This document shows positions 1-64,000 of a stretch of DNA of 64,000 bases, piece after piece. Under the pieces are notes generated by a model, which saw only the letters and a list, made by a program, of their open reading frames with translations, was not told the origin of the DNA and ran no database searches. A program made the position numbers and the translations under genes. Every line of letters begins with the position of its first letter. Within the stretch, counting starts at the first letter, position 1. Source of the stretch: Clostridia bacterium (GTDB lineage Bacteria; Bacillota; Clostridia; RUG12999). Where the stretch lies: assembly GCA_017396395.1 (NCBI GenBank), contig JAFQMF010000015.1, positions 1-64,000 of the forward strand, read 5' to 3'.

Positions 1-82
1 CGTAATTTCCGGATTTCATTAAAGTTTTGAATTCAATATTAATTTTTGATGCCATTTGAAAATATAGTCTTAGTAATTCCAT
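1..82 (-). CDS. 5' end of an unrecognised gene, cut by the window edge
   Basis: A leftward reading frame starts with ATG at 82 behind a good Shine-Dalgarno (GGTAGGAG, 8-9 nt upstream) and stays open for 27 codons to the edge. The visible N-terminus begins MELLRLYFQMASKINIEF and matches no family I know. Upstream, at 178-224, three 20-bp-spaced repeats resemble the multiple terminal repeats of IS21-type insertion sequences. The gene could therefore be the first gene of such an element, but nothing in the 27 residues confirms it. Confidence 0.5.
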   Translation of the reverse strand, partial: MELLRLYFQMASKINIEFKTLMKSGNY

Positions 83-170
83 ATTTACTCCTACCATCAC
101 ACAATATCAACTAATTGTAATAATTATATCATATAAACATTGAAAAATAAAGGTTTTTGAGAAATTATAT

Positions 171-224
171 GACTATATGAACCCTTTTTGCATCATGTGA
201 ACTCCATTTAAGCTATCTGAACCC
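171..224. repeat. Three direct repeats at 20-bp spacing
   Basis: TGAACCC begins at 178 and 218 and TGAACTC at 198, each after TAT/CATG-like sequence, so the copies are exactly 20 bp (about two helical turns) apart. On the minus strand they read as GGGTTCA-type boxes 95-145 bp upstream of the leftward gene that starts at 82. They could be transposase-binding repeats at the end of an IS21-like element, or regulator sites placed on one face of the helix. The sequence alone does not decide between these. Confidence 0.5.
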
Positions 225-330
225 TATTACTTTTCAAAAAACACCTAAAAACACGAAAAAACGCTTCATAAATAAATCGAAACGGATCGCTTGTTGTTAT
301 AAAAGTACTGGAAAGCCTTATTTTAAGCCA

Positions 331-370
331 AAAACAAATAACCCCATCTTTTTATCAAAGTTGGGGTTAT
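331..370 (-). terminator. Intrinsic terminator after tRNA-Leu
   Basis: Read leftward, ATAACCCCA and TGGGGTTAT form a 9-bp stem (338-346 with 362-370) followed by a T-rich run (TTTGTTTTT). It lies just past the CCA end of the leftward tRNA gene. Confidence 0.8.
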
Positions 371-374
371 ACTA

Positions 375-461
375 TGGTGCAGTCGGAGGGACTTGAACCC
401 TCACGTTATGGTGGACACTAGAACCTTAATCTAGCGCGTCTGCCAATTCCGCCACGACTGT
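375..461 (-). tRNA. tRNA-Leu (anticodon AAG)
   Basis: This is an 87-nt class II tRNA with encoded CCA (375-377), a T arm GAGGG-TTCAAGT-CCCTC, a D arm, a long variable arm and an anticodon stem CTAGA/TCTAG. The stem encloses the 7-nt loop TTAAGGT, which puts AAG at positions 34-36, so it reads CUU and, if A34 becomes inosine, CUC. The acceptor stem pairs at positions 2-7, but position 1 is A opposite C72, a mismatch unusual for an elongator tRNA. It has its own promoter and terminator. Confidence 0.9.
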
Positions 462-483
462 ATATTTTGTTTCAACGCTATAT

Positions 484-512
484 ATTATAGCACAGAATAA
501 AAAGCTTGTCAA
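484..512 (-). promoter_or_regulatory. Promoter of tRNA-Leu
   Basis: On the minus strand, consensus TTGACA (512-507), a 17-bp spacer and consensus TATAAT (489-484) lie about 23 bp upstream of the tRNA 5' end. A perfect promoter fits a highly expressed stable RNA. Confidence 0.85.
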
Positions 513-546
513 GCATTATTTTACATAAATTTAAAATTTTTTTTGT

Positions 547-575
547 TTGACAATTCTACACTAAAGTAGTATAAT
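547..575 (+). promoter_or_regulatory. Promoter of the rrf2-type gene with a small operator-like dyad
   Basis: TTGACA (547-552), 17 bp, TATAAT (570-575). An inverted repeat ACTA-AAG-TAGT (560-570) fills the spacer and touches the -10 box, where an autoregulating Rrf2 protein could block polymerase. Binding by the adjacent regulator is inferred from position only. Confidence 0.75.
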
Positions 576-637
576 ATGACCATACAATATCTTCATAGAG
601 AAAGGATAAGGTTTAAACTTAAACCCTGATATAAATT

Positions 638-1039
638 ATGAAAATTACACAGGAGTGCGATTATGCAATCAGAATAATGGTAACCCTTGCAAATCTTGAT
701 AAAGGACAGGTTATAGATGCAGGGAGCATTTCAAATATGAGAAATATTCCTTCAAGATTTACAGTTAAAATACTTAGGAAATTAGTATTATCAGGTCTTA
801 TATCCTCTAAAAAAGGTGCAAACGGCGGATATAGCCTTAAGGATAAATCTCAGAATATAACCTTGCTTAGTATTGTTGAGGTTATAGACGGACCTATTGC
901 GGTTAATAAGTGTGTGGGTGGAGAGAATCGCTGCAGTTACACAGAAAAAGCCGTATGCTCTATGCACAATATAATGATGGAAATAAATAACCATATCAGA
1001 GAAAAGCTTGAAAGCGTAACCCTTGACAGGTTATGTTAA
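638..1039 (+). CDS. Rrf2-family transcriptional regulator
   Basis: This 133-residue protein has an N-terminal winged helix (about 1-80, with the wing sequence GANGGY near 60-65) and three cysteines at 92, 99 and 107. The spacing suits Fe-S cluster or redox sensing, as in IscR and related Rrf2 proteins. No isc/suf or cysteine gene adjoins, so the regulon is unknown. The start is odd: the best Shine-Dalgarno (AGAAAGGA, about 599-606) is 31 nt upstream of ATG 638, and a GGTTTA-AACT-TAAACC hairpin (610-625) lies between. Folding it would bring ribosome site and start closer. The gene is monocistronic, with a dyad over its promoter suggesting autoregulation. Confidence 0.85.
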   Translation: MKITQECDYAIRIMVTLANLDKGQVIDAGSISNMRNIPSRFTVKILRKLVLSGLISSKKGANGGYSLKDKSQNITLLSIVEVIDGPIAVNKCVGGENRCSYTEKAVCSMHNIMMEINNHIREKLESVTLDRLC

Positions 1040-1042
1040 TTT

Positions 1043-1088
1043 AAAAACCGCCCGCTTTTGGATGTACATACCAAAAACGGGCGGTTTT
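1043..1088. terminator. Strong bidirectional terminator between rrf2 and mgtC
   Basis: AAAACCGCCCG pairs with CGGGCGGTTTT across a partly paired loop, with A and T tracts on both sides. It can stop the rightward rrf2 and leftward mgtC transcripts, which converge here. Confidence 0.9.
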
Positions 1089-1092
1089 AACT

Positions 1093-1788
1093 TTATTCAT
1101 TTACACGAAGTTTACAGGTATATTGAGAAAATAAATCAATAATATCATCTTCGCTAACCTTTGGATTTACTTCCATTGATATATAATAATCTTTTTTGCC
1201 TGTTTGAGCATCTTTATTCACGTTAATTTTTCCTACTTTTATTCCGTGCATATCGAGTTTGTTAACTGCAGTTTTCTGGAAATCCTTTTCATCTACTCCA
1301 TAAATGTACAGAGTTTCAAGCTTGGTATTCTGAAGCCATGAAACCTGAGTGTGCAATATAAGCTGAGAAAGGATTATAATAACAGTAAAGGCAATACCAA
1401 TTGAGTACATTCCTGCACCAAGTGCCATACCTATACCTGAAGTTGCCCATATACCTGCGGCAGTAGTAAGACCTGTGACAATTTGTTTTTGAATAAAAAT
1501 CATACCTGCACCTAAAAATCCCACTCCTGTAACAATCTGAGATGCAAGACGTGAGGGATCAGCTTCCTTAATACCTGGAACAGAAGCAATATCAGTAAAG
1601 CCGTATTTGGAAATAATCATCATAAGTGCAGAGGCGGCAGCTACAATTAAATGGGTACGAACACCTGCGCCTTTTGCACGGTTTTTTCTTTCATACCCTA
1701 TTGCAAAACCGCAAATACAAGCTACAAGAATTCTTAATATATATTGAATATCTCCTGAAATAAAATCATTCCACAGTTGTATTAACAT
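1093..1788 (-). CDS. mgtC: MgtC/SapB family membrane protein
   Basis: This 231-residue protein has the MgtC core: four or five transmembrane segments in about residues 1-140, with the family sequence GYERKNRAKGAGVRTH near 31-46 and a glycine-rich GVGFLGAGMIF region near 88-98. A cytoplasmic C-terminal region of about 80 residues resembles the ACT-like tail of longer members. MgtC proteins affect growth at low magnesium and modulate ATP synthase in pathogens. Related Firmicutes proteins are loosely called magnesium transporters, but transport is unproven. GGAGG lies 9 nt before the ATG. It is transcribed alone. Confidence 0.88.
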   Translation of the reverse strand: MLIQLWNDFISGDIQYILRILVACICGFAIGYERKNRAKGAGVRTHLIVAAASALMMIISKYGFTDIASVPGIKEADPSRLASQIVTGVGFLGAGMIFIQKQIVTGLTTAAGIWATSGIGMALGAGMYSIGIAFTVIIILSQLILHTQVSWLQNTKLETLYIYGVDEKDFQKTAVNKLDMHGIKVGKINVNKDAQTGKKDYYISMEVNPKVSEDDIIDLFSQYTCKLRVNE

Positions 1789-1825
1789 AAAAGTACCTCC
1801 AAAAAAGTATTAAATGTATTTTGGT

Positions 1826-1854
1826 ATTATATCATTAAAAATTTTTTTTGTCAA
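1826..1854 (-). promoter_or_regulatory. Promoter of mgtC
   Basis: On the minus strand, TTGACA (1854-1849), a 17-bp A/T-rich spacer, TATAAT (1831-1826). No M-box riboswitch fits in the roughly 35-nt leader, so magnesium control at RNA level is unlikely here. Confidence 0.8.
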
Positions 1855-1891
1855 CTTTGCCTTTTGTCTATTTACTACACTTGTTTAGCAG

Positions 1892-1920
1892 TTTACAAAT
1901 ATAATAGAATATGCTATAAT
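1892..1920 (+). promoter_or_regulatory. Promoter of the DMT transporter gene
   Basis: TTTACA (1892-1897), 17 bp, TATAAT (1915-1920), 35 bp before the start codon. It diverges from the mgtC promoter about 40 bp away. Confidence 0.75.
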
Positions 1921-1954
1921 GTGAAATAATATGTTTTTTTAATTTAGAAAGGTT

Positions 1955-2878
1955 ATGGCTGGAAATATGAATTTATATAAAAAAGTAGGATACATTCTTG
2001 CACTTTTAGGAGGATTTTTCTGGAGCATATCAGGAGTATGCGGTGAATATCTTTTTTTATACGCAGGCTGGGATTCGGAAGGTCTTGTGCCATATCGTCT
2101 TCTTATTTCGGGAGTGGTATTGGTAATTTATTCAATGCTGGTGTGGAAAAAAAGCACATTTATAATATTTAAAAATCCAAAAGATACAATAACCCTTATA
2201 GGTTTTGCAATATTTGGCGTAGCACTTTGTCAATATACATATTTTAAAGGAATAAGCTACTCAAATACAGCCATTGTAACAGCAATTCAGTATATTTCAC
2301 CTGCTTTAATAGTTCTTTATCTTTTGATATTTAAAAGCAAAAAACCTACTGTATATGAAGTGGTGGCAGTTATACTTGCGGTGATGGGCACCTATATATT
2401 ATCTACTCATTTAGACCCCGCTAAATTACAAATTAGTCCTCTTGCATTATTTATTTCCCTTGTATCTGCAGTATCAGTGGCAATATATGCAATATTGCCG
2501 GAAAAGCTGATAATTAAGTATTCTGTAATTAATGTAACAGGCTTTGGTATGCTAATCGGCGGTATTGTAATGTGCATAATATGCAGTCCCTGGAAGCATA
2601 TAGGAGATGTTAATATAAAATCAATATCTGCATTTTTGGTAGTTGTTTTTTTGGGCACCGTAATTTCCTTTACATTTTTCCTTGAAGGTATAAAAAGAAT
2701 TGGTGCTGTAAAAGGAAATATTTTATCTTCTGTAGAACCAATAGGAGCAATCATACTTTGTATGATATTTTTTAAAACCGAGTTTAAATTCTTGGATTTT
2801 ATAGGAATGGCACTTATAATAGCCACTGTGTTTATTTTGGCAGCGGGGGATATTAAAAAAGAAAATGACGAAAATTGA
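1955..2878 (+). CDS. EamA-family (DMT superfamily) transporter
   Basis: This 307-residue protein has about ten hydrophobic segments in two EamA repeats (roughly 12-150 and 160-300), typical of drug/metabolite exporters such as RhaT and YdcZ relatives. The family exports amino acids, nucleosides or other metabolites, and the substrate cannot be read from the sequence. Start ATG 1955 follows AGAAAGG by 4-5 nt. A second in-frame ATG five codons on is less likely. The gene has its own promoter and no operon partner. Confidence 0.85.
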   Translation: MAGNMNLYKKVGYILALLGGFFWSISGVCGEYLFLYAGWDSEGLVPYRLLISGVVLVIYSMLVWKKSTFIIFKNPKDTITLIGFAIFGVALCQYTYFKGISYSNTAIVTAIQYISPALIVLYLLIFKSKKPTVYEVVAVILAVMGTYILSTHLDPAKLQISPLALFISLVSAVSVAIYAILPEKLIIKYSVINVTGFGMLIGGIVMCIICSPWKHIGDVNIKSISAFLVVVFLGTVISFTFFLEGIKRIGAVKGNILSSVEPIGAIILCMIFFKTEFKFLDFIGMALIIATVFILAAGDIKKENDEN

Positions 2879-2949
2879 ATAATATCATTCAAAACTATAG
2901 GATATATAAGCAATTTATATAGCCAAAATGAAATATATTGAAAAATCAC

Positions 2950-2978
2950 TTGCAAAACCTCCGAAAATCTGTTATAAT
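2950..2978 (+). promoter_or_regulatory. Promoter of the amino acid ABC transporter operon
   Basis: TTGCAA (2950-2955), 17 bp, TATAAT (2973-2978). Transcription should begin near 2985, so any start codon upstream of about 2980 is excluded for the binding protein gene. Confidence 0.75.
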
Positions 2979-3033
2979 GATGGTGGGTATATACGTATAT
3001 ATTATAGACAATAAAAAAGCGAGGTATTTTAAA

Positions 3034-3798
3034 TTGAAAAAAATTATTACAATTCTTTTGGCAGTTTCTCTTCTGGTATGTGCGTTTGCAGGTTGCGGAG
3101 CAGGAAAGACAGATGAAAATTCAAAGGTATGGAAGGTAGCTACAGATACCGTATTTAAACCATTTGAATACACTGATGCTTCAGGTAACTTTGTAGGTAT
3201 TGATGTTGACATTCTTGCTGCAGTAGCAGAAGACCAGGGATTCAAGTATGAGCTTAACAGTCTTGGTTGGGACGCTTCTATTGCCGCTTGTCAGGCAGGT
3301 CAGGCAGATGCTATGATTGCAGGTGCATCTATTACAGCCGAAAGAAAGAATTCGGGTTGGATTTTCTCTGAGGGATATTATACAGCTACACAGTGTATGG
3401 CTGTTGCTAAAGATGCTAATATAGCTTCTTTTGAAGATTTAAAGGGCAAAACTGTTGCTGCTAAAACAGGTACCCAGGGTGCTACATATGCAGAAAGCCT
3501 TAAAGAGCAGTATGGCTTTGAGATTTCTTACCTTGAAGATTCTCCCACAATGTATCAGACAGTTTTAGGCGGTCAGGCAGTTGCTTGCTTTGAAGATACA
3601 CCCATTATGGCTGCATCTATTAAAGACGGCGACCTTGCTCTTAAGATTGTAGAAGGTTCTGAAAACGAAGGTTCTCCTTACGGTCTTGCAATCTTTGATG
3701 CTAAAAATCAGGAATTTGTTGATATGTTCAACAAGGGTCTTGCTAATATTAAAGCAAATGGAAAATACGACGAAATTATAGCTAAATATCTTGGCTAA
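3034..3798 (+). CDS. Polar amino acid ABC transporter substrate-binding lipoprotein
   Basis: This 254-residue protein has a signal peptide of about 20 residues ending in the lipobox AFAGC, which would be lipidated by Lgt and cut by the LspA encoded at 10946. The mature part is a family 3 (GlnH/ArtJ/HisJ type) binding fold, with TDTVFKPFEY early and the ADAMIAG hinge region near the middle. TTG 3034 is chosen because GCGAGG lies about 9 nt upstream, the signal peptide begins there and the promoter is at 2950-2978. The frame is open further upstream to ATG 2938, but that lies before the promoter. Substrate specificity within polar amino acids is open. Confidence 0.9.
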   Translation: MKKIITILLAVSLLVCAFAGCGAGKTDENSKVWKVATDTVFKPFEYTDASGNFVGIDVDILAAVAEDQGFKYELNSLGWDASIAACQAGQADAMIAGASITAERKNSGWIFSEGYYTATQCMAVAKDANIASFEDLKGKTVAAKTGTQGATYAESLKEQYGFEISYLEDSPTMYQTVLGGQAVACFEDTPIMAASIKDGDLALKIVEGSENEGSPYGLAIFDAKNQEFVDMFNKGLANIKANGKYDEIIAKYLG

Positions 3799-3821
3799 TT
3801 TGCTATTTAGATAAATCAATC

Positions 3822-3856
3822 GTCGGCGGAATACCAACATCGGTGTTCCGCCTTCT
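3822..3856 (+). other. Hairpin between binding protein and permease genes
   Basis: GGCGGAA-TACC and GGTG-TTCCGCC form an 11-bp stem around a 6-nt loop. The downstream tract TTCTCTTT is a weak U-run. Such hairpins often leave the binding protein mRNA more abundant than the permease mRNA by partial termination or 3' protection. That role is inferred from position. Confidence 0.6.
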
Positions 3857-3877
3857 CTTTGAAAGGGGTTTTGTTCT

Positions 3878-4552
3878 GTGAGTATGATTATAACTACTTA
3901 TGGCTCAATGCTGCTTAAGGCTATGGGGCAGACATTGCTGCTTGCTCTTTACGGCTTGCTCTTTGCATGCATAATCGGTCTTATAGTAGGGATGATGAGC
4001 GTAATTAAAAATAAAGCGTGCAATATTATTGCAAGAATATTTGTTGATATAATCAGAGGTGTACCTATGATTGTATTGGCATTTTTCGTTTTTCTGGGTG
4101 TGCCTTATTTTTATAAGAATTTTCTTGATATGCCTATTGTTCTGTCAGGACTGCAGGCAGGGACAATATGTCTTGCTCTTAATTGCGGTGCATATATGGC
4201 AGAGATTATTCGGGCAGGTATTCAGTCAGTTGATAAAGGGCAGGCGGAAGCTGCAAGAAGTCTTGGTCTTCCTTATTGGAGGTCAATGTACAGAGTTGTG
4301 CTTCCTCAGGCTATCAGAACAATGATACCCAGCATAATAAACCAGTTCATAATTACTCTTAAGGATACATCAATTCTTTCTGTTATTGGTTTTCCTGAAC
4401 TTGTTAATAGTGCAAAGAACGTTGTGGCAAATACCTTTAAATCTTTCCAAACATGGGCAATTGTTGCCGTTATGTATCTTGTTGTTATTACAACGCTGTC
4501 CTGGCTTGCAAAAATTCTTGAGAGGAGGCTGAATCGTGACAAAAGAAGTTAA
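3878..4552 (+). CDS. Polar amino acid ABC transporter permease (HisM family)
   Basis: This 224-residue membrane protein has about five transmembrane segments. The EAA loop near residues 126-150 ([13 protein letters not shown]) couples to the ATPase. It would form the homodimeric channel of the importer with the binding protein upstream and ATPase downstream. The chosen start is GTG 3878, 9 nt after GAAAGGGG; an in-frame ATG two codons later is the alternative. Its 3' end overlaps the ATPase gene by 17 nt, indicating translational coupling. Confidence 0.92.
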
Positions 4553-5285
4553 AGAAAATGAGAAAATTCACATAAAATCTCTTAAAAAATCCTTTGGAAA
4601 GCTTAATGTTTTAAATGGTATTTCTGTTGATATTTACGAGGGAGAGGTTGTTTGCGTAATAGGCCCTTCAGGAAGCGGAAAATCTACTTTTTTAAGATGT
4701 TTAAATCAGCTGGAATCTGCAACAGGTGGTACTATAATTATTGACGGATACGAAATAACAGATAAAAAGGTTAATATAAATAAAGTAAGAGAAAATATTG
4801 GTATGGTATTTCAAAGCTTTAACCTTTTTCCTCATATGACGGTACTTAAGAATATTATGCTTGCTCCTAGTGACCTCAAAAAAGTATCTAAAGCACAGGC
4901 AACTCAGCGTGCGATGGAGCTTCTTACAAGAGTAGGACTTGCAGATAAAGCCCAGAGCTATCCACGTCAACTTTCAGGAGGTCAGCAGCAGCGTGTTGCG
5001 ATTGCCAGAGCACTTGCCATGAATCCTGATATTATGCTGTTTGATGAGCCTACATCAGCTCTTGACCCTGAAGTGGTAGGAGAGGTACTGGAGGTTATGA
5101 AAGAGCTTGCTAGAAACGGGATGACTATGGTAGTGGTAACGCACGAAATGGGTTTTGCAAGAGAAGTGGCAGACAGGGTAATATTTGTTGATGAAGGCAT
5201 CATAATGGAAGAAGGAACGCCTGAAGAGATATTTGGCAATCCACAAAACCCCAGAACACAGGATTTCTTAAATAAAGTATTATAA
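4536..5285 (+). CDS. Polar amino acid ABC transporter ATP-binding protein (GlnQ type)
   Basis: This 249-residue ATPase has a complete set of motifs: Walker A GPSGSGKS (43-50), a Q-loop (FQSFNLF), the signature [14 protein letters not shown], Walker [14 protein letters not shown] and the switch His in VVVTHEM. It energises uptake by the binding protein-permease pair. It starts with GTG inside the 3' end of the permease gene and ends the three-gene operon just before a terminator. Specificity cannot be read from the ATPase. Confidence 0.95.
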
Positions 5286-5312
5286 AAAGAGTGCATAGCA
5301 CTCTTTTTTTAT
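5284..5312 (+). terminator. Terminator of the amino acid ABC operon
   Basis: AAAAAGAGTGC, loop ATA, GCACTCTTTTT, then further T residues. The stem begins at the stop codon of the ATPase gene. Confidence 0.9.
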
Positions 5313-5325
5313 TTTTTTATGGAAC

Positions 5326-5354
5326 TTGATTTTTTTCTTCTGCTGTGATAAAAT
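5326..5354 (+). promoter_or_regulatory. Promoter of the SulP transporter gene
   Basis: TTGATT (5326-5331), 17 bp, TAAAAT (5349-5354). The -35 box coincides with the first codon of the longest open frame, which argues for the downstream ATG at 5386. Confidence 0.7.
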
Positions 5355-5385
5355 ATTTGTAATAATAAAAAGGGGACAAAATCAT

Positions 5386-7035
5386 ATGAAATCACTAAAC
5401 TACATAACACCTAAGCTTTTCTCAATTTTAAAAGGATATAACAGTGAAAGCTTCTTGAAGGACATTATTTCGGGAATAATCGTAGCAATAATTGCACTTC
5501 CGCTTTCTATAGCCCTTGCAATAGCGTCGGGAGTAAACCCTGAGCAGGGTTTATATACCGCGATTATAGCAGGTTTTTTTATTTCATTTTTAGGTGGAAG
5601 CCGTGTGCAGATAGGTGGTCCTACTGCGGCATTTGTAATAATAATTTATGGTATTATTGCACAGCATGGCACAGGAGGGCTTGCTCTTGCTACAATAATG
5701 GCAGGAATTATAATGATATTAATGGGTGTTTTCAAGCTTGGAAACCTTATTAAATTTATCCCCAAAACAATTACAATAGGCTTTACCTTTGGTATTGCTA
5801 TCAGCATTTTTGCAGGTCAGCTCAAGGATTTTTTCGGACTTAGTATGGATGAAGTCCCTTCTGAATTTATAGATAAAATAATAGCATATGCCAATAAAAT
5901 CCAAACAATTCATCCTATGACTCTTGCAGTAGGAGTAATTGCCCTTTTAATTCAGATTTTCTGGCCGAAAATTTCCAGGAAAATTCCCGGCTCCCTTATT
6001 GCTATAATAGTAACTACATTATTAGTAAAGCTTTTTGATTTAAATGTACCTGTTATTGGGGATTTATATACAATTAAAGCGGGTTTTCCTGCATTTCAAA
6101 CTCCTGATATTTCTTTTTCGCTTGTAAAAAAACTTATTTCCCCTGCATTTACTATTGCAATATTAGCATCAATTGAATCACTTTTATCTTGCGTGGTAGC
6201 AGACGGAATGATAGGCGGACATCACAGGTCGAATGCAGAGCTTGTGGGACAGGGTGTTGCAAATATTATGTCAGCACTGTTTGGTGGTATTCCTGCAACG
6301 GGTGCGATAGCCAGAACGGCGGCGAATGTTAAAAACGGCGGAAGGACTCCCATAGCCGGAATTGTTCACGCAGTTACACTTTTACTTATTCTTTTATTCT
6401 TGATGCCATATGCTTCAATGATTCCTATGTCTGCACTTGCCTCAATTCTTATTATGGTAGCTTATAATATGAGTGGTATTAAAACCTTTGGCAGAATGAT
6501 AAAAACTGCACCTAAAAGTGATATAGCGGTGCTTGTTATAACTCTTGTTTTAACTGTCCTTTTTGACCTTGTTGTTGCTATAGAAGTAGGTATGATACTT
6601 GCAGTATTTTTGTTTATGAAGAGAATGGCGGACACTTCTCAGGTTAAATCCTGGATTTATAAGGAAGATGTAAACGAAAATGAAATATCGGAGAATATGG
6701 ACCTTAAAAAAGTTCCTTCCAATACATTGGTATATGAAATCTCTGGACCTATGTTTTTTGGTGCTGATAATTATCTTGATATAACAGACACAAATAACAA
6801 AAAAGTTCTTATACTTCGTATGCGTAATGTTCCTGCTATGGACATTTCAGGTCTGGAAACCTTAGAGAATACTCTTGCATTTTGTAGAAAAAGAGGAATA
6901 ACGCTTATTTTGTCCCATTTAAACCCGCAACCTTTAAAAGTGCTAAAAAAAGGTGAGTTTATAGAAAAAATAGGACAGGAAAATATATGCGAAAATATTG
7001 ATGCATCTCTATCAAGGGCAGAAATGATTATATAG
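5386..7035 (+). CDS. SulP-family anion transporter with C-terminal STAS domain
   Basis: This 549-residue protein has a SulP (SLC26-like) membrane domain of about 10-14 segments (roughly 20-420), including the conserved PLSIALAIASGVNPEQGLY region, and a STAS domain (about 445-549). SulP proteins carry sulfate, bicarbonate or C4-dicarboxylates (E. coli DauA). The next gene is malic enzyme, so dicarboxylate uptake is worth considering, although each gene has its own promoter. ATG 5386 is preferred because AAAAGGGG lies 10 nt upstream; the 20 codons before it overlap the promoter. Confidence 0.88.
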   Translation: MKSLNYITPKLFSILKGYNSESFLKDIISGIIVAIIALPLSIALAIASGVNPEQGLYTAIIAGFFISFLGGSRVQIGGPTAAFVIIIYGIIAQHGTGGLALATIMAGIIMILMGVFKLGNLIKFIPKTITIGFTFGIAISIFAGQLKDFFGLSMDEVPSEFIDKIIAYANKIQTIHPMTLAVGVIALLIQIFWPKISRKIPGSLIAIIVTTLLVKLFDLNVPVIGDLYTIKAGFPAFQTPDISFSLVKKLISPAFTIAILASIESLLSCVVADGMIGGHHRSNAELVGQGVANIMSALFGGIPATGAIARTAANVKNGGRTPIAGIVHAVTLLLILLFLMPYASMIPMSALASILIMVAYNMSGIKTFGRMIKTAPKSDIAVLVITLVLTVLFDLVVAIEVGMILAVFLFMKRMADTSQVKSWIYKEDVNENEISENMDLKKVPSNTLVYEISGPMFFGADNYLDITDTNNKKVLILRMRNVPAMDISGLETLENTLAFCRKRGITLILSHLNPQPLKVLKKGEFIEKIGQENICENIDASLSRAEMII

Positions 7036-7075
7036 GGTATAATTTTTTTGTATAGTATGTAATAGTGCTATTTTA

Positions 7076-7104
7076 TTGACAAATAGCCCTTTTAAACTTA
7101 TAAT
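7076..7104 (+). promoter_or_regulatory. Promoter of the malic enzyme gene
   Basis: TTGACA (7076-7081), 17 bp, TATAAT (7099-7104), both consensus, 32 bp before the start codon. Confidence 0.85.
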
Positions 7105-7135
7105 TAGAGTATAGAAAATATGGAGGTAGCTTTTT

Positions 7136-8308
7136 ATGGATATAAAGGCAGAAGCACTAAAAAAACATCAAGAGTGGAAGGGTAAAATTGAAGTAGTTTC
7201 CCGCAGCCCCATTACAAACAGTCAGGAGCTATCTTTAGCATATACTCCGGGAGTTGCAGAGCCTTGTATGGAAATACATAAAGATTACAATAAATCCTTT
7301 GAGCTTACAAGAAGATGGAATCTTGTTGCTGTAATTACAGATGGTACAGCAGTTCTGGGACTTGGTGATATAGGACCTGAAGCAGGTATGCCTGTTATGG
7401 AAGGCAAATGTGCATTATTTAAATCTTTTGCAGATGTTGATGCGTTTCCTCTTTGTATCCGTTCTAAGGATGTAGATGAATTGGTACGTACAATCTATCT
7501 TATTTCAGGCAGTTTTGGCGGTATTAATCTTGAAGATATTGCCGCACCAAGATGTTTTGAAATTGAAAGAAAATTAAAAGAAGTTTGTGATATTCCGGTA
7601 TTTCATGATGACCAGCACGGCACAGCAATTGTGGTAGGTGCAGCACTTTTAAATGCTTTAAAGGTTGTTAAAAAGGATATTGGAGAAGCTAAGGTTGTAA
7701 TTAACGGTGCAGGCTCAGCAGGTACAGCTATTGCTTACCACATTATGAAGCTGGGTGTTAAAAACCTTATAATGGTAGATCGTGAAGGTATAATATATGA
7801 TGGTATGGAAGGTCTGAATGCTCCTCATCAGGCACTTGCAAAGGTTACCAACAAAGAGAAAAAACAGGGTCTTTTAGCTGATGCTATGAATGGCTCGGAT
7901 GTATTTATAGGGGTTTCTGCACCAGGTATTGTATCAGAAGAAATGGTGGCATCTATGAATGAGGGAGCAATAGTATTCCCCATGGCTAATCCTGTTCCTG
8001 AAATTATGCCTGACCTTGCAAAAAAAGCAGGTGCAAAGGTAGTTGGTACAGGCCGTTCTGATTTCCCTAACCAGATTAACAATGTTTCTGCATTTCCAGG
8101 CATATTCAGAGGTGCTCTTGATGTAAGAGCAAAGGACATAAATGAGGAAATGAAAATGGCGGCATCTTACGCTATTGCATCACTGGTATCAGAGGAAGAA
8201 TTAAATGAAGAGTATATATTACCTCCTTCTTTTGACAAGAGAATTGGCAAAACTGTTGCTGATGCTGTTTCAAAAGCAGCAAGGGAGTCAGGGGTAGCAA
8301 GAATATAA
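7136..8308 (+). CDS. Malic enzyme, NAD(P)-dependent (short bacterial type)
   Basis: This 390-residue protein is the short MaeA/YtsJ-type malic enzyme, which oxidatively decarboxylates malate to pyruvate. The N-terminal malic domain has SLAYTPGVAEPC near 37-48 and the metal-binding FHDDQHGTA near 158-166. The Rossmann domain has VINGAGSAGTAIA near 188-200. The length matches single-enzyme forms without the phosphotransacetylase extension. Cofactor preference is not determined. GGAGG lies about 9 nt before the ATG. It has its own promoter and terminator, downstream of the SulP gene. Confidence 0.95.
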   Translation: MDIKAEALKKHQEWKGKIEVVSRSPITNSQELSLAYTPGVAEPCMEIHKDYNKSFELTRRWNLVAVITDGTAVLGLGDIGPEAGMPVMEGKCALFKSFADVDAFPLCIRSKDVDELVRTIYLISGSFGGINLEDIAAPRCFEIERKLKEVCDIPVFHDDQHGTAIVVGAALLNALKVVKKDIGEAKVVINGAGSAGTAIAYHIMKLGVKNLIMVDREGIIYDGMEGLNAPHQALAKVTNKEKKQGLLADAMNGSDVFIGVSAPGIVSEEMVASMNEGAIVFPMANPVPEIMPDLAKKAGAKVVGTGRSDFPNQINNVSAFPGIFRGALDVRAKDINEEMKMAASYAIASLVSEEELNEEYILPPSFDKRIGKTVADAVSKAARESGVARI

Positions 8309-8316
8309 CATATGCT

Positions 8317-8351
8317 AAAAAAGTCAGGTGCTAAAAGCACCTGACTTTTTT
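8317..8351 (+). terminator. Terminator after the malic enzyme gene
   Basis: AAAAAAGTCAGGTGC and GCACCTGACTTTTTT form a long perfect stem with loop TAAAA and a T tract. Confidence 0.92.
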
Positions 8352-8378
8352 ATGCTTATTGATAATTAAAGTTAATAG

Positions 8379-8407
8379 TTGATTTTTGTTTTACAATAGT
8401 GTATAAT
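8379..8407 (+). promoter_or_regulatory. Promoter of the yqhQ-prmC operon
   Basis: TTGATT (8379-8384), 17 bp, TATAAT (8402-8407), about 60 bp upstream of the yqhQ start. No other clear promoter appears before 15570, so it may serve seven genes. Confidence 0.7.
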
Positions 8408-8467
8408 TATATTGGATATTTATATAAAAAAATAACTAAAATTTCATATAGAAAGATGGTATAGAAA

Positions 8468-9415
8468 ATGAGCAAAAAAACATCAATAGGAGGACAGGCA
8501 GTATTAGAAGGCGTAATGATGAAGGGTCCTGATAAAATTGCTGTATGTGTCCGCAAAACATCAGGCGAAATTGTAAGTGATATTGAAAATATTAAGCCTT
8601 CGTCAAAGCGTAATTGGTTTTTAAAATTGCCGATTATAAGAGGTTGTATAGCTTTTTTTGAATCTATGATTATAGGTATAAAAACTCTTATGAAATCAGC
8701 AGATATGTATGATTTGGAAGAGGAAGACCCAAATTATAAACCCTCCAAGGTAGATGAACTTATAGAGAAAATCTTTAAAAATAAAGATGCAGTAATATAT
8801 TTTTCTCTTGTTATAGCACTTGTTTTCAGTATCGGACTGTTTTTTATAGTGCCTGGCATAATATTTAACTTATTAAGCAGTGTTATACAAAGCAGAATAG
8901 TGCTGAATCTTGTGGAAGGCATCATTCGAATAGGGATTTTTTTAAGCTATATTACTCTTGTTTCTTTTAACAAAGATATACAGAGGGTTTTTCAGTATCA
9001 CGGAGCTGAGCATAAAAGCATTTTCACTTATGAACAGGGGGAGGAGCTTACAGTAGAAAATGTTAAAAAATATCCTCGTTTTCATCCAAGATGCGGTACC
9101 AGCTTTTTGATGTTTGTTATGATAATAAGTATTTTGGTGTTTTCGGTTATTCCTAAAGAAATCGGCGGAATTGCAATTGACGGATTTGTAATTATTATAG
9201 CTAAATTACTGCTTTTGCCTGTTATTTCAGGAATTTCTTATGAAATAATTAAGTGGGCAGGCCGAAGTGATGCAAAGCTTATAGCACTTTTAAGCAAACC
9301 GGGTATGTGGTTACAACGCATAACAACCCGTGAACCGGACGAAAGTCAGTTGGAAGTAGCTATTTGTTCCCTTAAGGCGGTTATACCTGAAAACGGAGAG
9401 GAAGATAATTGGTAA
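8468..9415 (+). CDS. yqhQ: DUF1385 membrane protein, YqhQ family
   Basis: This 315-residue protein starts with the family sequence GGQAVLEGVMMKGP (8-21) and has four hydrophobic segments between about 112 and 265. A conserved YHGAEHKSIFTYE block with a following HPRCGTSF suggests a histidine/cysteine metal site. The B. subtilis family member is YqhQ; the function is unknown. As in many Clostridia it sits directly upstream of prmC, here with only a 1-nt gap, so the two are co-translated. Confidence 0.88.
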   Translation: MSKKTSIGGQAVLEGVMMKGPDKIAVCVRKTSGEIVSDIENIKPSSKRNWFLKLPIIRGCIAFFESMIIGIKTLMKSADMYDLEEEDPNYKPSKVDELIEKIFKNKDAVIYFSLVIALVFSIGLFFIVPGIIFNLLSSVIQSRIVLNLVEGIIRIGIFLSYITLVSFNKDIQRVFQYHGAEHKSIFTYEQGEELTVENVKKYPRFHPRCGTSFLMFVMIISILVFSVIPKEIGGIAIDGFVIIIAKLLLLPVISGISYEIIKWAGRSDAKLIALLSKPGMWLQRITTREPDESQLEVAICSLKAVIPENGEEDNW

Positions 9416-9416
9416 A

Positions 9417-10943
9417 ATGACAGTATTGGATGCCATTGTGGAAATTAAAGATAAATTGAATAATACTGATAATCCTCTTCGTGAAGCAAGGTTGCTGGCA
9501 GAGTTGGCTTTTGGTATGAGTAAAACAGATATTTTATTAAATGCGGATATGGAAATATCCCAGGAAATGCTGAGCCTATACAGAAGTTTTGGAAACAGAA
9601 GAGCAAATGGTGAGCCTTTTGCGTATATTTCAGGGGAAAAGGAGTTTATGGGGCTTTCTTTTAAGGTAAATAAAAATGTACTTATTCCACGTCCTGATAC
9701 AGAAATTCTGGTAGAAAATGTTGTAAAGTATGCAGAAAATCTTGTGGGTAATAACATAAATATTATTGACCTTTGCTGCGGCTCAGGGTGCATTGGAATA
9801 TCACTTGGTAAAATTATAAAAAATTCCAAGCTTCTTCTTGTGGATGTGTCTGAAAAAGCTATAGAAGTTGCGCAGGAAAATGCAGAGAAAAATCGGGTGA
9901 AAGTAGCTTTTGAAAAAAGGGATATTTTAAAAGCCCCTATAGTATATAAGAAAAAATTCCATATAGCAGTGTCAAATCCTCCATATATTAAAACCGGAGA
10001 AATGAAAAATCTGGAGGTATATAAATCCGAACCAGCTCTTGCTCTGGACGGAGGAGAGGATGGTCTTGAGTTTTACAGAAAAATAGTAAAGGATTCCTAC
10101 TTGTTTTTGGAAAAAGACGGGCGATTGTTCTTTGAAATAGGGTATGATCAGGGCAAGGCCGTAAAGAAAATAATGAGTGAAAATTTTAGCAATATTAAAA
10201 TTATAAAGGACCTTGCGGGAAATGACCGTGTTGTAACAGGTGTTTTAAAATCTAAGCCTGTACACAGTCACTCAGGACATCGTGACAGAGTAAAACAAAG
10301 ATATATAGAGGAAGGTCTGGATGCCTTTGAACCCTATCAGGCATTGGAAATGTTGCTTTTTTATGCAATTCCCAGACAGGATGTTAACCAGAAAGCACAC
10401 GATTTAATTGAACGGTTTGGCGGTATCTCAGCTCTTTTTGAGACAAGTGTTCACGACCTTGTAAAATACGGAGATATATCTGAAAATACTGCGGTTTTAA
10501 TTAGTATGATACCCTCTATGGCAAAGCTTTACTTAAAAGATAGATGGAAGGAAAAAGTAATACTGGGTAACACCTTTATTGCAGGGAATTATGCAATAAA
10601 TCTGTTTTTAGGTGCTACATATGAAGCCTTTTATGTTATTTGTCTTGATGGTGCAAAAGGACTTATCAAATGTGAAAAGCTGGCAGAAGGCACAATAAAC
10701 GAAACACCTGTATATCCAAGACTTGTGGTGGAAACCGCCCTAAGGAATAAAGCTTCTTATGTAATACTTGCCCATAATCACCCCAGCGGTTCACTTAAAG
10801 CGTCCTGGAACGATATTGAGATAACCGAAAAGGTGGGAGAGGCACTAAATAATATTGATATAACCCTTCTTGACCATATTATTGTAGGCGGAGAAAGTTT
10901 TTCAAGTATGAAAAATACTGGTAGTATGAAGGAGAAGTTATAA
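9417..10943 (+). CDS. prmC: PrmC-RadC fusion: release factor glutamine methyltransferase joined to a RadC/JAMM domain
   Basis: Residues 1-277 are a full PrmC, which methylates the GGQ glutamine of peptide-chain release factors. They include the helical N-domain, the SAM-binding IDLCCGSGCIGISL (117-130) and the catalytic NPPY (187-190). Without a stop, residues 283-508 are a clostridial RadC-type protein: an N-terminal HSGHRDR/helix-hairpin region, then a JAMM fold with H453, H455 and D466 (HNHPSG plus a distal Asp). The usual PrmC is about 280 residues and RadC about 225, so this equals two whole proteins joined in frame. No start codon with a ribosome site is visible at the junction (10245-10265). 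lspA follows after 2 nt. Either a true fusion or loss of a stop codon explains it. Confidence 0.85.
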   Translation: MTVLDAIVEIKDKLNNTDNPLREARLLAELAFGMSKTDILLNADMEISQEMLSLYRSFGNRRANGEPFAYISGEKEFMGLSFKVNKNVLIPRPDTEILVENVVKYAENLVGNNINIIDLCCGSGCIGISLGKIIKNSKLLLVDVSEKAIEVAQENAEKNRVKVAFEKRDILKAPIVYKKKFHIAVSNPPYIKTGEMKNLEVYKSEPALALDGGEDGLEFYRKIVKDSYLFLEKDGRLFFEIGYDQGKAVKKIMSENFSNIKIIKDLAGNDRVVTGVLKSKPVHSHSGHRDRVKQRYIEEGLDAFEPYQALEMLLFYAIPRQDVNQKAHDLIERFGGISALFETSVHDLVKYGDISENTAVLISMIPSMAKLYLKDRWKEKVILGNTFIAGNYAINLFLGATYEAFYVICLDGAKGLIKCEKLAEGTINETPVYPRLVVETALRNKASYVILAHNHPSGSLKASWNDIEITEKVGEALNNIDITLLDHIIVGGESFSSMKNTGSMKEKL

Positions 10944-10945
10944 AT

Positions 10946-11407
10946 ATGTATATAATATTTTCTATTTTAACTATAATGCTTGTAATCTTTGATTTAGCTA
11001 CAAAACAGCTTGCCTTAAGATTTTTACAGCCTGTTATAACAGTACCTTTAATTAAAGATGTTTTTCATCTTACATACTGTGAAAACACAGGAGCAGCATT
11101 TAGTATTTTTTCAGGGAAAACTATGTATCTTGGTATATTTTCAGGTATAGTAATTATTTGTCTGATTGGATATATCATAATAAAAAAACCTAAAAGCAAA
11201 ACCCTTCTTACATCCTTAGCCTTACTGATATCAGGAGGAACAGGAAATATGATTGATAGAATTTTCAGAGGTTATGTAGTGGATTTTTTTGATTTCAGGC
11301 TTATAAATTTTGCTATATTTAATCTTGCTGATATTTTTGTATGTGTAGGGGTGGGTCTGCTTTGTATTTATTTATTTTTTATTGATGGAAAGACGGAGAT
11401 AAAATGA
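10946..11407 (+). CDS. lspA: Lipoprotein signal peptidase II
   Basis: This 153-residue membrane protein has four transmembrane segments and the aspartic protease motifs of signal peptidase II: the ENTGAAF block near 47-53, GGTGNMIDRIFRGYVVDF (first catalytic Asp region) and FNLADIFV (second Asp). It removes signal peptides from prolipoproteins, such as those encoded at 3034 and 58845. Its stop overlaps the next start by 4 nt (ATGA), the common lspA-rluD arrangement. Confidence 0.95.
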   Translation: MYIIFSILTIMLVIFDLATKQLALRFLQPVITVPLIKDVFHLTYCENTGAAFSIFSGKTMYLGIFSGIVIICLIGYIIIKKPKSKTLLTSLALLISGGTGNMIDRIFRGYVVDFFDFRLINFAIFNLADIFVCVGVGLLCIYLFFIDGKTEIK

Positions 11408-12306
11408 TTTTTACAGTATCAGAAGAAGAAAACGGACTTCGTGCCGATAAAGTAATAAGCGAGAAAATGCCCAATCTTACACGTTCTTATATACAAAAGA
11501 TTACTAAGGAAAATGCACTTTTAATAGATGGTAAGCCTTGTAAGGCTTCTCAAAAATTAAATGCAGGAAGCGTGGTAGAGGTAAATATTCCTGAGCCAAC
11601 AGAGCTTGTAATTGAAGGGGAAAATATTCCACTTGATATAGTGTATGAGGATGAAAGTCTGCTGGTGGTAAACAAGCCTCAGGGAATGGTGGTACATCCT
11701 GCACCTGGTAATTATACGGGAACTTTGGTAAATGCTCTTATGCACCATTGTAAAGGAGAGCTTTCGGGTATAAACGGGGTTATAAGACCGGGTATAGTAC
11801 ACAGAATTGATAAAAACACTTCAGGACTTTTGATTGTGGCAAAAACAAATAATGCACATCTTTCATTAGCAGAGCAAATAGCAAGCCATAGCTTTTCAAG
11901 AAAATACAGAGCAATTGCTTACGGTAACTTTAAGGAAACGGAAGGGACTGTTAATGCACCAATTGGCAGAAATAAGAAAAATCGTGAAAAAATGTGCATA
12001 ACTACCGAAAACTCAAAAAATGCAGTAACCCAATATAAAGTATTAAAGCAGTTTTACGACTGTGCATATATAGAGTGTATTTTAGAAACAGGGAGAACCC
12101 ATCAAATAAGAGTACATATGTCAAGTATTAATCATCCTATTATGGGGGATGACGTATATGGACTGAAAAAGGAAAAATTCAAATTAAAAGGTCAACTTTT
12201 ACACGCATACCTTATTGGGTTTATACATCCCAAAACTGGAGAGTATATGGAGTTTACAGCACCAATTCCTTCTCATTTTGAAGATGTATTGAAAAAACTT
12301 AAATAA
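11404..12306 (+). CDS. rluD: RluA/RluD-family pseudouridine synthase
   Basis: This 300-residue protein has an S4 RNA-binding domain (about 1-70) followed by a pseudouridine synthase domain. The catalytic motif HRIDKNTSG has its nucleophile Asp at 136, and GRTHQIRVH lies near 229-237. It isomerises uridines in RNA, most likely 23S rRNA. Assignment to RluD rather than another RluA-type enzyme is by length and the lspA neighbour, so site specificity is uncertain. Confidence 0.9.
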   Translation: MIFTVSEEENGLRADKVISEKMPNLTRSYIQKITKENALLIDGKPCKASQKLNAGSVVEVNIPEPTELVIEGENIPLDIVYEDESLLVVNKPQGMVVHPAPGNYTGTLVNALMHHCKGELSGINGVIRPGIVHRIDKNTSGLLIVAKTNNAHLSLAEQIASHSFSRKYRAIAYGNFKETEGTVNAPIGRNKKNREKMCITTENSKNAVTQYKVLKQFYDCAYIECILETGRTHQIRVHMSSINHPIMGDDVYGLKKEKFKLKGQLLHAYLIGFIHPKTGEYMEFTAPIPSHFEDVLKKLK

Positions 12307-12323
12307 AAGAGGATTTAACTTTT

Positions 12324-13484
12324 ATGAAAATTGCAGTTATAGGAGCAGGAGCATCAGGACTTTTTGCTGCCGCCTTACTTAAAAGTAAAAATGTTGATTT
12401 TGTACTTTACGAAAGAGAAAAGCGAGCAGGTAAAAAACTTATTGCAACAGGAAACGGCAGATGTAACCTGACAAATACCAAAATTGATATTTCAAGATAC
12501 CATGGTGACACCAACTTTGCGGAGTATGCATTGGGGGTTTTTGACAATGAAAAATTAGTAGAATATCTTGAAAAAATGGGTATTTACTGCACCTATGAAA
12601 GAGATAAGGTATTTCCATTAAGCCTTCAGGCATCCAGCGTTGTAGATATGTTAAGACTTGCACAAGGCAAATGTGAAAAATGTGAGTGCGAGGTAACTGG
12701 AATAAAAAAAACAGGCAAGAAATTTCAAATAGAAACTAAGTATGGAAAAGAAACCTATGATAAGGTTATAGTATGCTGCGGCGGAAAATCATATAAGTCT
12801 TTATCAGGGGGAGGAGCTTATAATTTGCTCACAGATTTGGGACATACTCTTACACCACTTTCCCCTGCAATTGTTCAGCTTAAATGTGACGGAACAAAAG
12901 CACTGGAGGGCATTAAGGTTAATGCAACTGTAAATCTTGATAAACAAAAAGAAGATGGAGAGGTGCTTTTTACTTCTTATGGATTGTCCGGTCCTCCCAT
13001 TTTACAGCTTTCCAGAGATGCAAAGGGTAAAAGCATAAAACTTGACTTAATGCCGCAGTTTGATTTTGCACAAATCACTCATATGCTCCAGAAAAAAGCA
13101 AAAATTCCCTACATTACATTAGATAATTTATTTAATGGGATTTTAAATAAAAAACTGGGTAGTGAGATTATAAAAAAATGCGGATTTTCTCTTTCTATGC
13201 AAGCAAATGAACTATCATTACAGGATTTTAAAAAGCTTGTAGGAGAAGTTAAGAATATGAAATTTCACATAAAGGACACTCTTGGTTTTGATAATGCTCA
13301 GGTAACGGCAGGAGGAATTTCCTGTAATGAATTTGAGCCTACCTCAATGGAGTCAAAGAAAATTAAAGGTCTTTTTGCGGCGGGAGAAATGCTGAATATT
13401 GACGGAGATTGCGGAGGCTTTAATCTTCAATGGGCATTTTCTTCTGCTTATGTTGCAGTTATGTCTGCCATAAAGGAAAATTGA
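12324..13484 (+). CDS. HI0933-family FAD-binding oxidoreductase
   Basis: This 386-residue flavoprotein opens with the dinucleotide-binding GAGASGLFAA (7-16) and has the family motifs GRCNLTN near 45-51, the central GLSGPPILQLSR and the C-terminal GGFNLQWAFSSG-like FAD contact (here GGFNLQWAFSSA). HI0933/YhiN relatives include the bile-acid enzyme BaiN, but most have no known substrate. It lies 17 nt after the pseudouridine synthase gene and 13 nt before a second flavoprotein gene. Confidence 0.85.
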   Translation: MKIAVIGAGASGLFAAALLKSKNVDFVLYEREKRAGKKLIATGNGRCNLTNTKIDISRYHGDTNFAEYALGVFDNEKLVEYLEKMGIYCTYERDKVFPLSLQASSVVDMLRLAQGKCEKCECEVTGIKKTGKKFQIETKYGKETYDKVIVCCGGKSYKSLSGGGAYNLLTDLGHTLTPLSPAIVQLKCDGTKALEGIKVNATVNLDKQKEDGEVLFTSYGLSGPPILQLSRDAKGKSIKLDLMPQFDFAQITHMLQKKAKIPYITLDNLFNGILNKKLGSEIIKKCGFSLSMQANELSLQDFKKLVGEVKNMKFHIKDTLGFDNAQVTAGGISCNEFEPTSMESKKIKGLFAAGEMLNIDGDCGGFNLQWAFSSAYVAVMSAIKEN

Positions 13485-13497
13485 AAGGGTCATCTTT

Positions 13498-15051
13498 ATG
13501 ATTAAAATTGACGGTATTTCTATGCCACTTGATGCTGGAAATAGTGATATTCAGAAAAAGTTAGATAAGCTTACCGGCATTAAAAAGGTTAACTATACTA
13601 TTTATAAAAAAGCTGTAGATGCAAGAAAAAAGAGGGATATCCGTTTTGTATATTCTGTCATTTTAAATGTAGAAAATGAGGAAGAAATTTTAAATAAAAT
13701 TTCTGGAAGTAAAAGGTTTTTGCAAGAAAGCTTTGAGTACCCACGTTTAACTAAAAAAAGTGAAAATCGGCCTGTTGTTATTGGAACAGGTCCGGCAGGT
13801 ACATTTGCCGCACTTTGCCTTGCCAAAGCAGGAGCAAAGCCTATAATAATTGAACGTGGCAAAAGGGTAGAGGAAAGAACAATTGATGTTGACCTGTTTT
13901 TTGCAGAAGGAAAACTAAATCCCAACTCCAACGTACAGTTTGGAGAAGGGGGTGCAGGAACATTTTCTGACGGGAAACTAAATACAGGTGTTAATAATAA
14001 ATATATCAGAAAAATTTTAGAGGAATATGTAGCATTTGGAGCAGATGAAGGTATTTTAACTGACGGAAAACCTCATATAGGAACAGATGTACTGCGTAAA
14101 ATTGCAGTAAATGTACGAAAGGAAATTGAGGCTCTTGGAGGAGAATATATTTTTGAAAGTGAGTTTTGTAATTTTGAACAAAAGGACAACAAGCTTACCT
14201 GTATAATAACAAAAAAAGATAAAGTACCAGCAAAATATGCAGTTTTAGCAATTGGGCACAGTGCAAGAGATACTTTTGATATGCTTTACTCAAAGGGTGT
14301 TCCTATGATCCAAAAGCCTTTTTCTGTGGGAGTGAGAATTGAACATCCCCAGGAACTTATTAACAAACTACAGTATGGTAACTTTGCAAATCATCCTGCC
14401 CTTAAAAATGCTGATTATAAATTTGCAACAGACTGTTACTCCTTTTGTATGTGTCCAGGAGGATTTGTGGTGGGTGCATCAAGCGAGGAAAATTCCATTG
14501 TTACAAACGGAATGAGTTATAGTAAAAGAGATGGAGAAAACGCAAACAGTGCTTTGCTTGTAAATGTTGACAGTAAAGATTTTGGGGATGGGGTTTTAGA
14601 TGGTATGTATTTTCAACGGGAAATAGAGAAAAAAGCCTACAAAATAACAGGGAGCTACTGTGCACCTTGTCAGCGTTTGGAGGATTTTTTTGCAGGGCGT
14701 AAATCTAAAAGTGCGGGAGCTGTTAAGCCTACCTATGCTCCAGGAGTGGCATATGAAAATATGGAAAATATTCTTCCTGAAAAAGTGTGCGAAAAATTAA
14801 AAAGCGGTATAATTGATATTGATAGAAAAGCTAAGGGCTTTAATTTTCCTGATAGTCTTTTAACAGGCCCCGAAACCCGAAGCTCAAGCCCTGTACGGAT
14901 TATAAGGGATAAAGATACTTTTGATTCGGTAGGACTAACAGGACTGTTTCCCTGCGGAGAAGGAGCAGGATATGCGGGAGGTATAATGTCTGCCGCATCA
15001 GACGGACTTCGGATTGCTGAGGAAATTATAAACAGAATGAATAAAGAGTAA
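13498..15051 (+). CDS. COG2509-type FAD-dependent dehydrogenase
   Basis: This 517-residue protein has a small N-terminal domain (about 1-85), then an FAD Rossmann motif GTGPAGTFAALCLAKAG near 96-112, a QFGEGGAGTFSDGKL block near 147-161 and a C-terminal FPCGEGAGYAGGIMSAA FAD contact. These are hallmarks of a widespread but uncharacterised dehydrogenase family of anaerobes. GAAAGG lies about 8 nt before ATG 13498. Two unrelated FAD oxidoreductases back to back in one operon suggest related redox roles, but no substrate can be named. Confidence 0.85.
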   Translation: MIKIDGISMPLDAGNSDIQKKLDKLTGIKKVNYTIYKKAVDARKKRDIRFVYSVILNVENEEEILNKISGSKRFLQESFEYPRLTKKSENRPVVIGTGPAGTFAALCLAKAGAKPIIIERGKRVEERTIDVDLFFAEGKLNPNSNVQFGEGGAGTFSDGKLNTGVNNKYIRKILEEYVAFGADEGILTDGKPHIGTDVLRKIAVNVRKEIEALGGEYIFESEFCNFEQKDNKLTCIITKKDKVPAKYAVLAIGHSARDTFDMLYSKGVPMIQKPFSVGVRIEHPQELINKLQYGNFANHPALKNADYKFATDCYSFCMCPGGFVVGASSEENSIVTNGMSYSKRDGENANSALLVNVDSKDFGDGVLDGMYFQREIEKKAYKITGSYCAPCQRLEDFFAGRKSKSAGAVKPTYAPGVAYENMENILPEKVCEKLKSGIIDIDRKAKGFNFPDSLLTGPETRSSSPVRIIRDKDTFDSVGLTGLFPCGEGAGYAGGIMSAASDGLRIAEEIINRMNKE

Positions 15052-15068
15052 TATAAGGAAGTGAGAAA

Positions 15069-15566
15069 ATGATAGATAAACTAACAGTTAATAACTACCA
15101 TCTTCCCAGATGGGAGGAATTGCCTGACATTGACCTTTATATGGACCAGGTACTTACAATTCTGAATAAATATGTGGCGATTTTTTCTGAAGATAATTCA
15201 AAGCCTATCACCTCTACTATGATTAACAATTATATTAAACAGAAGGTAGTAAAACCACCCAGAAACAAAAAATATGACAGAGTTCATTTGTCTTATCTTC
15301 TTCCTGTTTGTATATTAAAGCAAATTATGAGCATATCGGAAATATGTTCAGGTATTGAGGTTGTATTGAAAAACCACAAAATTCCTGAGAGCTATGATAT
15401 TTTTTGCCAGATGTTAGAAACAGGGCTTAAAAATGCTTTTGAAAATAAACCCCCATTTGATTTTTCTAATGAGGAAACTACAGAGCTTAGTATTATTCAA
15501 TCTGCAGTTGCAAGCTTTGTAAATTTGCAGTATGCAAAATATCTTATATCAGAGGTAAAAAAATAG
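15069..15566 (+). CDS. DUF1836 protein
   Basis: This 165-residue, all-helical protein matches the DUF1836 pattern: an N-terminal segment ending in LPRWEELPDIDLYMDQV, then a helix-turn-helix-like stretch (TMINNYIKQKVVKPPRNKKYDRVHL, split here near residues 56-80) resembling MerR-type DNA-binding helices. Function is unknown; a regulatory role is possible. It ends the yqhQ operon directly before the shared terminator. Confidence 0.8.
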   Translation: MIDKLTVNNYHLPRWEELPDIDLYMDQVLTILNKYVAIFSEDNSKPITSTMINNYIKQKVVKPPRNKKYDRVHLSYLLPVCILKQIMSISEICSGIEVVLKNHKIPESYDIFCQMLETGLKNAFENKPPFDFSNEETTELSIIQSAVASFVNLQYAKYLISEVKK

Positions 15567-15570
15567 TGAT

Positions 15571-15610
15571 AAAAAAAGAGTTAAAATGTATCAACATTTT
15601 AACTCTTTTT
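15571..15610. terminator. Bidirectional terminator between the DUF1836 gene and asnA
   Basis: AAAAAGAGTTAAAATGT pairs with ACATTTTAACTCTTTTT around a 4-nt loop, with an A tract before and T tract after. It serves both the rightward operon and the leftward asnA, which ends at 15615. Confidence 0.92.
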
Positions 15611-15614
15611 GTTT

Positions 15615-16622
15615 TTATAACAGCGGTATTCCGTTTTCTTCGCAGATTTTTATTGTTTCTGCGTCCCATATACTTGACTGAACCTCACCGATATGTGCAC
15701 AGCTCATCATAAGCATACAAAGTCTTGACTGACCAATACCTCCACCGATTGTAAGTGGAAGCTGTCCTTCTAATAACATCTTGTGGAAGGGAAGAGTCCG
15801 TCTTTGCTCACAGCCAGAAACTTTAAGCTGTCTGTCAAGGGAATGTTCATCTACTCTTATTCCCATTGAGGAAATTTCAAATGCTCTTTGAAGCTGTTCG
15901 TTCCAGAAAAGAATATCTCCGTTAAGCTCCCAGTCATCATAGTCTGGTGCTCTTCCACCGTGAGGTTTACCTGATTTTAATTTGTCACCTATTTGCATTA
16001 TGCAAGCGGTTTTGTGTATCTTAAGAAAAGCATCTTCTCTTTCTACAGGAGTAAGATCAGGATACATATCCTCAAGCTCCTGAGAAGTAATAAATGCGAC
16101 CTCTCTTTCAAGCTTTGCAGTAAGTTGAGGAAAATGTACAAAAAGTCTGTCCTTAGTATTGCAGATAGCTTCAACTATTGTGCGTACAATAAGTTTAAAA
16201 TAATCTAAATTACGGCACTCTTTTGTAATGACTTTTTCCCAGTCCCACTGATCAACATAAATTGAATGAATATTATCCAGCTCCTCATCACGGCGGATAG
16301 CGTTCATATCAGTATAAAGACCGTTTCCAACAACAAAATGATAGCGTTTAAGTGCAAGCCTTTTCCATTTTGCAAGGGAATGAACAACCTGAGCATCTGC
16401 TTTAATAGCAGGCACATCAAAAGAAACAGGACGTTCATAGCCGTTTAAATTATCATTAAGACCTGACTCCTCCGTAACAAAAAGGGGAGCAGAAACTCTT
16501 TTTAAATTAAGAGCCTCAGAAAATTCCTGCTGAAAGGTCTGCTTTATATATGCAATTGCCCTTTGTGTATCATATTCATCAAGTAAAGGATGGTATCCCT
16601 TTGGAATAGTAATTTTATTCAC
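15615..16622 (-). CDS. asnA: Aspartate-ammonia ligase (asparagine synthetase A)
   Basis: This 335-residue protein matches the usual AsnA length (E. coli 330) and fold, related to class II aminoacyl-tRNA synthetases. It makes asparagine from aspartate, ammonia and ATP. Recognisable stretches include the N-terminal IPKGYHPLLDEYDTQ, FVTEESGLNDNLNGYERPV near 48-66, IYVDQWDWEK near 125-134 and the C-terminal GGGIGQSRLCMLMM. It begins with GTG 8-9 nt after AAGAGG, has its own promoter and is monocistronic. No regulator adjoins. Confidence 0.96.
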   Translation of the reverse strand: MNKITIPKGYHPLLDEYDTQRAIAYIKQTFQQEFSEALNLKRVSAPLFVTEESGLNDNLNGYERPVSFDVPAIKADAQVVHSLAKWKRLALKRYHFVVGNGLYTDMNAIRRDEELDNIHSIYVDQWDWEKVITKECRNLDYFKLIVRTIVEAICNTKDRLFVHFPQLTAKLEREVAFITSQELEDMYPDLTPVEREDAFLKIHKTACIMQIGDKLKSGKPHGGRAPDYDDWELNGDILFWNEQLQRAFEISSMGIRVDEHSLDRQLKVSGCEQRRTLPFHKMLLEGQLPLTIGGGIGQSRLCMLMMSCAHIGEVQSSIWDAETIKICEENGIPLL

Positions 16623-16656
16623 TCTAAAATCCTCTTTTCAGTTATGATAATAATTT

Positions 16657-16685
16657 ATTATACTACATTTTATATGTTGTGTCAA
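16657..16685 (-). promoter_or_regulatory. Promoter of asnA
   Basis: On the minus strand, TTGACA (16685-16680), 17 bp, TATAAT (16662-16657), in the short gap after the metH stop codon. Confidence 0.85.
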
Positions 16686-16692
16686 TGCTCTA

Positions 16693-19089
16693 TTATATTA
16701 CAGTTTCCGCATATCGTACAGTTTCCATAGCATCCTTTGAATATTTATCTGCACCAATAGTCTGTGCATATTCACGGGTAAGCACAGCACCCCCTACAAC
16801 AATCTTACACCAAGGTGCTTTTTCCCTTAACATTTTTATGGTATCCTCCATAGCAGGTACGGTGGTAGTCATAAGTGCACTGAGCCCTACAAGGGGAGAA
16901 TGTGTTGCAATTGCCTTCTGCGTAATTTCTTCAGGGGATACATCTCTGCCTAAATCAATTACGTTATATCCATAGTTTTCAAGCAAAAGCTTTACAATGT
17001 TTTTTCCAATGTCGTGAATATCTCCTTTAACAGTGGCAATTATTATTGCAGGCTTTTTTGAGGTTTTTTCCTCTTTTTTCATACTGTTTTTAATTACCTC
17101 AAAGGCAGATTTTGCGGATTCTGCACTCATTAAAAGCTGTGGAAGATATACGGTTTTATTTTCAAAACCTATTCCCACTTTATCAAGTGCAGGAATAATT
17201 TCTTCGTTTACTATTGTAAGTGCAGGTGTAGTATCAAGGAGCAGTTTAGTAATATTTCCTGCTTGTTCTTTAAGACCTTTTATGATTGCTCTTTGCAAAT
17301 CGCTTTTGTATTCATTATCAGTCTTTTTAGAAGCATTAGCTGGAGCATTAACTGCTGGGGTCAAATCAATATTCTCTGCAAATTCTATATAAGATGAGCA
17401 GTTATTATCAAGACCGTTTAGTGCCATATAGGCATAATAAGACTGCATCATATCCTGAGAATAAGGATTCATAATAGCACAGGACAACCCTTTTGTCAAT
17501 GCCATAGTAAAAAATGTACTGTTAATTATATTTCTGCAAGGAAGACCAAAGGATACATTAGAAACGCCTAAAGAGGTTTTGCATCCAAGCGAATTTATCA
17601 TTTCCACTGCCTTAAGTGTTTCTTTCCCTGCGTTATTATCAGCACTTACAGTAAGTGCAAGAGGGTCAAAAATAATATCTTTTTTATTTATGCCATATTT
17701 TTCAGCTTCCTGTAATATTTTCTTGGCAATTTCCACTCTGCCCTGTGCAGTATCAGGAATACCGCTGTGGTCAAGAGTGAGTGCTACCACAACACCGCCG
17801 TATTTTTTTACAATGGGGAAAACCCCGTCCATACTTTCCTGTTTGCCGTTTACAGAATTTATCATAGCCTTGCCGTTGTATCTGCGAAGGGCAGTTTCCA
17901 TAGCAACAATATCAGAAGAATCAATTTGCAGGGGAAGGTCAGTTACAGCCTGTAACTCGCAAACGGCAGTTTTAAGCATCTGCACTTCGTCAATTTCAGG
18001 CAACCCTACGTTTACGTCAAGTATATCCACACCTTTTTCCTGTTGGGAAATACCCTCTTTTAAAACATAATCAATTTCATTGTTTATAAGAGCCTCTTTA
18101 AAACGCTTTTTGCCTGTAGGATTAATTCGCTCACCAATAAGCACAGGCATATTGTCAAATACTATGCTGTGTGTATAAGAAGAAACCACAGTATAATTTT
18201 TCTCTGTAATTAAAATGGGATTAATGTCATTTATAAGGGAAGTAAGGCTTTCTATATATTGGGGAGTAGTACCGCAACAACCTCCTGCAATAGTTACCCC
18301 TTTTTTAATATACTCTGCCATATCTTGTGCAAACACAGAGGGAGGCACATCAAAAACCGTTTTCCCATTTTCCACTCTGGGAAGACCTGCGTTAGGCTTT
18401 AAAATAACAGGGGTGGAGGAATATTTTAAGTAATCATTTACCACCTTTTCAAGAGACTTAGGGCCAAGTGAACAGTTAATGCCTATTGCATCAGCACCCA
18501 TACCCTCCAGCATTGCTATCATAGAAAGAGGGTCAGCACCTGTAATAAGCTTTCCGTCTTCCCCATAGGCATTGGATACAAATACAGGCAGTGAGCAGTT
18601 TTCTTTTGCTGCAAGAAGTGCGGCTTTAGTTTCGTAGCTGTCGTTCATAGTTTCTATAAAAACAAGGTCAGCTCCGTATTTTTCTCCAAAACGGATAGTT
18701 TTTGCAAAGGTTTCTACTGCATCTTCAAAGTCAAAATCTCCGTAAGGTGCAAGCATTTTTCCTGAGGGACCAATATCAAGAGCCACCCATTTTTCCTGAC
18801 TTCCGTTGCTTTCTTCTTTTGCTTCTTTTGCTATTTTTAAAGCAGATTTTATAATATTTTCAAGCTCTTTTTCGGAAAACTTTAAAATATTTGCCCCAAA
18901 GGTATTTGCACTTACCACATTTGACCCTGAATTAAAATAATCAATATGAATATTTTTAATAATATCAGGATGGGATAAGTTCCAGCTTTCGGGAAGCTCA
19001 CCGCTTTTAAGCCCGTTTTCTTGTAATAAAGTACCCATACCTCCGTCAAGACAGAGGATGTTATTTTTCATAAAATCTGTAATTTTCAT
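16693..19089 (-). CDS. metH: Cobalamin-dependent methionine synthase without its activation domain
   Basis: This 798-residue protein has, in order, a homocysteine methyltransferase barrel (1-285) with zinc ligands C206, C271 and C272 (GINCS and GGCCGTTP), a pterin-binding domain (about 305-575), a B12 cap domain (about 590-675) and a B12-binding domain with DIHDIGKN (690-697, lower axial His692). It transfers methyl groups from methyltetrahydrofolate through cobalamin to homocysteine. Classical MetH is about 1200 residues; the missing C-terminal SAM-binding reactivation domain is the separate 194-residue protein encoded 22 nt upstream. The third gene of the metF operon. Confidence 0.95.
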   Translation of the reverse strand: MKITDFMKNNILCLDGGMGTLLQENGLKSGELPESWNLSHPDIIKNIHIDYFNSGSNVVSANTFGANILKFSEKELENIIKSALKIAKEAKEESNGSQEKWVALDIGPSGKMLAPYGDFDFEDAVETFAKTIRFGEKYGADLVFIETMNDSYETKAALLAAKENCSLPVFVSNAYGEDGKLITGADPLSMIAMLEGMGADAIGINCSLGPKSLEKVVNDYLKYSSTPVILKPNAGLPRVENGKTVFDVPPSVFAQDMAEYIKKGVTIAGGCCGTTPQYIESLTSLINDINPILITEKNYTVVSSYTHSIVFDNMPVLIGERINPTGKKRFKEALINNEIDYVLKEGISQQEKGVDILDVNVGLPEIDEVQMLKTAVCELQAVTDLPLQIDSSDIVAMETALRRYNGKAMINSVNGKQESMDGVFPIVKKYGGVVVALTLDHSGIPDTAQGRVEIAKKILQEAEKYGINKKDIIFDPLALTVSADNNAGKETLKAVEMINSLGCKTSLGVSNVSFGLPCRNIINSTFFTMALTKGLSCAIMNPYSQDMMQSYYAYMALNGLDNNCSSYIEFAENIDLTPAVNAPANASKKTDNEYKSDLQRAIIKGLKEQAGNITKLLLDTTPALTIVNEEIIPALDKVGIGFENKTVYLPQLLMSAESAKSAFEVIKNSMKKEEKTSKKPAIIIATVKGDIHDIGKNIVKLLLENYGYNVIDLGRDVSPEEITQKAIATHSPLVGLSALMTTTVPAMEDTIKMLREKAPWCKIVVGGAVLTREYAQTIGADKYSKDAMETVRYAETVI

Positions 19090-19111
19090 AAATTTTCACC
19101 ACAGCTTTCAT

Positions 19112-19696
19112 TTAATCTTTTATGCCAATTACTCCCGTAACGGATTTTGTAGGGGACATAAGCAAACTGTCATTTATGGTAAGACCTATTTTCCGCTGAC
19201 AATCAAGAACTTTAAATATTTCCTGTTGAAAGGCCAAAGGTAAATCTCCGTAACCGGGACTAAAGCGAGGTACAGTTTGATATTTTTCGTTTACTTCCTG
19301 ATTAAAAACATCACAAAGCTTTTCAATACGCTCCGCACCCACTGCCTGAAAAATAACTGCCTTTGCAGGGGAAATCACAGAATATCTAAAAATTAGTCTG
19401 TCAATTTCAATGCCGACTGTAGCCCCGAATAGAATTATCTTTTTGCACCCTTCTAAGTTTTTTATAAGGGACATGGAGGAGGTTTTTGCAAAGCCAAGGT
19501 CAAGAATATTTGCTGATTTTGTTATATCATACTCAGTAAAAACAACCCTGCCGTGAAATTTGCCTTCTGCCTCTTTAAGACACTCTTTTAAAAGATTATT
19601 AACTTCTTTGTTATCCTCTTTAGCACCACAATAACGTAAAATTTCCTTTTCATTAAATGGAGGTAAAGAGTAGGTTTTAGTATATAAAGCGTTCAT
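19112..19696 (-). CDS. Methionine synthase reactivation protein (separate MetH activation domain)
   Basis: This 194-residue protein corresponds to the C-terminal activation domain of MetH. It keeps the SAM-binding motif RFSPGYGD (144-151), the diagnostic feature, and a conserved GATVGIEIDR stretch near 91-100. It should dock on the short MetH encoded downstream and use SAM plus an electron donor to remethylate oxidised cobalamin. It lies between metF (2-nt gap) and metH (22-nt gap) in one operon. Such split systems are known in Clostridia and Thermotogae. Confidence 0.9.
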   Translation of the reverse strand: MNALYTKTYSLPPFNEKEILRYCGAKEDNKEVNNLLKECLKEAEGKFHGRVVFTEYDITKSANILDLGFAKTSSMSLIKNLEGCKKIILFGATVGIEIDRLIFRYSVISPAKAVIFQAVGAERIEKLCDVFNQEVNEKYQTVPRFSPGYGDLPLAFQQEIFKVLDCQRKIGLTINDSLLMSPTKSVTGVIGIKD

Positions 19697-19698
19697 AA

Positions 19699-20574
19699 TT
19701 ATTTGATTATGTGGGACAGGTTGCTTTGGATTTTTTGAGCAATGTCCGGCTTGTTCATAGAATATATATGTACATTTGTAATACCGTTTGCAAAAAGGTC
19801 AATAATCTGGTCAGTTGCGTAGGCAATACCCGCCTGCTTCATAGCCTCAGGATTATGTCCAAATTTATCCACAAGACTTTTAAAACGCTGAGGCATAAAT
19901 GAGCCTGAAAGCTTAATTGCACGCTCTACCTGATTTGCATTTGTTATAGGCATTACACCTGGAATAACAGGTATAGTAATCCCTGCCTGACGAATTTTAT
20001 AAAGGAAATTGTAAAGCAGGTTATTGTCAAAAAACATCTGAGTTGTTAAAAATGAGCAACCTGCATCTACTTTTTCTTTTAAGTATTTTATATCTTCATC
20101 CTGATTTTTGCTTTCAGGATGAATTTCAGGATAGCAAGCACCGCCTATGCAAAAATCTTCCTTGCTTTCTTTAATTTCGCGAATTAAATCTATAGCGTGC
20201 CTGTATGCCCATTTGCTTCTGTCTTTGTTTTCCATTTCAGGAGTAAGGTCACCGCGAAGAGCCATAATGTTTTGGATGCCTGCTTCTTTTATCTGTTGAA
20301 TTCTTTCTTTTACTGTTTCTCTTGAGGATGAAACACAGGTAAGATGTGCAAGGGTGGGAACGCCATAGGTTTCCTTAATATTTTTTGCAATATCAAGAGT
20401 ATATTTACTTGTTCCGCCTCCTGCTCCATATGTAACACTGACAAAGGAAGGGGATAGCTTTGCAATCTCCTCAGTTGCGTGTTTTACACTTTCAAAAACG
20501 GTATCCGTTTTTGGGGGAAATACCTCGAAGGATATGGATAGCTTATTTTCAGCCAGCATTTTATCCAGTCTCAT
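19699..20574 (-). CDS. metF: 5,10-methylenetetrahydrofolate reductase
   Basis: This 291-residue protein is a TIM-barrel flavoprotein of MetF type, which reduces methylene- to methyltetrahydrofolate and so feeds MetH. Visible family features are SFEVFPPKT near 15-23, SVTYGAGGG near 46-54, LTCVSSSR near 78-85, NIMALRGD near 102-109 and FDNNLLYNF near 182-190. It is the first gene of metF-activation protein-metH. AGAAGG lies about 7 nt before the ATG. A hairpin at 20600-20628 separates it from its probable promoter. Confidence 0.95.
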   Translation of the reverse strand: MRLDKMLAENKLSISFEVFPPKTDTVFESVKHATEEIAKLSPSFVSVTYGAGGGTSKYTLDIAKNIKETYGVPTLAHLTCVSSSRETVKERIQQIKEAGIQNIMALRGDLTPEMENKDRSKWAYRHAIDLIREIKESKEDFCIGGACYPEIHPESKNQDEDIKYLKEKVDAGCSFLTTQMFFDNNLLYNFLYKIRQAGITIPVIPGVMPITNANQVERAIKLSGSFMPQRFKSLVDKFGHNPEAMKQAGIAYATDQIIDLFANGITNVHIYSMNKPDIAQKIQSNLSHIIK

Positions 20575-20599
20575 AATTTTACCTTCTTTTTTAAGATTA

Positions 20600-20630
20600 A
20601 AAACGCAAGTCCCAAAAGACTTGCGTTTAA
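20600..20630 (-). terminator. Terminator-like hairpin in front of metF
   Basis: On the minus strand, AAACGCAAGTC and GACTTGCGTTT form an 11-bp stem with loop TTTTGG, with an A tract before and TTTTTAATCTT after. It can end the upstream M20 peptidase transcript. Because a good promoter (20649-20677) lies between that gene and the hairpin, it is also the first structure in the metF transcript and could reduce or protect it. Confidence 0.75.
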
Positions 20631-20648
20631 TTTTTTTACTTCACATTT

Positions 20649-20677
20649 ATTTTACCATATTTTGCTGAAAATGTCAA
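20649..20677 (-). promoter_or_regulatory. Probable promoter of the metF operon
   Basis: On the minus strand, TTGACA (20677-20672), 17 bp, TAAAAT (20654-20649). The predicted leader is about 65 nt, too short for an S-box (SAM-I) riboswitch, and contains only the hairpin at 20600-20628. Confidence 0.65.
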
Positions 20678-20702
20678 TGCTTTATTTATCTTCAAAAGGG
20701 TT

Positions 20703-21857
20703 TTAAATACCGGCAATTCCTTTCATATTATCCTTTACAAAGCGGACAAAAATTTCAGAACCGATATCAAGTGCATCTTCGTCAATGTTAAACTTATCCT
20801 GATGGGCAGTATAAATGCAGTCCTTTTCTTCATTACGAACACCAAGACGGAACATACAGGAGGGCTTAAGTCTTGCAAAATATGCAAAATCCTCTCCGCC
20901 CATACTTCTTAAATGAGCACCGATATTATCTTTGCCTACAATCTTTTCGGCTGATTTCATCATTTGCTGGGTAACAATATCATTATTATAAACAATGGGG
21001 TAATATTTCAACTGAGTATATTTGGCTTTGCCACCGCTTTCTTTTGCAATGCTGGATATAATCTGCTTTATTCTTTTGGTGATTTTACTGTCAGTTGCTT
21101 CGTCCCAAGTGCGAAGAGAGCAGTACATTGAGGCGTGGTCACATATAATGTTGTTTGCAAAGCCTCCGTTAAATGTACCCACATTGAAAATTCTTGGAGC
21201 AAAAGGACTGATTTCCTTTGCTATCATAAGCTCTATTGCGTTATATGCCTTTACCCCCATACCTATTGCATCTACACCATCTTCCTGACGGCCTGCGTGG
21301 GCACTTTTTCCATAAAAATCAAGTTGAAAACCACTGCTTATTGCGTTTTGAGGGCCTTTTAAAAAATGCACCTTTCCTACAGGATAATTTACCTCACAAT
21401 GAAGAGCAACAGCACAGTCAATATCATCCATTACCCCGTCCTCTGCCATAAGCTTTGCACCAGAAGGAGCAACCTCCTCTGCACTCTGGAAAATAAACTT
21501 AACACAGCAGTCAATTTCGTCTTTAATCAGGGAAAGTTTTCGTGCAGTATCAAGTAAAATTGCAGTATGTGCATCGTGACCGCAAGCGTGCATTTGACCT
21601 TTGATTTTAGATTTATACGCAACTTTTGTTTTTTCAAGGATAGGAAGGGCATCCATATCTGCTCTAATACCAATTGTAAAATGGGATTTTTCCTGGTTTA
21701 AAGTAGCAACAACACTACTTTTTCCGTATTTTTCGGTGTAGGGAATATTCATTTTATTAAGCTCGTTTTTTACAAGTGCAACAGTAAGAGGCAAATCAAA
21801 GCCCACCTCAGGATACATATGCAGTTGTCTTCTCATTTCTGTAGCATAGGATAACAT
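20703..21857 (-). CDS. M20-family metallo-aminoacylase / amidohydrolase
   Basis: This 384-residue protein belongs to the M20D group (hippurate hydrolase, N-acyl amino acid amidohydrolase, IAA-amino acid hydrolase). Metal-binding motifs are visible: GIRADMDALP near 68-77, MHACGHDAHTA near 88-98, the catalytic SAEEVAPSGA near 125-134 and ALHCEVNYPVG. A lid/dimerisation domain lies in the middle (about 170-290). It probably releases amino acids from N-acyl derivatives in the cytoplasm; no signal peptide is seen. GAGG lies about 8 nt before the ATG. Monocistronic with its own promoter. Confidence 0.9.
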   Translation of the reverse strand: MLSYATEMRRQLHMYPEVGFDLPLTVALVKNELNKMNIPYTEKYGKSSVVATLNQEKSHFTIGIRADMDALPILEKTKVAYKSKIKGQMHACGHDAHTAILLDTARKLSLIKDEIDCCVKFIFQSAEEVAPSGAKLMAEDGVMDDIDCAVALHCEVNYPVGKVHFLKGPQNAISSGFQLDFYGKSAHAGRQEDGVDAIGMGVKAYNAIELMIAKEISPFAPRIFNVGTFNGGFANNIICDHASMYCSLRTWDEATDSKITKRIKQIISSIAKESGGKAKYTQLKYYPIVYNNDIVTQQMMKSAEKIVGKDNIGAHLRSMGGEDFAYFARLKPSCMFRLGVRNEEKDCIYTAHQDKFNIDEDALDIGSEIFVRFVKDNMKGIAGI

Positions 21858-21891
21858 TTTTAATTCCTCCTTGAAAGATATGTCTTTAGGT

Positions 21892-21920
21892 ATTATAAAT
21901 CCTTAATGGTATAAATTCAA
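21892..21920 (-). promoter_or_regulatory. Promoter of the M20 amidohydrolase gene
   Basis: On the minus strand, TTGAAT (21920-21915), 17 bp, TATAAT (21897-21892), 35 bp upstream of the start. Confidence 0.75.
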
Positions 21921-22036
21921 GGGGGTTTTCAAAAAGAATAATACAAAAAAGTTATATCATTTAACAGGACTATAACTCCACACCCAATATTTAAAAAGCC
22001 AAATTATAAATTTTTTCAAATTTATGAAAAAAGTGC

Positions 22037-22065
22037 TTGCTTTTTAGTTATTACTGTGGTATAAT
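22037..22065 (+). promoter_or_regulatory. Promoter of tRNA-Arg
   Basis: TTGCTT (22037-22042), 17 bp, TATAAT (22060-22065), 20 bp before the tRNA 5' end. Confidence 0.8.
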
Positions 22066-22085
22066 AGTTGATGTTAGAAATGTAT

Positions 22086-22162
22086 GCGCTAGTAGCTCAG
22101 TTGGATAGAGTGTTTGGCTACGAACCAAAAGGTCGGGGGTTCGAATCCCTCCTGGCGTACCA
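22086..22162 (+). tRNA. tRNA-Arg (anticodon ACG)
   Basis: A 77-nt tRNA with acceptor GCGCTAG/CTGGCGT (G1-U72 wobble), D stem GCTC/GAGT, anticodon stem TTTGG/CCAAA around loop CTACGAA (ACG), T arm with TTCGAAT and encoded CCA (22160-22162). It reads CGN codons through inosine at A34. Its last 20 nt and the following terminator are repeated exactly 196 bp downstream. Confidence 0.95.
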
Positions 22163-22194
22163 AAAACCCTCTCGATTTTTTCGAGAGGGTTTTT
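22162..22194 (+). terminator. Terminator of tRNA-Arg
   Basis: AACCCTCTCGA, loop of T residues, TCGAGAGGGTT and a T tract directly after CCA. Because of the 63-bp repeat an identical terminator stands at 22358-22390; the symmetric stem can also stop leftward transcripts. Confidence 0.92.
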
Positions 22195-22357
22195 GTTATA
22201 AATAAAGGGATTCGAACCCTGAGAGGGCAAAAAGCGTTAAGAAAAATAGTCCGGTGGACTGTTTTTCAGCTTTTTGGTGCGAAGACGGGCACCGGAGCGA
22301 GAGCGAGGGTCGGCGAGCAAGAAATATGCGAAGCAGATGAATCCCTCCTGGCGTACC

Positions 22358-22390
22358 AAAAACCCTCTCGATTTTTTCGAGAGGGTTTTT
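22358..22390. terminator. Second copy of the tRNA-Arg terminator
   Basis: Same stem-loop as at 22162-22194, part of the duplicated segment. It lies about 30 bp past the stop of the leftward pyridoxamine kinase gene and, with A and T tracts on both sides, may have become the terminator of that gene. Confidence 0.8.
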
Positions 22391-22420
22391 GTTATAAATA
22401 AGAAAAATTTAACCTTTAAA

Positions 22421-23251
22421 TTATTTTAACATTTTTATAAGCTTTTCAAGGCAAGCTTCAAAAGAAACTCCGTAATGGGATTTACCAATAAGCTCTTCGG
22501 TTGCTTTTATACATTCTACCGTAAAATTAACGGCAATTTCGGTGGATTTTTCTGGGGAAAAGCCCTTCATAATTCCACAGAGAAGAGTGGATGCAAACAC
22601 ATCTCCTGTTCCGTGATATGCTACATTTTCTTTTGGTGCAAATACAAATTTTGTTTCACCGTTTTTGTAAACACCTGCACCTATATAGTCTTTATCAAAT
22701 GAAACCCCTGTAAGAATTATTGTTCCGTTACATATTTTTGAAAGTGCAGTTAAAAGCTCTAAAATTTCCTCTTTGGTTTGAATCTCACCAAGATATGAAG
22801 TATCTGTAAGGAAAGCTGCCTCAGTAATATTAGGTACTATAATATCTGCATTCTTGCATAATTCTCTCATTCCAGCTACAAAAGGAGCATCAAAACCTGT
22901 ATATAACCTTCCGTTATCTCCCATAACAGGATCAACAAGCTTTAGGGCATTTTTTCCAAAGGTATATAAAAACTGTTTTGTAAACTCAATCTGCTCAAAA
23001 GAGCCTAAGTAGCCTGAATATACAGCATCAAAATTAACATTAAGGGTTTTCCAGTGATTTGCAATGGCATTAACATCCTCAGTTAAATCTTTAAAAGTAA
23101 AATTTTCAAAACCTCCTGTATGGGTTGATAACAGGGCGGTAGGAACAGGGCAGGTTTCAAAACCTCCGCAGCTTAAAATTGGAAGTGCCACGGTCAGGGA
23201 GCATTTTCCAAGACAGGATATATCATTTATAGCAGCTATTTTCTTTTCCAT
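22421..23251 (-). CDS. Pyridoxamine kinase (ribokinase-like fold)
   Basis: This 276-residue protein belongs to the PdxY/PdxK branch of PfkB-like kinases, which phosphorylate B6 vitamers for pyridoxal phosphate salvage. Evidence includes the N-terminal NDISCLGKCSL, the LLSTHTGGF substrate region near 43-51, DPVMGDNG near 109-116 and the anion-hole motif HGTGDVFAS near 217-225 with the catalytic Asp. A HMP-kinase (ThiD-like) role is less likely given no thi genes. Monocistronic with its own promoter. Confidence 0.88.
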   Translation of the reverse strand: MEKKIAAINDISCLGKCSLTVALPILSCGGFETCPVPTALLSTHTGGFENFTFKDLTEDVNAIANHWKTLNVNFDAVYSGYLGSFEQIEFTKQFLYTFGKNALKLVDPVMGDNGRLYTGFDAPFVAGMRELCKNADIIVPNITEAAFLTDTSYLGEIQTKEEILELLTALSKICNGTIILTGVSFDKDYIGAGVYKNGETKFVFAPKENVAYHGTGDVFASTLLCGIMKGFSPEKSTEIAVNFTVECIKATEELIGKSHYGVSFEACLEKLIKMLK

Positions 23252-23283
23252 GATTTTTCTCCGTTTTTTTAAAATACAGCATA

Positions 23284-23312
23284 AGTATATATTTTTTTTG
23301 GCTGTAAGTCAA
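23284..23312 (-). promoter_or_regulatory. Promoter of the pyridoxamine kinase gene
   Basis: On the minus strand, TTGACT (23312-23307), 17 bp, TATACT (23289-23284). Confidence 0.65.
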
Positions 23313-23423
23313 TAGTAATTCAGAAAAAAATAAAAATAATTTCATAATTTACATTATGTTCATAATTTGTTTAAAAATTTGGTGTATAATAAAATAAGAA
23401 ATATTCATAAAAGGAGAAAAGGT

Positions 23424-24722
23424 ATGGATTTTAATGAAAAAAAAGATTTAGATTTTAATGAAAAAAAAGATTTAGATTTTAATGAAGAAAATTTAAATGA
23501 TAAGCAGGAGGAAAATGCTGAGAAAACAGAGAATATACCAAAGACTATAAACGACTATGCCTTTTATACAGAAAATGTAAAACAAAAGAAAAGCCGTATG
23601 GGACTTGGAATTTTGATTGGCGTTTTTGCGGGAATATTTTTAACAGTAGCCGTAGGTGCAGGAACAATGGTAAGCAGAAATATTATCAAAGGGTTTGGTG
23701 AATTTGGTAAAAACGGCATTTTAACAGAGGGTTTGGATAATGCTAATTCTTTTGATTTTAACAGATTTAATGAGGGAGAAAGAGAAGTTAAGAGTATAGT
23801 GGAAATTTCTGCTCAGGTGAGTCCTGGAGTGGTAATGGTAACAACAAGTGCAATAGTAAATTCTATGTTTGGTGCTACTACTGCAAGAGGCAGCGGTTCG
23901 GGAATTATAGCAAATGAGGAAGGGTATATTATCACTAACAATCATGTTATTGAAAATGCTCATAATATAAATGTTATACTTTCAGACGGAAGTGAGTATC
24001 CCGCAAAGATTATAGGGTCAGATGTAAAGACAGACATAGCAGTTTTGAAAATTGATGGAGCTATGAATCTTACAGCGGTTAATATGGGGGACTCAGACAA
24101 ATTACAGGTAGGAGAAATTGCTATTGCTATAGGAAATCCTTTAGGAACACAGCTTACAGGCACAGTTACACAAGGGGTTATAAGTGCAACCAACAGGACT
24201 GTGCAGACCTCAGAAAACACCTATGTGAATTTAATACAGACTGATGCTGCTATCAACTCAGGAAACTCGGGAGGAGCATTGGTGAACGGATATGGTGAAG
24301 TAATTGGAATAAATACTGTGAAATATGCCGCATCAGGCGTTGAAGGAATAGGATTTGCTATTCCAATAAACGATGTTATTCCAATTGTCCGTGACCTTGT
24401 GGATAAAGGTTATGTGTCGGGAAGGCCCTTTATAGGAATTACACCTATAGAAGTTACAAAACAGCTTGCTGCTGTAAATAATATTCCTGAAGGACTATAT
24501 GTTGCAAATGTTGTGCCGGGAAGTGCCGCAGAGCTTGGAGGCATTAAAACAGGGGATGTGATTACAGGTGCTGATGGAAAAGAGGTTAAAACGGCATCTG
24601 AGCTTAATGAAATAAGAGATAGTAAAAAAATAGGCGAAGAGCTTAAACTTGACGTTTACCGTGACGGAAAAAATATTACAGTGACTATATATTTAAAAGA
24701 GGATAAATCGGGAGCAAATTAA
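23424..24722 (+). CDS. HtrA/DegP-type membrane-anchored serine protease
   Basis: This 432-residue protein has a charged cytoplasmic N-terminus (1-58), one transmembrane anchor (about 60-83), an extracellular trypsin-like domain with the triad H174 (TNNHVI), D204 (DIAVLKI) and S282 (GNSGGA), and a C-terminal PDZ domain (about 335-425). It should degrade or refold damaged envelope proteins. ATG 23424 follows AAAGGAG by about 8 nt; the frame is open upstream to 23367 but without a ribosome site. The N-terminus contains two and a half copies of the 8-residue repeat DFNEKKDL. spo0A follows after a terminator. Confidence 0.93.
   Translation: MDFNEKKDLDFNEKKDLDFNEENLNDKQEENAEKTENIPKTINDYAFYTENVKQKKSRMGLGILIGVFAGIFLTVAVGAGTMVSRNIIKGFGEFGKNGILTEGLDNANSFDFNRFNEGEREVKSIVEISAQVSPGVVMVTTSAIVNSMFGATTARGSGSGIIANEEGYIITNNHVIENAHNINVILSDGSEYPAKIIGSDVKTDIAVLKIDGAMNLTAVNMGDSDKLQVGEIAIAIGNPLGTQLTGTVTQGVISATNRTVQTSENTYVNLIQTDAAINSGNSGGALVNGYGEVIGINTVKYAASGVEGIGFAIPINDVIPIVRDLVDKGYVSGRPFIGITPIEVTKQLAAVNNIPEGLYVANVVPGSAAELGGIKTGDVITGADGKEVKTASELNEIRDSKKIGEELKLDVYRDGKNITVTIYLKEDKSGAN
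23427..23487 (+). repeat. 24-bp tandem repeat inside the htrA 5' end
   Basis: Units 23427-23450 and 23451-23474 are identical, and a third begins at 23475 and diverges after 12 bp. Each unit holds an A8 run and encodes DFNEKKDL. Unit number can change without a frame shift, while slippage in the A8 runs would shift the frame. Confidence 0.9.
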
Positions 24723-24735
24723 TAAATAATTACAA

Positions 24736-24769
24736 TAAAAAACGGAGAATTTAAAATCTTCGTTTTTTA
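24736..24769 (+). terminator. Terminator after the htrA-type gene
   Basis: AAAAACGGAGA and TCTTCGTTTTTT form an 11-bp stem with one G-T pair, followed by T residues. Confidence 0.8.
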
Positions 24770-24993
24770 TTTTTATGTAAAAAGTACAAATATAATGGAA
24801 GATAAAATACAAAAATGTTGAACATTTTAAAAATAAGGGTTAATATGTAGAAATAGGCTTTAAAACAAGAAAAACAAGACCATTTTACAACAAAAAACGA
24901 CAAAGAAAATAGATAAAATAGTTAATATCATACAAAAGTACAAGGAAATATTTAGTAAAAAATACAGAAAATAACAAAATTTGTTCAAAGTAC
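24770..24993. other. A/T-rich spacer upstream of spo0A
   Basis: No gene is visible here. The stretch 24860-24925 is nearly all A and C with few T, including repeated AAAACAAGA-like runs. A weak match to the Spo0A box in reverse orientation (TTTGTCG on the minus strand, 24898-24904) is the only regulatory hint, and I do not rely on it. Confidence 0.4.
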
Positions 24994-25022
24994 TTGAATT
25001 TAATAAAGCTTTGTATTATAAT
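24994..25022 (+). promoter_or_regulatory. Promoter of spo0A
   Basis: TTGAAT (24994-24999), 17 bp, TATAAT (25017-25022), 34 bp before the start. A second sporulation-phase promoter could not be identified with confidence. Confidence 0.75.
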
Positions 25023-25056
25023 AGTCTCATAAAACAATTTGAGGGAGGAAATACAA

Positions 25057-25845
25057 ATGAGTAGAAGTAGGTTATTAATTATTGAGGACAATGAAGAATT
25101 TGCCGGAAAATTAAAAACTGAACTTGAGGCTACTGGAAAATTTGATGTGGTAGGCTGTGCAGTAAACGGTAAGGAGGGTGTAGATATATTTTCAATGTAC
25201 CTTCCTGATGTGGTGGTACTTGATATAGTAATGCCTGTTATGGATGGATTTGGTGTACTCAGCAGAATTGGAAAGAAGGCAGTAATAATTGCACTTTCAG
25301 GATATGAAAGTGAAAGCACTATATGTAAAATTGCCGGAATGGGTGCAGATTATTTTATATCAAAATCGGTGGATATGAGCGATATTGTGGAAAGAATTGC
25401 AATGTTTGCAAGTGCTGAGAAAAATGATATGGGTAAACAGCTTGAAGGAATTTTTAAATCAAAGCTTGATAAGGAGCAGTCTGCAAATGTGGAAACTATG
25501 GTAAGTAATATTATTAAGCTTGTAGGGGTACCTGCTCATATTAAAGGATATCAGTTTCTAAGAGAGGCAATTATGTGGACTATTGAGGATATGGGAATTA
25601 TAAATGCTGTTACAAAAGAACTTTATCCTGGCATAGCAAAGAAATATTCAACCACTTCTTCAAGAGTAGAAAGAGCAATCCGCCATGCCATTGAGGTTGC
25701 TTGGGAAAGAGGGGATATTGACACTATAAATAAATTATTTGGCTATACAGTTCATACAAGCAAAGGCAAACCCACAAACAGTGAATTTATTGCTATGATT
25801 GCAGACAAGCTAAGGCTTCAGCTTAAAAACGGAGTTACTGCGTAA
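25057..25845 (+). CDS. spo0A: Sporulation master regulator Spo0A
   Basis: This 262-residue protein has a receiver domain (about 5-125) with acidic pocket residues E10 and D11 and the phosphoacceptor D56 in VVLDIVMP. A linker leads to the C-terminal DNA-binding domain (about 150-262), which is highly conserved: [16 protein letters not shown] and the [17 protein letters not shown] end are near-diagnostic. Phosphorylated Spo0A activates sporulation genes. ATG 25057 is used because GAGGGAGG is 8 nt upstream; the TTG at 25039 sits on that ribosome site. Clostridial spo0A usually follows spoIVB, but here it follows an HtrA-type gene. Confidence 0.98.
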
Positions 25846-25878
25846 AAACGGATGAATAAAAGATGTACTTTTAAATAG

Positions 25879-25912
25879 TAAAAGGTCGTAGCTATTTTGC
25901 TACGGCCTTTAA
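25879..25912 (+). terminator. Terminator of spo0A
   Basis: AAAGGTCGTAGC and GCTACGGCCTTT form a 12-bp stem around TATTTT. The following 170 bp to the holA stop codon hold nothing I recognise. Confidence 0.88.
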
Positions 25913-26081
25913 CATTATAAAAACAATCCTTTTCCCATCTTAACACATTTATATATAGGGATTGCCATATTCTATTATATTTTTATACGTATTATGTGGA
26001 TGTGATATTAGCGTTGCCACATTTAATAACCTATTTTTTAAAAATACTGCCGTGCAGGTACTCACACAATATCAACCATTT

Positions 26082-27098
26082 TTATTTTGCTGATAACTCT
26101 ATCAGCAAAGTTTCCAGTATAATCCAAGGATTTCCGCTTGAAAGCTTTACTCCTGCATCTGCTTTTGCACATTTATCCAGCATTTCTTTCAACTTTTCTA
26201 ATGAAAGTTTGGAGCATTGTTGGGAATATTTGGTTGCAACAAAAGGAGCAAGCCCCAAAGCGGAGGCAATATTTGTGTTTCCTTCATTTAAAAGCACTTT
26301 AGTTTTAAGAAGATTAGAAATTGTATTTCCCACAAGAACAAGAATTTTTAAAGGCTCTTCACGCTTTTGCTTTAAATCCGAAAGAATGGAAAAAACCTTT
26401 TTCCGATTTCCCTTTGTGATATTATCCAACATATCAAAAACTCTGTCCTGAAGGCTTTTTGTAACAACATTGCACACATCATCAAGAGTTATTTCTTTTC
26501 TTTGTCCGCAATAATCTATAAGCTTCATAGCTTCGTTGCTTCCAGAGCCCATAGAGCCGTCAATACGGAAAATAAATTCCTCTAAAGCGTTTTTTGAAAT
26601 GGTATAACCTTGTTTTTTTAATTCATTATTTATCCAGCTTGTTAACTGAGCAGGTTTTAAAAAGGTAAACTCAATGTACATACCGTTTTTCTGTGCTTTT
26701 TTTGTAAGTACTGAGCGTCCGTCCACTTCTGTTTCATCAAAAAGCACAACACAGTAATCAGGGATATTATCAAAAAGCTCACTCCAAAGCTCTTTATCTT
26801 CCTCTTTTACCTTTTTAAAAATCCCGCTGTCCTTTATGATAATCAGTTTGTTGTCTGCCATAACAGGATAGCTTTCCACCGCCCCTAGAAGAGTATCAAA
26901 AGATGTTTCTTTGCCGTCAAAGGTAATAATATTAAATTCCGGCATAGGATTGTCCGAAAACTGATTTTTAAAAGAATTAATAAAAGAAGATTTTCTGTAT
27001 CTTTCAGGTCCGCAAAAAAGGTACAGACCGTTTATGTTATTACTTTTTAAACGATCTTTTAAAAGGTCAATTTCTTTATCAAAATTTTTTTCTGCCAT
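26082..27098 (-). CDS. holA: DNA polymerase III delta subunit
   Basis: This 338-residue protein matches HolA, the clamp-loader subunit that opens the beta sliding clamp. It has the clamp-binding N-terminal region with NGLYLFCGPERYRKSSFI near 18-35 in place of a functional P-loop, and a C-terminal helical collar domain after about residue 215. Bacterial holA often sits next to comEC, and here it follows it with a 17-nt gap. Start ATG is about 9 nt after TTGGAG. Confidence 0.9.
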   Translation of the reverse strand: MAEKNFDKEIDLLKDRLKSNNINGLYLFCGPERYRKSSFINSFKNQFSDNPMPEFNIITFDGKETSFDTLLGAVESYPVMADNKLIIIKDSGIFKKVKEEDKELWSELFDNIPDYCVVLFDETEVDGRSVLTKKAQKNGMYIEFTFLKPAQLTSWINNELKKQGYTISKNALEEFIFRIDGSMGSGSNEAMKLIDYCGQRKEITLDDVCNVVTKSLQDRVFDMLDNITKGNRKKVFSILSDLKQKREEPLKILVLVGNTISNLLKTKVLLNEGNTNIASALGLAPFVATKYSQQCSKLSLEKLKEMLDKCAKADAGVKLSSGNPWIILETLLIELSAK

Positions 27099-27115
27099 AA
27101 TCTAAATCTCCAATC

Positions 27116-29416
27116 TTAAATGGCTTTTTTTACAGTTAAATTCCCGCTCTTGTTTACAGTAAACCGCACTGCTCCCGAAATAGCAGTTATGTAAGTTTTT
27201 GCGTGTATCCTTTCAAGTTCATAAATAACACTTGTGTGTGGATGGGAATATTTATTATCTATTCCGCAACTTATCACAGCATATTGCGGATTAACTTTTT
27301 GCAGGAATTTATAAGAGGTAGCAGTATCTGAGCCGTGATGAGAAACTTTTAAAACATCACACTTTGGAATATTTAGGGTGTTTTCAAATTCACTGCTTAT
27401 ATCTCCTGTGAATAAAAACTTTCTACCTTTATAATTTAAAGTAAATACCATTGAACTGTCATTTTCCTCATAGGGAAAATTTTCCATATAGGGAAAATTT
27501 TCATTAGGGTGAAGAAATTCAAATACTAAATCTCCAATTTTTAGTCTGTCTCCTGCACTGATATATGTAAGGTTGCAGGCGTTTGCTTTTGCAACTTCTA
27601 TAATATTCTTAGTATCCGGATATCTTACGCTGTTTTTAGTTATACAAACGTTTTCAGTGGTAATATTGCTGACAATTTCCTCCAGACCTCCGCAGTGGTC
27701 TGCATCCGAGTGAGATATTAAAATTGTGTCAATTTTGTTTATTCCCTTTAATTTAAGATACTCATAACAATAGCTTTTTGAAGTAAGGTCTCCTGTATCT
27801 ACCAGAATTGTTTTACCGCCGGGAATATTTATAACAGCACTGTCGCCCTGACCAACATATAAGTAAGTGACGGAAAACTGGGATTTTTCCTGAATTTGAA
27901 CAAATATTCCGCCACAAATTAAAGATACAATTACAGTATAACATAAAATAATCATGTTGTCACTTTTTTTATTTTGCTTTTTTCTTCTAAGGCAGTAAAA
28001 TACTAAGGCTACTGCCAGAGAATAAGCAAAAACAAAATACACATTTTGCACGGCACCTTCAAATTGCCCGAAGGGGAGCATAGATACAGTTTTTACAACA
28101 GATAGAATTATACCTATTATTCCTCTTGAAAAAACGCCTGATATAACACCTGCAGGCAATATAAATCCCACAAGTGCAGTGATAAGTGAAGATACAAAAA
28201 CAATTGAAATAAGAGGAGTTATAATTAAATTTGCAATTAGTCCTATCCAGGAAAAAGAGCCGAAATTCCATAAAAGATATGGAAAGGTCACAATATTTGC
28301 AAACAATGTCATTTTGCACATTTCTTTTAGTTTGGAGGAGTTTTCACCATTCTCACCATAGGGGGAGAAAAGAATAATTCCTGCTGTTGCCAAAAAAGAA
28401 AGCACAAAAGATGGATTATATATCAGGTATGGATTGCAAAACAGCATTATATTTCCAGTAAGGCATAAAATAAACAGCGAATTAGTTTTCCTGCCTAAAA
28501 TCAGCCCTGTGAGAGTAATACAGCTCATTATTACAGCTCTTACTACAGAGGGAGATAGTCCTGAGATAAATGCATACACTATTAAAATAACAATAATTAT
28601 TTTTGCGATAGTTCTTCTCTTTCGTGTAATAAAACCAAGTATAAAAAGCATAAAAGAAGTAAATATTGAAACGTGCATACCCGAAACGGCTGTAACATGG
28701 CTAATACCAGCATTATTAATGGATAAAGTTAATTCTTCTGAAAAATCTGATTTATCTCCAAAGAGAACTCCGTTTGCAAAATCAGCATTTTCACCGCTAA
28801 TGTATTTTTCGGTCTGTGCTTTAGTATAATCTCTGATATGTCTAAGAACAGATAGTGGATAAAAACCGCTTTTATAAATTTTTACGTCTTTGGGCATAGA
28901 GCAAATGCCCATAACTCCTAGTGAGCGATAGTAGTTTTCATAATTGAATCCGCCGAAATTCATGGATTTTAAAGGAGATTTAATTTCTCCGTTTACAACT
29001 ACCACATCGCCATAGTCTATAGAATTCATAAAAGATTTTTCAAGATATAAATATACTTTTTTATGACAGGGAGAGGTTATATTATCATTTTTAATTTTAG
29101 TAAGCTTAACTACTGCACAAATGTTGTTTTTCTCATGTTTTATATCATCAATTTTTCCTGTAAATATACAAGCTGAACTGAAATTATCATTATAGAAATT
29201 GTAGGTATAATTATTTGTAACAGTGATAAATGTTCCAAGGATAAATAAAAGGGTACATATAGAAGCTGTAAGCAATAGTCTGCCTCTTTTTCCTGTCAGA
29301 AAAAGAATAGCAACGGACAGGCAAAGACATAAGCATAAGGTGAACAGTATATCCATTGATACAAATGAGGAAAAAATTATTCCTGATAAAAACACAACTC
29401 CGAAGGTAAGTGCCAT
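27116..29416 (-). CDS. comEC: ComEC/Rec2 DNA uptake channel protein
   Basis: This 766-residue protein has an N-terminal DUF4131 region with membrane segments, a central competence domain of multiple transmembrane helices (about 220-480), and a C-terminal metallo-beta-lactamase-like domain with ISHSDADHCGG and the downstream SHHGSDTATS. ComEC carries single-stranded DNA across the membrane during transformation; the beta-lactamase-like domain may degrade the other strand. The ATG at 29416 is chosen because AAAGGAG lies 7 nt upstream; the GTG six codons earlier overlaps that site. No other com genes are in view. Confidence 0.92.
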   Translation of the reverse strand: MALTFGVVFLSGIIFSSFVSMDILFTLCLCLCLSVAILFLTGKRGRLLLTASICTLLFILGTFITVTNNYTYNFYNDNFSSACIFTGKIDDIKHEKNNICAVVKLTKIKNDNITSPCHKKVYLYLEKSFMNSIDYGDVVVVNGEIKSPLKSMNFGGFNYENYYRSLGVMGICSMPKDVKIYKSGFYPLSVLRHIRDYTKAQTEKYISGENADFANGVLFGDKSDFSEELTLSINNAGISHVTAVSGMHVSIFTSFMLFILGFITRKRRTIAKIIIVILIVYAFISGLSPSVVRAVIMSCITLTGLILGRKTNSLFILCLTGNIMLFCNPYLIYNPSFVLSFLATAGIILFSPYGENGENSSKLKEMCKMTLFANIVTFPYLLWNFGSFSWIGLIANLIITPLISIVFVSSLITALVGFILPAGVISGVFSRGIIGIILSVVKTVSMLPFGQFEGAVQNVYFVFAYSLAVALVFYCLRRKKQNKKSDNMIILCYTVIVSLICGGIFVQIQEKSQFSVTYLYVGQGDSAVINIPGGKTILVDTGDLTSKSYCYEYLKLKGINKIDTILISHSDADHCGGLEEIVSNITTENVCITKNSVRYPDTKNIIEVAKANACNLTYISAGDRLKIGDLVFEFLHPNENFPYMENFPYEENDSSMVFTLNYKGRKFLFTGDISSEFENTLNIPKCDVLKVSHHGSDTATSYKFLQKVNPQYAVISCGIDNKYSHPHTSVIYELERIHAKTYITAISGAVRFTVNKSGNLTVKKAI

Positions 29417-29445
29417 ATGCCAGCTCCTTTGCACATTTTACAATA

Positions 29446-29474
29446 ATTATACTATTAAAGAAAAAATTTGTCAA
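29446..29474 (-). promoter_or_regulatory. Promoter of comEC-holA, overlapping a divergent promoter
   Basis: On the minus strand, TTGACA (29474-29469), 17 bp, TATAAT (29451-29446). On the plus strand, TTGTCA (29468-29473) and TATATT (29490-29495) with a 16-bp spacer could drive the gene at 29545, so the two -35 boxes would overlap. Confidence 0.75.
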
Positions 29475-29544
29475 CAAACTAAAACTGAGTATATTTAACC
29501 GCTATTAAAATAATACTAATAAAAAATAAGAAAAGGGGACTAAT

Positions 29545-30750
29545 ATGGGAATTTCGTTTGATGAGTATGGGATAAAAGGGAAAATTAATAAGGATATTAC
29601 ACCTGAAAACACCGCTAAGCTGGGATGCAGTGTTACTAAAGTGCTGGGAAATAAAATTGCTTTAAGTACTGATAGCATAGCTTCATCCGAAATGGTAAAA
29701 AGTGCTCTTGTTGCAGGAATACTGTCAGGGGGAGGAAGCCCTCTTGATTTTGGACAACAGCCTATTTCCATTACAAGAAGCGGAATTAAATTTTACAACT
29801 TAAACGGGGGATTTCATATAAGTGACGGAGGGAAACGTATATATATTCTGGGCGGAAATGGAATAAGCCCTGAAATGGGGGAGTTATATAAAATAATGGA
29901 GATATGCTCAATGGGGGAACTTCCTCGTGTATCGGGAGATAATATAAGGGAAATGGTATCTTTAAGCAGTTACAAGCTTTATTATGTGCGGGATTTAATA
30001 AACAGCTGTGTGCATGACAAATTAGATTTTAATATACTTCTTTGCATACAAAATCCCTCTGTAAAAGCTGTAATGGTTTCTTTGCTAAAGGAAATGGATT
30101 GTAAATATACAATTTATAAATGTCACGGGAAAAAGCCTGACGAAAAATTTTCGCAGGTAATAAAAAAGGAAGGTTACCATCTTGGAGCAGTTATTGGTGA
30201 GGATTTGACCTTATATGACAGTAGGGGAAGAATAATTAGTCCTGAAATTTTTGAATGTATATGTGCTATGGTAGTGCTAAGACGGGAAGGCACATATATA
30301 GCTTCGCCTGAGGCACCTTCTGCCATAGAAAAAATTGCAGCTGCGTCAAAAGGCAAGGTAATTCGCACAAAAAGTGCAAGAAATATAATTATGTCTAAGG
30401 TTTCACAGATGAATAAAGATGGTCTTTCAGTACAGTTTGTACTGGAATTTGACCCTATGGGGAGCATTGTAAAAATTCTGGATTATATAAAAAGTGAAAA
30501 AACCTCTTTAGAAAAGCTGGTGGATAAAGTTCCTGCTTTTTTTATTCTTAAAGAGGATTTCGATATCGGCGAAGAAAGAAAAAGAAATATCCTTGAAAGA
30601 TTTGAGAAAAGCGATATTTTAAATTATAAGAACTCAAGAGCTGTAGTGTCGGAACATGGAAAATATATAAGACTTACCTGCGAAGGTGCAAATGCAGAGA
30701 TGGCACAGGAATTAATGGTAAAGTATAGTAAATTGTTAAATGATATTTAA
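29545..30750 (+). CDS. Phosphohexomutase-like protein lacking the catalytic motifs (probable pseudoenzyme)
   Basis: This 401-residue protein follows the GlmM/phosphomannomutase fold from end to end: YGIKGKINKDITPE (8-21) for the N-terminal substrate motif, SSEMVKSALVAGILSGGG (47-64) for the family block, and a C-terminal KYIRLTCEG (373-381). Every active-site motif is altered. The phosphoserine loop (SASHNP type) reads FHISDGGK (90-97), the metal loop (DGDGDR type) reads VIGEDLTL (216-223), the sugar loop (GEQSGH type) reads EFDPMGS (301-307) and the phosphate loop (RPSGTEP type) reads VSEHGK (368-373). Mutase activity is therefore unlikely. Function is unknown; a binding or regulatory role is possible. 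GGGG is 8-9 nt before the ATG. Confidence 0.75.
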   Translation: MGISFDEYGIKGKINKDITPENTAKLGCSVTKVLGNKIALSTDSIASSEMVKSALVAGILSGGGSPLDFGQQPISITRSGIKFYNLNGGFHISDGGKRIYILGGNGISPEMGELYKIMEICSMGELPRVSGDNIREMVSLSSYKLYYVRDLINSCVHDKLDFNILLCIQNPSVKAVMVSLLKEMDCKYTIYKCHGKKPDEKFSQVIKKEGYHLGAVIGEDLTLYDSRGRIISPEIFECICAMVVLRREGTYIASPEAPSAIEKIAAASKGKVIRTKSARNIIMSKVSQMNKDGLSVQFVLEFDPMGSIVKILDYIKSEKTSLEKLVDKVPAFFILKEDFDIGEERKRNILERFEKSDILNYKNSRAVVSEHGKYIRLTCEGANAEMAQELMVKYSKLLNDI

Positions 30751-30754
30751 AAAA

Positions 30755-30787
30755 GCCGGGATATTAATTAATCCCGGCAATTTTTTT
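30755..30787. terminator. Bidirectional terminator after the phosphohexomutase-like gene
   Basis: GCCGGGAT and ATCCCGGC form an 8-bp stem around ATTAATTA, with T runs on the right and, on the minus strand, a TTTTTT run. It serves both converging genes. Confidence 0.88.
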
Positions 30788-30995
30788 AATAAGAACAACG
30801 AGAGCATCCACAGTTGTTGTTGCAAGAATTGGTGCAACCGCAATCGCATCCGTTGTTGCAGGAGTTATTGTAATCGCTGTTATTGTTGCAGCAACCACAA
30901 TATCTCATACCATCACAAAAACCTCTTCTGTAAGCCTGTTCCCAGTTGTCAGAATAATTACTGCAACTGTTGTTGTAATACCCACAATTATACAT
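30786..30995 (-). CDS. Small Cys/Asn-rich peptide of unknown function
   Basis: This 69-residue product has 14 cysteines and about 16 asparagines. The N-terminal third contains a more ordinary core (NWEQAYRRGFCDGMRYCGCC, residues 17-36), and the C-terminal half is repetitive CNNGCDCGC-like sequence. ATG 30995 follows GGAGG by 7 nt. No signal peptide, membrane segment or known metallothionein signature is present. Cysteine density suggests metal binding or disulfide cross-linking, perhaps in a spore coat, but this is inferred from composition only. The plus strand is also open with Cys-rich codons, but without a ribosome site. Confidence 0.65.
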   Translation of the reverse strand: MYNCGYYNNSCSNYSDNWEQAYRRGFCDGMRYCGCCNNNSDYNNSCNNGCDCGCTNSCNNNCGCSRCSY

Positions 30996-31068
30996 TGATA
31001 TACCTCCAAAAATTTTAGGTAAGTGCACTTCCTATATTAGTATATGTGAAAAAACAGGCAATGGTTAA

Positions 31069-31755
31069 TTAAATTTTAAATTTTGGGCAATTTCTCATAC
31101 ATATTCCGCATACTACGCCTCTGCCAATATTCTGGAATTTATCCTTCATATAGTCAGAGCAGACTTTTCTGTCTATTAAAGCTGCATCAGGCTTTTGCGG
31201 ATTAAAATTTTCTCCGTATATTGCCATTGCAGGGCAAACAGAGGTGCATATATTACAGCTTCCACAGCTACCGCCAGATATTTCATTACAGGTATCAAGA
31301 GGAGCGTCTGTTAAAAGTGTGCCAAGACGAATCCCTATCCCCAGTTTGTCAGATATAAACATTGCATTTTTGCCGATATAACCAAGCCCTGCAAGTCGTG
31401 CTACAGTTTTATGCTGAAAAACTCCCTGAAATCCGTTAATGCTTTGAGATGCAGGGATAGGGTAGTATCTGTAGCCATGTGAGTCCAGAAACATACCTAT
31501 TTTGAGAAGAGAAGCGTCTATATGTGCATTTACTGTTCTGTAGTGATGAAAATAGGAGTGGGTAGGCTTGTCGCTTATTCCTTCCAACACCGCAGGAGAA
31601 AGCTTAATTACAATACTTATGCCGGTATGTAAGTTTTTTGCACTCGGTTCATTTTCTAAAAGCTCTCCTGTTTTGATTCCTGAAATATCTGCAAAGCCAT
31701 ATTCAGATATATTAATAGTATCTATATAATTTTTTAATTTTTCGGTTAAGTTCAT
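31069..31755 (-). CDS. Short epoxyqueuosine reductase-like 4Fe-4S protein
   Basis: This 228-residue protein resembles the corrinoid and Fe-S core of QueG. It has a conserved FSVARLAGLGYIGKN-type block (here KTVARLAGLGYIGKNAMFIS, about 118-137) and two 4Fe-4S clusters formed by CGSCNICTSVCP (about 163-174) and a second set ending CGICMRNCP. QueG is about 310-390 residues and has C-terminal HEAT repeats, which are missing. No queuosine gene adjoins, so it may be a relative with another reductive role. It starts with ATG after GGAAGG and has its own promoter. Confidence 0.75.
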   Translation of the reverse strand: MNLTEKLKNYIDTINISEYGFADISGIKTGELLENEPSAKNLHTGISIVIKLSPAVLEGISDKPTHSYFHHYRTVNAHIDASLLKIGMFLDSHGYRYYPIPASQSINGFQGVFQHKTVARLAGLGYIGKNAMFISDKLGIGIRLGTLLTDAPLDTCNEISGGSCGSCNICTSVCPAMAIYGENFNPQKPDAALIDRKVCSDYMKDKFQNIGRGVVCGICMRNCPKFKI

Positions 31756-31790
31756 TTTATCCCTTTTTCCTTCCTATTATATTATATATT

Positions 31791-31819
31791 ATTATACCAG
31801 AGTTTTTTTAATTAGTCAA
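31791..31819 (-). promoter_or_regulatory. Promoter of the QueG-like gene
   Basis: On the minus strand, TTGACT (31819-31814), 17 bp, TATAAT (31796-31791). It diverges from the S10 operon promoter 120 bp away. Confidence 0.7.
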
Positions 31820-31868
31820 CATATGTATAAAAAGGGAAATTTGGGTAATAATTACATTAAAAGGAGCA

Positions 31869-31909
31869 TTGTGCAATATGCACAAAAAGTATGTAGAAAT
31901 TTCTACATA
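31869..31909. promoter_or_regulatory. Two perfect palindromes upstream of the S10 promoter
   Basis: TTGTGCA-ATA-TGCACAA (31869-31885) is followed by a 20-bp perfect palindrome built on GTAGAAATTTCTAC (31890-31909), whose half TTTCTACA recurs at 31911-31918. They lie between the divergent QueG-like and S10 promoters, 30-70 bp upstream of the S10 -35 box, where activators or repressors commonly bind. No cognate regulator can be named. Confidence 0.6.
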
Positions 31910-31938
31910 ATTTCTACAATATCAAAATCAAAAAAAGC

Positions 31939-31967
31939 TTGCAAAATGGCTTTATCTGGTGTATAAT
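31939..31967 (+). promoter_or_regulatory. Promoter of the S10-spc-alpha ribosomal operon
   Basis: TTGCAA (31939-31944), 17 bp, TATAAT (31962-31967). Transcription should begin near 31974, giving a leader of about 330 nt before rpsJ. Confidence 0.78.
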
Positions 31968-31973
31968 GGAAAC

Positions 31974-32302
31974 GTTGTGACAAGGCAACCGATGAAGCGG
32001 AGGTTGCACGCGGTATCAGCGTGGTTTTCCGTGGAGGTTTGTCCGATTCATGAAACCGGGCGGCAGAGTCACTGTACACGAGCTATAAATACATTTGTAC
32101 AAAAGGAGCATAAACGCCGAGGCGTTGCTTGTAACGGGCAAGGTACGGGCAGTATGCAAGGGTACAGGTGGAGTTTGCGTATGGTAACCCGGAGCTATTA
32201 AATCTTCGGGTTTTTATTATGGGTGAGCATGACACACCCGGATGAGTGTACAGAAAATTTGCTGTTGCAACTCGGAGAAATATTATAAGGAGGCGACAGT
32301 GC
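31974..32302 (+). ncRNA. Structured leader of the S10 operon with internal terminator
   Basis: This leader is GC-richer than its flanks. GACAA (31979-31983) can pair with TTGTC (32039-32043), enclosing GCAACC/GGTTGC (31985-32007) and ACGC/GCGT (32008-32022), a three-way junction. GGTTT/AAACC (32036-32057) would compete with its closing stem. Further hairpins are TGTAC/GTACA (32073-32101) and AACGC-CGAG-GCGTT (32113-32126). CTGTACAC (32072-32079) is also complementary to GTGTACAG (32246-32253), beyond the terminator at 32186-32215. The layout suggests attenuation, probably by a ribosomal protein. I do not recognise it as a named family. A peptide can be read in part of it but has no ribosome site. 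Confidence 0.65.
32186..32216 (+). terminator. Intrinsic terminator (attenuator) inside the S10 leader
   Basis: AACCCGGAG and CTTCGGGTT form a 9-bp stem with one G-T pair and a 9-nt loop, followed by TTTTTATTAT. It lies 87 nt before the rpsJ start and after the operon promoter, so it must be read through for the cluster to be expressed. Confidence 0.8.
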
Positions 32303-32611
32303 ATGGCAACACAGAAAATGAGAATCAGACTTAAGGCTTATGATCATACATTGGTAGATCAGTCCGCAACTAAGATTGTGGAAACAGCTAAGAGAACAGG
32401 ATCAAAGGTATCAGGTCCGATACCACTTCCCACAAAGAAGGAAGTTGTAACAATCCTTAGGGCAGTTCACAAGTATAAAGATTCCCGTGAACAGTTCGAA
32501 CTCAGAACTCACAAGAGACTTATCGACATCTTAACTCCTACAGCTAAGACAGTTGAAGCTCTTAAGAAGTTAGATTTACCCGCCGGCGTTGAAATAGAAA
32601 TCAAGCTTTAA
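32303..32611 (+). CDS. rpsJ: Ribosomal protein S10
   Basis: This 102-residue protein has the usual S10 length and opening ([10 protein letters not shown] after a short MATQK lead) and ends in the conserved GVEIEIKL. S10 belongs to the 30S head and is the NusE partner in antitermination. ATG 32303 follows AAGGAGG by 8-9 nt; the frame is open 19 codons further upstream, but those codons overlie that site. First gene of the 31-gene cluster, preceded by the attenuated leader. Confidence 0.98.
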
Positions 32612-32721
32612 GGCGGAAAGAAGTTAAGTTTGGGTGAAAAAGCATTTGTCATGATGTGCTTATTTATCCAAGGTCAAGTTGGTAAAAGCCAACCAATAAC
32701 CAAACGGAGGTGTAAAGGAAA

Positions 32722-33357
32722 ATGAAAAAAGCAATTTTAGGTAAAAAGTTGGGTATGACTCAGGTTTTCGCTGAAGACGGCAAGGTTACTCCTGTTACAG
32801 TAATTGAAGCAGGTCCTTGCACAGTAGTTCAGAAGAAGACAGTTAAAACCGACGGTTACGATGCAATCCAGGTTGGATTTGCAGCAAAAGCAGAAAGAAA
32901 GATGAACAAGCCTACAAAGGGTCACTTCGACAAGGCAGGCGTAGCTTACACTCGCTACCTTAAAGAGTTCAGACTTGATGACATTTCCAAAATTAAGGTA
33001 GGAGAAGTTATTAAGGTTGACGCTTTTGAAGTGGGTGAAGTTGTAGATGTAACAGGTACAAGCAAGGGTCATGGTTTCAGCGGCGTAATTAAACGTTACG
33101 GCTTTGCAAGACTTAAAGAGACTCATGGTACAGGTCCTGTTCACAGACACGCAGGCTCAATGGGTGCATGTTCAAGTCCTTCCAGAATCTTTAAAGGTAA
33201 GAAATTACCAGGAAGATATGGCGCAGTAAAGACTACAGTGCTTAACCTTGACGTAGTTAAGGTAGATGCTGAAAAGAATTTACTTCTTGTTAAGGGCGCA
33301 GTACCCGGACCTAAGGGCGGATTACTTTATATAAGAAATTCAGTTAAAGGTAAATAA
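32722..33357 (+). CDS. rplC: Ribosomal protein L3
   Basis: This 211-residue L3 begins [15 protein letters not shown], the bacterial signature. It has the central [14 protein letters not shown] and the loop [12 protein letters not shown] that reaches the peptidyl transferase centre. L3 starts 50S assembly. The 110-nt gap after rpsJ is large for this cluster and contains a small hairpin (GTTGG-TAAAAG-CCAAC, about 32680-32696) and AAGCA/TGCTT pairing, so some intercistronic processing is possible. Confidence 0.98.
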
Positions 33358-33386
33358 TATAGAACAGCAGAAAGGAGGAATACATT

Positions 33387-34010
33387 ATGCCAAACGTGGC
33401 TATGTATAATATGTCCGGCGAATCTGTTGGTACAATTGATTTATCAGATGTAGTATTCGGACAGGAAATAAATAAGGTAGCAGTTCATGAAGTTATCAAG
33501 AACTACCTTGCAAATCAGAGACAAGGCACACAGAGCACAAAGACCAGAACCGAAGTTAGCGGTGGCGGTAAGAAGCCTTGGAGACAGAAAGGCACAGGCA
33601 GAGCAAGACAGGGTAGCACCAGAGCTCCTCAGTGGACCGGCGGTGGCGTTGCACTTGGACCTAAGCCTCGTGACTACAGATACACATTAAATAGAAAATT
33701 AAGAAAGATTGCTCTTAAGTCTGCACTCAGCAGTAAGGTTGAGGACAGCACAATCGTTGTTGTAGATAACATTGAACTTGAGGCAATTAAAACAAAAGCA
33801 GTTGCAGATATGATTGCTAAATTACCGGTTGAAGGTACAGCACTTATCGTTACAGCTGATAAAAACGAAAATGTTTACAAATCAGCTAAGAATATCAGCG
33901 GTGTTGATACTACATTCGTAGGTCAGATGAACGTTTATGATCTTCTTAAGTACGAATATATGGTAGTTTCCAAAGATGCAGTTGCAAAGATTGAGGAGGT
34001 GTACGCATAA
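33387..34010 (+). CDS. rplD: Ribosomal protein L4
   Basis: This 207-residue L4 has the basic tunnel-lining extension with [19 protein letters not shown] near 53-71. In gammaproteobacteria L4 represses the S10 operon through the leader RNA, so L4 is a candidate ligand for the leader at 31974, although that mechanism is not known in Firmicutes. AAAGGAGG precedes the ATG, and the stop overlaps rplW by 1 nt. Confidence 0.98.
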
Positions 34011-34300
34011 TGACTTCATATGATATTATCAGAAAGCCTATCATCACAGAAAAGAGTATGAGTGGTGCGGCTGAAAAGAAGTACACTTTTGAGGTTGCTA
34101 TCGGAGCTAACAAGGTTCAGATTAAGCAGGCGATTGAAGAAATTTTTGGCGTAAAAGTAGAGAAGGTAAACACCCAGAGAATTCTTGGTAAAAAGAAGAG
34201 AATGGGTGCAAACGAAGGCAAAAGAGCAGACTGGAAGAAAGCTGTTGTTACACTTAAGGCTGACAGCAAGACAATAGAATTCTTCGAAGGTATGGCTTAA
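34010..34300 (+). CDS. rplW: Ribosomal protein L23
   Basis: This 96-residue L23 starts with the conserved [12 protein letters not shown] and has the [13 protein letters not shown] loop. It lies at the tunnel exit and docks trigger factor and SRP. Its TAATG overlap with rplD implies coupled translation. Confidence 0.97.
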
Positions 34301-34322
34301 GCCGATATAGGAGGTAATTAAA

Positions 34323-35156
34323 GTGGCATTAAGAAAGTATAGTCCCACTTCCCCCGCACGTAGATTTATGACAACTTCTACTTTTGAGGAAATTACAACA
34401 AACAAACCGGAAAGATCTCTTCTTGAGGTAAATAAGAAGACAGCCGGCAGAAACTCATACGGTAGAATTACAGTTCGTCACAGAGGCGGCGGAAACAGAA
34501 CAAAATACAGAATTATAGACTTTAAGAGAGCTAAGGACGGAATGAATGCAAAGGTTATGACCATTGAGTACGATCCTAACAGAAGTGCAAATATTGCACT
34601 TATTCAGTATGAGGATGGTACAAAGGCATACATCATCGCTCCTTATGGAATTAAAGTTGGCGACACAATCGTGTCTGGTTCAACTGCTGATATTAAAGCA
34701 GGTAACACTCTTCAGATTAAAGATATTCCTGTAGGTACAATTATCCACAACATTGAGCTTGTTCCAGGTAAGGGTGCTCAGCTTGCAAGAAGTGCAGGTG
34801 TAAGTGCACAGCTTATGTCTAAAGAAGAAAAGTACGGACAGGTAAGACTTCCCTCAGGCGAAGTTAGATATGTATCTCTTCTTTGTAGAGCAACAATTGG
34901 TCAGGTAGGTAATATTGACCATGAAAACATTTCTCTTGGTAAAGCAGGAAGAAAACGTCATATGGGTTGGAGACCTACAGTTCGAGGCGTAGTTATGAAC
35001 CCCAACGATCACCCTCACGGTGGTGGTGAAGGTAAGTCACCTATCGGACGTCCAAGCCCCGTAACACCTTGGGGTAAACCTGCACTTGGTCTTAAGACAA
35101 GATCCAAGAAAAAAGCATCTAACAAGATGATTGTTAAGAGAAGAAATTCTAAGTAA
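34323..35156 (+). CDS. rplB: Ribosomal protein L2
   Basis: This 277-residue L2 has the family-diagnostic C-terminal block with [16 protein letters not shown] and the conserved His of the peptidyl transferase region, followed by [17 protein letters not shown]. It starts with GTG 34323 preceded by AGGAGG, a common alternative start for this gene in Clostridia. Confidence 0.98.
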
Positions 35157-35188
35157 TTAAAGTCGGACATCCGAAAGGAGGATATAAA

Positions 35189-35461
35189 ATGAGCAGATCG
35201 CTTAAAAAAGGACCTTTTGTCCAGGAAAAGCTTCTTAAGAGAATTCACGCTATGAACGAAGCAGGCGAAAAGAAGGCACTTAAGACCTGGTCAAGAGCAT
35301 CAACAATATTCCCTGAAATGACCGGTCATACAATTGCAGTTCACGATGGACGTAAACACGTTCCGGTTTATATAACTGAAGATATGATAGGACATAAGCT
35401 TGGTGAATTTGCTCCTACAAGAACCTTCAAAGGTCACGCAGGAAGCAAGACAACAAAGTAA
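35189..35461 (+). CDS. rpsS: Ribosomal protein S19
   Basis: This 90-residue S19 has the typical [10 protein letters not shown] start and [12 protein letters not shown] near the end. It binds with S13 in the 30S head. A strong AAAGGAGG precedes the ATG; gaps to neighbours are 32 and 39 nt. Confidence 0.97.
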
Positions 35462-35500
35462 ATAGATAATCTATAGGGTTATAGAAAGGAGGAACGACAC

Positions 35501-35836
35501 ATGGAGGCACGTGCAATAAGCAGATACGTTCGTATCTCACCACGCAAAGTTAAAGTTGTCGTTGATTTAATAAGAAATAAGCCTGTAGGTGTTGCAATGG
35601 GTATTTTAAACAACACACCAAAGGCAGCATCAGAAGTACTGATTAAGTTACTAAAATCCGCTATGGCAAACGCTGAAAATAACCATAACATGAATGTTGA
35701 TAAGTTATATGTAGCTGAAGTTTTTGCTAATCCCGGACCAATTCTTAAGAGAATTATGCCGAGAGCACAGGGCAGAGCTTTCAGAATTAACAAGCGTACA
35801 AGCCACATTACATTAGTATTAAAAGAGAAAGAATAA
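35501..35836 (+). CDS. rplV: Ribosomal protein L22
   Basis: This 111-residue L22 has [18 protein letters not shown] near 8-25 and the tunnel hairpin region [11 protein letters not shown] near 86-96, the segment where macrolide-resistance changes arise. The hairpin looks intact. Confidence 0.97.
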
Positions 35837-35852
35837 GAGGAGGTGTAAGGTT

Positions 35853-36518
35853 TTGGGACAGAAAGTACATCCGCACGGACTTAGAGTTGGTGTCATTCAG
35901 GACTGGGACTCTAAATGGTTTGCAGACAAAGCAAACTTCGGAAACAATCTTGTAGAAGATTACAACATCAGAGTATATCTGAAAAAGGAACTCTATGCAG
36001 CAGGTCTTGCTAAGGCTGAAATTGAAAGAAAAGCCGGTAAGATTTATGTTAACTTATATGTAGCAAAGCCCGGTATCGTTATCGGTAAGGGTGGCGCAGA
36101 AATCGAAAAGCTTAAGAAGAATCTTGTTACTAAATTTGGTAAGGACTTTATAGTTAATACCAGAGAAGTAAAAAATCCCGATACCAATGCACAGCTTGTT
36201 GCTGAAAACATTGCAGGTCAGCTTGAAAGAAGAATTTCCTTCAGAAAAGCTATGAAGTCTGTAATGGGCAGAGCTATGAAACTTGGAGTAAAGGGTATTA
36301 AGACAACATGTTCAGGTCGTCTTGGCGGTGCTGAAATCGCTCGTAGCGAACAGTATCACGAGGGTACAATTCCTCTTCAGACAATCAGAGCAGATATAGA
36401 TTACGGCTTTTGTGAAGCGAATACCACATATGGTAAAATCGGTGTAAAGGTATGGATTTACAAAGGTGAGGTTCTTCCTGAGGTTAAGAAGACCAAGAAA
36501 GCGGAAGGAGGAAGATAA
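35853..36518 (+). CDS. rpsC: Ribosomal protein S3
   Basis: This 221-residue S3 starts [13 protein letters not shown] and has the KH-domain loop [12 protein letters not shown] near 70-82 and [16 protein letters not shown] near 150-165. It forms part of the mRNA entry site and helicase. It uses TTG as start, 10 nt after AGGAGG. rplP follows after 2 nt. Confidence 0.97.
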
Positions 36519-36520
36519 GA

Positions 36521-36961
36521 ATGTTATTACCTAAAAGAGTTAAATATCGTAGAGTACACAGAGGTCGTACAAAGGGTGTTGCAACAAGAGGTAATAAGAT
36601 CACTTACGGTGATTACGGTATCGTAGCAACTGAGCCCGGTTGGATTAAAAGTAACCAGATAGAGGCAGCCCGTATTGCAATGACAAGATACGTTAAAAGA
36701 GGCGGTAAGGTTTGGATTAAGATATTCCCGGATAAGCCTGTTACACAGAAACCAGCTGAAACTCGAATGGGTAGTGGTAAAGGTTCTCCTGAGTATTGGG
36801 TAGCTGTTATTAAGCCCGGTAGAGTATTATTCGAAATGGCAGGCGTAACTGAGGATGTTGCCAGAGCTGCAATGACAAGAGCTATTCACAAATTACCTAT
36901 TAAGTGTAAGTTTGTTGCTCGTGAAGTAGAAGAAATGGATGGTGAGGCAAATGAAGGCTAA
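36521..36961 (+). CDS. rplP: Ribosomal protein L16
   Basis: This 146-residue L16 has the typical [15 protein letters not shown] start and [15 protein letters not shown], which contacts the A-site tRNA elbow. Its last 11 nt overlap the start of rpmC. Confidence 0.97.
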
Positions 36962-37154
36962 TGAAATACGCGAATTAAATAAAGCAGAATTAGAGCTTAA
37001 GCTGAAGGATCTCAAGCAGGAACTTTTCAATATGAGATTTCAGCATGCCACCAACCAGCTTGATAATCCTATGAAGATGGTTGAGGTTAAAAAGACCATT
37101 GCCAGAGTTAAAACCATACTTCGTGAAATTGAAATTGAAGAAGCTTCTAAGTAA
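36951..37154 (+). CDS. rpmC: Ribosomal protein L29
   Basis: This 67-residue helical protein has the L29 pattern ([22 protein letters not shown]). ATG 36951 is chosen over the frame start at 36939 because GGTGAGG lies 6-7 nt upstream and the product then has the family length. It overlaps rplP by 11 nt. Confidence 0.96.
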
Positions 37155-37193
37155 GCAGATTACGAAAAGTAGCGAAAGGAGGACAACGAAGCA

Positions 37194-37448
37194 ATGGAAA
37201 GAAATTACAGAAAAACCAGAACAGGTAAAGTAATTAGTGATAAGATGGATAAAACAATCGTTGTTGCTATTGAGGAGAATGTAAAGCATCCTCTTTACGG
37301 TAAAATTGTAAAGAGAACTTACAAACTTAAAGCTCATGACGAAAACAATGAGTGTGGTATCGGAGATAGAGTTAAGGTGATGGAGACAAGACCATTATCC
37401 AAGGATAAGAGATGGCGTCTTGTTGAAGTTGTTGAAAAAGCTAGATAA
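37194..37448 (+). CDS. rpsQ: Ribosomal protein S17
   Basis: This 84-residue OB-fold protein has the S17 motifs [14 protein letters not shown] near 11-24 and [18 protein letters not shown] at the end. A primary 16S rRNA binder in the 30S body. AAAGGAGG precedes the ATG. Confidence 0.97.
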
Positions 37449-37480
37449 TTGAAGAACGCATAAGGAAGGAGTGAACCTAA

Positions 37481-37849
37481 GTGATTCAACAGCAGACACT
37501 TTTAAAGGTTGCAGATAACACCGGTGCAAAAGAGCTTATGTGTATCAGAGTGCTGGGAGGTTCCGGCAGAAAATACGCAGCAATAGGTGACGTTGTGGTA
37601 GCTTCTGTTAAGAAAGCAACACCCGGCGGAGTTGTTAAAAAAGGTGAAGTAGTAAAAGCTGTAATCGTACGTTCTGTAAAAGGTACTCGCCGTGCAGACG
37701 GTTCATATATCAGATTTGACGAAAACGCAGCGGTTATTATCAAAGATGATAAAAACCCAAAAGGTACACGTATTTTTGGCCCGGTAGCAAGGGAACTCAG
37801 AGAAAAGGAATATATGAAGATTCTTTCTCTGGCTCCGGAAGTGCTATAA
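37481..37849 (+). CDS. rplN: Ribosomal protein L14
   Basis: This 122-residue L14 starts [17 protein letters not shown] and has the [14 protein letters not shown] block. It helps form intersubunit bridges and is the RsfS docking site. GTG start with AAGGAG about 8 nt upstream. Confidence 0.97.
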
Positions 37850-37866
37850 GAGGGAGGTGCATATAA

Positions 37867-38190
37867 ATGAATAAGATGCATGTTAAAACCGGTGATGAAG
37901 TAATCGTAATCAGCGGTAAAGATAAGGGTAAAAAGGGCAAGGTTATTGCCGTTAATCCCGAAGAAAGAAAAGTTATTGTTGATAAAATAAACGTAATGAC
38001 AAGACATCAGAAAGCTCGCAATCAGAATCAGCAGGGCGGCCTTGTACAGAAGGAATGCCCCATTTATGCCAGCAAGGTTATGAGAGTATGCCCTAAGTGT
38101 GGCAAACCCACAAGAATCGGCAGACAGGTAAATGCTGAAGGCAAAACTTCAAGATTCTGTAAGAACTGTAATGAAGTTATTGATGAATAA
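37867..38190 (+). CDS. rplX: Ribosomal protein L24
   Basis: This 107-residue L24 has the KOW motif near the N-terminus (GDEVIVISGKDKGKKGKV, 9-26). Its C-terminal half contains a four-cysteine zinc-ribbon pattern (C75, C78, C98, C101), one of several zinc-type ribosomal proteins here. It is an early 50S assembly initiator. Confidence 0.97.
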   Translation: MNKMHVKTGDEVIVISGKDKGKKGKVIAVNPEERKVIVDKINVMTRHQKARNQNQQGGLVQKECPIYASKVMRVCPKCGKPTRIGRQVNAEGKTSRFCKNCNEVIDE

Positions 38191-38212
38191 TTGCGAGAGG
38201 AGGTAACAATCA

Positions 38213-38755
38213 ATGGCAAGACTTAAAGACAAGTATATTAGTGAAATAGCCCCTGCTTTAATGACAAAGTTCTCATATAAAAGCCCTATGCAGATACCAA
38301 AGCTTGATAAAATCGTTATCAATATTGGTCTTGGTGAAGCAAAGGATAATCCTAAGGCAATTGATTCTGCTTTAAAGGATCTTGAGGACATTACAGGTCA
38401 GAAGCCCATAGTTACCAAAGCAAGAAATTCAGTTGCTAACTTTAAACTTAGAGAAGGCATGAATATCGGCGTTAAGGTAACACTTAGAGCTGAGAAAATG
38501 TACGAATTTCTTGACAGACTCTTCAATGTTGCTCTTCCCCGTGTAAGAGACTTCAGAGGTATTAACCCTAACTCTTTCGACGGTCGTGGCAACTATTCAA
38601 TGGGTTTAAAAGAACAGTTGATATTCCCTGAGATTGAATACGATAAAATTGATAAAATCAGAGGTATGGATATCATCATGGTAACTACTGCTAAAACAGA
38701 CGAAGAAGCTCGTGAACTTTTAACACTCATGGGTGCTCCGTTTAGCAGAAACTAA
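38213..38755 (+). CDS. rplE: Ribosomal protein L5
   Basis: This 180-residue L5 has the conserved [15 protein letters not shown] near 28-42 and the RDFRGI / [10 protein letters not shown] region. It is part of the 5S RNP in the central protuberance. AGGAGG precedes the ATG. Confidence 0.97.
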
Positions 38756-38773
38756 GAGGGGAGGCATATAGTA

Positions 38774-38959
38774 ATGGCGAAAAAAGCAATGGTACTTAAG
38801 CAGCAGGCTGAGCAGAAATTTTCCACAAGAGAATACAACAGATGTAAAATCTGCGGAAGACCTCATGCTTATTTAAGAAAATTCGGAATTTGCCGTATAT
38901 GCTTCAGAGAATTGGCTTACAAAGGCCAGATCCCTGGTGTAAAGAAGGCAAGCTGGTAA
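38774..38959 (+). CDS. rpsN: Ribosomal protein S14, zinc-binding type
   Basis: This 61-residue short S14 has two CxxC pairs (C24/C27 and C40/C43) that bind zinc. This is the zinc-dependent (RpsN/RpsZ, C+) form, unlike the longer zinc-free paralogue used under zinc limitation. No such paralogue is in the window. GAGGGGAGG is upstream. Confidence 0.97.
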
Positions 38960-38992
38960 TATTATTTACCGATAAGGAAGGAGGTACACCTA

Positions 38993-39391
38993 ATGCATAT
39001 TACAGACCCAATCGCAGATATGCTTACAAGAATTAGAAATGCTTCTTCAGCAAAGCACGAAACTGTAGATGTTCCCGCTTCTAAAATGAAGAAGGAAATT
39101 GCAGAAATTCTGCTTAACGAAGGCTATATAAAGAATTATCAAATGATTGATGACGCTACACAGGGTGTTATTCGCATAACACTTAAGTACGGTGCAAATA
39201 AGACAAAGGTTATTTCCGGTATTGAGAGAGTGAGCAAACCAGGACTTCGTATTTACGCAAGTAAAGAAGAGTTACCTAAGGTACTCAGAGGTATGGGTAT
39301 TGCTATTATTTCAACATCTAAGGGAATTATGACCGATAAGGAAGCTCGCAGACAGAATGTAGGCGGCGAAGTGCTTGCTTTTGTATGGTAA
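38993..39391 (+). CDS. rpsH: Ribosomal protein S8
   Basis: This 132-residue S8 has [13 protein letters not shown] near 4-16 and the C-terminal [13 protein letters not shown]. It binds the 16S central domain; in E. coli it represses the spc operon. AAGGAGG precedes the ATG. Confidence 0.97.
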
Positions 39392-39417
39392 GTTGTCAAG
39401 ATTAAGGAGGTGCAGTA

Positions 39418-39966
39418 ATGTCTAGAATTGGAAATATGCCTATCACTTTACCAGAAGGCGTAGAGATTAAGATTGGCAGAGATAATAAAATAACTGTTAA
39501 AGGACCTCAGGGAACTCTTGAAGCTCGTATCAATCCAGATATGAAAGTTAAGAGCAAGGACGGCGTTGTAACAGTTACAAGACCAACCGAAGACAAAGAG
39601 CACAAATCTCTTCACGGCCTTAGCCGTACACTTATCAACAATATGGTTGTGGGTGTTTCCCAGGGATTTGAAAAGAAGCTTGAAGTAGAAGGCGTTGGTT
39701 ACAGAGCAACAAAACAGGGTGACAAGCTTGTTATGAACCTTGGCTATTCTCACCAGGTTGAAATGGCTGAAATTGAAGGTATCAAGATTGAAGTACCCGA
39801 TCAGAACACTATTATCGTAAAAGGTGTGGACAAACAGAAGGTTGGACAGTTCGCAGCTGAGATAAGAGAAAAGAGACCGCCTGAACCTTACAAGGGTAAG
39901 GGTATCAGATACGCTGGAGAAGTTATCAAGCGTAAAGAAGGTAAGACAGGCGCTAAGAAGAAATAA
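39418..39966 (+). CDS. rplF: Ribosomal protein L6
   Basis: This 182-residue L6 consists of two similar folds, with the signature [13 protein letters not shown] near 152-164. It binds near the sarcin-ricin loop. AAGGAGG precedes the ATG by 6 nt. Confidence 0.97.
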
Positions 39967-39986
39967 TTGAGAGGAGGCTATAAGAA

Positions 39987-40349
39987 ATGATTAAAAGAAA
40001 AGACAGCAATGCTGCAAGAATCAGACGTCACGCTCGTGTGCGTAAGAACATCAGCGGCACAGCAGAAAGACCAAGACTTAGTGTATATAGAAGCTTAAAT
40101 CATATTTACGCTCAGATTATAGACGACGTTGCAGGTAAAACATTAGTAGCAGCCTCTACTTTAGACAGTTCTCTTAAAGCCAATTACGGTGGCAATAAAG
40201 AGGCAGCTAAGGCTGTAGGTCTGTTAATAGCAGACAGAGCAAAAGAAAAGGGAATTACAGAAGTAGTTTTCGACCGTGGCGGATATGTTTACCACGGAAG
40301 AGTTGCAGAATTAGCAGACGGTGCGCGTGAAGGCGGCCTTAAATTCTAA
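39987..40349 (+). CDS. rplR: Ribosomal protein L18
   Basis: This 120-residue L18 has a basic N-terminus, [19 protein letters not shown] near 28-46 and [12 protein letters not shown]. It binds 5S rRNA along with L5. GAGAGGAGG is upstream. Confidence 0.97.
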
Positions 40350-40367
40350 AGAAGGAGGTAAACAGTA

Positions 40368-40889
40368 GTGCAGGATAAGGAAAGAAAATTTAAAAACGAA
40401 GCTCAGGACACTCCCGAGTTAAAGGAGAAGGTTGTTACTATCAACCGTGTTGCAAAAACTGTTAAGGGCGGCCGTACAATGAGATTTTCAGTACTTGCAG
40501 TTGTAGGTGATGAAAACGGTCATGTAGGTTGCGGTACAGGTAAAGCAGCTGAAATTCCTGACGCAGTAAGAAAAGCATTAGAAGATGCTAAGAAGAATAT
40601 GGTAACAGTTCCCCTTGCAGGTACAACAATACCTCACGAGGTTATAGGCACATACGGCGCAGGCGAAGTTCTTCTTCGTCCGGCTGGACCCGGTACCGGC
40701 GTTATCGCAGGTGCATGTGCCCGTGCAGTTATCGAACTTGCAGGTATCAAAGATATAAGAACGAAGTCACTTCGTTCCAACAACCCAAGAAACGTGGTTA
40801 CAGCTACAATTCAGGGTCTGGCAAGCTTAAAGAATGCTGACGATGTTGCAGCACTTCGTGGTAAGAATGCCAAGGATTTATTAAGCTAA
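40368..40889 (+). CDS. rpsE: Ribosomal protein S5
   Basis: This 173-residue S5 has an N-terminal double-stranded RNA-binding domain with [20 protein letters not shown] near 27-46 (the fidelity/spectinomycin region) and the [15 protein letters not shown] loop. GTG start 40368 follows AAGGAGG by 8 nt. Confidence 0.97.
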
Positions 40890-40902
40890 GGAGGAGCAAA
40901 AA

Positions 40903-41082
40903 ATGGCTCAGATAGAAGTTAAACAAGTTAAGAGCTCAATTGGTTGCAAAAAGGACCAGATTGCTACTCTTAAGGCTCTTGGACTTAAAAAAATAAGAGA
41001 TGTAAAGGTACACGAGGACAATGCAGCAATCCGCGGCATGGTTCAGAAGGTTGTACATTTAGTTGAAGTACGCGATGTATAA
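40903..41082 (+). CDS. rpmD: Ribosomal protein L30
   Basis: This 59-residue protein, translated directly from the sequence, reads MAQIEVKQVKSSIGCKKD and ends VVHLVEVRDV, the L30 pattern (K-SxIG-K, T-K-LGL). AAGGAGG precedes the ATG. It sits between rpsE (13-nt gap) and rplO (18-nt gap), its standard place in Firmicutes. Confidence 0.96.
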   Translation: MAQIEVKQVKSSIGCKKDQIATLKALGLKKIRDVKVHEDNAAIRGMVQKVVHLVEVRDV

Positions 41083-41100
41083 TTGAAGGAGGTGTAGCAA

Positions 41101-41541
41101 ATGCGTTTACACGAATTATCACCTGCAGAAGGTTCTACAAAAGTGGCTAAAAGAAAAGGTCGCGGTGCAGGAACCGGAAACGGCAAGACAGCCGGCAAGG
41201 GTCACAAGGGACAGAATGCTCGTTCAGGCGGCGGTGTAAGACCGGGCTTTGAAGGCGGACAGATGCCTTTGTACAGAAGACTTCCAAAACGTGGTTTTAA
41301 TAATATATTTGCTAAAGAATATGTTGAGGTTAATGTTTCAGCTTTAAACAGCTTTGAAGATGGAACAGAAATCACAGCAGAAGCTTTAAAAAATGCTGGT
41401 ATTATTAGCAAGACTATGGATGGTATCGCTGTTTTAGGTAATGGAGAAATTACTAAAAAGCTTACTGTTAAGGCTGCTAAGTTTACCAAGACAGCAATTG
41501 CAAAGATTGAAGCTGCAGGCGGAAAGGCAGAGGTGATGTAA
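41101..41541 (+). CDS. rplO: Ribosomal protein L15
   Basis: This 146-residue L15 has the glycine-rich basic N-half ([19 protein letters not shown], 20-38) and [17 protein letters not shown] near 56-72. A late-binding 50S protein. Only 1 nt separates it from secY. Confidence 0.97.
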
Positions 41542-41542
41542 T

Positions 41543-42826
41543 ATGTTTAAAACCTTAGCAAACGCGTGGAAATTACCCGACCTAAGGAAAAAACTTATTT
41601 TTACCCTTTGCATGTTAGCAATTTTTCAGGTTGGAACAGTTATTCCCGTTCCAGGACTGGACCCTGCAAAGCTTAAAGAGCTTCTTGGTATGGGTTCAGA
41701 AGCGGGCGGCGGAATTTTTGACCTGTTAAACATTATTTCAGGTGGATCACTTGGCAATGCATCAATATTTGCTCTTAGTATTACACCTTACGTAACTGCA
41801 TCAATCATTATTCAGCTTCTTGCAGTTGCAATCCCAGCTTTAGAGAGAATTTCTCGTGAAGATGGTGGAAGAGAGATAATTGCAAAATGGACCAGATATA
41901 GTACTGTAATCCTTGCATTTATCCAGTCCGCAAGCCTTTATGTAGGCTTTTCAGGACTTGTTGACAGTAATTCTCCACTTAACTTCTTTATTGTTGTTGT
42001 ATCTCTTACAGCAGGTACCGCATTTTTAATGTGGCTTGGTGAACAGATTACAGACAAGGGAATTGGAAACGGTATTTCAATTATTATTTTTGCAGGTATC
42101 GTTGCAAACCTTCCCACAACAGTTCAGCAGTTTGGAGCTATTGTTATGCAGAACGGCAGTGTAAATATCGTATCTCTGATACTTATTGTACTTATTGTAC
42201 TTGCAGTAGTAACATTTGTTGTATTTATCAACGATGCAGAGAGAAGAATTCCTGTTCAGTATGCAAAAAGAGTTGTTGGTAGAAAAATGTACGGTGGACA
42301 GAGTTCAAATATACCTTTCAAGGTAGCTATGGCAGGCGTTATCCCGATTATCTTTGCCAGCTCATTACTTTCATTTCCACAGACAATGGTTCAGTTGTTT
42401 ACTGGAAATTCAACAGCTACAGGATTTTGGGGAAAGGTACTTTCAGTACTTAACTACGGCGGACCTGTTTATATGGTTCTGTACTTTATACTGATTATAT
42501 TCTTCTCATTCTTCTATACAGCAATGATTTATAACCCCATTGAAATGTCTAATAACATTAAGAGAAATGGTGGTTTTGTTCCCGGCATCAGACCCGGAAG
42601 ACCTACTACAGATTACATTACTAAAGTTATGAACAGAGTTACAACAGTTGGTTCAGTTTGTATTGCTCTTATAGCAGTTGTTCCATTGTTGTTTGCTAAG
42701 TCTTTAGGCGTAACATTATCCTTTAGCGGTACATCACTGCTTATCTTGGTTGGTGTTGCAATTGAAACTTACAGACAGCTTGAATCACAGCTTCTTATGA
42801 GACATTACAAGAGCTTTTTGGATTAA
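41543..42826 (+). CDS. secY: Protein translocase channel SecY
   Basis: This 427-residue protein has ten transmembrane segments. The plug region follows the GGGIFDLLNIISGGSL stretch near 54-69, and conserved cytoplasmic loops include ERRIPVQYAKR (about 232-242) and PGIRPGRPT (about 349-357). It forms the SecYEG channel for secreted and membrane proteins. Coupled to rplO, in the classical spc position ahead of adk and map. Confidence 0.98.
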   Translation: MFKTLANAWKLPDLRKKLIFTLCMLAIFQVGTVIPVPGLDPAKLKELLGMGSEAGGGIFDLLNIISGGSLGNASIFALSITPYVTASIIIQLLAVAIPALERISREDGGREIIAKWTRYSTVILAFIQSASLYVGFSGLVDSNSPLNFFIVVVSLTAGTAFLMWLGEQITDKGIGNGISIIIFAGIVANLPTTVQQFGAIVMQNGSVNIVSLILIVLIVLAVVTFVVFINDAERRIPVQYAKRVVGRKMYGGQSSNIPFKVAMAGVIPIIFASSLLSFPQTMVQLFTGNSTATGFWGKVLSVLNYGGPVYMVLYFILIIFFSFFYTAMIYNPIEMSNNIKRNGGFVPGIRPGRPTTDYITKVMNRVTTVGSVCIALIAVVPLLFAKSLGVTLSFSGTSLLILVGVAIETYRQLESQLLMRHYKSFLD

Positions 42827-42850
42827 TTTTAGGTTAGGGGATTGAAAAAT

Positions 42851-43486
42851 ATGAAAATGATATTACTTGGCCCACCGGCGGCAGGTAAGGGAACTCAATC
42901 CGCTTTTTTGTCTGAGTATTATAATATTCCTGCTATATCAACAGGAAACATAATACGAAACAACATTAGCGAAGGAACCGAGCTTGGTACTAAAGCTAAA
43001 GGATATATTGACGAAGGAAAACTTGTTCCTGATGAGCTTATCATTGACCTTGTGCTTAACCGCCTTAAGGAAGATGACTGTAAAAATGGATACATTCTTG
43101 ATGGATTTCCAAGAACAGTAGCTCAGGCAGAGGCACTTAAGGATAACAACGTTAATATTGATAAAGTTGTTGAAATAGTTGCTCAGGATGAAGAAATTGT
43201 TAAACGCATAAGCGGAAGAAGAAACTGTAAAGATTGCGGTGCTATTTATAACACTCACGATATGCCTTCAAAAGCAGGAGATAAGTGTGAAAAATGCGGT
43301 GGCGAACTTTTACAGAGAGCAGATGACACAGAGGAAACAGTAAGAAAACGTTTGGCTGTTTATCATCAGGAGACACAGCCTGTAAGTGATTACTATGCAG
43401 CAATGGGTAATCTTGTTACTATTATCTCTCAGGATAAGGTAGAAGATACTACTGCAGCAATGTGGAAAGCGCTTGGTGTAAATTAA
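42851..43486 (+). CDS. adk: Adenylate kinase, zinc-type lid
   Basis: This 211-residue enzyme converts ATP + AMP to 2 ADP. It has the P-loop GPPAAGKGTQ (7-16), the DGFPRT motif and a long LID with two CxxC pairs (CKDCG and CEKCG) that bind zinc, as in Gram-positive adenylate kinases. ATG 42851 is chosen because TTAGGGG ends 10 nt upstream; the in-frame TTG at 42842 is too close to that site. Its stop overlaps map by 1 nt. Confidence 0.97.
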   Translation: MKMILLGPPAAGKGTQSAFLSEYYNIPAISTGNIIRNNISEGTELGTKAKGYIDEGKLVPDELIIDLVLNRLKEDDCKNGYILDGFPRTVAQAEALKDNNVNIDKVVEIVAQDEEIVKRISGRRNCKDCGAIYNTHDMPSKAGDKCEKCGGELLQRADDTEETVRKRLAVYHQETQPVSDYYAAMGNLVTIISQDKVEDTTAAMWKALGVN

Positions 43487-44232
43487 TGATATCTATAAAA
43501 TCCGAGCAAGAACTTTTAAAAATGCGTCGTGCAGGTGAGGTAGTTGCCGGGGTATTTGAAGTAATTCAAAGTGAAATAAAACCCGGCGTATCAACTGCAC
43601 ATATTGATAAAATTGTTTATGAGTATATTACAAAGCAGGGTTGTACTCCTTCCTTTAAAGGATATGGCGGTTTTCCGGCAAGTATCTGTACTTCTGTAAA
43701 CGAAGAGGTAGTACACGGAATACCAGGAAATCGTATATTAAAGGACGGGGACATATTAAGCGTGGATGTAGGTGCTTGTTTTGAGGGCTACCACGCGGAC
43801 GCTGCAAGAACATACCCAGTAGGCAATATAACACCTGAGGCTCAACGCCTGATTGATGTTACAAAGGAAAGTTTCTTTGTAGGTATGAAACAGGCAACAG
43901 CTGGAAACAGAATTGGAGATATTGCATCAGCAATTCAGCAGTATGTTGAATCACAAGGCTATTCGGTAGTAAGAGCACTTGTAGGTCATGGAATTGGAGC
44001 CAAGCTTCATGAAGACCCGGAGGTACCTAACTATGGTATAGCGGGAAGGGGTGCAAGACTTCAGAAAGGCATGACGATAGCTGTTGAACCAATGGTAAAC
44101 ATGGGTCATTACGATGTCTATACGCTGGACAACGAATGGACTGTGGTAACAGACGATAACAGCTTGTCTGCACATTATGAAAACACTGTCATTATAACAG
44201 ACGGCGAGCCGGAGTTTACAACCTTGAGGTGA
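43486..44232 (+). CDS. map: Methionine aminopeptidase type I
   Basis: This 248-residue pita-bread metalloprotease removes the initiator methionine. Ligand regions are visible: DVGACFEGYHADAART (two Asp), GHGIGAKLHEDP (His), EPMVNMG (Glu) and the final ENTV Glu region. ATG overlaps the adk stop (TAATG) and no good ribosome site is seen, so translation probably depends on coupling to adk. The open frame extends 8 codons back into adk, which I reject. Confidence 0.97.
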   Translation: MISIKSEQELLKMRRAGEVVAGVFEVIQSEIKPGVSTAHIDKIVYEYITKQGCTPSFKGYGGFPASICTSVNEEVVHGIPGNRILKDGDILSVDVGACFEGYHADAARTYPVGNITPEAQRLIDVTKESFFVGMKQATAGNRIGDIASAIQQYVESQGYSVVRALVGHGIGAKLHEDPEVPNYGIAGRGARLQKGMTIAVEPMVNMGHYDVYTLDNEWTVVTDDNSLSAHYENTVIITDGEPEFTTLR

Positions 44233-44236
44233 GAAT

Positions 44237-44476
44237 ATGATCACAAGAGGAAATATAGTAAAATCACTGGCAGGACACGATAAGGATAAATATTATATTG
44301 TTCTGGAAATTTCAGATAAAAGGGTGCTTCTGGTAAACGGAAAGACCCGCAAGAGGGAAAATCCAAAACAAAAAAATATTTCTCATATAAGTGCTCTGAA
44401 CACCCAGTTATATGACATTAATAGTATGACAGATAAGAAAATCAGAAGATTGCTACAGGAAATCGCTTTAAAATAG
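44237..44476 (+). CDS. KOW-domain RNA-binding protein
   Basis: This 79-residue basic protein has a KOW/L14e-like N-terminal half ([20 protein letters not shown], residues 5-24) and a charged C-terminus. It occurs between map and infA in many Clostridia. The role is unknown; its place suggests ribosome or translation association. GAGGTGAG precedes the ATG by 3-5 nt, and map ends 4 nt upstream. Confidence 0.85.
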
Positions 44477-44520
44477 CGTATAACCGGCAATCAGCAAAGA
44501 CATTGAAGGAGGTATTTTTC

Positions 44521-44739
44521 TTGTCAAAGGAAGATGTAATCGAATTTGAGGGTACAGTGCTTGAATCACTGCCCAATGCAATGTTCAAAGTTGAATTACC
44601 TAACGGTCATGTGGTACTTGCTCATATTTCAGGCAAACTTAGAATGAACTTTATTAAGATTTTGCCGGGAGATAAAGTAACAATTGAAATGTCACCATAT
44701 GACTTATCAAAAGGAAGAATTACTTGGAGAGCTAAGTAA
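44521..44739 (+). CDS. infA: Translation initiation factor IF-1
   Basis: This 72-residue OB-fold protein has the IF-1 pattern [22 protein letters not shown] and [11 protein letters not shown]. It binds the 30S A site. TTG 44521 is taken as start because AAGGAGG lies 8 nt upstream and gives the canonical 72 residues; an earlier TTG at 44503 overlies that site. Confidence 0.97.
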
Positions 44740-44817
44740 AATCCTGTTAGGGTGACACATGAATAAAAAATAAGGCTAAAAATTAGCGTGGATGTAAAGT
44801 TAAGGAGGTAACCGAAA

Positions 44818-44931
44818 ATGAAGGTTAAACCATCAGTTAAACCTATGTGCGAAAAGTGCAAGATAATTAAAAGAAACGGCAAGGTAATGGTTATCTGTCA
44901 AAATCCCAAACACAAACAGAAACAGGGTTAA
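44818..44931 (+). CDS. rpmJ: Ribosomal protein L36, zinc-binding type
   Basis: This 37-residue protein, translated directly from the sequence, reads [15 protein letters not shown] and on, with zinc ligands C11, C14, C27 and H32, the C+ form of L36. AAGGAGG lies about 9 nt upstream. A 121-nt gap with a strong hairpin follows before rpsM. Confidence 0.97.
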
Positions 44932-44937
44932 TGACGC

Positions 44938-45000
44938 AAGCTGAAAGCGTGCGGCTGACAGTTCCTGATATGTTTATCATGGAACCGACGATGGCAGCTA
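44938..45000 (+). other. Stem-loop upstream of rpsM
   Basis: GTTCC-TGATA, loop TGTT, TATCA-t-GGAAC (44961-44985) forms a 10-bp hairpin with one bulge. AGCTG (44939-44943) can pair with CAGCT (44995-44999) outside it. This is the largest gap inside the spc-alpha part and lies where E. coli keeps the S4-responsive alpha operon leader. A role in autoregulation or mRNA processing is possible but unproven. Confidence 0.55.
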
Positions 45001-45052
45001 GTGTTAAAAATAAAATATTTTTATTTAAGTTAAACGCGGGAGGTGCGAATTA

Positions 45053-45421
45053 ATGGCAAGAATCGCAGGTGTCGATTTACCAAGAGAAAAGAGAGTAGAA
45101 ATTGGTCTTACTTATATTTTTGGTATTGGTGTACCAAGTGCTGTTAAAATTCTTGAAGCTACCGGAATTAACCCGGATACAAGAGTTAAGGATTTAACAG
45201 AAGAAGAAGTAGGAAAACTCAGAGATATTATAGACAAAGAGTATCAGGTTGAGGGTGACCTTAGACGTGAAACAGCTCTTAATATCAAGAGACTTCAGGA
45301 AATTGGCTGTTACAGAGGTGTAAGACATAGAAAAGGCTTACCTGTAAGAGGCCAGAGAACAAAGACAAACGCAAGAACCCGTAAGGGAAAGGCAAGAGCT
45401 ATTGCCGGCAAAAAGAAGTAA
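45053..45421 (+). CDS. rpsM: Ribosomal protein S13
   Basis: This 122-residue S13 has [20 protein letters not shown] at the start, and [20 protein letters not shown] with the basic tail that reaches the P site. First gene of the alpha-operon part; GGGAGG lies about 9 nt upstream. Confidence 0.97.
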
Positions 45422-45437
45422 AGGAGTGAGAGGATAA

Positions 45438-45836
45438 ATGGCTAAAGTTGCTACTAAAAAAGCAAGCAGAAAACGTCGTGAAAAGAAAAACATTGACAAA
45501 GGTGCAGCTCATATTCGCTCAACCTTTAATAACACGATTGTAACTATTACAGATACTGCAGGTAATGCATTGTCATGGGCAAGTGCCGGCGGTCTTGGTT
45601 TCAGAGGCTCTAAAAAGAGCACTCCTTTTGCAGCACAGTCTGCAGCAGAAACAGCTGCAAAAGCTGCTATGGAGCATGGACTTAAGACAGTTGAGGTTTA
45701 CGTTAAAGGCCCTGGAGCAGGCAGAGAAGCAGCAATAAGAGCACTGCAGACCGCAGGACTTGAGGTTAGTATGATTAAGGATACAACCCCTATTCCTCAC
45801 AACGGTTGCAGACCGCCTAAGAGAAGACGTGTATAA
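45438..45836 (+). CDS. rpsK: Ribosomal protein S11
   Basis: This 132-residue S11 has a basic N-terminus, [16 protein letters not shown] near 24-39 and the ending [14 protein letters not shown]. Platform protein of the 30S subunit. AGTGAGAGG precedes the ATG. Confidence 0.97.
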
Positions 45837-45865
45837 TTTTATAAAGATGGAGGTGTGCAAATAAA

Positions 45866-46492
45866 ATGGCAAGATATACTGGTGCAGTTTGTAGATTATG
45901 TCGCCGTGAAGGTCAGAAACTTTACCTTAAAGGTGACAGATGCTATACAAATAAATGTAGTGTGGGCAGAAGAGAATATGCCCCCGGTCAGCATGGAGTA
46001 TCAAGAAAGAAGTTATCTGAATACGGCTTACAGCTTCGTGAAAAGCAGAAAGCTAAAAGATATTATGGTGTTCTTGAGAAACAGTTTGCTCATTATTTTG
46101 AGCTGGCTTCAAAAAGAAAGGGTATCACAGGTGAAAACTTACTTGCAATCCTTGAAAGCAGATTTGACAATATTGTTTACAGATTAGGTTTCACAATGTC
46201 AAGAGCAGAAGCTCGCCAGCTTGTAAGACATGGTCATTTTGCTCTTAACGGCAAAAGAGTAACCGTTTCTTCTATTCTTGTAAAACCCGGTGATGTTATC
46301 ACATTAAGAGAAAAAGGTACAGGTCTTGATAAGTTCAAGAACAACCTTGAAGCTAATGCAACTAAGGTGATTCCGAAGTGGTTAGATTTTGATGCAGCAA
46401 AGTTTGAAGGTAAAATGCTTAGCTTTGCATCAAGAGAAGATATTGATTTACCCTTAGAGGAACACTTAATTGTCGAGTTATATTCTAAATAA
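45866..46492 (+). CDS. rpsD: Ribosomal protein S4, zinc-type
   Basis: This 208-residue S4 has an N-terminal zinc site (C9, C12, C26, C31), REYAPGQHG near 36-44 and an S4 RNA-binding domain ([20 protein letters not shown], about 112-131). It starts 30S assembly and is an autoregulator in several bacteria, so it is a candidate ligand for the hairpin upstream of rpsM. Confidence 0.97.
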
Positions 46493-46557
46493 TCACTAAT
46501 AAGTTAGTACCCTCATAGATTGAGAGAAGATTAAAATTAACAAAGGAGGGTTTTAGT

Positions 46558-47505
46558 ATGATCGAGATAGAGAAACCACGCATAGAAAGAGTGGAACTTA
46601 GTCCTGACGGAACTTACGGTAAATTTGTAATTGAGCCCCTTGAGAGAGGTTATGGAATAACCTTAGGAAACTCACTTCGCAGAATTATGCTTTCTTCCCT
46701 TGAAGGAACAGCCGTAACATCCATCAGAATTGAAGGAGTTCAGCACGAAATTTCTAAAATGGAAGGCGTAAAAGAGGATGTTACCGAGATAGTTCTTAAT
46801 ATGAAACAGCTTATTATTAAGCTTCATGGAGACAGTCCTAAAAATCTTCGCATTGACGCTGTAGGCGAAGGCGAAGTTACAGCAGGAGATATTAAAATTG
46901 ACGCTGATGTGGAAATTTTAAATCCTGATTTGCATATTGCAACACTTGGTCCTGAAGGCAGGCTGTATATGGATATTTCAGTCAGCCGCGGACGTGGATA
47001 CGCACCTGCTGAAAAGAATAAGGACAAGGGCTCGAATATTGGAACAATAAACATTGACTCTATTTACACTCCCGTAAGAAAGGTTAATTATGTCGTTGAA
47101 AACACTCGTGTAGGACAGATAACCGACTATGATAAGCTTACTATTGAAGTTTGGACAAACGGAATACTTTCTCCCGATGAGGCAGTAAGTATCAGTGCTA
47201 AAATACTTAGCGACTACCTTAAATTCTTTATTGAGCTTTCAGACAATGCTAAGAATACTGAAATTGTTATTGAACCTGGTGAAAGTAAACACAATAAAGT
47301 TCTTGAAATGACAATTGAAGAGCTTGATTTGTCAGTTCGTGCTTATAACTGTCTTAAACGTGCAGGAATTAACACAGTAGAGGATCTTATTAACAGAACT
47401 GAAGAGGATATGATTAAGGTTAGAAACCTTGGAAGAAAGTCCCTTGATGAAGTTATCGGTAAGATTAATGCTCTGGGTTTAGTTCTGAGAAAAGAAGAAG
47501 AATAA
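46558..47505 (+). CDS. rpoA: RNA polymerase alpha subunit
   Basis: This 315-residue protein has the N-terminal dimerisation domain (about 1-230) with [17 protein letters not shown] near 27-43, and the C-terminal domain (about 250-315) with two helix-hairpin-helix elements, including [15 protein letters not shown] and [12 protein letters not shown], which contact UP elements and activators. AAAGGAGGG precedes the ATG. The 65-nt gap before it has no clear terminator. Confidence 0.98.
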
Positions 47506-47532
47506 TTAACTTGGTAAAAGGAGGTTTAAGTT

Positions 47533-47874
47533 ATGCCCGGAACAAGAAAATTGGGTCGTTCTACAGCAAACAGAATGTTAATGCTCAGAAACTTAACAAC
47601 ATCTCTGCTTGAAAATGGTAGAATTGAAACAACAGAATTAAAGGCTAAAGAAGTTCGTTGTCTTGCAGAGAAAATGATTACTCTCGGCAAAACAAATACA
47701 TTACATTCAAAGCGTCAGGCTTTAGGATTTATAACAAAAAGAGAAGTTGTAGTTAAACTTTTTGATGAAATCGCACCTAAGTACGAGGACAGAAATGGCG
47801 GCTACACAAGAATTATAAAGACAGGTATCAGACGTGGAGATGCAGCTCCTATGGCTATTATCGAACTTGTTTAA
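47533..47874 (+). CDS. rplQ: Ribosomal protein L17
   Basis: This 113-residue L17 has the [17 protein letters not shown] start (5-21), [13 protein letters not shown] near 37-49 and [19 protein letters not shown] near the end. Last gene of the cluster, followed by a strong terminator. The ecfA/cobalt-transport genes that often follow in Bacilli are absent. Confidence 0.97.
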
Positions 47875-47897
47875 TTCTTTATAGAAAGATAAAGTTT

Positions 47898-47932
47898 AAA
47901 GGCACTGAAAAGTATTTTTCAGTGCCTTTTTA
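47898..47932 (+). terminator. Terminator of the ribosomal supercluster
   Basis: AAAGGCACTGAAAA and TTTTCAGTGCCTTT form a long stem with a short loop, followed by a T tract. The next 115 bp before the UPF0182 stop codon hold no recognisable element. Confidence 0.92.
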
Positions 47933-48047
47933 AAATTTATTTAATTGTTTTTTTAAAGATATACATTTACTTTAAAACTATATCCATTCATGAGAGAAAG
48001 AATACTTGTAATCTAAAAGCAGATTGACCATTATTAAAAATATATAA

Positions 48048-50726
48048 TCATTTTAATAGTTCATCAATTTCACTCATGTACCTTCCAAAACCCTCCCAGT
48101 TTCCGCTTGCAGCGGCCTTTTTCAAAAGCTCATATTTTTCGCGTACCTGAGATATTACTGAGCTGTCCGCAGGGATATTGTCAGGTATTATTTCCACCTG
48201 AGTATCCGGAGGAAGTGTAATATTACTTGTACCAAACAGCTTTTCAAAAGCAAGGTCAAGGGAAGATTCCATTACAATTTCATCTCCGTAAGCTACAATA
48301 ATCCTTTTAACTTCGGGAAGAGATGCGGAATTTTCAGAGGTTATATAAAGAGGCTCAACATATAAAAGAGAATTTTCTATTGGTATAACCAGCATATTTC
48401 CTCTCATTACAGAAGATCCGCCCTGACTCCAAAGAGTTATTTCTTTTGAAATATCAGGGTCATTATCAATTTTATTTTCCACCTGAAGTGTTCCGTAAGC
48501 GTGCTTGCCAATTTCAAAGCCGTAGGAAATAAATTTACCATAATTTCCGTTGTCTGTACGAGCTGCCAGCCATCCTACAAGGTTATTGTCCTTATTCTTA
48601 AGGGTGTAAGGTATCATAATAATCAGTTCAGGTTTTCCGTTTTTATCTATCTGAGTAATATTATAATAAGGCTCAACCTCTTTTATTTCACTTGCTTCTC
48701 CGTATTTTTCACGGGCAATTGACCACACATCAGAGCCTGCATAGAAAGTAGCAGGGTTTGTAACATGGTATTTTGTGAAAATTTTCGATTGAACATTAAA
48801 TAACCATTCAGGATATTTAATCTGGCTTTTTATATCTTCGGGAATATCACCTTCTTTAAAAATAGAAGGGTAAATATTTTTATATGTGCGGATAATCGGG
48901 TCAGTTTCATCAATTATATATAGCTCAACAGTGCCGTCATATGCATCCACAATAGCTTTAACGGAGTTTCTTATATAGTTAAAACCACCGCTTGAATACT
49001 GAGAATAGGGATAATATCCGCTATGTGTATATCCGTCTGCAATCCATTTAAGCTTGCCGTCGGCTGTTACAGCAATGTGGATATCCTGGTCAAATGAAAT
49101 AAGAGGTACAACTTTTTCAAGGCGGTTTATTATGTTATGATTAACTACAAGCCTGCTGTCCGAAGTTATATATCCTGATGTAAGCAGGTTAATATCTCCA
49201 AGCTTAATAGCATATGCAATTCTGTTAAAAGGAGTAAGGGGAATACCTGCTTTTCCGTCGTAACGATATTCAACTTCCTGACCGCCTTCGGAAAAATCAA
49301 GCTCAGACTGTTTGGTGTTTACTATATAATATTCATCTTCTGCCTCGCCAAAATATATTCTCGGCTGGGTAATCTTGCTGTCAGTATCACCATATGCAAG
49401 GGGAATATCCCTTATAAGAAATTCAGGCTGACCTTCAGGAGTAACACGATTTATAGGACTTTTAACAATGCCGTAACCGTGAGTGTATTTCATATGGCGG
49501 TTTACATATGTGGCATTTGCCATATCCCCTGATTCAGACAATTCTCTCACAGAAATAAATGCTGCTTTTCGTTGCCCGTCTTCGGTATAGGGGACAACAT
49601 CTGCATCCATAAACCGATAATAGTTTCGAATTCCCTGAAGCTGATTATAAGCAATCAATGTAGATTTGTGGTCAGTAATTCTAATATTATCCACGATTTC
49701 ACGATTATTATTTATTACTTCTCTTGTAAGATTATTCTGTATGCTATATTCTGTTTCAATGGTGTCTGCAAGGTTGTAAGCATTTCTTGTAGCGTCAATA
49801 TTATACTGAATATATTTACTTTCTCTTGCACCTTCATTGGGTTTTACAATAATTTGCTGAACAATTGCAGATGCACCGCCTGCCAGAACAAAACAAAGAG
49901 GATAAACCGCGATAGTAACAATCAAGTTTTTATATTTTCCCTTAAGAAGAAAAATAAGAGAAAAAATTATAATTGCTAAAAGTATAATAGGAATAATACG
50001 ATAAAAATTAAGCCATATTGCTATATCTGTATATCCGCCGCCAATTCGCTCCCCGCCAGTAAAGAGAATATCCTCCATAGTAAAGCGGAAGCCAATAATT
50101 TTAATGGTAAAAAGAATAAGAATATTAATTACCAGATGTCTTATTATTCTTTTTTCTTCAAAAAGCACTTTGAAATTAACTGTTTCGTTTGTGCGTACAC
50201 AATATAAATAGTAAACAGCAAGAGAATATATAAAGAGAATAATAAAGGTGGTGCTGAGCATATTACGGATAGTTATAAGAAGCGGACGAAGTAACATATA
50301 ATAAGAAATATCCGCACCGAATATGGGGTCAGTCACACCTGAATCTGCTGCATAAAAGCCTGTGAGAATGTCTTTTGAGATTTCACCTGTAAAAAGCACC
50401 GAAACAATTATTCCAACTGCAAGGCTGATTGCAAATACCAACCACTTTTTTTCAAATATTGTTTCGCTTACTGTCATTCTGTTTAAATTTCTGCGGATAA
50501 CCACACTCCATATATATGAAAGTATAAATCCCAGAATAAATATCCCTACAGCAGTAAGAGCTTTTGCAGAGATATTTTTTATCTGAGCAGACATAAACTC
50601 TGCACCAATTTCATTTACTTCTGCAAAATAAGTATAAATATTTATAAAAAAGGAAAAAAGTAATCCAACCAACAAAAGTAAAATTACACCTGTAATAAAT
50701 TTTTTGTTTCTAAGCATATATAGCAT
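48048..50726 (-). CDS. UPF0182 (COG1615) large membrane protein
   Basis: This 892-residue protein has about seven transmembrane segments in residues 1-290 and a large, probably extracytoplasmic C-terminal domain. Recognisable family stretches include NRVTPEGQPEFLIRDIP, AEDEYYIVNTKQSELDF and WIADGYTHSGYYPYSQ, split here near residues 410-570. Function is unknown. It ends a three-gene leftward unit with ftsY and smc. A possible ribosome site GGAG lies about 10 nt before the ATG. Confidence 0.9.
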   Translation of the reverse strand: MLYMLRNKKFITGVILLLLVGLLFSFFINIYTYFAEVNEIGAEFMSAQIKNISAKALTAVGIFILGFILSYIWSVVIRRNLNRMTVSETIFEKKWLVFAISLAVGIIVSVLFTGEISKDILTGFYAADSGVTDPIFGADISYYMLLRPLLITIRNMLSTTFIILFIYSLAVYYLYCVRTNETVNFKVLFEEKRIIRHLVINILILFTIKIIGFRFTMEDILFTGGERIGGGYTDIAIWLNFYRIIPIILLAIIIFSLIFLLKGKYKNLIVTIAVYPLCFVLAGGASAIVQQIIVKPNEGARESKYIQYNIDATRNAYNLADTIETEYSIQNNLTREVINNNREIVDNIRITDHKSTLIAYNQLQGIRNYYRFMDADVVPYTEDGQRKAAFISVRELSESGDMANATYVNRHMKYTHGYGIVKSPINRVTPEGQPEFLIRDIPLAYGDTDSKITQPRIYFGEAEDEYYIVNTKQSELDFSEGGQEVEYRYDGKAGIPLTPFNRIAYAIKLGDINLLTSGYITSDSRLVVNHNIINRLEKVVPLISFDQDIHIAVTADGKLKWIADGYTHSGYYPYSQYSSGGFNYIRNSVKAIVDAYDGTVELYIIDETDPIIRTYKNIYPSIFKEGDIPEDIKSQIKYPEWLFNVQSKIFTKYHVTNPATFYAGSDVWSIAREKYGEASEIKEVEPYYNITQIDKNGKPELIIMIPYTLKNKDNNLVGWLAARTDNGNYGKFISYGFEIGKHAYGTLQVENKIDNDPDISKEITLWSQGGSSVMRGNMLVIPIENSLLYVEPLYITSENSASLPEVKRIIVAYGDEIVMESSLDLAFEKLFGTSNITLPPDTQVEIIPDNIPADSSVISQVREKYELLKKAAASGNWEGFGRYMSEIDELLK

Positions 50727-50732
50727 CTCCTT

Positions 50733-51638
50733 TTAGAACAATGCTTCTACAAAGTCGGTTGGGGAAAAATCTTGAAGATTGTCAATTCCCTCGCCAACGC
50801 CGATATATCGTACAGGAAGCCGTTGTTCATTACATATGGCAATTACCACGCCACCCTTTGCAGTACCATCTAATTTTGTAAGGATAATTCCATTGATTTC
50901 AGCAATTTCTCCAAACAACTTTGCCTGAGAAAGAGCGTTCTGACCTGTTGTTGCATCAAGCACAAGAAGAGTTTCTTTTGTTGCTTCAGGAGCTTCTCGG
51001 TCTGCCACCTTCAGAATTTTTCTAAGCTCTTCCATTAGGTTTTTCTTGTTATGAAGTCTGCCTGCAGTATCTACTATTAAAACATCAGTTCCTCTGGCCT
51101 TTGCAGCATTTACAGCATCAAATACTACAGATGCAGGGTCAGAGCCTTCTTCATGCTTTACAATATCCACACCACTGCGGTCTGCCCATATCATAAGCTG
51201 GTCAATGGCAGCAGCCCTGAAGGTATCTCCTGCGGCAAGAAGCACCTTTTTCCCCTCTGATTTAAATTTGTATGCAAGCTTGCCTATAGAGGTGGTTTTA
51301 CCTACGCCATTAACACCTATAACAAGAATAATTTTAAGTCCTGCTTTTTCAGTAGAAGGGGAGGCATTTTCGCTCATAAGCGATGATATAATGTTTTTAA
51401 GCTCAGTATAAAGCTCATCACTTTCAAAAATCTTCTTTTCTTTGGAGACTGCACGAAGCCTGTCTATAATTTCAAGAGAGGTTTCCACTCCCACATCAGC
51501 AGTGATAAGGGCTTCCTCTAATTCTTCAAATAGCTCCTCATCAACTTTTTTAAATGCCTTAAAAACTGTATCAACCTTATCTGTAAAGGAGCTTTTTGTT
51601 TTTTGCAAGCCCTCTTTTAGTTTATCAAAAAAACCCAT
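50733..51638 (-). CDS. ftsY: Signal recognition particle receptor FtsY
   Basis: This 301-residue SRP GTPase has a four-helix N domain (about 1-95) and a G domain with GVNGVGKTTSIGKLA (P-loop, about 109-123), DTFRAAAIDQL, DTAGRLHNKKNLMEEL, TKLDGTAKGG and the closing GEGIDNLQDF. The acidic A domain of E. coli FtsY is missing, as usual in Gram-positives. It receives SRP-ribosome complexes and hands them to SecYEG. smc upstream (21-nt gap) is the standard Firmicutes arrangement. Confidence 0.97.
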   Translation of the reverse strand: MGFFDKLKEGLQKTKSSFTDKVDTVFKAFKKVDEELFEELEEALITADVGVETSLEIIDRLRAVSKEKKIFESDELYTELKNIISSLMSENASPSTEKAGLKIILVIGVNGVGKTTSIGKLAYKFKSEGKKVLLAAGDTFRAAAIDQLMIWADRSGVDIVKHEEGSDPASVVFDAVNAAKARGTDVLIVDTAGRLHNKKNLMEELRKILKVADREAPEATKETLLVLDATTGQNALSQAKLFGEIAEINGIILTKLDGTAKGGVVIAICNEQRLPVRYIGVGEGIDNLQDFSPTDFVEALF

Positions 51639-51659
51639 TTTTATGTCCTTTCCAAAATT

Positions 51660-54600
51660 TTATTTTTTATAAGTATCAAGGTCAAGAGAAAGCAGGGTAG
51701 TAATACCCTTTTCCTGCATAGTAACTCCGTAAAGAGTATCTGCAATTTCCATAGTACCCTTTCTGTGTGTAATTAAAATAAACTGAGTATCCTCTGAGAA
51801 TTTTTTTAAATAATCAGCATATCTAAACACATTAACATCATCAAGTGCAGCTTCAATTTCGTCAAATATGCAGAAATATGTAGGTTTAATTTTAAGTATT
51901 GCAAAAATAAGAGCTATAGCGGTAAATGCCTTTTCTCCCCCTGATAAAAGAGTGATGCTCTGAAGCTTCTTTCCAGGTGGCTGTACATCAATTTCCACAC
52001 CGCTGCCCAGAATATCATCAGGGTCAGTAAGACGAATGCTTGCTTTACCTCCGCCAAACAGGTCAGAGAAGGTTTCGCCAAACTTTTTGTTAAGCTTTGA
52101 AAAGTTTTCCTGAAACATTTCGGTCATAATAACTGTCATTTCGGAAATTAGGTTGTTAAGATTACCCTTTGCTTCCTCCAAATCCTTCTTCTGCTCTGAA
52201 AGAAAATCAAAACGCTCTTTTTGAACCTTATATTCTTCAATACTATCTACATTTACATTTCCAAGAGCTCGTATGCCTGCCTTAGCAGATGCAAGCTGTT
52301 TCTGTGCTTCTGCCTCGTCACCAATATCGTTGCGAAGATTGTCGGCGGTGGAATATGTAAGCTCATATTCCTCCCACATTTTTGTAATAATATCCTCTTT
52401 GGTATCTTCAAGCCTTGATTTTTTTCCTTCAATACGTGCCAGCTCTTCCCGAAGCTTGTAGGTGTTTTCCTTAAGCTGTTTTATTTCGTTTTCTTTATCC
52501 TCGATGGCTTTTTCAAATTCCATACGCTGATTTCCAAGCTTATCAATATCATCCTCACCGTCATTTGTTTTAAGACGAAGGTCTTCTACTTTGTTTTCGT
52601 ACATTATTATATTATTTTCATATTTTATAATGTCATCCTCCAAAGCTTCAATGTGAATTGACTTATTGGATATTTCCAGCTCTGTTGCAACAACAGAGTT
52701 TTCTGCATCTAACATCCAATCTGCGGCAACCTCCATAACCTTTTCGGATACTGCAAAATCAGTTCTTGCACGTGAAAGATTTTCGGAAATCTGTAAAAGA
52801 TGGTTATTGTAGCTTTCCAGTTCCTTTTCCAAAGTTGCAATTTCTGATTCCATTGAAGATACCTGAAGCTTAGCTGTTTCGTTGCCTGTAAGCATATTCT
52901 CGTTTTCAGCAGAGGTACTTTTAATTATATTGTTTACCTTTTCTGCTTCATCCTCTAAGGATATAATTTTACTGCTTTCATTTTTAAGAGTAAGCTGAAG
53001 GTTTTCCAGTTTTGACTTTTCAGTAATAAGTGCAGACTTGCTTTGCCACATTTCTTCCTGAAGAGTATCGTATCTTTTTCTGTCCTCGCTGATTTTAACA
53101 TTAAGCTTTTCAAGTTGAGAAGACAGTTTCTTTTTTATACTTTGTATCTCTTTTATACGTTCTGAAATTTTTTCTATCTCGGAATTTCTGGAAAGTGAAT
53201 TACTGCTTCCTTTAGAGTAACCACCTGATACAGAGCCTCCGGGACTTAACACTTCGCCCTCTAAAGTTACCAGTTTAAATTTATATGAATTTTCTCTTGC
53301 CAGATTTATAGCATTATCAATAGTATCTATTACAACTGTTTTTCCTAAATGAGAGTTTATAATATCGTTAAATTTACTGTTTGTCTTTACAAGCTCTGAT
53401 GCAATACCGATATATCCCTTTGCTTTTGAAAGGGAAGAATCATTTAGTAAATTTCCCTTAACGGAAGAAACGGGAAGGAAGGTTGCTCTGCCTGATTTTG
53501 TACTTTTAAGAAATTCAATTGCTTTTTTTGCATCTTCTTCTGTATCTGTTACGATATGATTAAGTGCTCCTCCAAGTGCAGATTCAATTGCAGAAACATA
53601 TTTTTCCTCTGTATTTATAAGCTTGGAAAGAGGACCATGTATTTTGCAGGAAGAAAGACAGCCCTTTTCAGCCTCTTTCATTACTGCCCTTACACTGTTT
53701 GGATAGCCCTCCATAGTGTTTTCCAAAGTTTCCAAAGTGATTTTTTTATGGTCAAGAGATTTTTCTTCAATGGAAAGAGAGTCAATTTTTCCGTTTATTT
53801 CGGTAATATCCTTACTTTGACTTTCAATATCAGCGGAAAGGTTAGCACCTTGCTCCTGCAGTTCTTTTGCATTTTCTACAGTTTCTCTTAAATGTTTTGC
53901 TAACTGGTCAATTTCCTTCTGAAGCTGAACTTTTATTGTAACAGCAGAGGATTTTTCAGAAAGTATATCAGTCAGTCTTTCACGAAGAGAGGAGAAGTAA
54001 GCACTGCTGCTTTCAATTTTTGCAGAGTTTGAGGAAATTTCATTTTGTTTTTCCGCTAAAGATTCACGAAGATTTTTAAGCTTTTCGTTTGCAACTTCAA
54101 TTGTAATATTTAAAGCTTCTTGCTCCTTTTCAAAATTACTGCATACAAGCTCAAGTTCTTTATGCTTTTGAGCTATAGAATTGTTTTCGGATTTTTTTTG
54201 GGAAATCTGTTCTTTTAAGGAAACAAGCTTTTCCCGTTGCATATTCATTTCGCCTTTTAAACGGAGAATGTCCTTTTTATGATTTTCAATATTTGTTTTA
54301 GTAAGCTGAATTTCTCCAAGTACTCTTGTAATTTCATTTTTCTGAGCATATATATTTGCCTTGCTCTGGTCAATAACTCCTTCCAGATGACGGTATTCTT
54401 CTTTTTTTGCAAGAAGTGCAAGCTCCTGAGCTTCCGTCTTTTTTTCTCCTGTTTCCTTGTTTTCAAGAGCAATTTTATATGTTTCCTCTATGGAAGAAAG
54501 CTGTTGGTCAAAAGAATCAAGAGTTTTAAGCCACAAATTGATTTCTAAGTTCTTTTGGACTTCTTTAAGCTGAAGATACTTTTTTGCTTTTTTAGACTGG

Positions 54601-55220
54601 TGTTCAAGAGGTGTTAAATTGTTGCCGATTTCATTTAGAATATCCTCAACACGGGATAAATTATCATTTGTAGAAAGAAGCTTTCTTTCGGCTTCCTCTT
54701 TTTTGTATCTGTATTTTGTAATACCTGATGCCTCGTCAAATATGTGACGTCTGTCTTCCGACTTTGCACTTAAAATTTCATCAATTTTGCCTTGACCTAC
54801 AATAGAGTATCCATCTCTGCCAAGACCTGTATCCATAAATAGCTCGTGGATATCCTTTAAACGGCAGGTAGCATTATTAATCATATATTCACTTTCGCCT
54901 GAGCGATACACTCTTCGGGAAACGGAAATCTCATCAAAATCCATATTAAGGCTTCTGTCAGCATTGTCAATAACAATAACAACCTCAGCATAAGCCATAG
55001 GATTACGCTTGTCAGTACCGTTAAAAATAACGTCCTCCATTTTGCTTCCGCGAAGGGATTTTGCACTCATTTCACCCATAACCCAACGCATAGCATCAGC
55101 AATATTGCTTTTGCCACTGCCGTTAGGGCCAACAACTGCAGTAACCCCATCTACAAAATTAAGTTTTGTTTTCTCCGAAAAGGATTTAAAACCATGTAAT
55201 TGTAAAGACTTAAAATACAA
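51660..55220 (-). CDS. smc: Chromosome segregation ATPase SMC
   Basis: This 1186-residue protein has an N-terminal Walker A (GPNGSGKSN, about 32-40), two long coiled-coil arms, a hinge near 500-660 with the GGALNHIV and SGGYSKGS regions, and a C-terminal ABC signature LLSGGEKAFTA plus Walker B YFCIFDEIEAALDD. It forms the condensin-like complex with ScpA/ScpB. It starts with TTG after GGTGG, and its promoter diverges from that of tsaC. The rnc and acpP genes that often precede smc are not here. Confidence 0.97.
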   Translation of the reverse strand: MYFKSLQLHGFKSFSEKTKLNFVDGVTAVVGPNGSGKSNIADAMRWVMGEMSAKSLRGSKMEDVIFNGTDKRNPMAYAEVVIVIDNADRSLNMDFDEISVSRRVYRSGESEYMINNATCRLKDIHELFMDTGLGRDGYSIVGQGKIDEILSAKSEDRRHIFDEASGITKYRYKKEEAERKLLSTNDNLSRVEDILNEIGNNLTPLEHQSKKAKKYLQLKEVQKNLEINLWLKTLDSFDQQLSSIEETYKIALENKETGEKKTEAQELALLAKKEEYRHLEGVIDQSKANIYAQKNEITRVLGEIQLTKTNIENHKKDILRLKGEMNMQREKLVSLKEQISQKKSENNSIAQKHKELELVCSNFEKEQEALNITIEVANEKLKNLRESLAEKQNEISSNSAKIESSSAYFSSLRERLTDILSEKSSAVTIKVQLQKEIDQLAKHLRETVENAKELQEQGANLSADIESQSKDITEINGKIDSLSIEEKSLDHKKITLETLENTMEGYPNSVRAVMKEAEKGCLSSCKIHGPLSKLINTEEKYVSAIESALGGALNHIVTDTEEDAKKAIEFLKSTKSGRATFLPVSSVKGNLLNDSSLSKAKGYIGIASELVKTNSKFNDIINSHLGKTVVIDTIDNAINLARENSYKFKLVTLEGEVLSPGGSVSGGYSKGSSNSLSRNSEIEKISERIKEIQSIKKKLSSQLEKLNVKISEDRKRYDTLQEEMWQSKSALITEKSKLENLQLTLKNESSKIISLEDEAEKVNNIIKSTSAENENMLTGNETAKLQVSSMESEIATLEKELESYNNHLLQISENLSRARTDFAVSEKVMEVAADWMLDAENSVVATELEISNKSIHIEALEDDIIKYENNIIMYENKVEDLRLKTNDGEDDIDKLGNQRMEFEKAIEDKENEIKQLKENTYKLREELARIEGKKSRLEDTKEDIITKMWEEYELTYSTADNLRNDIGDEAEAQKQLASAKAGIRALGNVNVDSIEEYKVQKERFDFLSEQKKDLEEAKGNLNNLISEMTVIMTEMFQENFSKLNKKFGETFSDLFGGGKASIRLTDPDDILGSGVEIDVQPPGKKLQSITLLSGGEKAFTAIALIFAILKIKPTYFCIFDEIEAALDDVNVFRYADYLKKFSEDTQFILITHRKGTMEIADTLYGVTMQEKGITTLLSLDLDTYKK

Positions 55221-55269
55221 TTAAAACACCACCGTTATTATGTTAAAATAAAAAAATCTACCTTCTTAT

Positions 55270-55298
55270 ATTTTACCATAAAAATGTACTAAATACAA
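55270..55298 (-). promoter_or_regulatory. Promoter of the smc-ftsY-UPF0182 unit
   Basis: On the minus strand, TTGTAT (55298-55293), 17 bp, TAAAAT (55275-55270). Confidence 0.65.
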
Positions 55299-55316
55299 GT
55301 TTTTTCTTGTGCCTTG

Positions 55317-55345
55317 TTGCAATTTTCAAATTATTGTGGTAAAAT
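55317..55345 (+). promoter_or_regulatory. Promoter of the tsaC-rimI operon
   Basis: TTGCAA (55317-55322), 17 bp, TAAAAT (55340-55345), with a TGG directly before the -10 as in an extended -10 promoter. Divergent from the smc promoter. Confidence 0.7.
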
Positions 55346-55378
55346 ATAAAATGAGATATTATAGGAAGGTGTAGCCGT

Positions 55379-56386
55379 TTGGATACTATATATATAAAAG
55401 CAGAGGATATTAAGGGAATTCAAAAAGGAGGAGAAATCCTTCAAAAGGGTGGTCTTGTAGCATTTCCTACCGAAACAGTTTATGGTCTTGGTGCAAACGG
55501 ACTTGATGAAACAGCGGTAAAGGAAATTTATGTTGCAAAAGGCAGACCTTCAGACAACCCCCTTATTCTTCATATTACCTCAATGGAGGATGCGGAAAAA
55601 ATAGCATATTTAAACGATAATGCAATTAAAATGGCAGGGGTATTCTGGCCCGGACCTCTTACGATGGTGCTTCCTAAAAAGGATATTGTGCCAAAGGTTG
55701 TAACAGGGGGACTTTCCACAGTTGCAATACGAATGCCTTCAAATGATACAGCAAGGAACTTAATCAGCTGTGCAGGAGTGCCTGTTGCAGCACCAAGTGC
55801 CAACACATCAGGTAAACCCAGTCCTACAGATGCAGATGCTGTAAAACAGGATTTAGATGGTAAAATACATATGATAATCGACGGTGGTCAGTGTCACATA
55901 GGAATTGAATCTACTGTACTGGATTTAAGCGGAGAAGTCCCTATGATACTTCGACCCGGAGAAATAACTCTGGATATGATAAAAAAGGTGCTTCCCACCT
56001 GTGAAATGGAGCCTGGACTTTGCGATAGTGAAAAAACCTCTAAGGTGCCAAAATGCCCAGGTATGAAGTACAAGCATTACTCTCCTGACGCTCAGGTAAT
56101 TGTGTTTGAGGAAAGCGGAAAAGGCAAAATTACAGAATATATAGAAAAATATAAGGATAAAAAAGTAGCTGTATATTGTAAAAACGGAGAAACCTATCCT
56201 GCAGAAAATGTGTTTTACTGGGGAGAAAATGCACACCATATGGCAAGAAAGCTTTTTTCAGACCTTAGAAATTTTGATAAATCAGGCTTTGAAATTGTTC
56301 TTTGTGTATGTCCTGAAATGTCACAGATGGGACAAAGTGTAAGAAACAGACTTTACAAATCAGCAGGGTATAACATAGTAAAATAG
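55379..56386 (+). CDS. Threonylcarbamoyl-AMP synthase (Sua5 type)
   Basis: This 335-residue protein has a YrdC domain (about 10-200) with FPTETVYGLGANG near 30-42, KGRPSDNPL near 54-62 and APSANTSGKPSPT, joined to a C-terminal Sua5 domain (about 240-335) that begins after PGMKYKHYSPDA. It makes threonylcarbamoyl-AMP for the t6A37 modification of ANN-decoding tRNAs. TTG start at 55379 with GGAAGGTG about 9 nt upstream. rimI follows after 8 nt. Confidence 0.95.
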   Translation: MDTIYIKAEDIKGIQKGGEILQKGGLVAFPTETVYGLGANGLDETAVKEIYVAKGRPSDNPLILHITSMEDAEKIAYLNDNAIKMAGVFWPGPLTMVLPKKDIVPKVVTGGLSTVAIRMPSNDTARNLISCAGVPVAAPSANTSGKPSPTDADAVKQDLDGKIHMIIDGGQCHIGIESTVLDLSGEVPMILRPGEITLDMIKKVLPTCEMEPGLCDSEKTSKVPKCPGMKYKHYSPDAQVIVFEESGKGKITEYIEKYKDKKVAVYCKNGETYPAENVFYWGENAHHMARKLFSDLRNFDKSGFEIVLCVCPEMSQMGQSVRNRLYKSAGYNIVK

Positions 56387-56394
56387 GTGATAAA

Positions 56395-56829
56395 ATGGTA
56401 ATAGAAAAAATGGAGGTTACCTCCTGCAAAAGTGTGGCGGAAATTGAAAAATTATGTTTTTCCACCCCATGGTCAAAGGCAAGTCTGGAAAATGAATTCA
56501 ATCTTTCATATGCTCACTATTTCTGTGTAAAAGAACAAAATCAGGTCGTGGCATATGTGGGAGTGCATAATATATGCCAGGAGGGCGAAATTACAACCTT
56601 TGCCGTACATCCGGCCCATCGCAGAAAAGGATTTGGATACAGACTTTTAAAAGAGCTTATAAGCTATGAAAAAAAGCAAGGAATAAAACTTTTAAACCTT
56701 GAGGTAAGACAGGGAAATATACCTGCTGTCAGCTTATATGAAGGTCTGGGTTTTGAAAAGGTAGGAGTAAGAAAAGGATATTACCAAAACCCCACAGAGG
56801 ATGGGATTTTAATGACTCTACACCTTTAA
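56395..56829 (+). CDS. rimI: Ribosomal protein S18-alanine N-acetyltransferase
   Basis: This 144-residue GNAT protein has the RimI pattern: CFSTPWSKASLENE near 20-33, the acetyl-CoA loop HPAHRRKGFGYRLL (about 73-86) and LEVRQGNIPAVSLYEGLGFEKVG near the end. RimI acetylates the S18 N-terminus. It is often clustered with t6A genes (tsaB/tsaD/tsaE); here only the Sua5 gene is adjacent. Confidence 0.92.
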   Translation: MVIEKMEVTSCKSVAEIEKLCFSTPWSKASLENEFNLSYAHYFCVKEQNQVVAYVGVHNICQEGEITTFAVHPAHRRKGFGYRLLKELISYEKKQGIKLLNLEVRQGNIPAVSLYEGLGFEKVGVRKGYYQNPTEDGILMTLHL

Positions 56830-56843
56830 AAGGAGGAAATAAA

Positions 56844-57371
56844 ATGGATATTAGCAGGGAATTTTTAATAGAAAGAAAGAAAAATGTTTTTGATTATATT
56901 TTAATGGGGCTTTTGTGTCTGGGAGCAATATTTGCTACAATTGCACTGGCGGGATTTTTGATTTTACAGCTTTATGGAATGTTTGCTGCTCTTGCCATTT
57001 TCGGTATCTGGTTTTTAGTTTATTATTTTATTTCATCAAGACATATTGAATATGAATACTGCGTAAGCGCGGGAGAAATGGATGTTGATACTGTAATTGG
57101 TAAAAAAAGACGCAAACATATTGTTACAGTTAATATAAAAGATGCAGATATTATTGCCCCGGCTACTGTAGAATATCATAATCAGTATGAAAAAGAGGGG
57201 ATAACCGAGAAAATTAATGCTACATCGGGAGAAGGTTCTGCTCTTGATTTTTTCATTATTTTCAATGATGAAAAAGGCAATCTTGCCCGTCTTGTATTTA
57301 CCCCAAATAAAGACATAATAGAGGCAATTAAGATGTACAATCCCAGAAACACTTTTTTGCCAGAGGAATAA
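56844..57371 (+). CDS. DUF6106-like membrane protein
   Basis: This 175-residue protein has two adjacent transmembrane segments (about 18-65) and a polar C-terminal domain with YEYCVSAGEMDVDTVIGKKRRKH near 73-95, split by strands. I associate the pattern with DUF6106, a family of unknown function in Clostridia. It lies between rimI and the NAD(P)HX repair gene with gaps of 14 and 3 nt, so it is firmly in the operon. AAAGGAGG precedes the ATG. Confidence 0.7.
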   Translation: MDISREFLIERKKNVFDYILMGLLCLGAIFATIALAGFLILQLYGMFAALAIFGIWFLVYYFISSRHIEYEYCVSAGEMDVDTVIGKKRRKHIVTVNIKDADIIAPATVEYHNQYEKEGITEKINATSGEGSALDFFIIFNDEKGNLARLVFTPNKDIIEAIKMYNPRNTFLPEE

Positions 57372-57374
57372 AAT

Positions 57375-58832
57375 ATGAAACTTGTAAATTCACAACAAAT
57401 GTATGCTTTGGAAAAACAGGCAGAGGATATGGGAATTTCTACTCTTGTGCTTATGGAAAATGCAGGAGTCAAAATGGCGGAATATATCCTTAACAATACT
57501 GATTTTACCCATATAGTTGTAGTATGCGGTGGAGGAAACAATGGGGGAGACGGCTTTGTAGTTGCAAGACAACTTTTTCTGGCAGGGAAAAATGTATCAA
57601 TTTTTAAAGCATTCAAGGAAGAAAAACTTACAGAAAATGCACTTATAAACTACAATATAGTCAAAAATCTCAACATTAAATTTGTAAAAGAAAAAGATTT
57701 ATACACATGTGATTTAATAGTTGACTGCCTTTTGGGAATAGGGGTAAAGGGCAGTGTAAGAGATGATATTGCTGATATAATAGACAGCATAAATGATTCA
57801 AAGGCGTATGTTATATCTGCTGATATGCCAAGCGGTATTTGTGCAGATACAGGGAAAATCTGCAAAAATGCAGTAAAAGCAGATGAAACTATAATAATGG
57901 GGTATGGGAAAACAGGTCTTTTTACAGGTGCAGGATATGCCTATTCAGGGAAAAAGACAGTAATTTCTATATCAATACCAAAAGCACATGACACAGGATA
58001 TTATCTTACAGATGAAAAATGCCTTGAAAAATGGCAGGTGAAATCCACTCCCCTTGATAATAAAGGAACCAACGGAACAGTGGGCATAGTTGCAGGTGGG
58101 AAAGGTATGACAGGTGCTGCTGCACTTTCTGCTCTTGGTGCATTAAGAAGCGGGGCAGGTATTGTTAAGGTACTTGTACCTGAAAATTTATGCGATATAC
58201 TGGAAACAAAGGTAACGGAAAGTATAACAGTTCCTCTTGACTGTCAGGATTTTCTTGATGAAAAAGGTGCACTGCAGGTTATTGAATATGCGAAAAACCT
58301 TTCTGTTCTTGCTATAGGTCCGGGTCTTGGACGAAGTGATAAAACGATTGCTGCTGTAAATAAAATATTAAAAAATGTAAATATTCCTGTTATAATTGAT
58401 GCTGATGGAATATATGGAGTATCAAGGAATATAAATATATTAAAGGAAACAGAGTCAAATGTTATACTCACTCCTCATCCGGGAGAGTTTTCTTTCCTTA
58501 CAGGACTGACTGTGGAGGAAATAGAGGCAGACCGTATAAATCTTGCTAAAAAGTTTGCTTCGGATTACAATGTAACACTTCTTTTAAAGGGTGCAGGCAG
58601 TGTTATTGCAACTCCTGATGGTGAAGTGTATATTAATCCTACGGGAAACGAGGGTATGGCAAAGGGTGGAAGCGGTGATGTACTTACAGGTATAATATCC
58701 GCTGTTATGGCAAAAGGCTGCGAAAACCCGGCTGCCTTTGGTGCATATCTTCACGGGAGAGCAGGAGATAAGGCGGAAAAGGCGTTGGGGAAAACCGCTA
58801 TGCTTCCTTCGGATATTTTAAAATTCTTATAA
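57375..58832 (+). CDS. nnr: Bifunctional NAD(P)HX epimerase/dehydratase
   Basis: This 485-residue protein has an N-terminal YjeF epimerase domain (about 1-205) with GGGNNGGDGFVVARQL near 53-68, and a C-terminal ADP-dependent dehydratase domain (about 220-485) with AIGPGLGRS near 313-321, ILTPHPGEF and the catalytic GTGG-like NEGMAKGGSGDVLTG. Together they repair damaged hydrated NADH/NADPH. The weak ribosome site and 3-nt gap after the membrane protein gene suggest coupling. Confidence 0.95.
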   Translation: MKLVNSQQMYALEKQAEDMGISTLVLMENAGVKMAEYILNNTDFTHIVVVCGGGNNGGDGFVVARQLFLAGKNVSIFKAFKEEKLTENALINYNIVKNLNIKFVKEKDLYTCDLIVDCLLGIGVKGSVRDDIADIIDSINDSKAYVISADMPSGICADTGKICKNAVKADETIIMGYGKTGLFTGAGYAYSGKKTVISISIPKAHDTGYYLTDEKCLEKWQVKSTPLDNKGTNGTVGIVAGGKGMTGAAALSALGALRSGAGIVKVLVPENLCDILETKVTESITVPLDCQDFLDEKGALQVIEYAKNLSVLAIGPGLGRSDKTIAAVNKILKNVNIPVIIDADGIYGVSRNINILKETESNVILTPHPGEFSFLTGLTVEEIEADRINLAKKFASDYNVTLLLKGAGSVIATPDGEVYINPTGNEGMAKGGSGDVLTGIISAVMAKGCENPAAFGAYLHGRAGDKAEKALGKTAMLPSDILKFL

Positions 58833-58844
58833 AAGGAATAATGA

Positions 58845-59459
58845 ATGAAAAAAATAAGCTTTTTTGTTTTTGTGCTTATGATAATCTGTCTGATGTCAGG
58901 ATGCAAGGGTATGAAGGGTTATAATACATATGAAAGTGTATATAAAACCTATAATGAAATGGAAAGCTATAGTGCAACCGTATGTGTAACGGCATATTCC
59001 AACAATTCGGAAAACAAATATACACTAAAGCAGTTTTACAAAGCTCCCGATATGCAAAGAAGTGAATATGTTTCACAGGCAGGGGGAGGCTCGATTACTG
59101 TTATAAATGGGGATAAAGGAAAGATTTTTTCTGATTATTCATCAAGTCCTGTTGCTCTTGAGAAGGTAGATATTAAAGAAAAGGATTATCTGATGTTACA
59201 AACTTTCTTCAAGATATACTATTCCTCTGAGGAAACGGCAGTAACTACAAGCGGAAACAACTCAAAAGGGAAAATAACACTTGTAGCACAAACAGGGGAC
59301 AGCAATCCTTATAAAAAAACTGCAGAGCTTATTATAGATAAGGAAAGCCTGAAACCAATAGAAATGACAATAACAGGCTTTGACGGAAAACCTTCTTTAC
59401 GCATAGAATATAATGAGTTCGAACTAAACCCCGAACTTGATAATAAGTTATTTGAATAA
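58845..59459 (+). CDS. Lipoprotein, probable GerS-like germination protein
   Basis: This 204-residue protein has a signal peptide with lipobox LMSGC (Cys20 lipidated) and a mature part of mixed strands like LolA/LolB-fold outer lipoproteins (QFYKAPDMQRSEYVS, DNGKIFSD-like turns, a late NEFELNPELDNKLFE). Gene order is the main evidence: in Clostridioides difficile the lipoprotein GerS, needed for cortex hydrolysis in spore germination, lies next to an alanine racemase gene, as here. The nnr gene ends 12 nt upstream. Homology to GerS itself is inferred and not proven. Confidence 0.7.
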   Translation: MKKISFFVFVLMIICLMSGCKGMKGYNTYESVYKTYNEMESYSATVCVTAYSNNSENKYTLKQFYKAPDMQRSEYVSQAGGGSITVINGDKGKIFSDYSSSPVALEKVDIKEKDYLMLQTFFKIYYSSEETAVTTSGNNSKGKITLVAQTGDSNPYKKTAELIIDKESLKPIEMTITGFDGKPSLRIEYNEFELNPELDNKLFE

Positions 59460-59479
59460 TTCACAAAGGATGATAGAAA

Positions 59480-60658
59480 ATGATTGAAGGCGCACACAGA
59501 ATATGGGCGGAAATAGACCTTGATGCTCTGGCAGAAAATATGAGGATTATAAAAGCCCATACTAATGTAAATTCAAAAATTATGGCAATAGTTAAAGCAG
59601 ACGCATACGGTCATGGTATTGGAAATGTTGCAAAAACTATGATAAAAAACGGGGCGGATGCTTTTGGAGTTGCCTGTATAGATGAAGCGGTTCAGCTTAG
59701 AAAAGCAGGCTTTGACCAGATGATACTCATTCTGGGTGCAATTTTACCTAATGAAGTAGAGAAGGCTATAAAGTATGACATTACGACTACCGCCTTCGAT
59801 TATGAATATGCTGAAATTTTGTCTGATACCGCTGTTAAAATGGGCAAAAAAGCAAGTGTGCATATTAAGGTTGATACAGGTATGCACAGAATCGGAGTTA
59901 TAGCAGATAGAGATAATGCTGTGGAAAAAATACTTGAAATAGCACAGCTTCCAGGAATAGAAATAACGGGTATATTCTCTCATTTTGCTTGTGCTGATAT
60001 GGCAGAGGATAACTTAAGTCACAAACAGGCAGAGTTATTTATGACTATTGTAAAAGCTTTAGAGAAGAAGGGACTTTCTATTCCCTGTAAACATATATGT
60101 AACAGTGCAGGAACATTTAAATATCCCCAGTATCATATGGATATGGTGCGTGTGGGAGTGGTATGTTATGGAATTTATCCTTCAAAGGAAATTTCCCCAT
60201 GCGGACTTGTTCCTGTTATGAGTCTTAAAACGATGGTTTCAAGAATTGAAACACTAAAATCAGGAGAGAGCGTCAGTTATGGTGCTACTTACAAGGCTGA
60301 AGGAAATATAAAATGTGCAACCCTTATGGCGGGATATGCAGACGGATACTCCAGACTTCTTTCAGACAAGGTAAATGTTATAATAAATGACCGCTTTGTT
60401 AAAATTATAGGAAGAATTTGTATGGACCAATGTATGACGGACGTAACAGATGTCAATAATATAGCTGTGGGGGATGTTGCAACATTATTTGGCAGAGCAG
60501 GGGACAAGGAAATTCCTGTTGAGGAGCTGGCAGACATTATGGGCACAATAAATTATGAGCTTATATGTATGATCAGTAAACGTGTTCCAAGGATTTATAA
60601 AATGAATGGTAAATGCATTGATGAGCTGAATTACATAACACAATTAAGTAAACAGTGA
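59480..60658 (+). CDS. alr: Alanine racemase
   Basis: This 392-residue PLP enzyme has the cofactor lysine in IVKADAYGHG (about 36-45), HIKVDTGMHRIG near 131-142 and the second catalytic Tyr in VSYGATYKA (about 264-272). It makes D-alanine for peptidoglycan; in spore formers it also limits alanine-triggered germination. It follows the GerS-like lipoprotein gene by 20 nt. The mazEF-like pair downstream has its own promoter, matching the B. subtilis order alr-ndoAI-ndoA. Confidence 0.96.
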   Translation: MIEGAHRIWAEIDLDALAENMRIIKAHTNVNSKIMAIVKADAYGHGIGNVAKTMIKNGADAFGVACIDEAVQLRKAGFDQMILILGAILPNEVEKAIKYDITTTAFDYEYAEILSDTAVKMGKKASVHIKVDTGMHRIGVIADRDNAVEKILEIAQLPGIEITGIFSHFACADMAEDNLSHKQAELFMTIVKALEKKGLSIPCKHICNSAGTFKYPQYHMDMVRVGVVCYGIYPSKEISPCGLVPVMSLKTMVSRIETLKSGESVSYGATYKAEGNIKCATLMAGYADGYSRLLSDKVNVIINDRFVKIIGRICMDQCMTDVTDVNNIAVGDVATLFGRAGDKEIPVEELADIMGTINYELICMISKRVPRIYKMNGKCIDELNYITQLSKQ

Positions 60659-60669
60659 AAATTTTGCAT

Positions 60670-60699
60670 TTGCTTTTAACTCTTTTTAAGTGGTATAAT
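60670..60699 (+). promoter_or_regulatory. Promoter of the MazF module
   Basis: TTGCTT (60670-60675), 18 bp, TATAAT (60694-60699) with TGG directly upstream of the -10. The start is near 60706, which leaves no room for a longer antitoxin. Confidence 0.65.
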
Positions 60700-60730
60700 A
60701 TATGTATATGACTTTTAAGGAGGAGAAAAA

Positions 60731-60931
60731 GTGAGGGAATTAAAAATTCTAAAAGGTATTTCTGAAAAAATACTTCACTCTGCCTTAAAACGAAAAAAAA
60801 GAATTGAACTGAAAAAAGGCTATCGCTCCTGTGGAAGTATTAACCTTTCTATTGCCAATATGTGTATTAACGCCGATAATGAATCACTTTCGGCTTATGA
60901 GGAAAAATTGGCGGAGTGTGAAAATAAGTGA
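60731..60931 (+). CDS. Short EndoAI-like antitoxin lacking a clear DNA-binding domain
   Basis: This 66-residue protein matches the C-terminal half of clostridial and bacillar EndoAI antitoxins: [16 protein letters not shown] (28-43) and YEEKLAECE (56-64). Typical members are about 90 residues and begin with a ribbon-helix-helix (RHH) DNA-binding domain. Here only 27 residues precede the toxin-binding part and no RHH pattern is seen. The GTG start follows AAGGAGG by 8 nt, and a promoter just upstream limits any extension. It overlaps mazF by 4 nt. It could still neutralise MazF but may not repress its own promoter. Confidence 0.7.
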
Positions 60932-61275
60932 TAATCAGGCGAGGAGATATTTATTATGCAGACCTAAGCCCTGTTATCGGCTCAGAGCAGGGAGGAATCC
61001 GTCCTGTTCTGGTTGTGCAGAATGATGTGGGGAACAAGTATAGTCCTACGGTTATTGCCGCGGCGGTCACCTCACAGATTAACAAGGCAAAGCTACCTAC
61101 GCATATTGAAATTAAAGCGGAGGAATATGGTCTTACAAAAGATTCTGTTATATTGCTTGAACAAGTGAGAACAATTGACAAGCAAAGATTAAGAGATAAA
61201 ATAGGAAAACTGGATTCAGGACTTATGACCAGAGTAAATGATGCTCTGAGCATCAGCTTTGGGCTGGAAGAATAA
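60928..61275 (+). CDS. ndoA: MazF-family mRNA interferase (EndoA/NdoA type)
   Basis: This 115-residue toxin has the family start [20 protein letters not shown] (4-23, split by a turn) and [17 protein letters not shown] and [13 protein letters not shown] with the catalytic Arg/Thr region. B. subtilis EndoA cuts single-stranded RNA at UACAU. GTG start overlaps the antitoxin stop. Length and motifs look intact, so the enzyme is probably active. Confidence 0.93.
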
Positions 61276-61281
61276 TGATTT

Positions 61282-61328
61282 AAATCCACCGATATGTAGG
61301 AATGACTTACTATCGGTGGTTTTATTTT
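61282..61328 (+). terminator. Terminator after the MazF module
   Basis: AATCCACCGATA and TATCGGTGGTTT pair around a loop that contains a minor GTAG/TTAC stem, followed by T-rich sequence. Confidence 0.85.
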
Positions 61329-61371
61329 ATTTCCTTTTAAAGAATATTTTAGAAAAAAATTTATAAAACTA

Positions 61372-61400
61372 TTGACAAATGAAGGAAAAAGTGGTAAAGT
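61372..61400 (+). promoter_or_regulatory. Promoter of the hrcA-grpE-dnaK operon
   Basis: TTGACA (61372-61377), 17 bp, TAAAGT (61395-61400), directly followed by CIRCE. Confidence 0.85.
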
Positions 61401-61404
61401 ATTA

Positions 61405-61431
61405 TTAGCACTCAAAGTAGTTGAGTGCTAA
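61405..61431 (+). promoter_or_regulatory. CIRCE element (HrcA operator)
   Basis: TTAGCACTC-N9-GAGTGCTAA, an exact match to the consensus, overlapping the transcription start. HrcA, encoded immediately downstream, binds it and represses the operon until heat shock. Confidence 0.98.
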
Positions 61432-61455
61432 TAATACAAAGGCGGTGGGTAATAA

Positions 61456-62511
61456 GTGGAACTAAACGACAGAAAAAAGCGGATTTTACAAGCTGTTGTA
61501 AGTGATTATATTGAAACTGCTGAGCCTGTTGGCTCTCGTACCATTGCACGGAAATATGTTACTGACCTTTCACCTGCTACCATCCGTAATGAAATGGCAG
61601 ACCTTGAAGAAATGGGTTATTTAGAGCAGCCTCATTCTTCTGCAGGCCGTGTACCCTCTGTAATGGGCTACAGGGTTTTTGTTGATAATATTATGGAAAA
61701 GTATAAGCTTTCTGTAATGGAAACAATCCGTATGCAGGAGGTTATGAATGAACAGGCACAGCAGTTTGATAAGCTGATTGAAAAAGCCTCTAGAGTTATT
61801 GCTTCTGTTACAAATTATGCTACAGTTGCAGTAAGCACTGGACATAAAAGAAGTAAGCTTAAAGCAATACAGATTGCACCTGTAAGCAGCAAAGAAATGG
61901 TGCTTATTATTGTAACCTTTGACGGTACAGTTAAAAACAAGCTTATACGGCTTAAAAATGATGTTGAGCCTGAGGATGCAGTTAGATTATCCAAAGAAAT
62001 GACAGGCAGACTCAGCGGTCTTTCATTAAATGAAATTTCGCTGGAAACCATAAACTCCATAAAAAATGAATTTTATTCTTTAGAGGAGCTTGTTGGAGCA
62101 ATAATCGGTTTTGTTTCGGAGGTAATAGGAGAAATTGATTCTAAACAGGTTATTGTAGATGGCGGAGTTAATTTGCTTAAATTTCCTGAATATTCAAATA
62201 TTGAAAAGGCAAAGGAAATTTTGGAGGTGCTTGATAATAAAGAACAGCTTTCAAATATGATTTCACTTCCTATGCCTACGGGAAATAAGGTAAATATTCT
62301 TATTGGTGATGAAAAAAATGGTGTAAAGCTAAAGGATTGCAGTTTAGTACTTTGCAATTATGAATTTAACGGAAGCTCAGGAACAATTGGTGTTATAGGT
62401 CCTACAAGAATGGATTATGCAAGAGTTGTTTCGGCTCTGGAATATCTATGTGAGGGAATGAGACCCCAATTGGAAGGAGGCGTAACAAAGAATGACCAAG
62501 AAAAAAAGTGA
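61456..62511 (+). CDS. hrcA: Heat-shock repressor HrcA
   Basis: This 351-residue protein has the N-terminal winged helix with SDYIETAEPVGSRTIA near 15-30 and LSPATIRNEMADLEEMGYLEQPHSSAGR, split here near 38-64, followed by the GAF-like HrcA core. It represses through CIRCE with help from GroEL. It begins with GTG after GGCGG. Its 3' end overlaps grpE by 20 nt. Confidence 0.96.
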   Translation: MELNDRKKRILQAVVSDYIETAEPVGSRTIARKYVTDLSPATIRNEMADLEEMGYLEQPHSSAGRVPSVMGYRVFVDNIMEKYKLSVMETIRMQEVMNEQAQQFDKLIEKASRVIASVTNYATVAVSTGHKRSKLKAIQIAPVSSKEMVLIIVTFDGTVKNKLIRLKNDVEPEDAVRLSKEMTGRLSGLSLNEISLETINSIKNEFYSLEELVGAIIGFVSEVIGEIDSKQVIVDGGVNLLKFPEYSNIEKAKEILEVLDNKEQLSNMISLPMPTGNKVNILIGDEKNGVKLKDCSLVLCNYEFNGSSGTIGVIGPTRMDYARVVSALEYLCEGMRPQLEGGVTKNDQEKK

Positions 62512-63028
62512 GGAATTAAAAGAGCAGGAGGAAACTTTGGGTAAAGAGCCTGAAGGAGAGGAAACAGAGGGTACTAACCTTGAAGCTTTAAAAGAAAAAG
62601 CGGAAAAGGCAGATGAATATTTAGATAAATATCAGCGTACACTTGCCGAGTATGATAATTTTCGCAAGAGAACAGTTAAGGAAAAAGAACAGCTTGTAAC
62701 AGATGCTAAAATTTATGCGGTAACAGGTCTTATTCCAGTACTGGATAATCTTGAAAGAGCAAGTGCGGCAGCCGAAAACGAAAGTGATGAAAACCCCTTA
62801 AAGCAAGGTGTTGAAATGATTTTTCGCTCAGTAATTGAAGAATTTGAAAAGCTGGGAGTTAAGGAAATTGAAGCACTTGGAGAAAGCTTTGACCCTAATT
62901 TTCACAATGCGGTTATGCATATTGAAGATGAAACAGTAGCAGAAAATACTGTTGTTGAGGTATTTCAGAAAGGCTATAAAATAGGGGATAAAGTTATAAG
63001 ACCCAGTATGGTCAAGGTAGCAAATTAA
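62492..63028 (+). CDS. grpE: Nucleotide exchange factor GrpE
   Basis: This 178-residue protein has a highly charged coiled-coil N-terminus (1-70), YQRTLAEYDNFRKRT near 45-59 and a C-terminal beta domain with ALGESFDPNFHNAVMHIED. It releases ADP from DnaK. The start lies inside hrcA after AAGGAGG, showing coupled translation. Confidence 0.95.
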   Translation: MTKKKSEELKEQEETLGKEPEGEETEGTNLEALKEKAEKADEYLDKYQRTLAEYDNFRKRTVKEKEQLVTDAKIYAVTGLIPVLDNLERASAAAENESDENPLKQGVEMIFRSVIEEFEKLGVKEIEALGESFDPNFHNAVMHIEDETVAENTVVEVFQKGYKIGDKVIRPSMVKVAN

Positions 63029-63061
63029 TAAAATATAATTTAGATTGGAGATAAAATTATT

Positions 63062-64000
63062 ATGGGAAAGATTATAGGTATTGACTTAGGTACAACAAAC
63101 TCATGTGTAGCAGTTATGGAAGGCGGAGAGCCTGTGGTAATTGCCAACCCTGAGGGTAACAGAACAACTCCTTCAGTTGTTGCATTTACTAAAAACGGTG
63201 AAAGACTTGTAGGTCAGGTTGCGAAGCGTCAGGCTATTACTAATCCTGAAAACACTATCAGCTCCATTAAAAGAGAAATGGGTAGCTCATATAAGGTAGA
63301 TATAGAAGGAAAGGCATATACTCCTCAGGAGATTTCTGCTATGGTACTTCAGAAGCTTAAAGCTGACGCAGAAAGCTATCTTGGTGAAACTGTAACACAG
63401 GCAGTTATTACTGTTCCTGCATATTTTAACGACAGCCAGAGACAGGCAACAAAGGACGCAGGTAAGATTGCAGGTCTTGAAGTTCTTCGTATTATAAACG
63501 AGCCTACAGCAGCATCACTTGCTTATGGTATGGATAAGGGCGGAGCACAGAAAATTCTTGTATTTGACCTTGGCGGCGGTACTTTCGACGTATCTATTCT
63601 TGATATTGGTGACGGCGTATTTGAGGTTTTAGCAACTAATGGTAATAACCGTCTTGGCGGTGACGACTTTGACGATAAGGTTATGAACTATCTTGCAGAT
63701 GAATTCCTTAAGGAAAGCGGTATTGACTTAAGAAAAGATAAAATGGCTCTTCAGCGTCTTAAGGAAGCTGCAGAAAAGGCTAAAATTGAGCTTTCAGGAA
63801 TTGCAACAGCGAATGTTAACCTTCCCTTTATTACAGCAGATGCAACAGGACCTAAGCACCTTGATATTACTCTTACAAGAGCAAAATTCAACGAGCTTAC
63901 TGCTGACCTTGTACAGGCAACAATGGAGCCTACAAAAAAGGCACTTGCAGATGCAGGTCTTTCAGTAGGTCAGCTTGATAAGGTAATTTTAGTAGGCGGT
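63062..64000 (+). CDS. dnaK: Chaperone DnaK (N-terminal half, cut by the window edge)
   Basis: The frame is open from ATG 63062 to the window end (313 codons) and starts [17 protein letters not shown]. The actin-like ATPase domain shows phosphate-1 GIDLGTTNS, the [15 protein letters not shown] block, [11 protein letters not shown] (phosphate 2) and the adenosine motif region VILVGG at the edge. The protein lacks the roughly 24-residue insert of Gram-negative DnaK, as expected for Firmicutes. Substrate-binding domain and dnaJ lie beyond the edge. Confidence 0.97.

Follow-up and report, generated by a model that had tools for sequence, protein, structure and literature searches.

RtT, originally described as a product processed from the tyrT operon, is known mainly as an enterobacterial oddity; in E. 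coli it is annotated as ncRNA. When the tyrTV locus of E. coli is read directly, each 178-bp RtT unit terminates in a copy of the tRNA 3' end that is identical at 16 of 16 positions. RtT was detected in 4695 of 5426 E. coli genomes, at 1–14 places in each, and the number of units at tyrV is 0, 1, 2 or 3 among the strains listed. In the zero-unit strain M10, an exact empty site is present between the same genes; such empty sites of E. coli could be deletions between repeats. The tRNA-Pro loci of E. coli and Salmonella also show the RtT anatomy, with host-matched stems of their own. At proK of E. coli K-12 (NC_000913.3, near 3708616; L268), a complete and a truncated RtT-type unit can be seen, which are unannotated in the record.

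Parts of this layout are found in other known systems. In tRNA-integrated islands, direct repeats of the tRNA 3' end (attL/attR of a tyrosine integrase) flank the insert and the tRNA is restored; a tyrosine-integrase site is expected to share the whole T-loop core. Integron cassettes have a folded site (attC) at the 3' end of each unit, form arrays and occasionally contain cargo genes, while REP/BIME elements, which are associated with the RAYT (Y1) transposase, are small structured intergenic repeats. The clostridial family described here is like each of these systems in the respects listed.

The window analysed is a stretch of 64,000 nucleotides from a Clostridia bacterium whose genome is a 1.28-Mb draft of 19 contigs. 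In it, a clostridial repeat family linked to tRNA 3' ends is represented by a complete unit (~196 bp) followed by a truncated one. The features of the locus are as follows.

22086..22162, plus strand: tRNA-Arg(ACG), the host gene (sequence and tRNA annotation).
22135–22151: T-arm of the tRNA-Arg (5' strand of the T-stem 22135–22139, T-loop 22140–22146, 3' strand of the T-stem 22147–22151).
22152–22162: 3' end of the tRNA-Arg (3' strand of the acceptor 22152–22158, CCA 22160–22162).
22143..22205, plus strand: first copy of the 63-bp direct repeat (tRNA 3' end and terminator).
22163..22194, plus strand: hairpin resembling a bidirectional intrinsic terminator, between the CCA and the folded body.
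22206..22220, plus strand: inverted T-arm, the reverse complement of the host T-loop and T-stem.
22206..22320, plus strand: conserved folded body (match to model R1, 107.6 bits, E 2.5e-22; covariation).
22217..22227, plus strand: short alternative hairpin CCCT-GAG-AGGG (helix 1 of the covariation analysis).
22228–22276 and 22278–22319: long hairpin and second stem-loop of the folded body.
22321..22338, plus strand: variable segment with ATGCGAAGCAGAT, directly 5' of the second tRNA 3' end.
22339..22358, plus strand: second copy of the tRNA 3' end, GAATCCCTCCTGGCGTACCA.
22359..22401, plus strand: second copy of the terminator, the start of the truncated second unit.

The earlier note described an exact 63-bp duplication of the tRNA-Arg 3' end and terminator, and this is indeed what the locus contains: 22143–22205 and 22339–22401 are identical at 63 of 63 positions, 196 nt apart from start to start, with an insert of 133 bp (22206–22338) between them. 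The insert opens, as was noticed, with an inverted T-arm; AGGGATTCGAACCC (22206–22219) is a perfect 14-nt reverse complement of 22137–22150. There are more hairpins in the insert than the two that were counted. As for age, a recent local duplication or conversion is suggested by the identity over 63 bp, in agreement with the earlier reading. Chance can be rejected and an assembly artefact is strongly argued against, because a perfect match of 63 nt is far longer than chance would produce and because the arrangement is seen again at many loci, behind other tRNAs and in other genomes.

The source genome contains four copies of the family, behind tRNA-Arg, tRNA-Lys(CTT), tRNA-Pro(TGG) and tmRNA. 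The three other copies are ~74–83% alike to that of the window; in each of them the 3' end of its own tRNA is repeated after the insert (in a decayed form behind tRNA-Pro), and the inverted T-arm resembles the T-arm of its own tRNA. Model R1, built from 24 copies, was used with thresholds of 1e-3 and 1e-6 to scan Clostridia genomes and a sample of the phylum. Matches were found in 82 of 391 Clostridia genomes, about a fifth, and in only one genome apart from our own in the phylum sample (299 genomes); the family thus hardly occurs in the phylum outside Clostridia. Each unit-bearing genome scanned closely has 4–14 matches. When 84,980 species genomes were scanned with a pattern, 103 stretches were obtained; the matches listed have Clostridia-type names, and nearly all come from gut or rumen MAGs. 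The search for the insert in this genome and its relatives, proposed in the earlier note, thus revealed it behind further tRNA genes and in many genomes. The suggestion that the locus is a tRNA-linked repeat unit able to spread or expand is well supported by these copies, as well as by the tandem arrays and the copy-number polymorphism of the E. coli counterpart. In Rfam, the insert has no credible match, with only sub-threshold noise at E ≤ 1. Among the phages and plasmids searched, no similar DNA was found; one viral contig matched.

The units have a common order: tRNA, terminator, host-matched inverted T-arm, covarying plus-strand fold of ~115 nt, variable hairpin and a copy of tRNA 59–76. 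Their length is 185–224 bp (median 204). Eighty of the 129 distinct units lie at most 130 bp 3' of a complete tRNA or tmRNA gene on the same strand, and the host genes of these 80 units represent 29 gene types, distinguished by anticodon or tmRNA tag. Of the remaining units, many belong to arrays as additional members or follow a 3' fragment of a tRNA, which we interpret as the terminus of an island inserted in that tRNA. In each of the 80 canonical units, the stretch from the CCA to the inverted arm includes a terminator-like hairpin with a T-run; the median distance to the inverted arm is 49 nt from the CCA and 11 nt from the T-run. In 29 of 68 units the terminator, at times with more sequence, is repeated after the second copy, as in the window, and in half of the units the DNA 3' of the second copy differs from the first terminator. 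The possibility that the unit is a tRNA-like substrate of RNase P was also considered and rejected: the acceptor complementarity of the unit ends is barely above that of shuffled sequences (2.96 vs. 2.46 of 7).

This anatomy closely follows that of RtT. Both are located behind a tRNA, each unit is closed by an exact copy of the tRNA 3' end, the inverted T-arm has host-matched stems (GAAGG-ATGAGAA-GCTTC at tyrV, GAGG-ATGAGAA-CCTCC at proK) and the units are tandem with the last one truncated; at proK a terminator precedes the body. The differences are in the sequence of the body, in the loop of the inverted arm, which is ATGAGAA in RtT and the complement of the host in the clostridial family, and in the range of hosts, since the clostridial family, unlike RtT, is found behind many types of tRNA. 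At E ≤ 1, the RtT model (RF00391, gathering threshold 45 bits) did not match the window region; it also gave no match in the source genome and two others (G000, G017 and G026), and R1 found nothing significant at the E. coli tyr locus. The models fail to detect each other; therefore, we describe the family as built like RtT, not as RtT. An RtT-like unit scoring 29.1 bits, below the Rfam threshold, was observed at a clostridial tRNA-Tyr (L265, G119:C2:137188-137352). It has the shared anatomy, and its genome also holds 13 units of the clostridial family. In the open literature searched, no description of the clostridial family was found. RtT repeats themselves are known but poorly understood.

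Correspondence between units and hosts was compared with a null in which tails were swapped from other tRNAs. In 63 of 78 units, the second tRNA 3' end agrees with the host at 16 of 16 positions (null mean 9.1/16), the inverted loop matches the host at 6.85 of 7 positions (5.55 in the null) and the inverted T-stem at 4.26 of 5 (3.14 in the null). At L018, the inverted arm belongs to another tRNA 3' end than that of the host tRNA-Lys. By position, the matching of the second copy starts sharply: it is 0.91 at position 60, 0.88 at position 59 and 0.04 at position 58. The same 58|59 junction is equally sharp in 37 simple insertions, in which the terminators differ. Therefore, the duplicated piece is tRNA 59–76, the 3'-terminal 18 nt. 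The duplication in the window starts two bases further upstream (G57, A58) and also runs through the terminator.

On balance, we consider the unit to be a non-autonomous, probably mobile repeat of tRNA 3' ends, which would enter at 58|59 by means of machinery supplied in trans. We infer insertion into tRNA and tmRNA genes at this junction, probably in the form of a folded single strand. Since the last 18 nt of the tRNA form the start of the unit itself, the tRNA would be restored. That the RtT architecture is seen behind many kinds of tRNA and tmRNA in Clostridia suggests that such elements form a general class, linked to tRNAs and entering by a precise mechanism, and how these repeats choose and rewrite tRNA ends becomes a directly testable question.

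The position of the junction would also be compatible with a retro-type or base-pairing-guided element, in which the tRNA 3' end would prime or guide copying of the unit, while the target tRNA would be chosen by the inverted arm. This version, which we regard as quite improbable, rests on the 18-nt tail (59–76) and a 12-nt arm complementary to the T-loop and T-stem across the junction. The retroviral primer-binding site likewise corresponds to the last 18 nt of a tRNA, and copying halts at the methylated A58.

The covariation of the body is strong: 28 of 39 and 34 of 39 pairs show two-sided change, compared with 0 of 500 shuffles. In the body alignment there are 148 G.T cells against 19 A.C cells; the alignment was fitted to the model, which introduces a mild bias, and frequent U.G pairs are also seen in the unfitted seed. 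The excess of G.T over A.C means that the plus strand, the sense strand of the tRNA, folds. Tandem G.A mismatches, read directly, are recurrent in helix 2. The active form of the fold could be either RNA or single-stranded DNA. Covariation and plus-strand G.U pairs are what a selected structured RNA gene or regulator would have, one whose transcript would arise by read-through from the promoter of the tRNA and then be processed, and whose copies would change only by slippage and gene conversion, without being mobile. The ncRNA annotation of the E. coli counterpart agrees with this, and so does the greater similarity of bodies within a genome than between genomes, which concerted evolution predicts. 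However, a terminator-like hairpin stands ahead of the body in every canonical unit and the inverted arm follows its T-run so closely that there is no room for a promoter. Moreover, one E. coli strain has an exact empty site and no tyrV unit at all, and the host tRNAs are of many kinds, with their ends rewritten in the units. We consider such an RNA gene rather unlikely, and the terminator ahead of the body, together with the lack of promoter space, mildly favours a role at the DNA level.

Similar bodies are found at different tRNAs, in line with the reading that we prefer. Bodies ~92% alike are present at tRNA-Arg(CCG) and tRNA-Leu(GAG) of one MAG, and bodies ~91% alike at tRNA-Pro(GGG) and tRNA-Leu(CAG) of two MAGs; in both cases the tails are host-specific. 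Body similarity is highest within a genome (0.688), slightly raised for the same amino acid across genomes (0.657) and 0.638 otherwise. Bodies may be exchanged between loci through conversion or transposition, and arrays may grow, shrink or vanish by recombination between the repeated tails. Much of the pattern could also be accounted for by ectopic gene conversion plus tandem duplication, with no need for transposition. Among the Clostridia genomes compared, no recent jump was caught. The comparison with sister strains, which the earlier note had also proposed, gave no syntenic filled/empty pair among Clostridia; the tRNA-Arg of genome G001, a tRNA gene that lacks a unit, has other neighbours. 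At L242 (G060:C50:46500-57500), two unit copies identical over 138 bp lie 8 kb apart with no adjoining tRNA. Between them are three large genes, one of them with DUF4838, and a regulator of the LacI type.

In a few units, cargo separates the inverted arm from the tRNA, and the tail still matches the distant tRNA, 0.3–3.5 kb away (3.5 kb at L032, 1.5 kb at L036, 1.6 kb at L120 and 3 kb at L142). Together with the direct repeats of the tRNA 3' end and the constant position of the body at the right end of the unit, this brings to mind the attL/attR scar of a very small element, as the earlier note put it. Such an element would be moved by a tyrosine or serine recombinase, with the body serving as an attachment region recognised in trans, as in an integron cassette. 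The layout does fit, but no recombinase was found: the cargo ORFs read include no integrase, integrase-like matches are not consistently beside units, and the integron integrase (TIGR02249) is above the cut-off in 0 of 30 genomes. In addition, the repeat of the family starts at nucleotide 59 of the tRNA, excluding most of the T-loop, and the body is a covarying fold, not a typical attP. We regard a scar of this kind as unlikely. In comparison with tRNA islands, the clostridial unit is only ~200 bp and has no integrase, and its insert combines a conserved fold with a host-matched inverted arm. Unlike integron cassettes, the family targets tRNA genes and most of its units contain a terminator only; no symmetric pair of attC R/L boxes (RYYYAAC/GTTRRRY) was noticed by eye. 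At L132 and L179, a reading frame resembling by eye the C-terminus of a large serine recombinase ends at the CCA–terminator before the unit. The motif CATCTAAACCGTTCGNCT occurs just ahead of terminators, in cargo or flanks beside tRNAs, at L142 (1676, 3132), L036 (2354) and L212 (1719).

Other candidate movers were also considered. Y1_Tnp was not found in the source genome and shows no clear correlation with the family across 30 genomes; a RAYT/Y1 transposase does not track with the family and was rejected. Unlike REP/BIME, the clostridial repeats are tRNA-bound and have a long covarying fold. PF05635 (23S_rRNA_IVP, a four-helix protein) was found in 17 of the 30 genomes, 14 of 16 unit-rich vs. 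3 of 14 unit-free, and its gene lies twice between a tRNA and a unit (L120, L100). Nevertheless, none of the 30 PF05635 loci fetched contains a unit, and the protein, possibly lineage-linked, is not claimed as the mover. At several PF05635 copies in other places the flank is rich in hairpins (TTTAGCTAAATT...).

With its additional T-arm and tRNA tail directly behind the gene, the unit resembles a decoy attachment site that would shield the tRNA from islands. However, at least nine loci (L019, L034, L037, L069, L093, L107, L109, L128 and L136) have, immediately before the unit, a tRNA 3' fragment that lacks its 5' half and that we interpret as the right end of an island integrated into the real tRNA. 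The loci read so far thus point to integration into the real tRNA and not into the second copy, which makes a decoy highly improbable.

A second structured repeat of ~160 bp ('CGTCG(G/A)A...') was observed directly after or near the tRNA CCA (L212, L216, L018, L039, L104, L118, L086, L136 and L215) and inside the body of a unit (L028, L153). It looks like an independent small mobile repeat.
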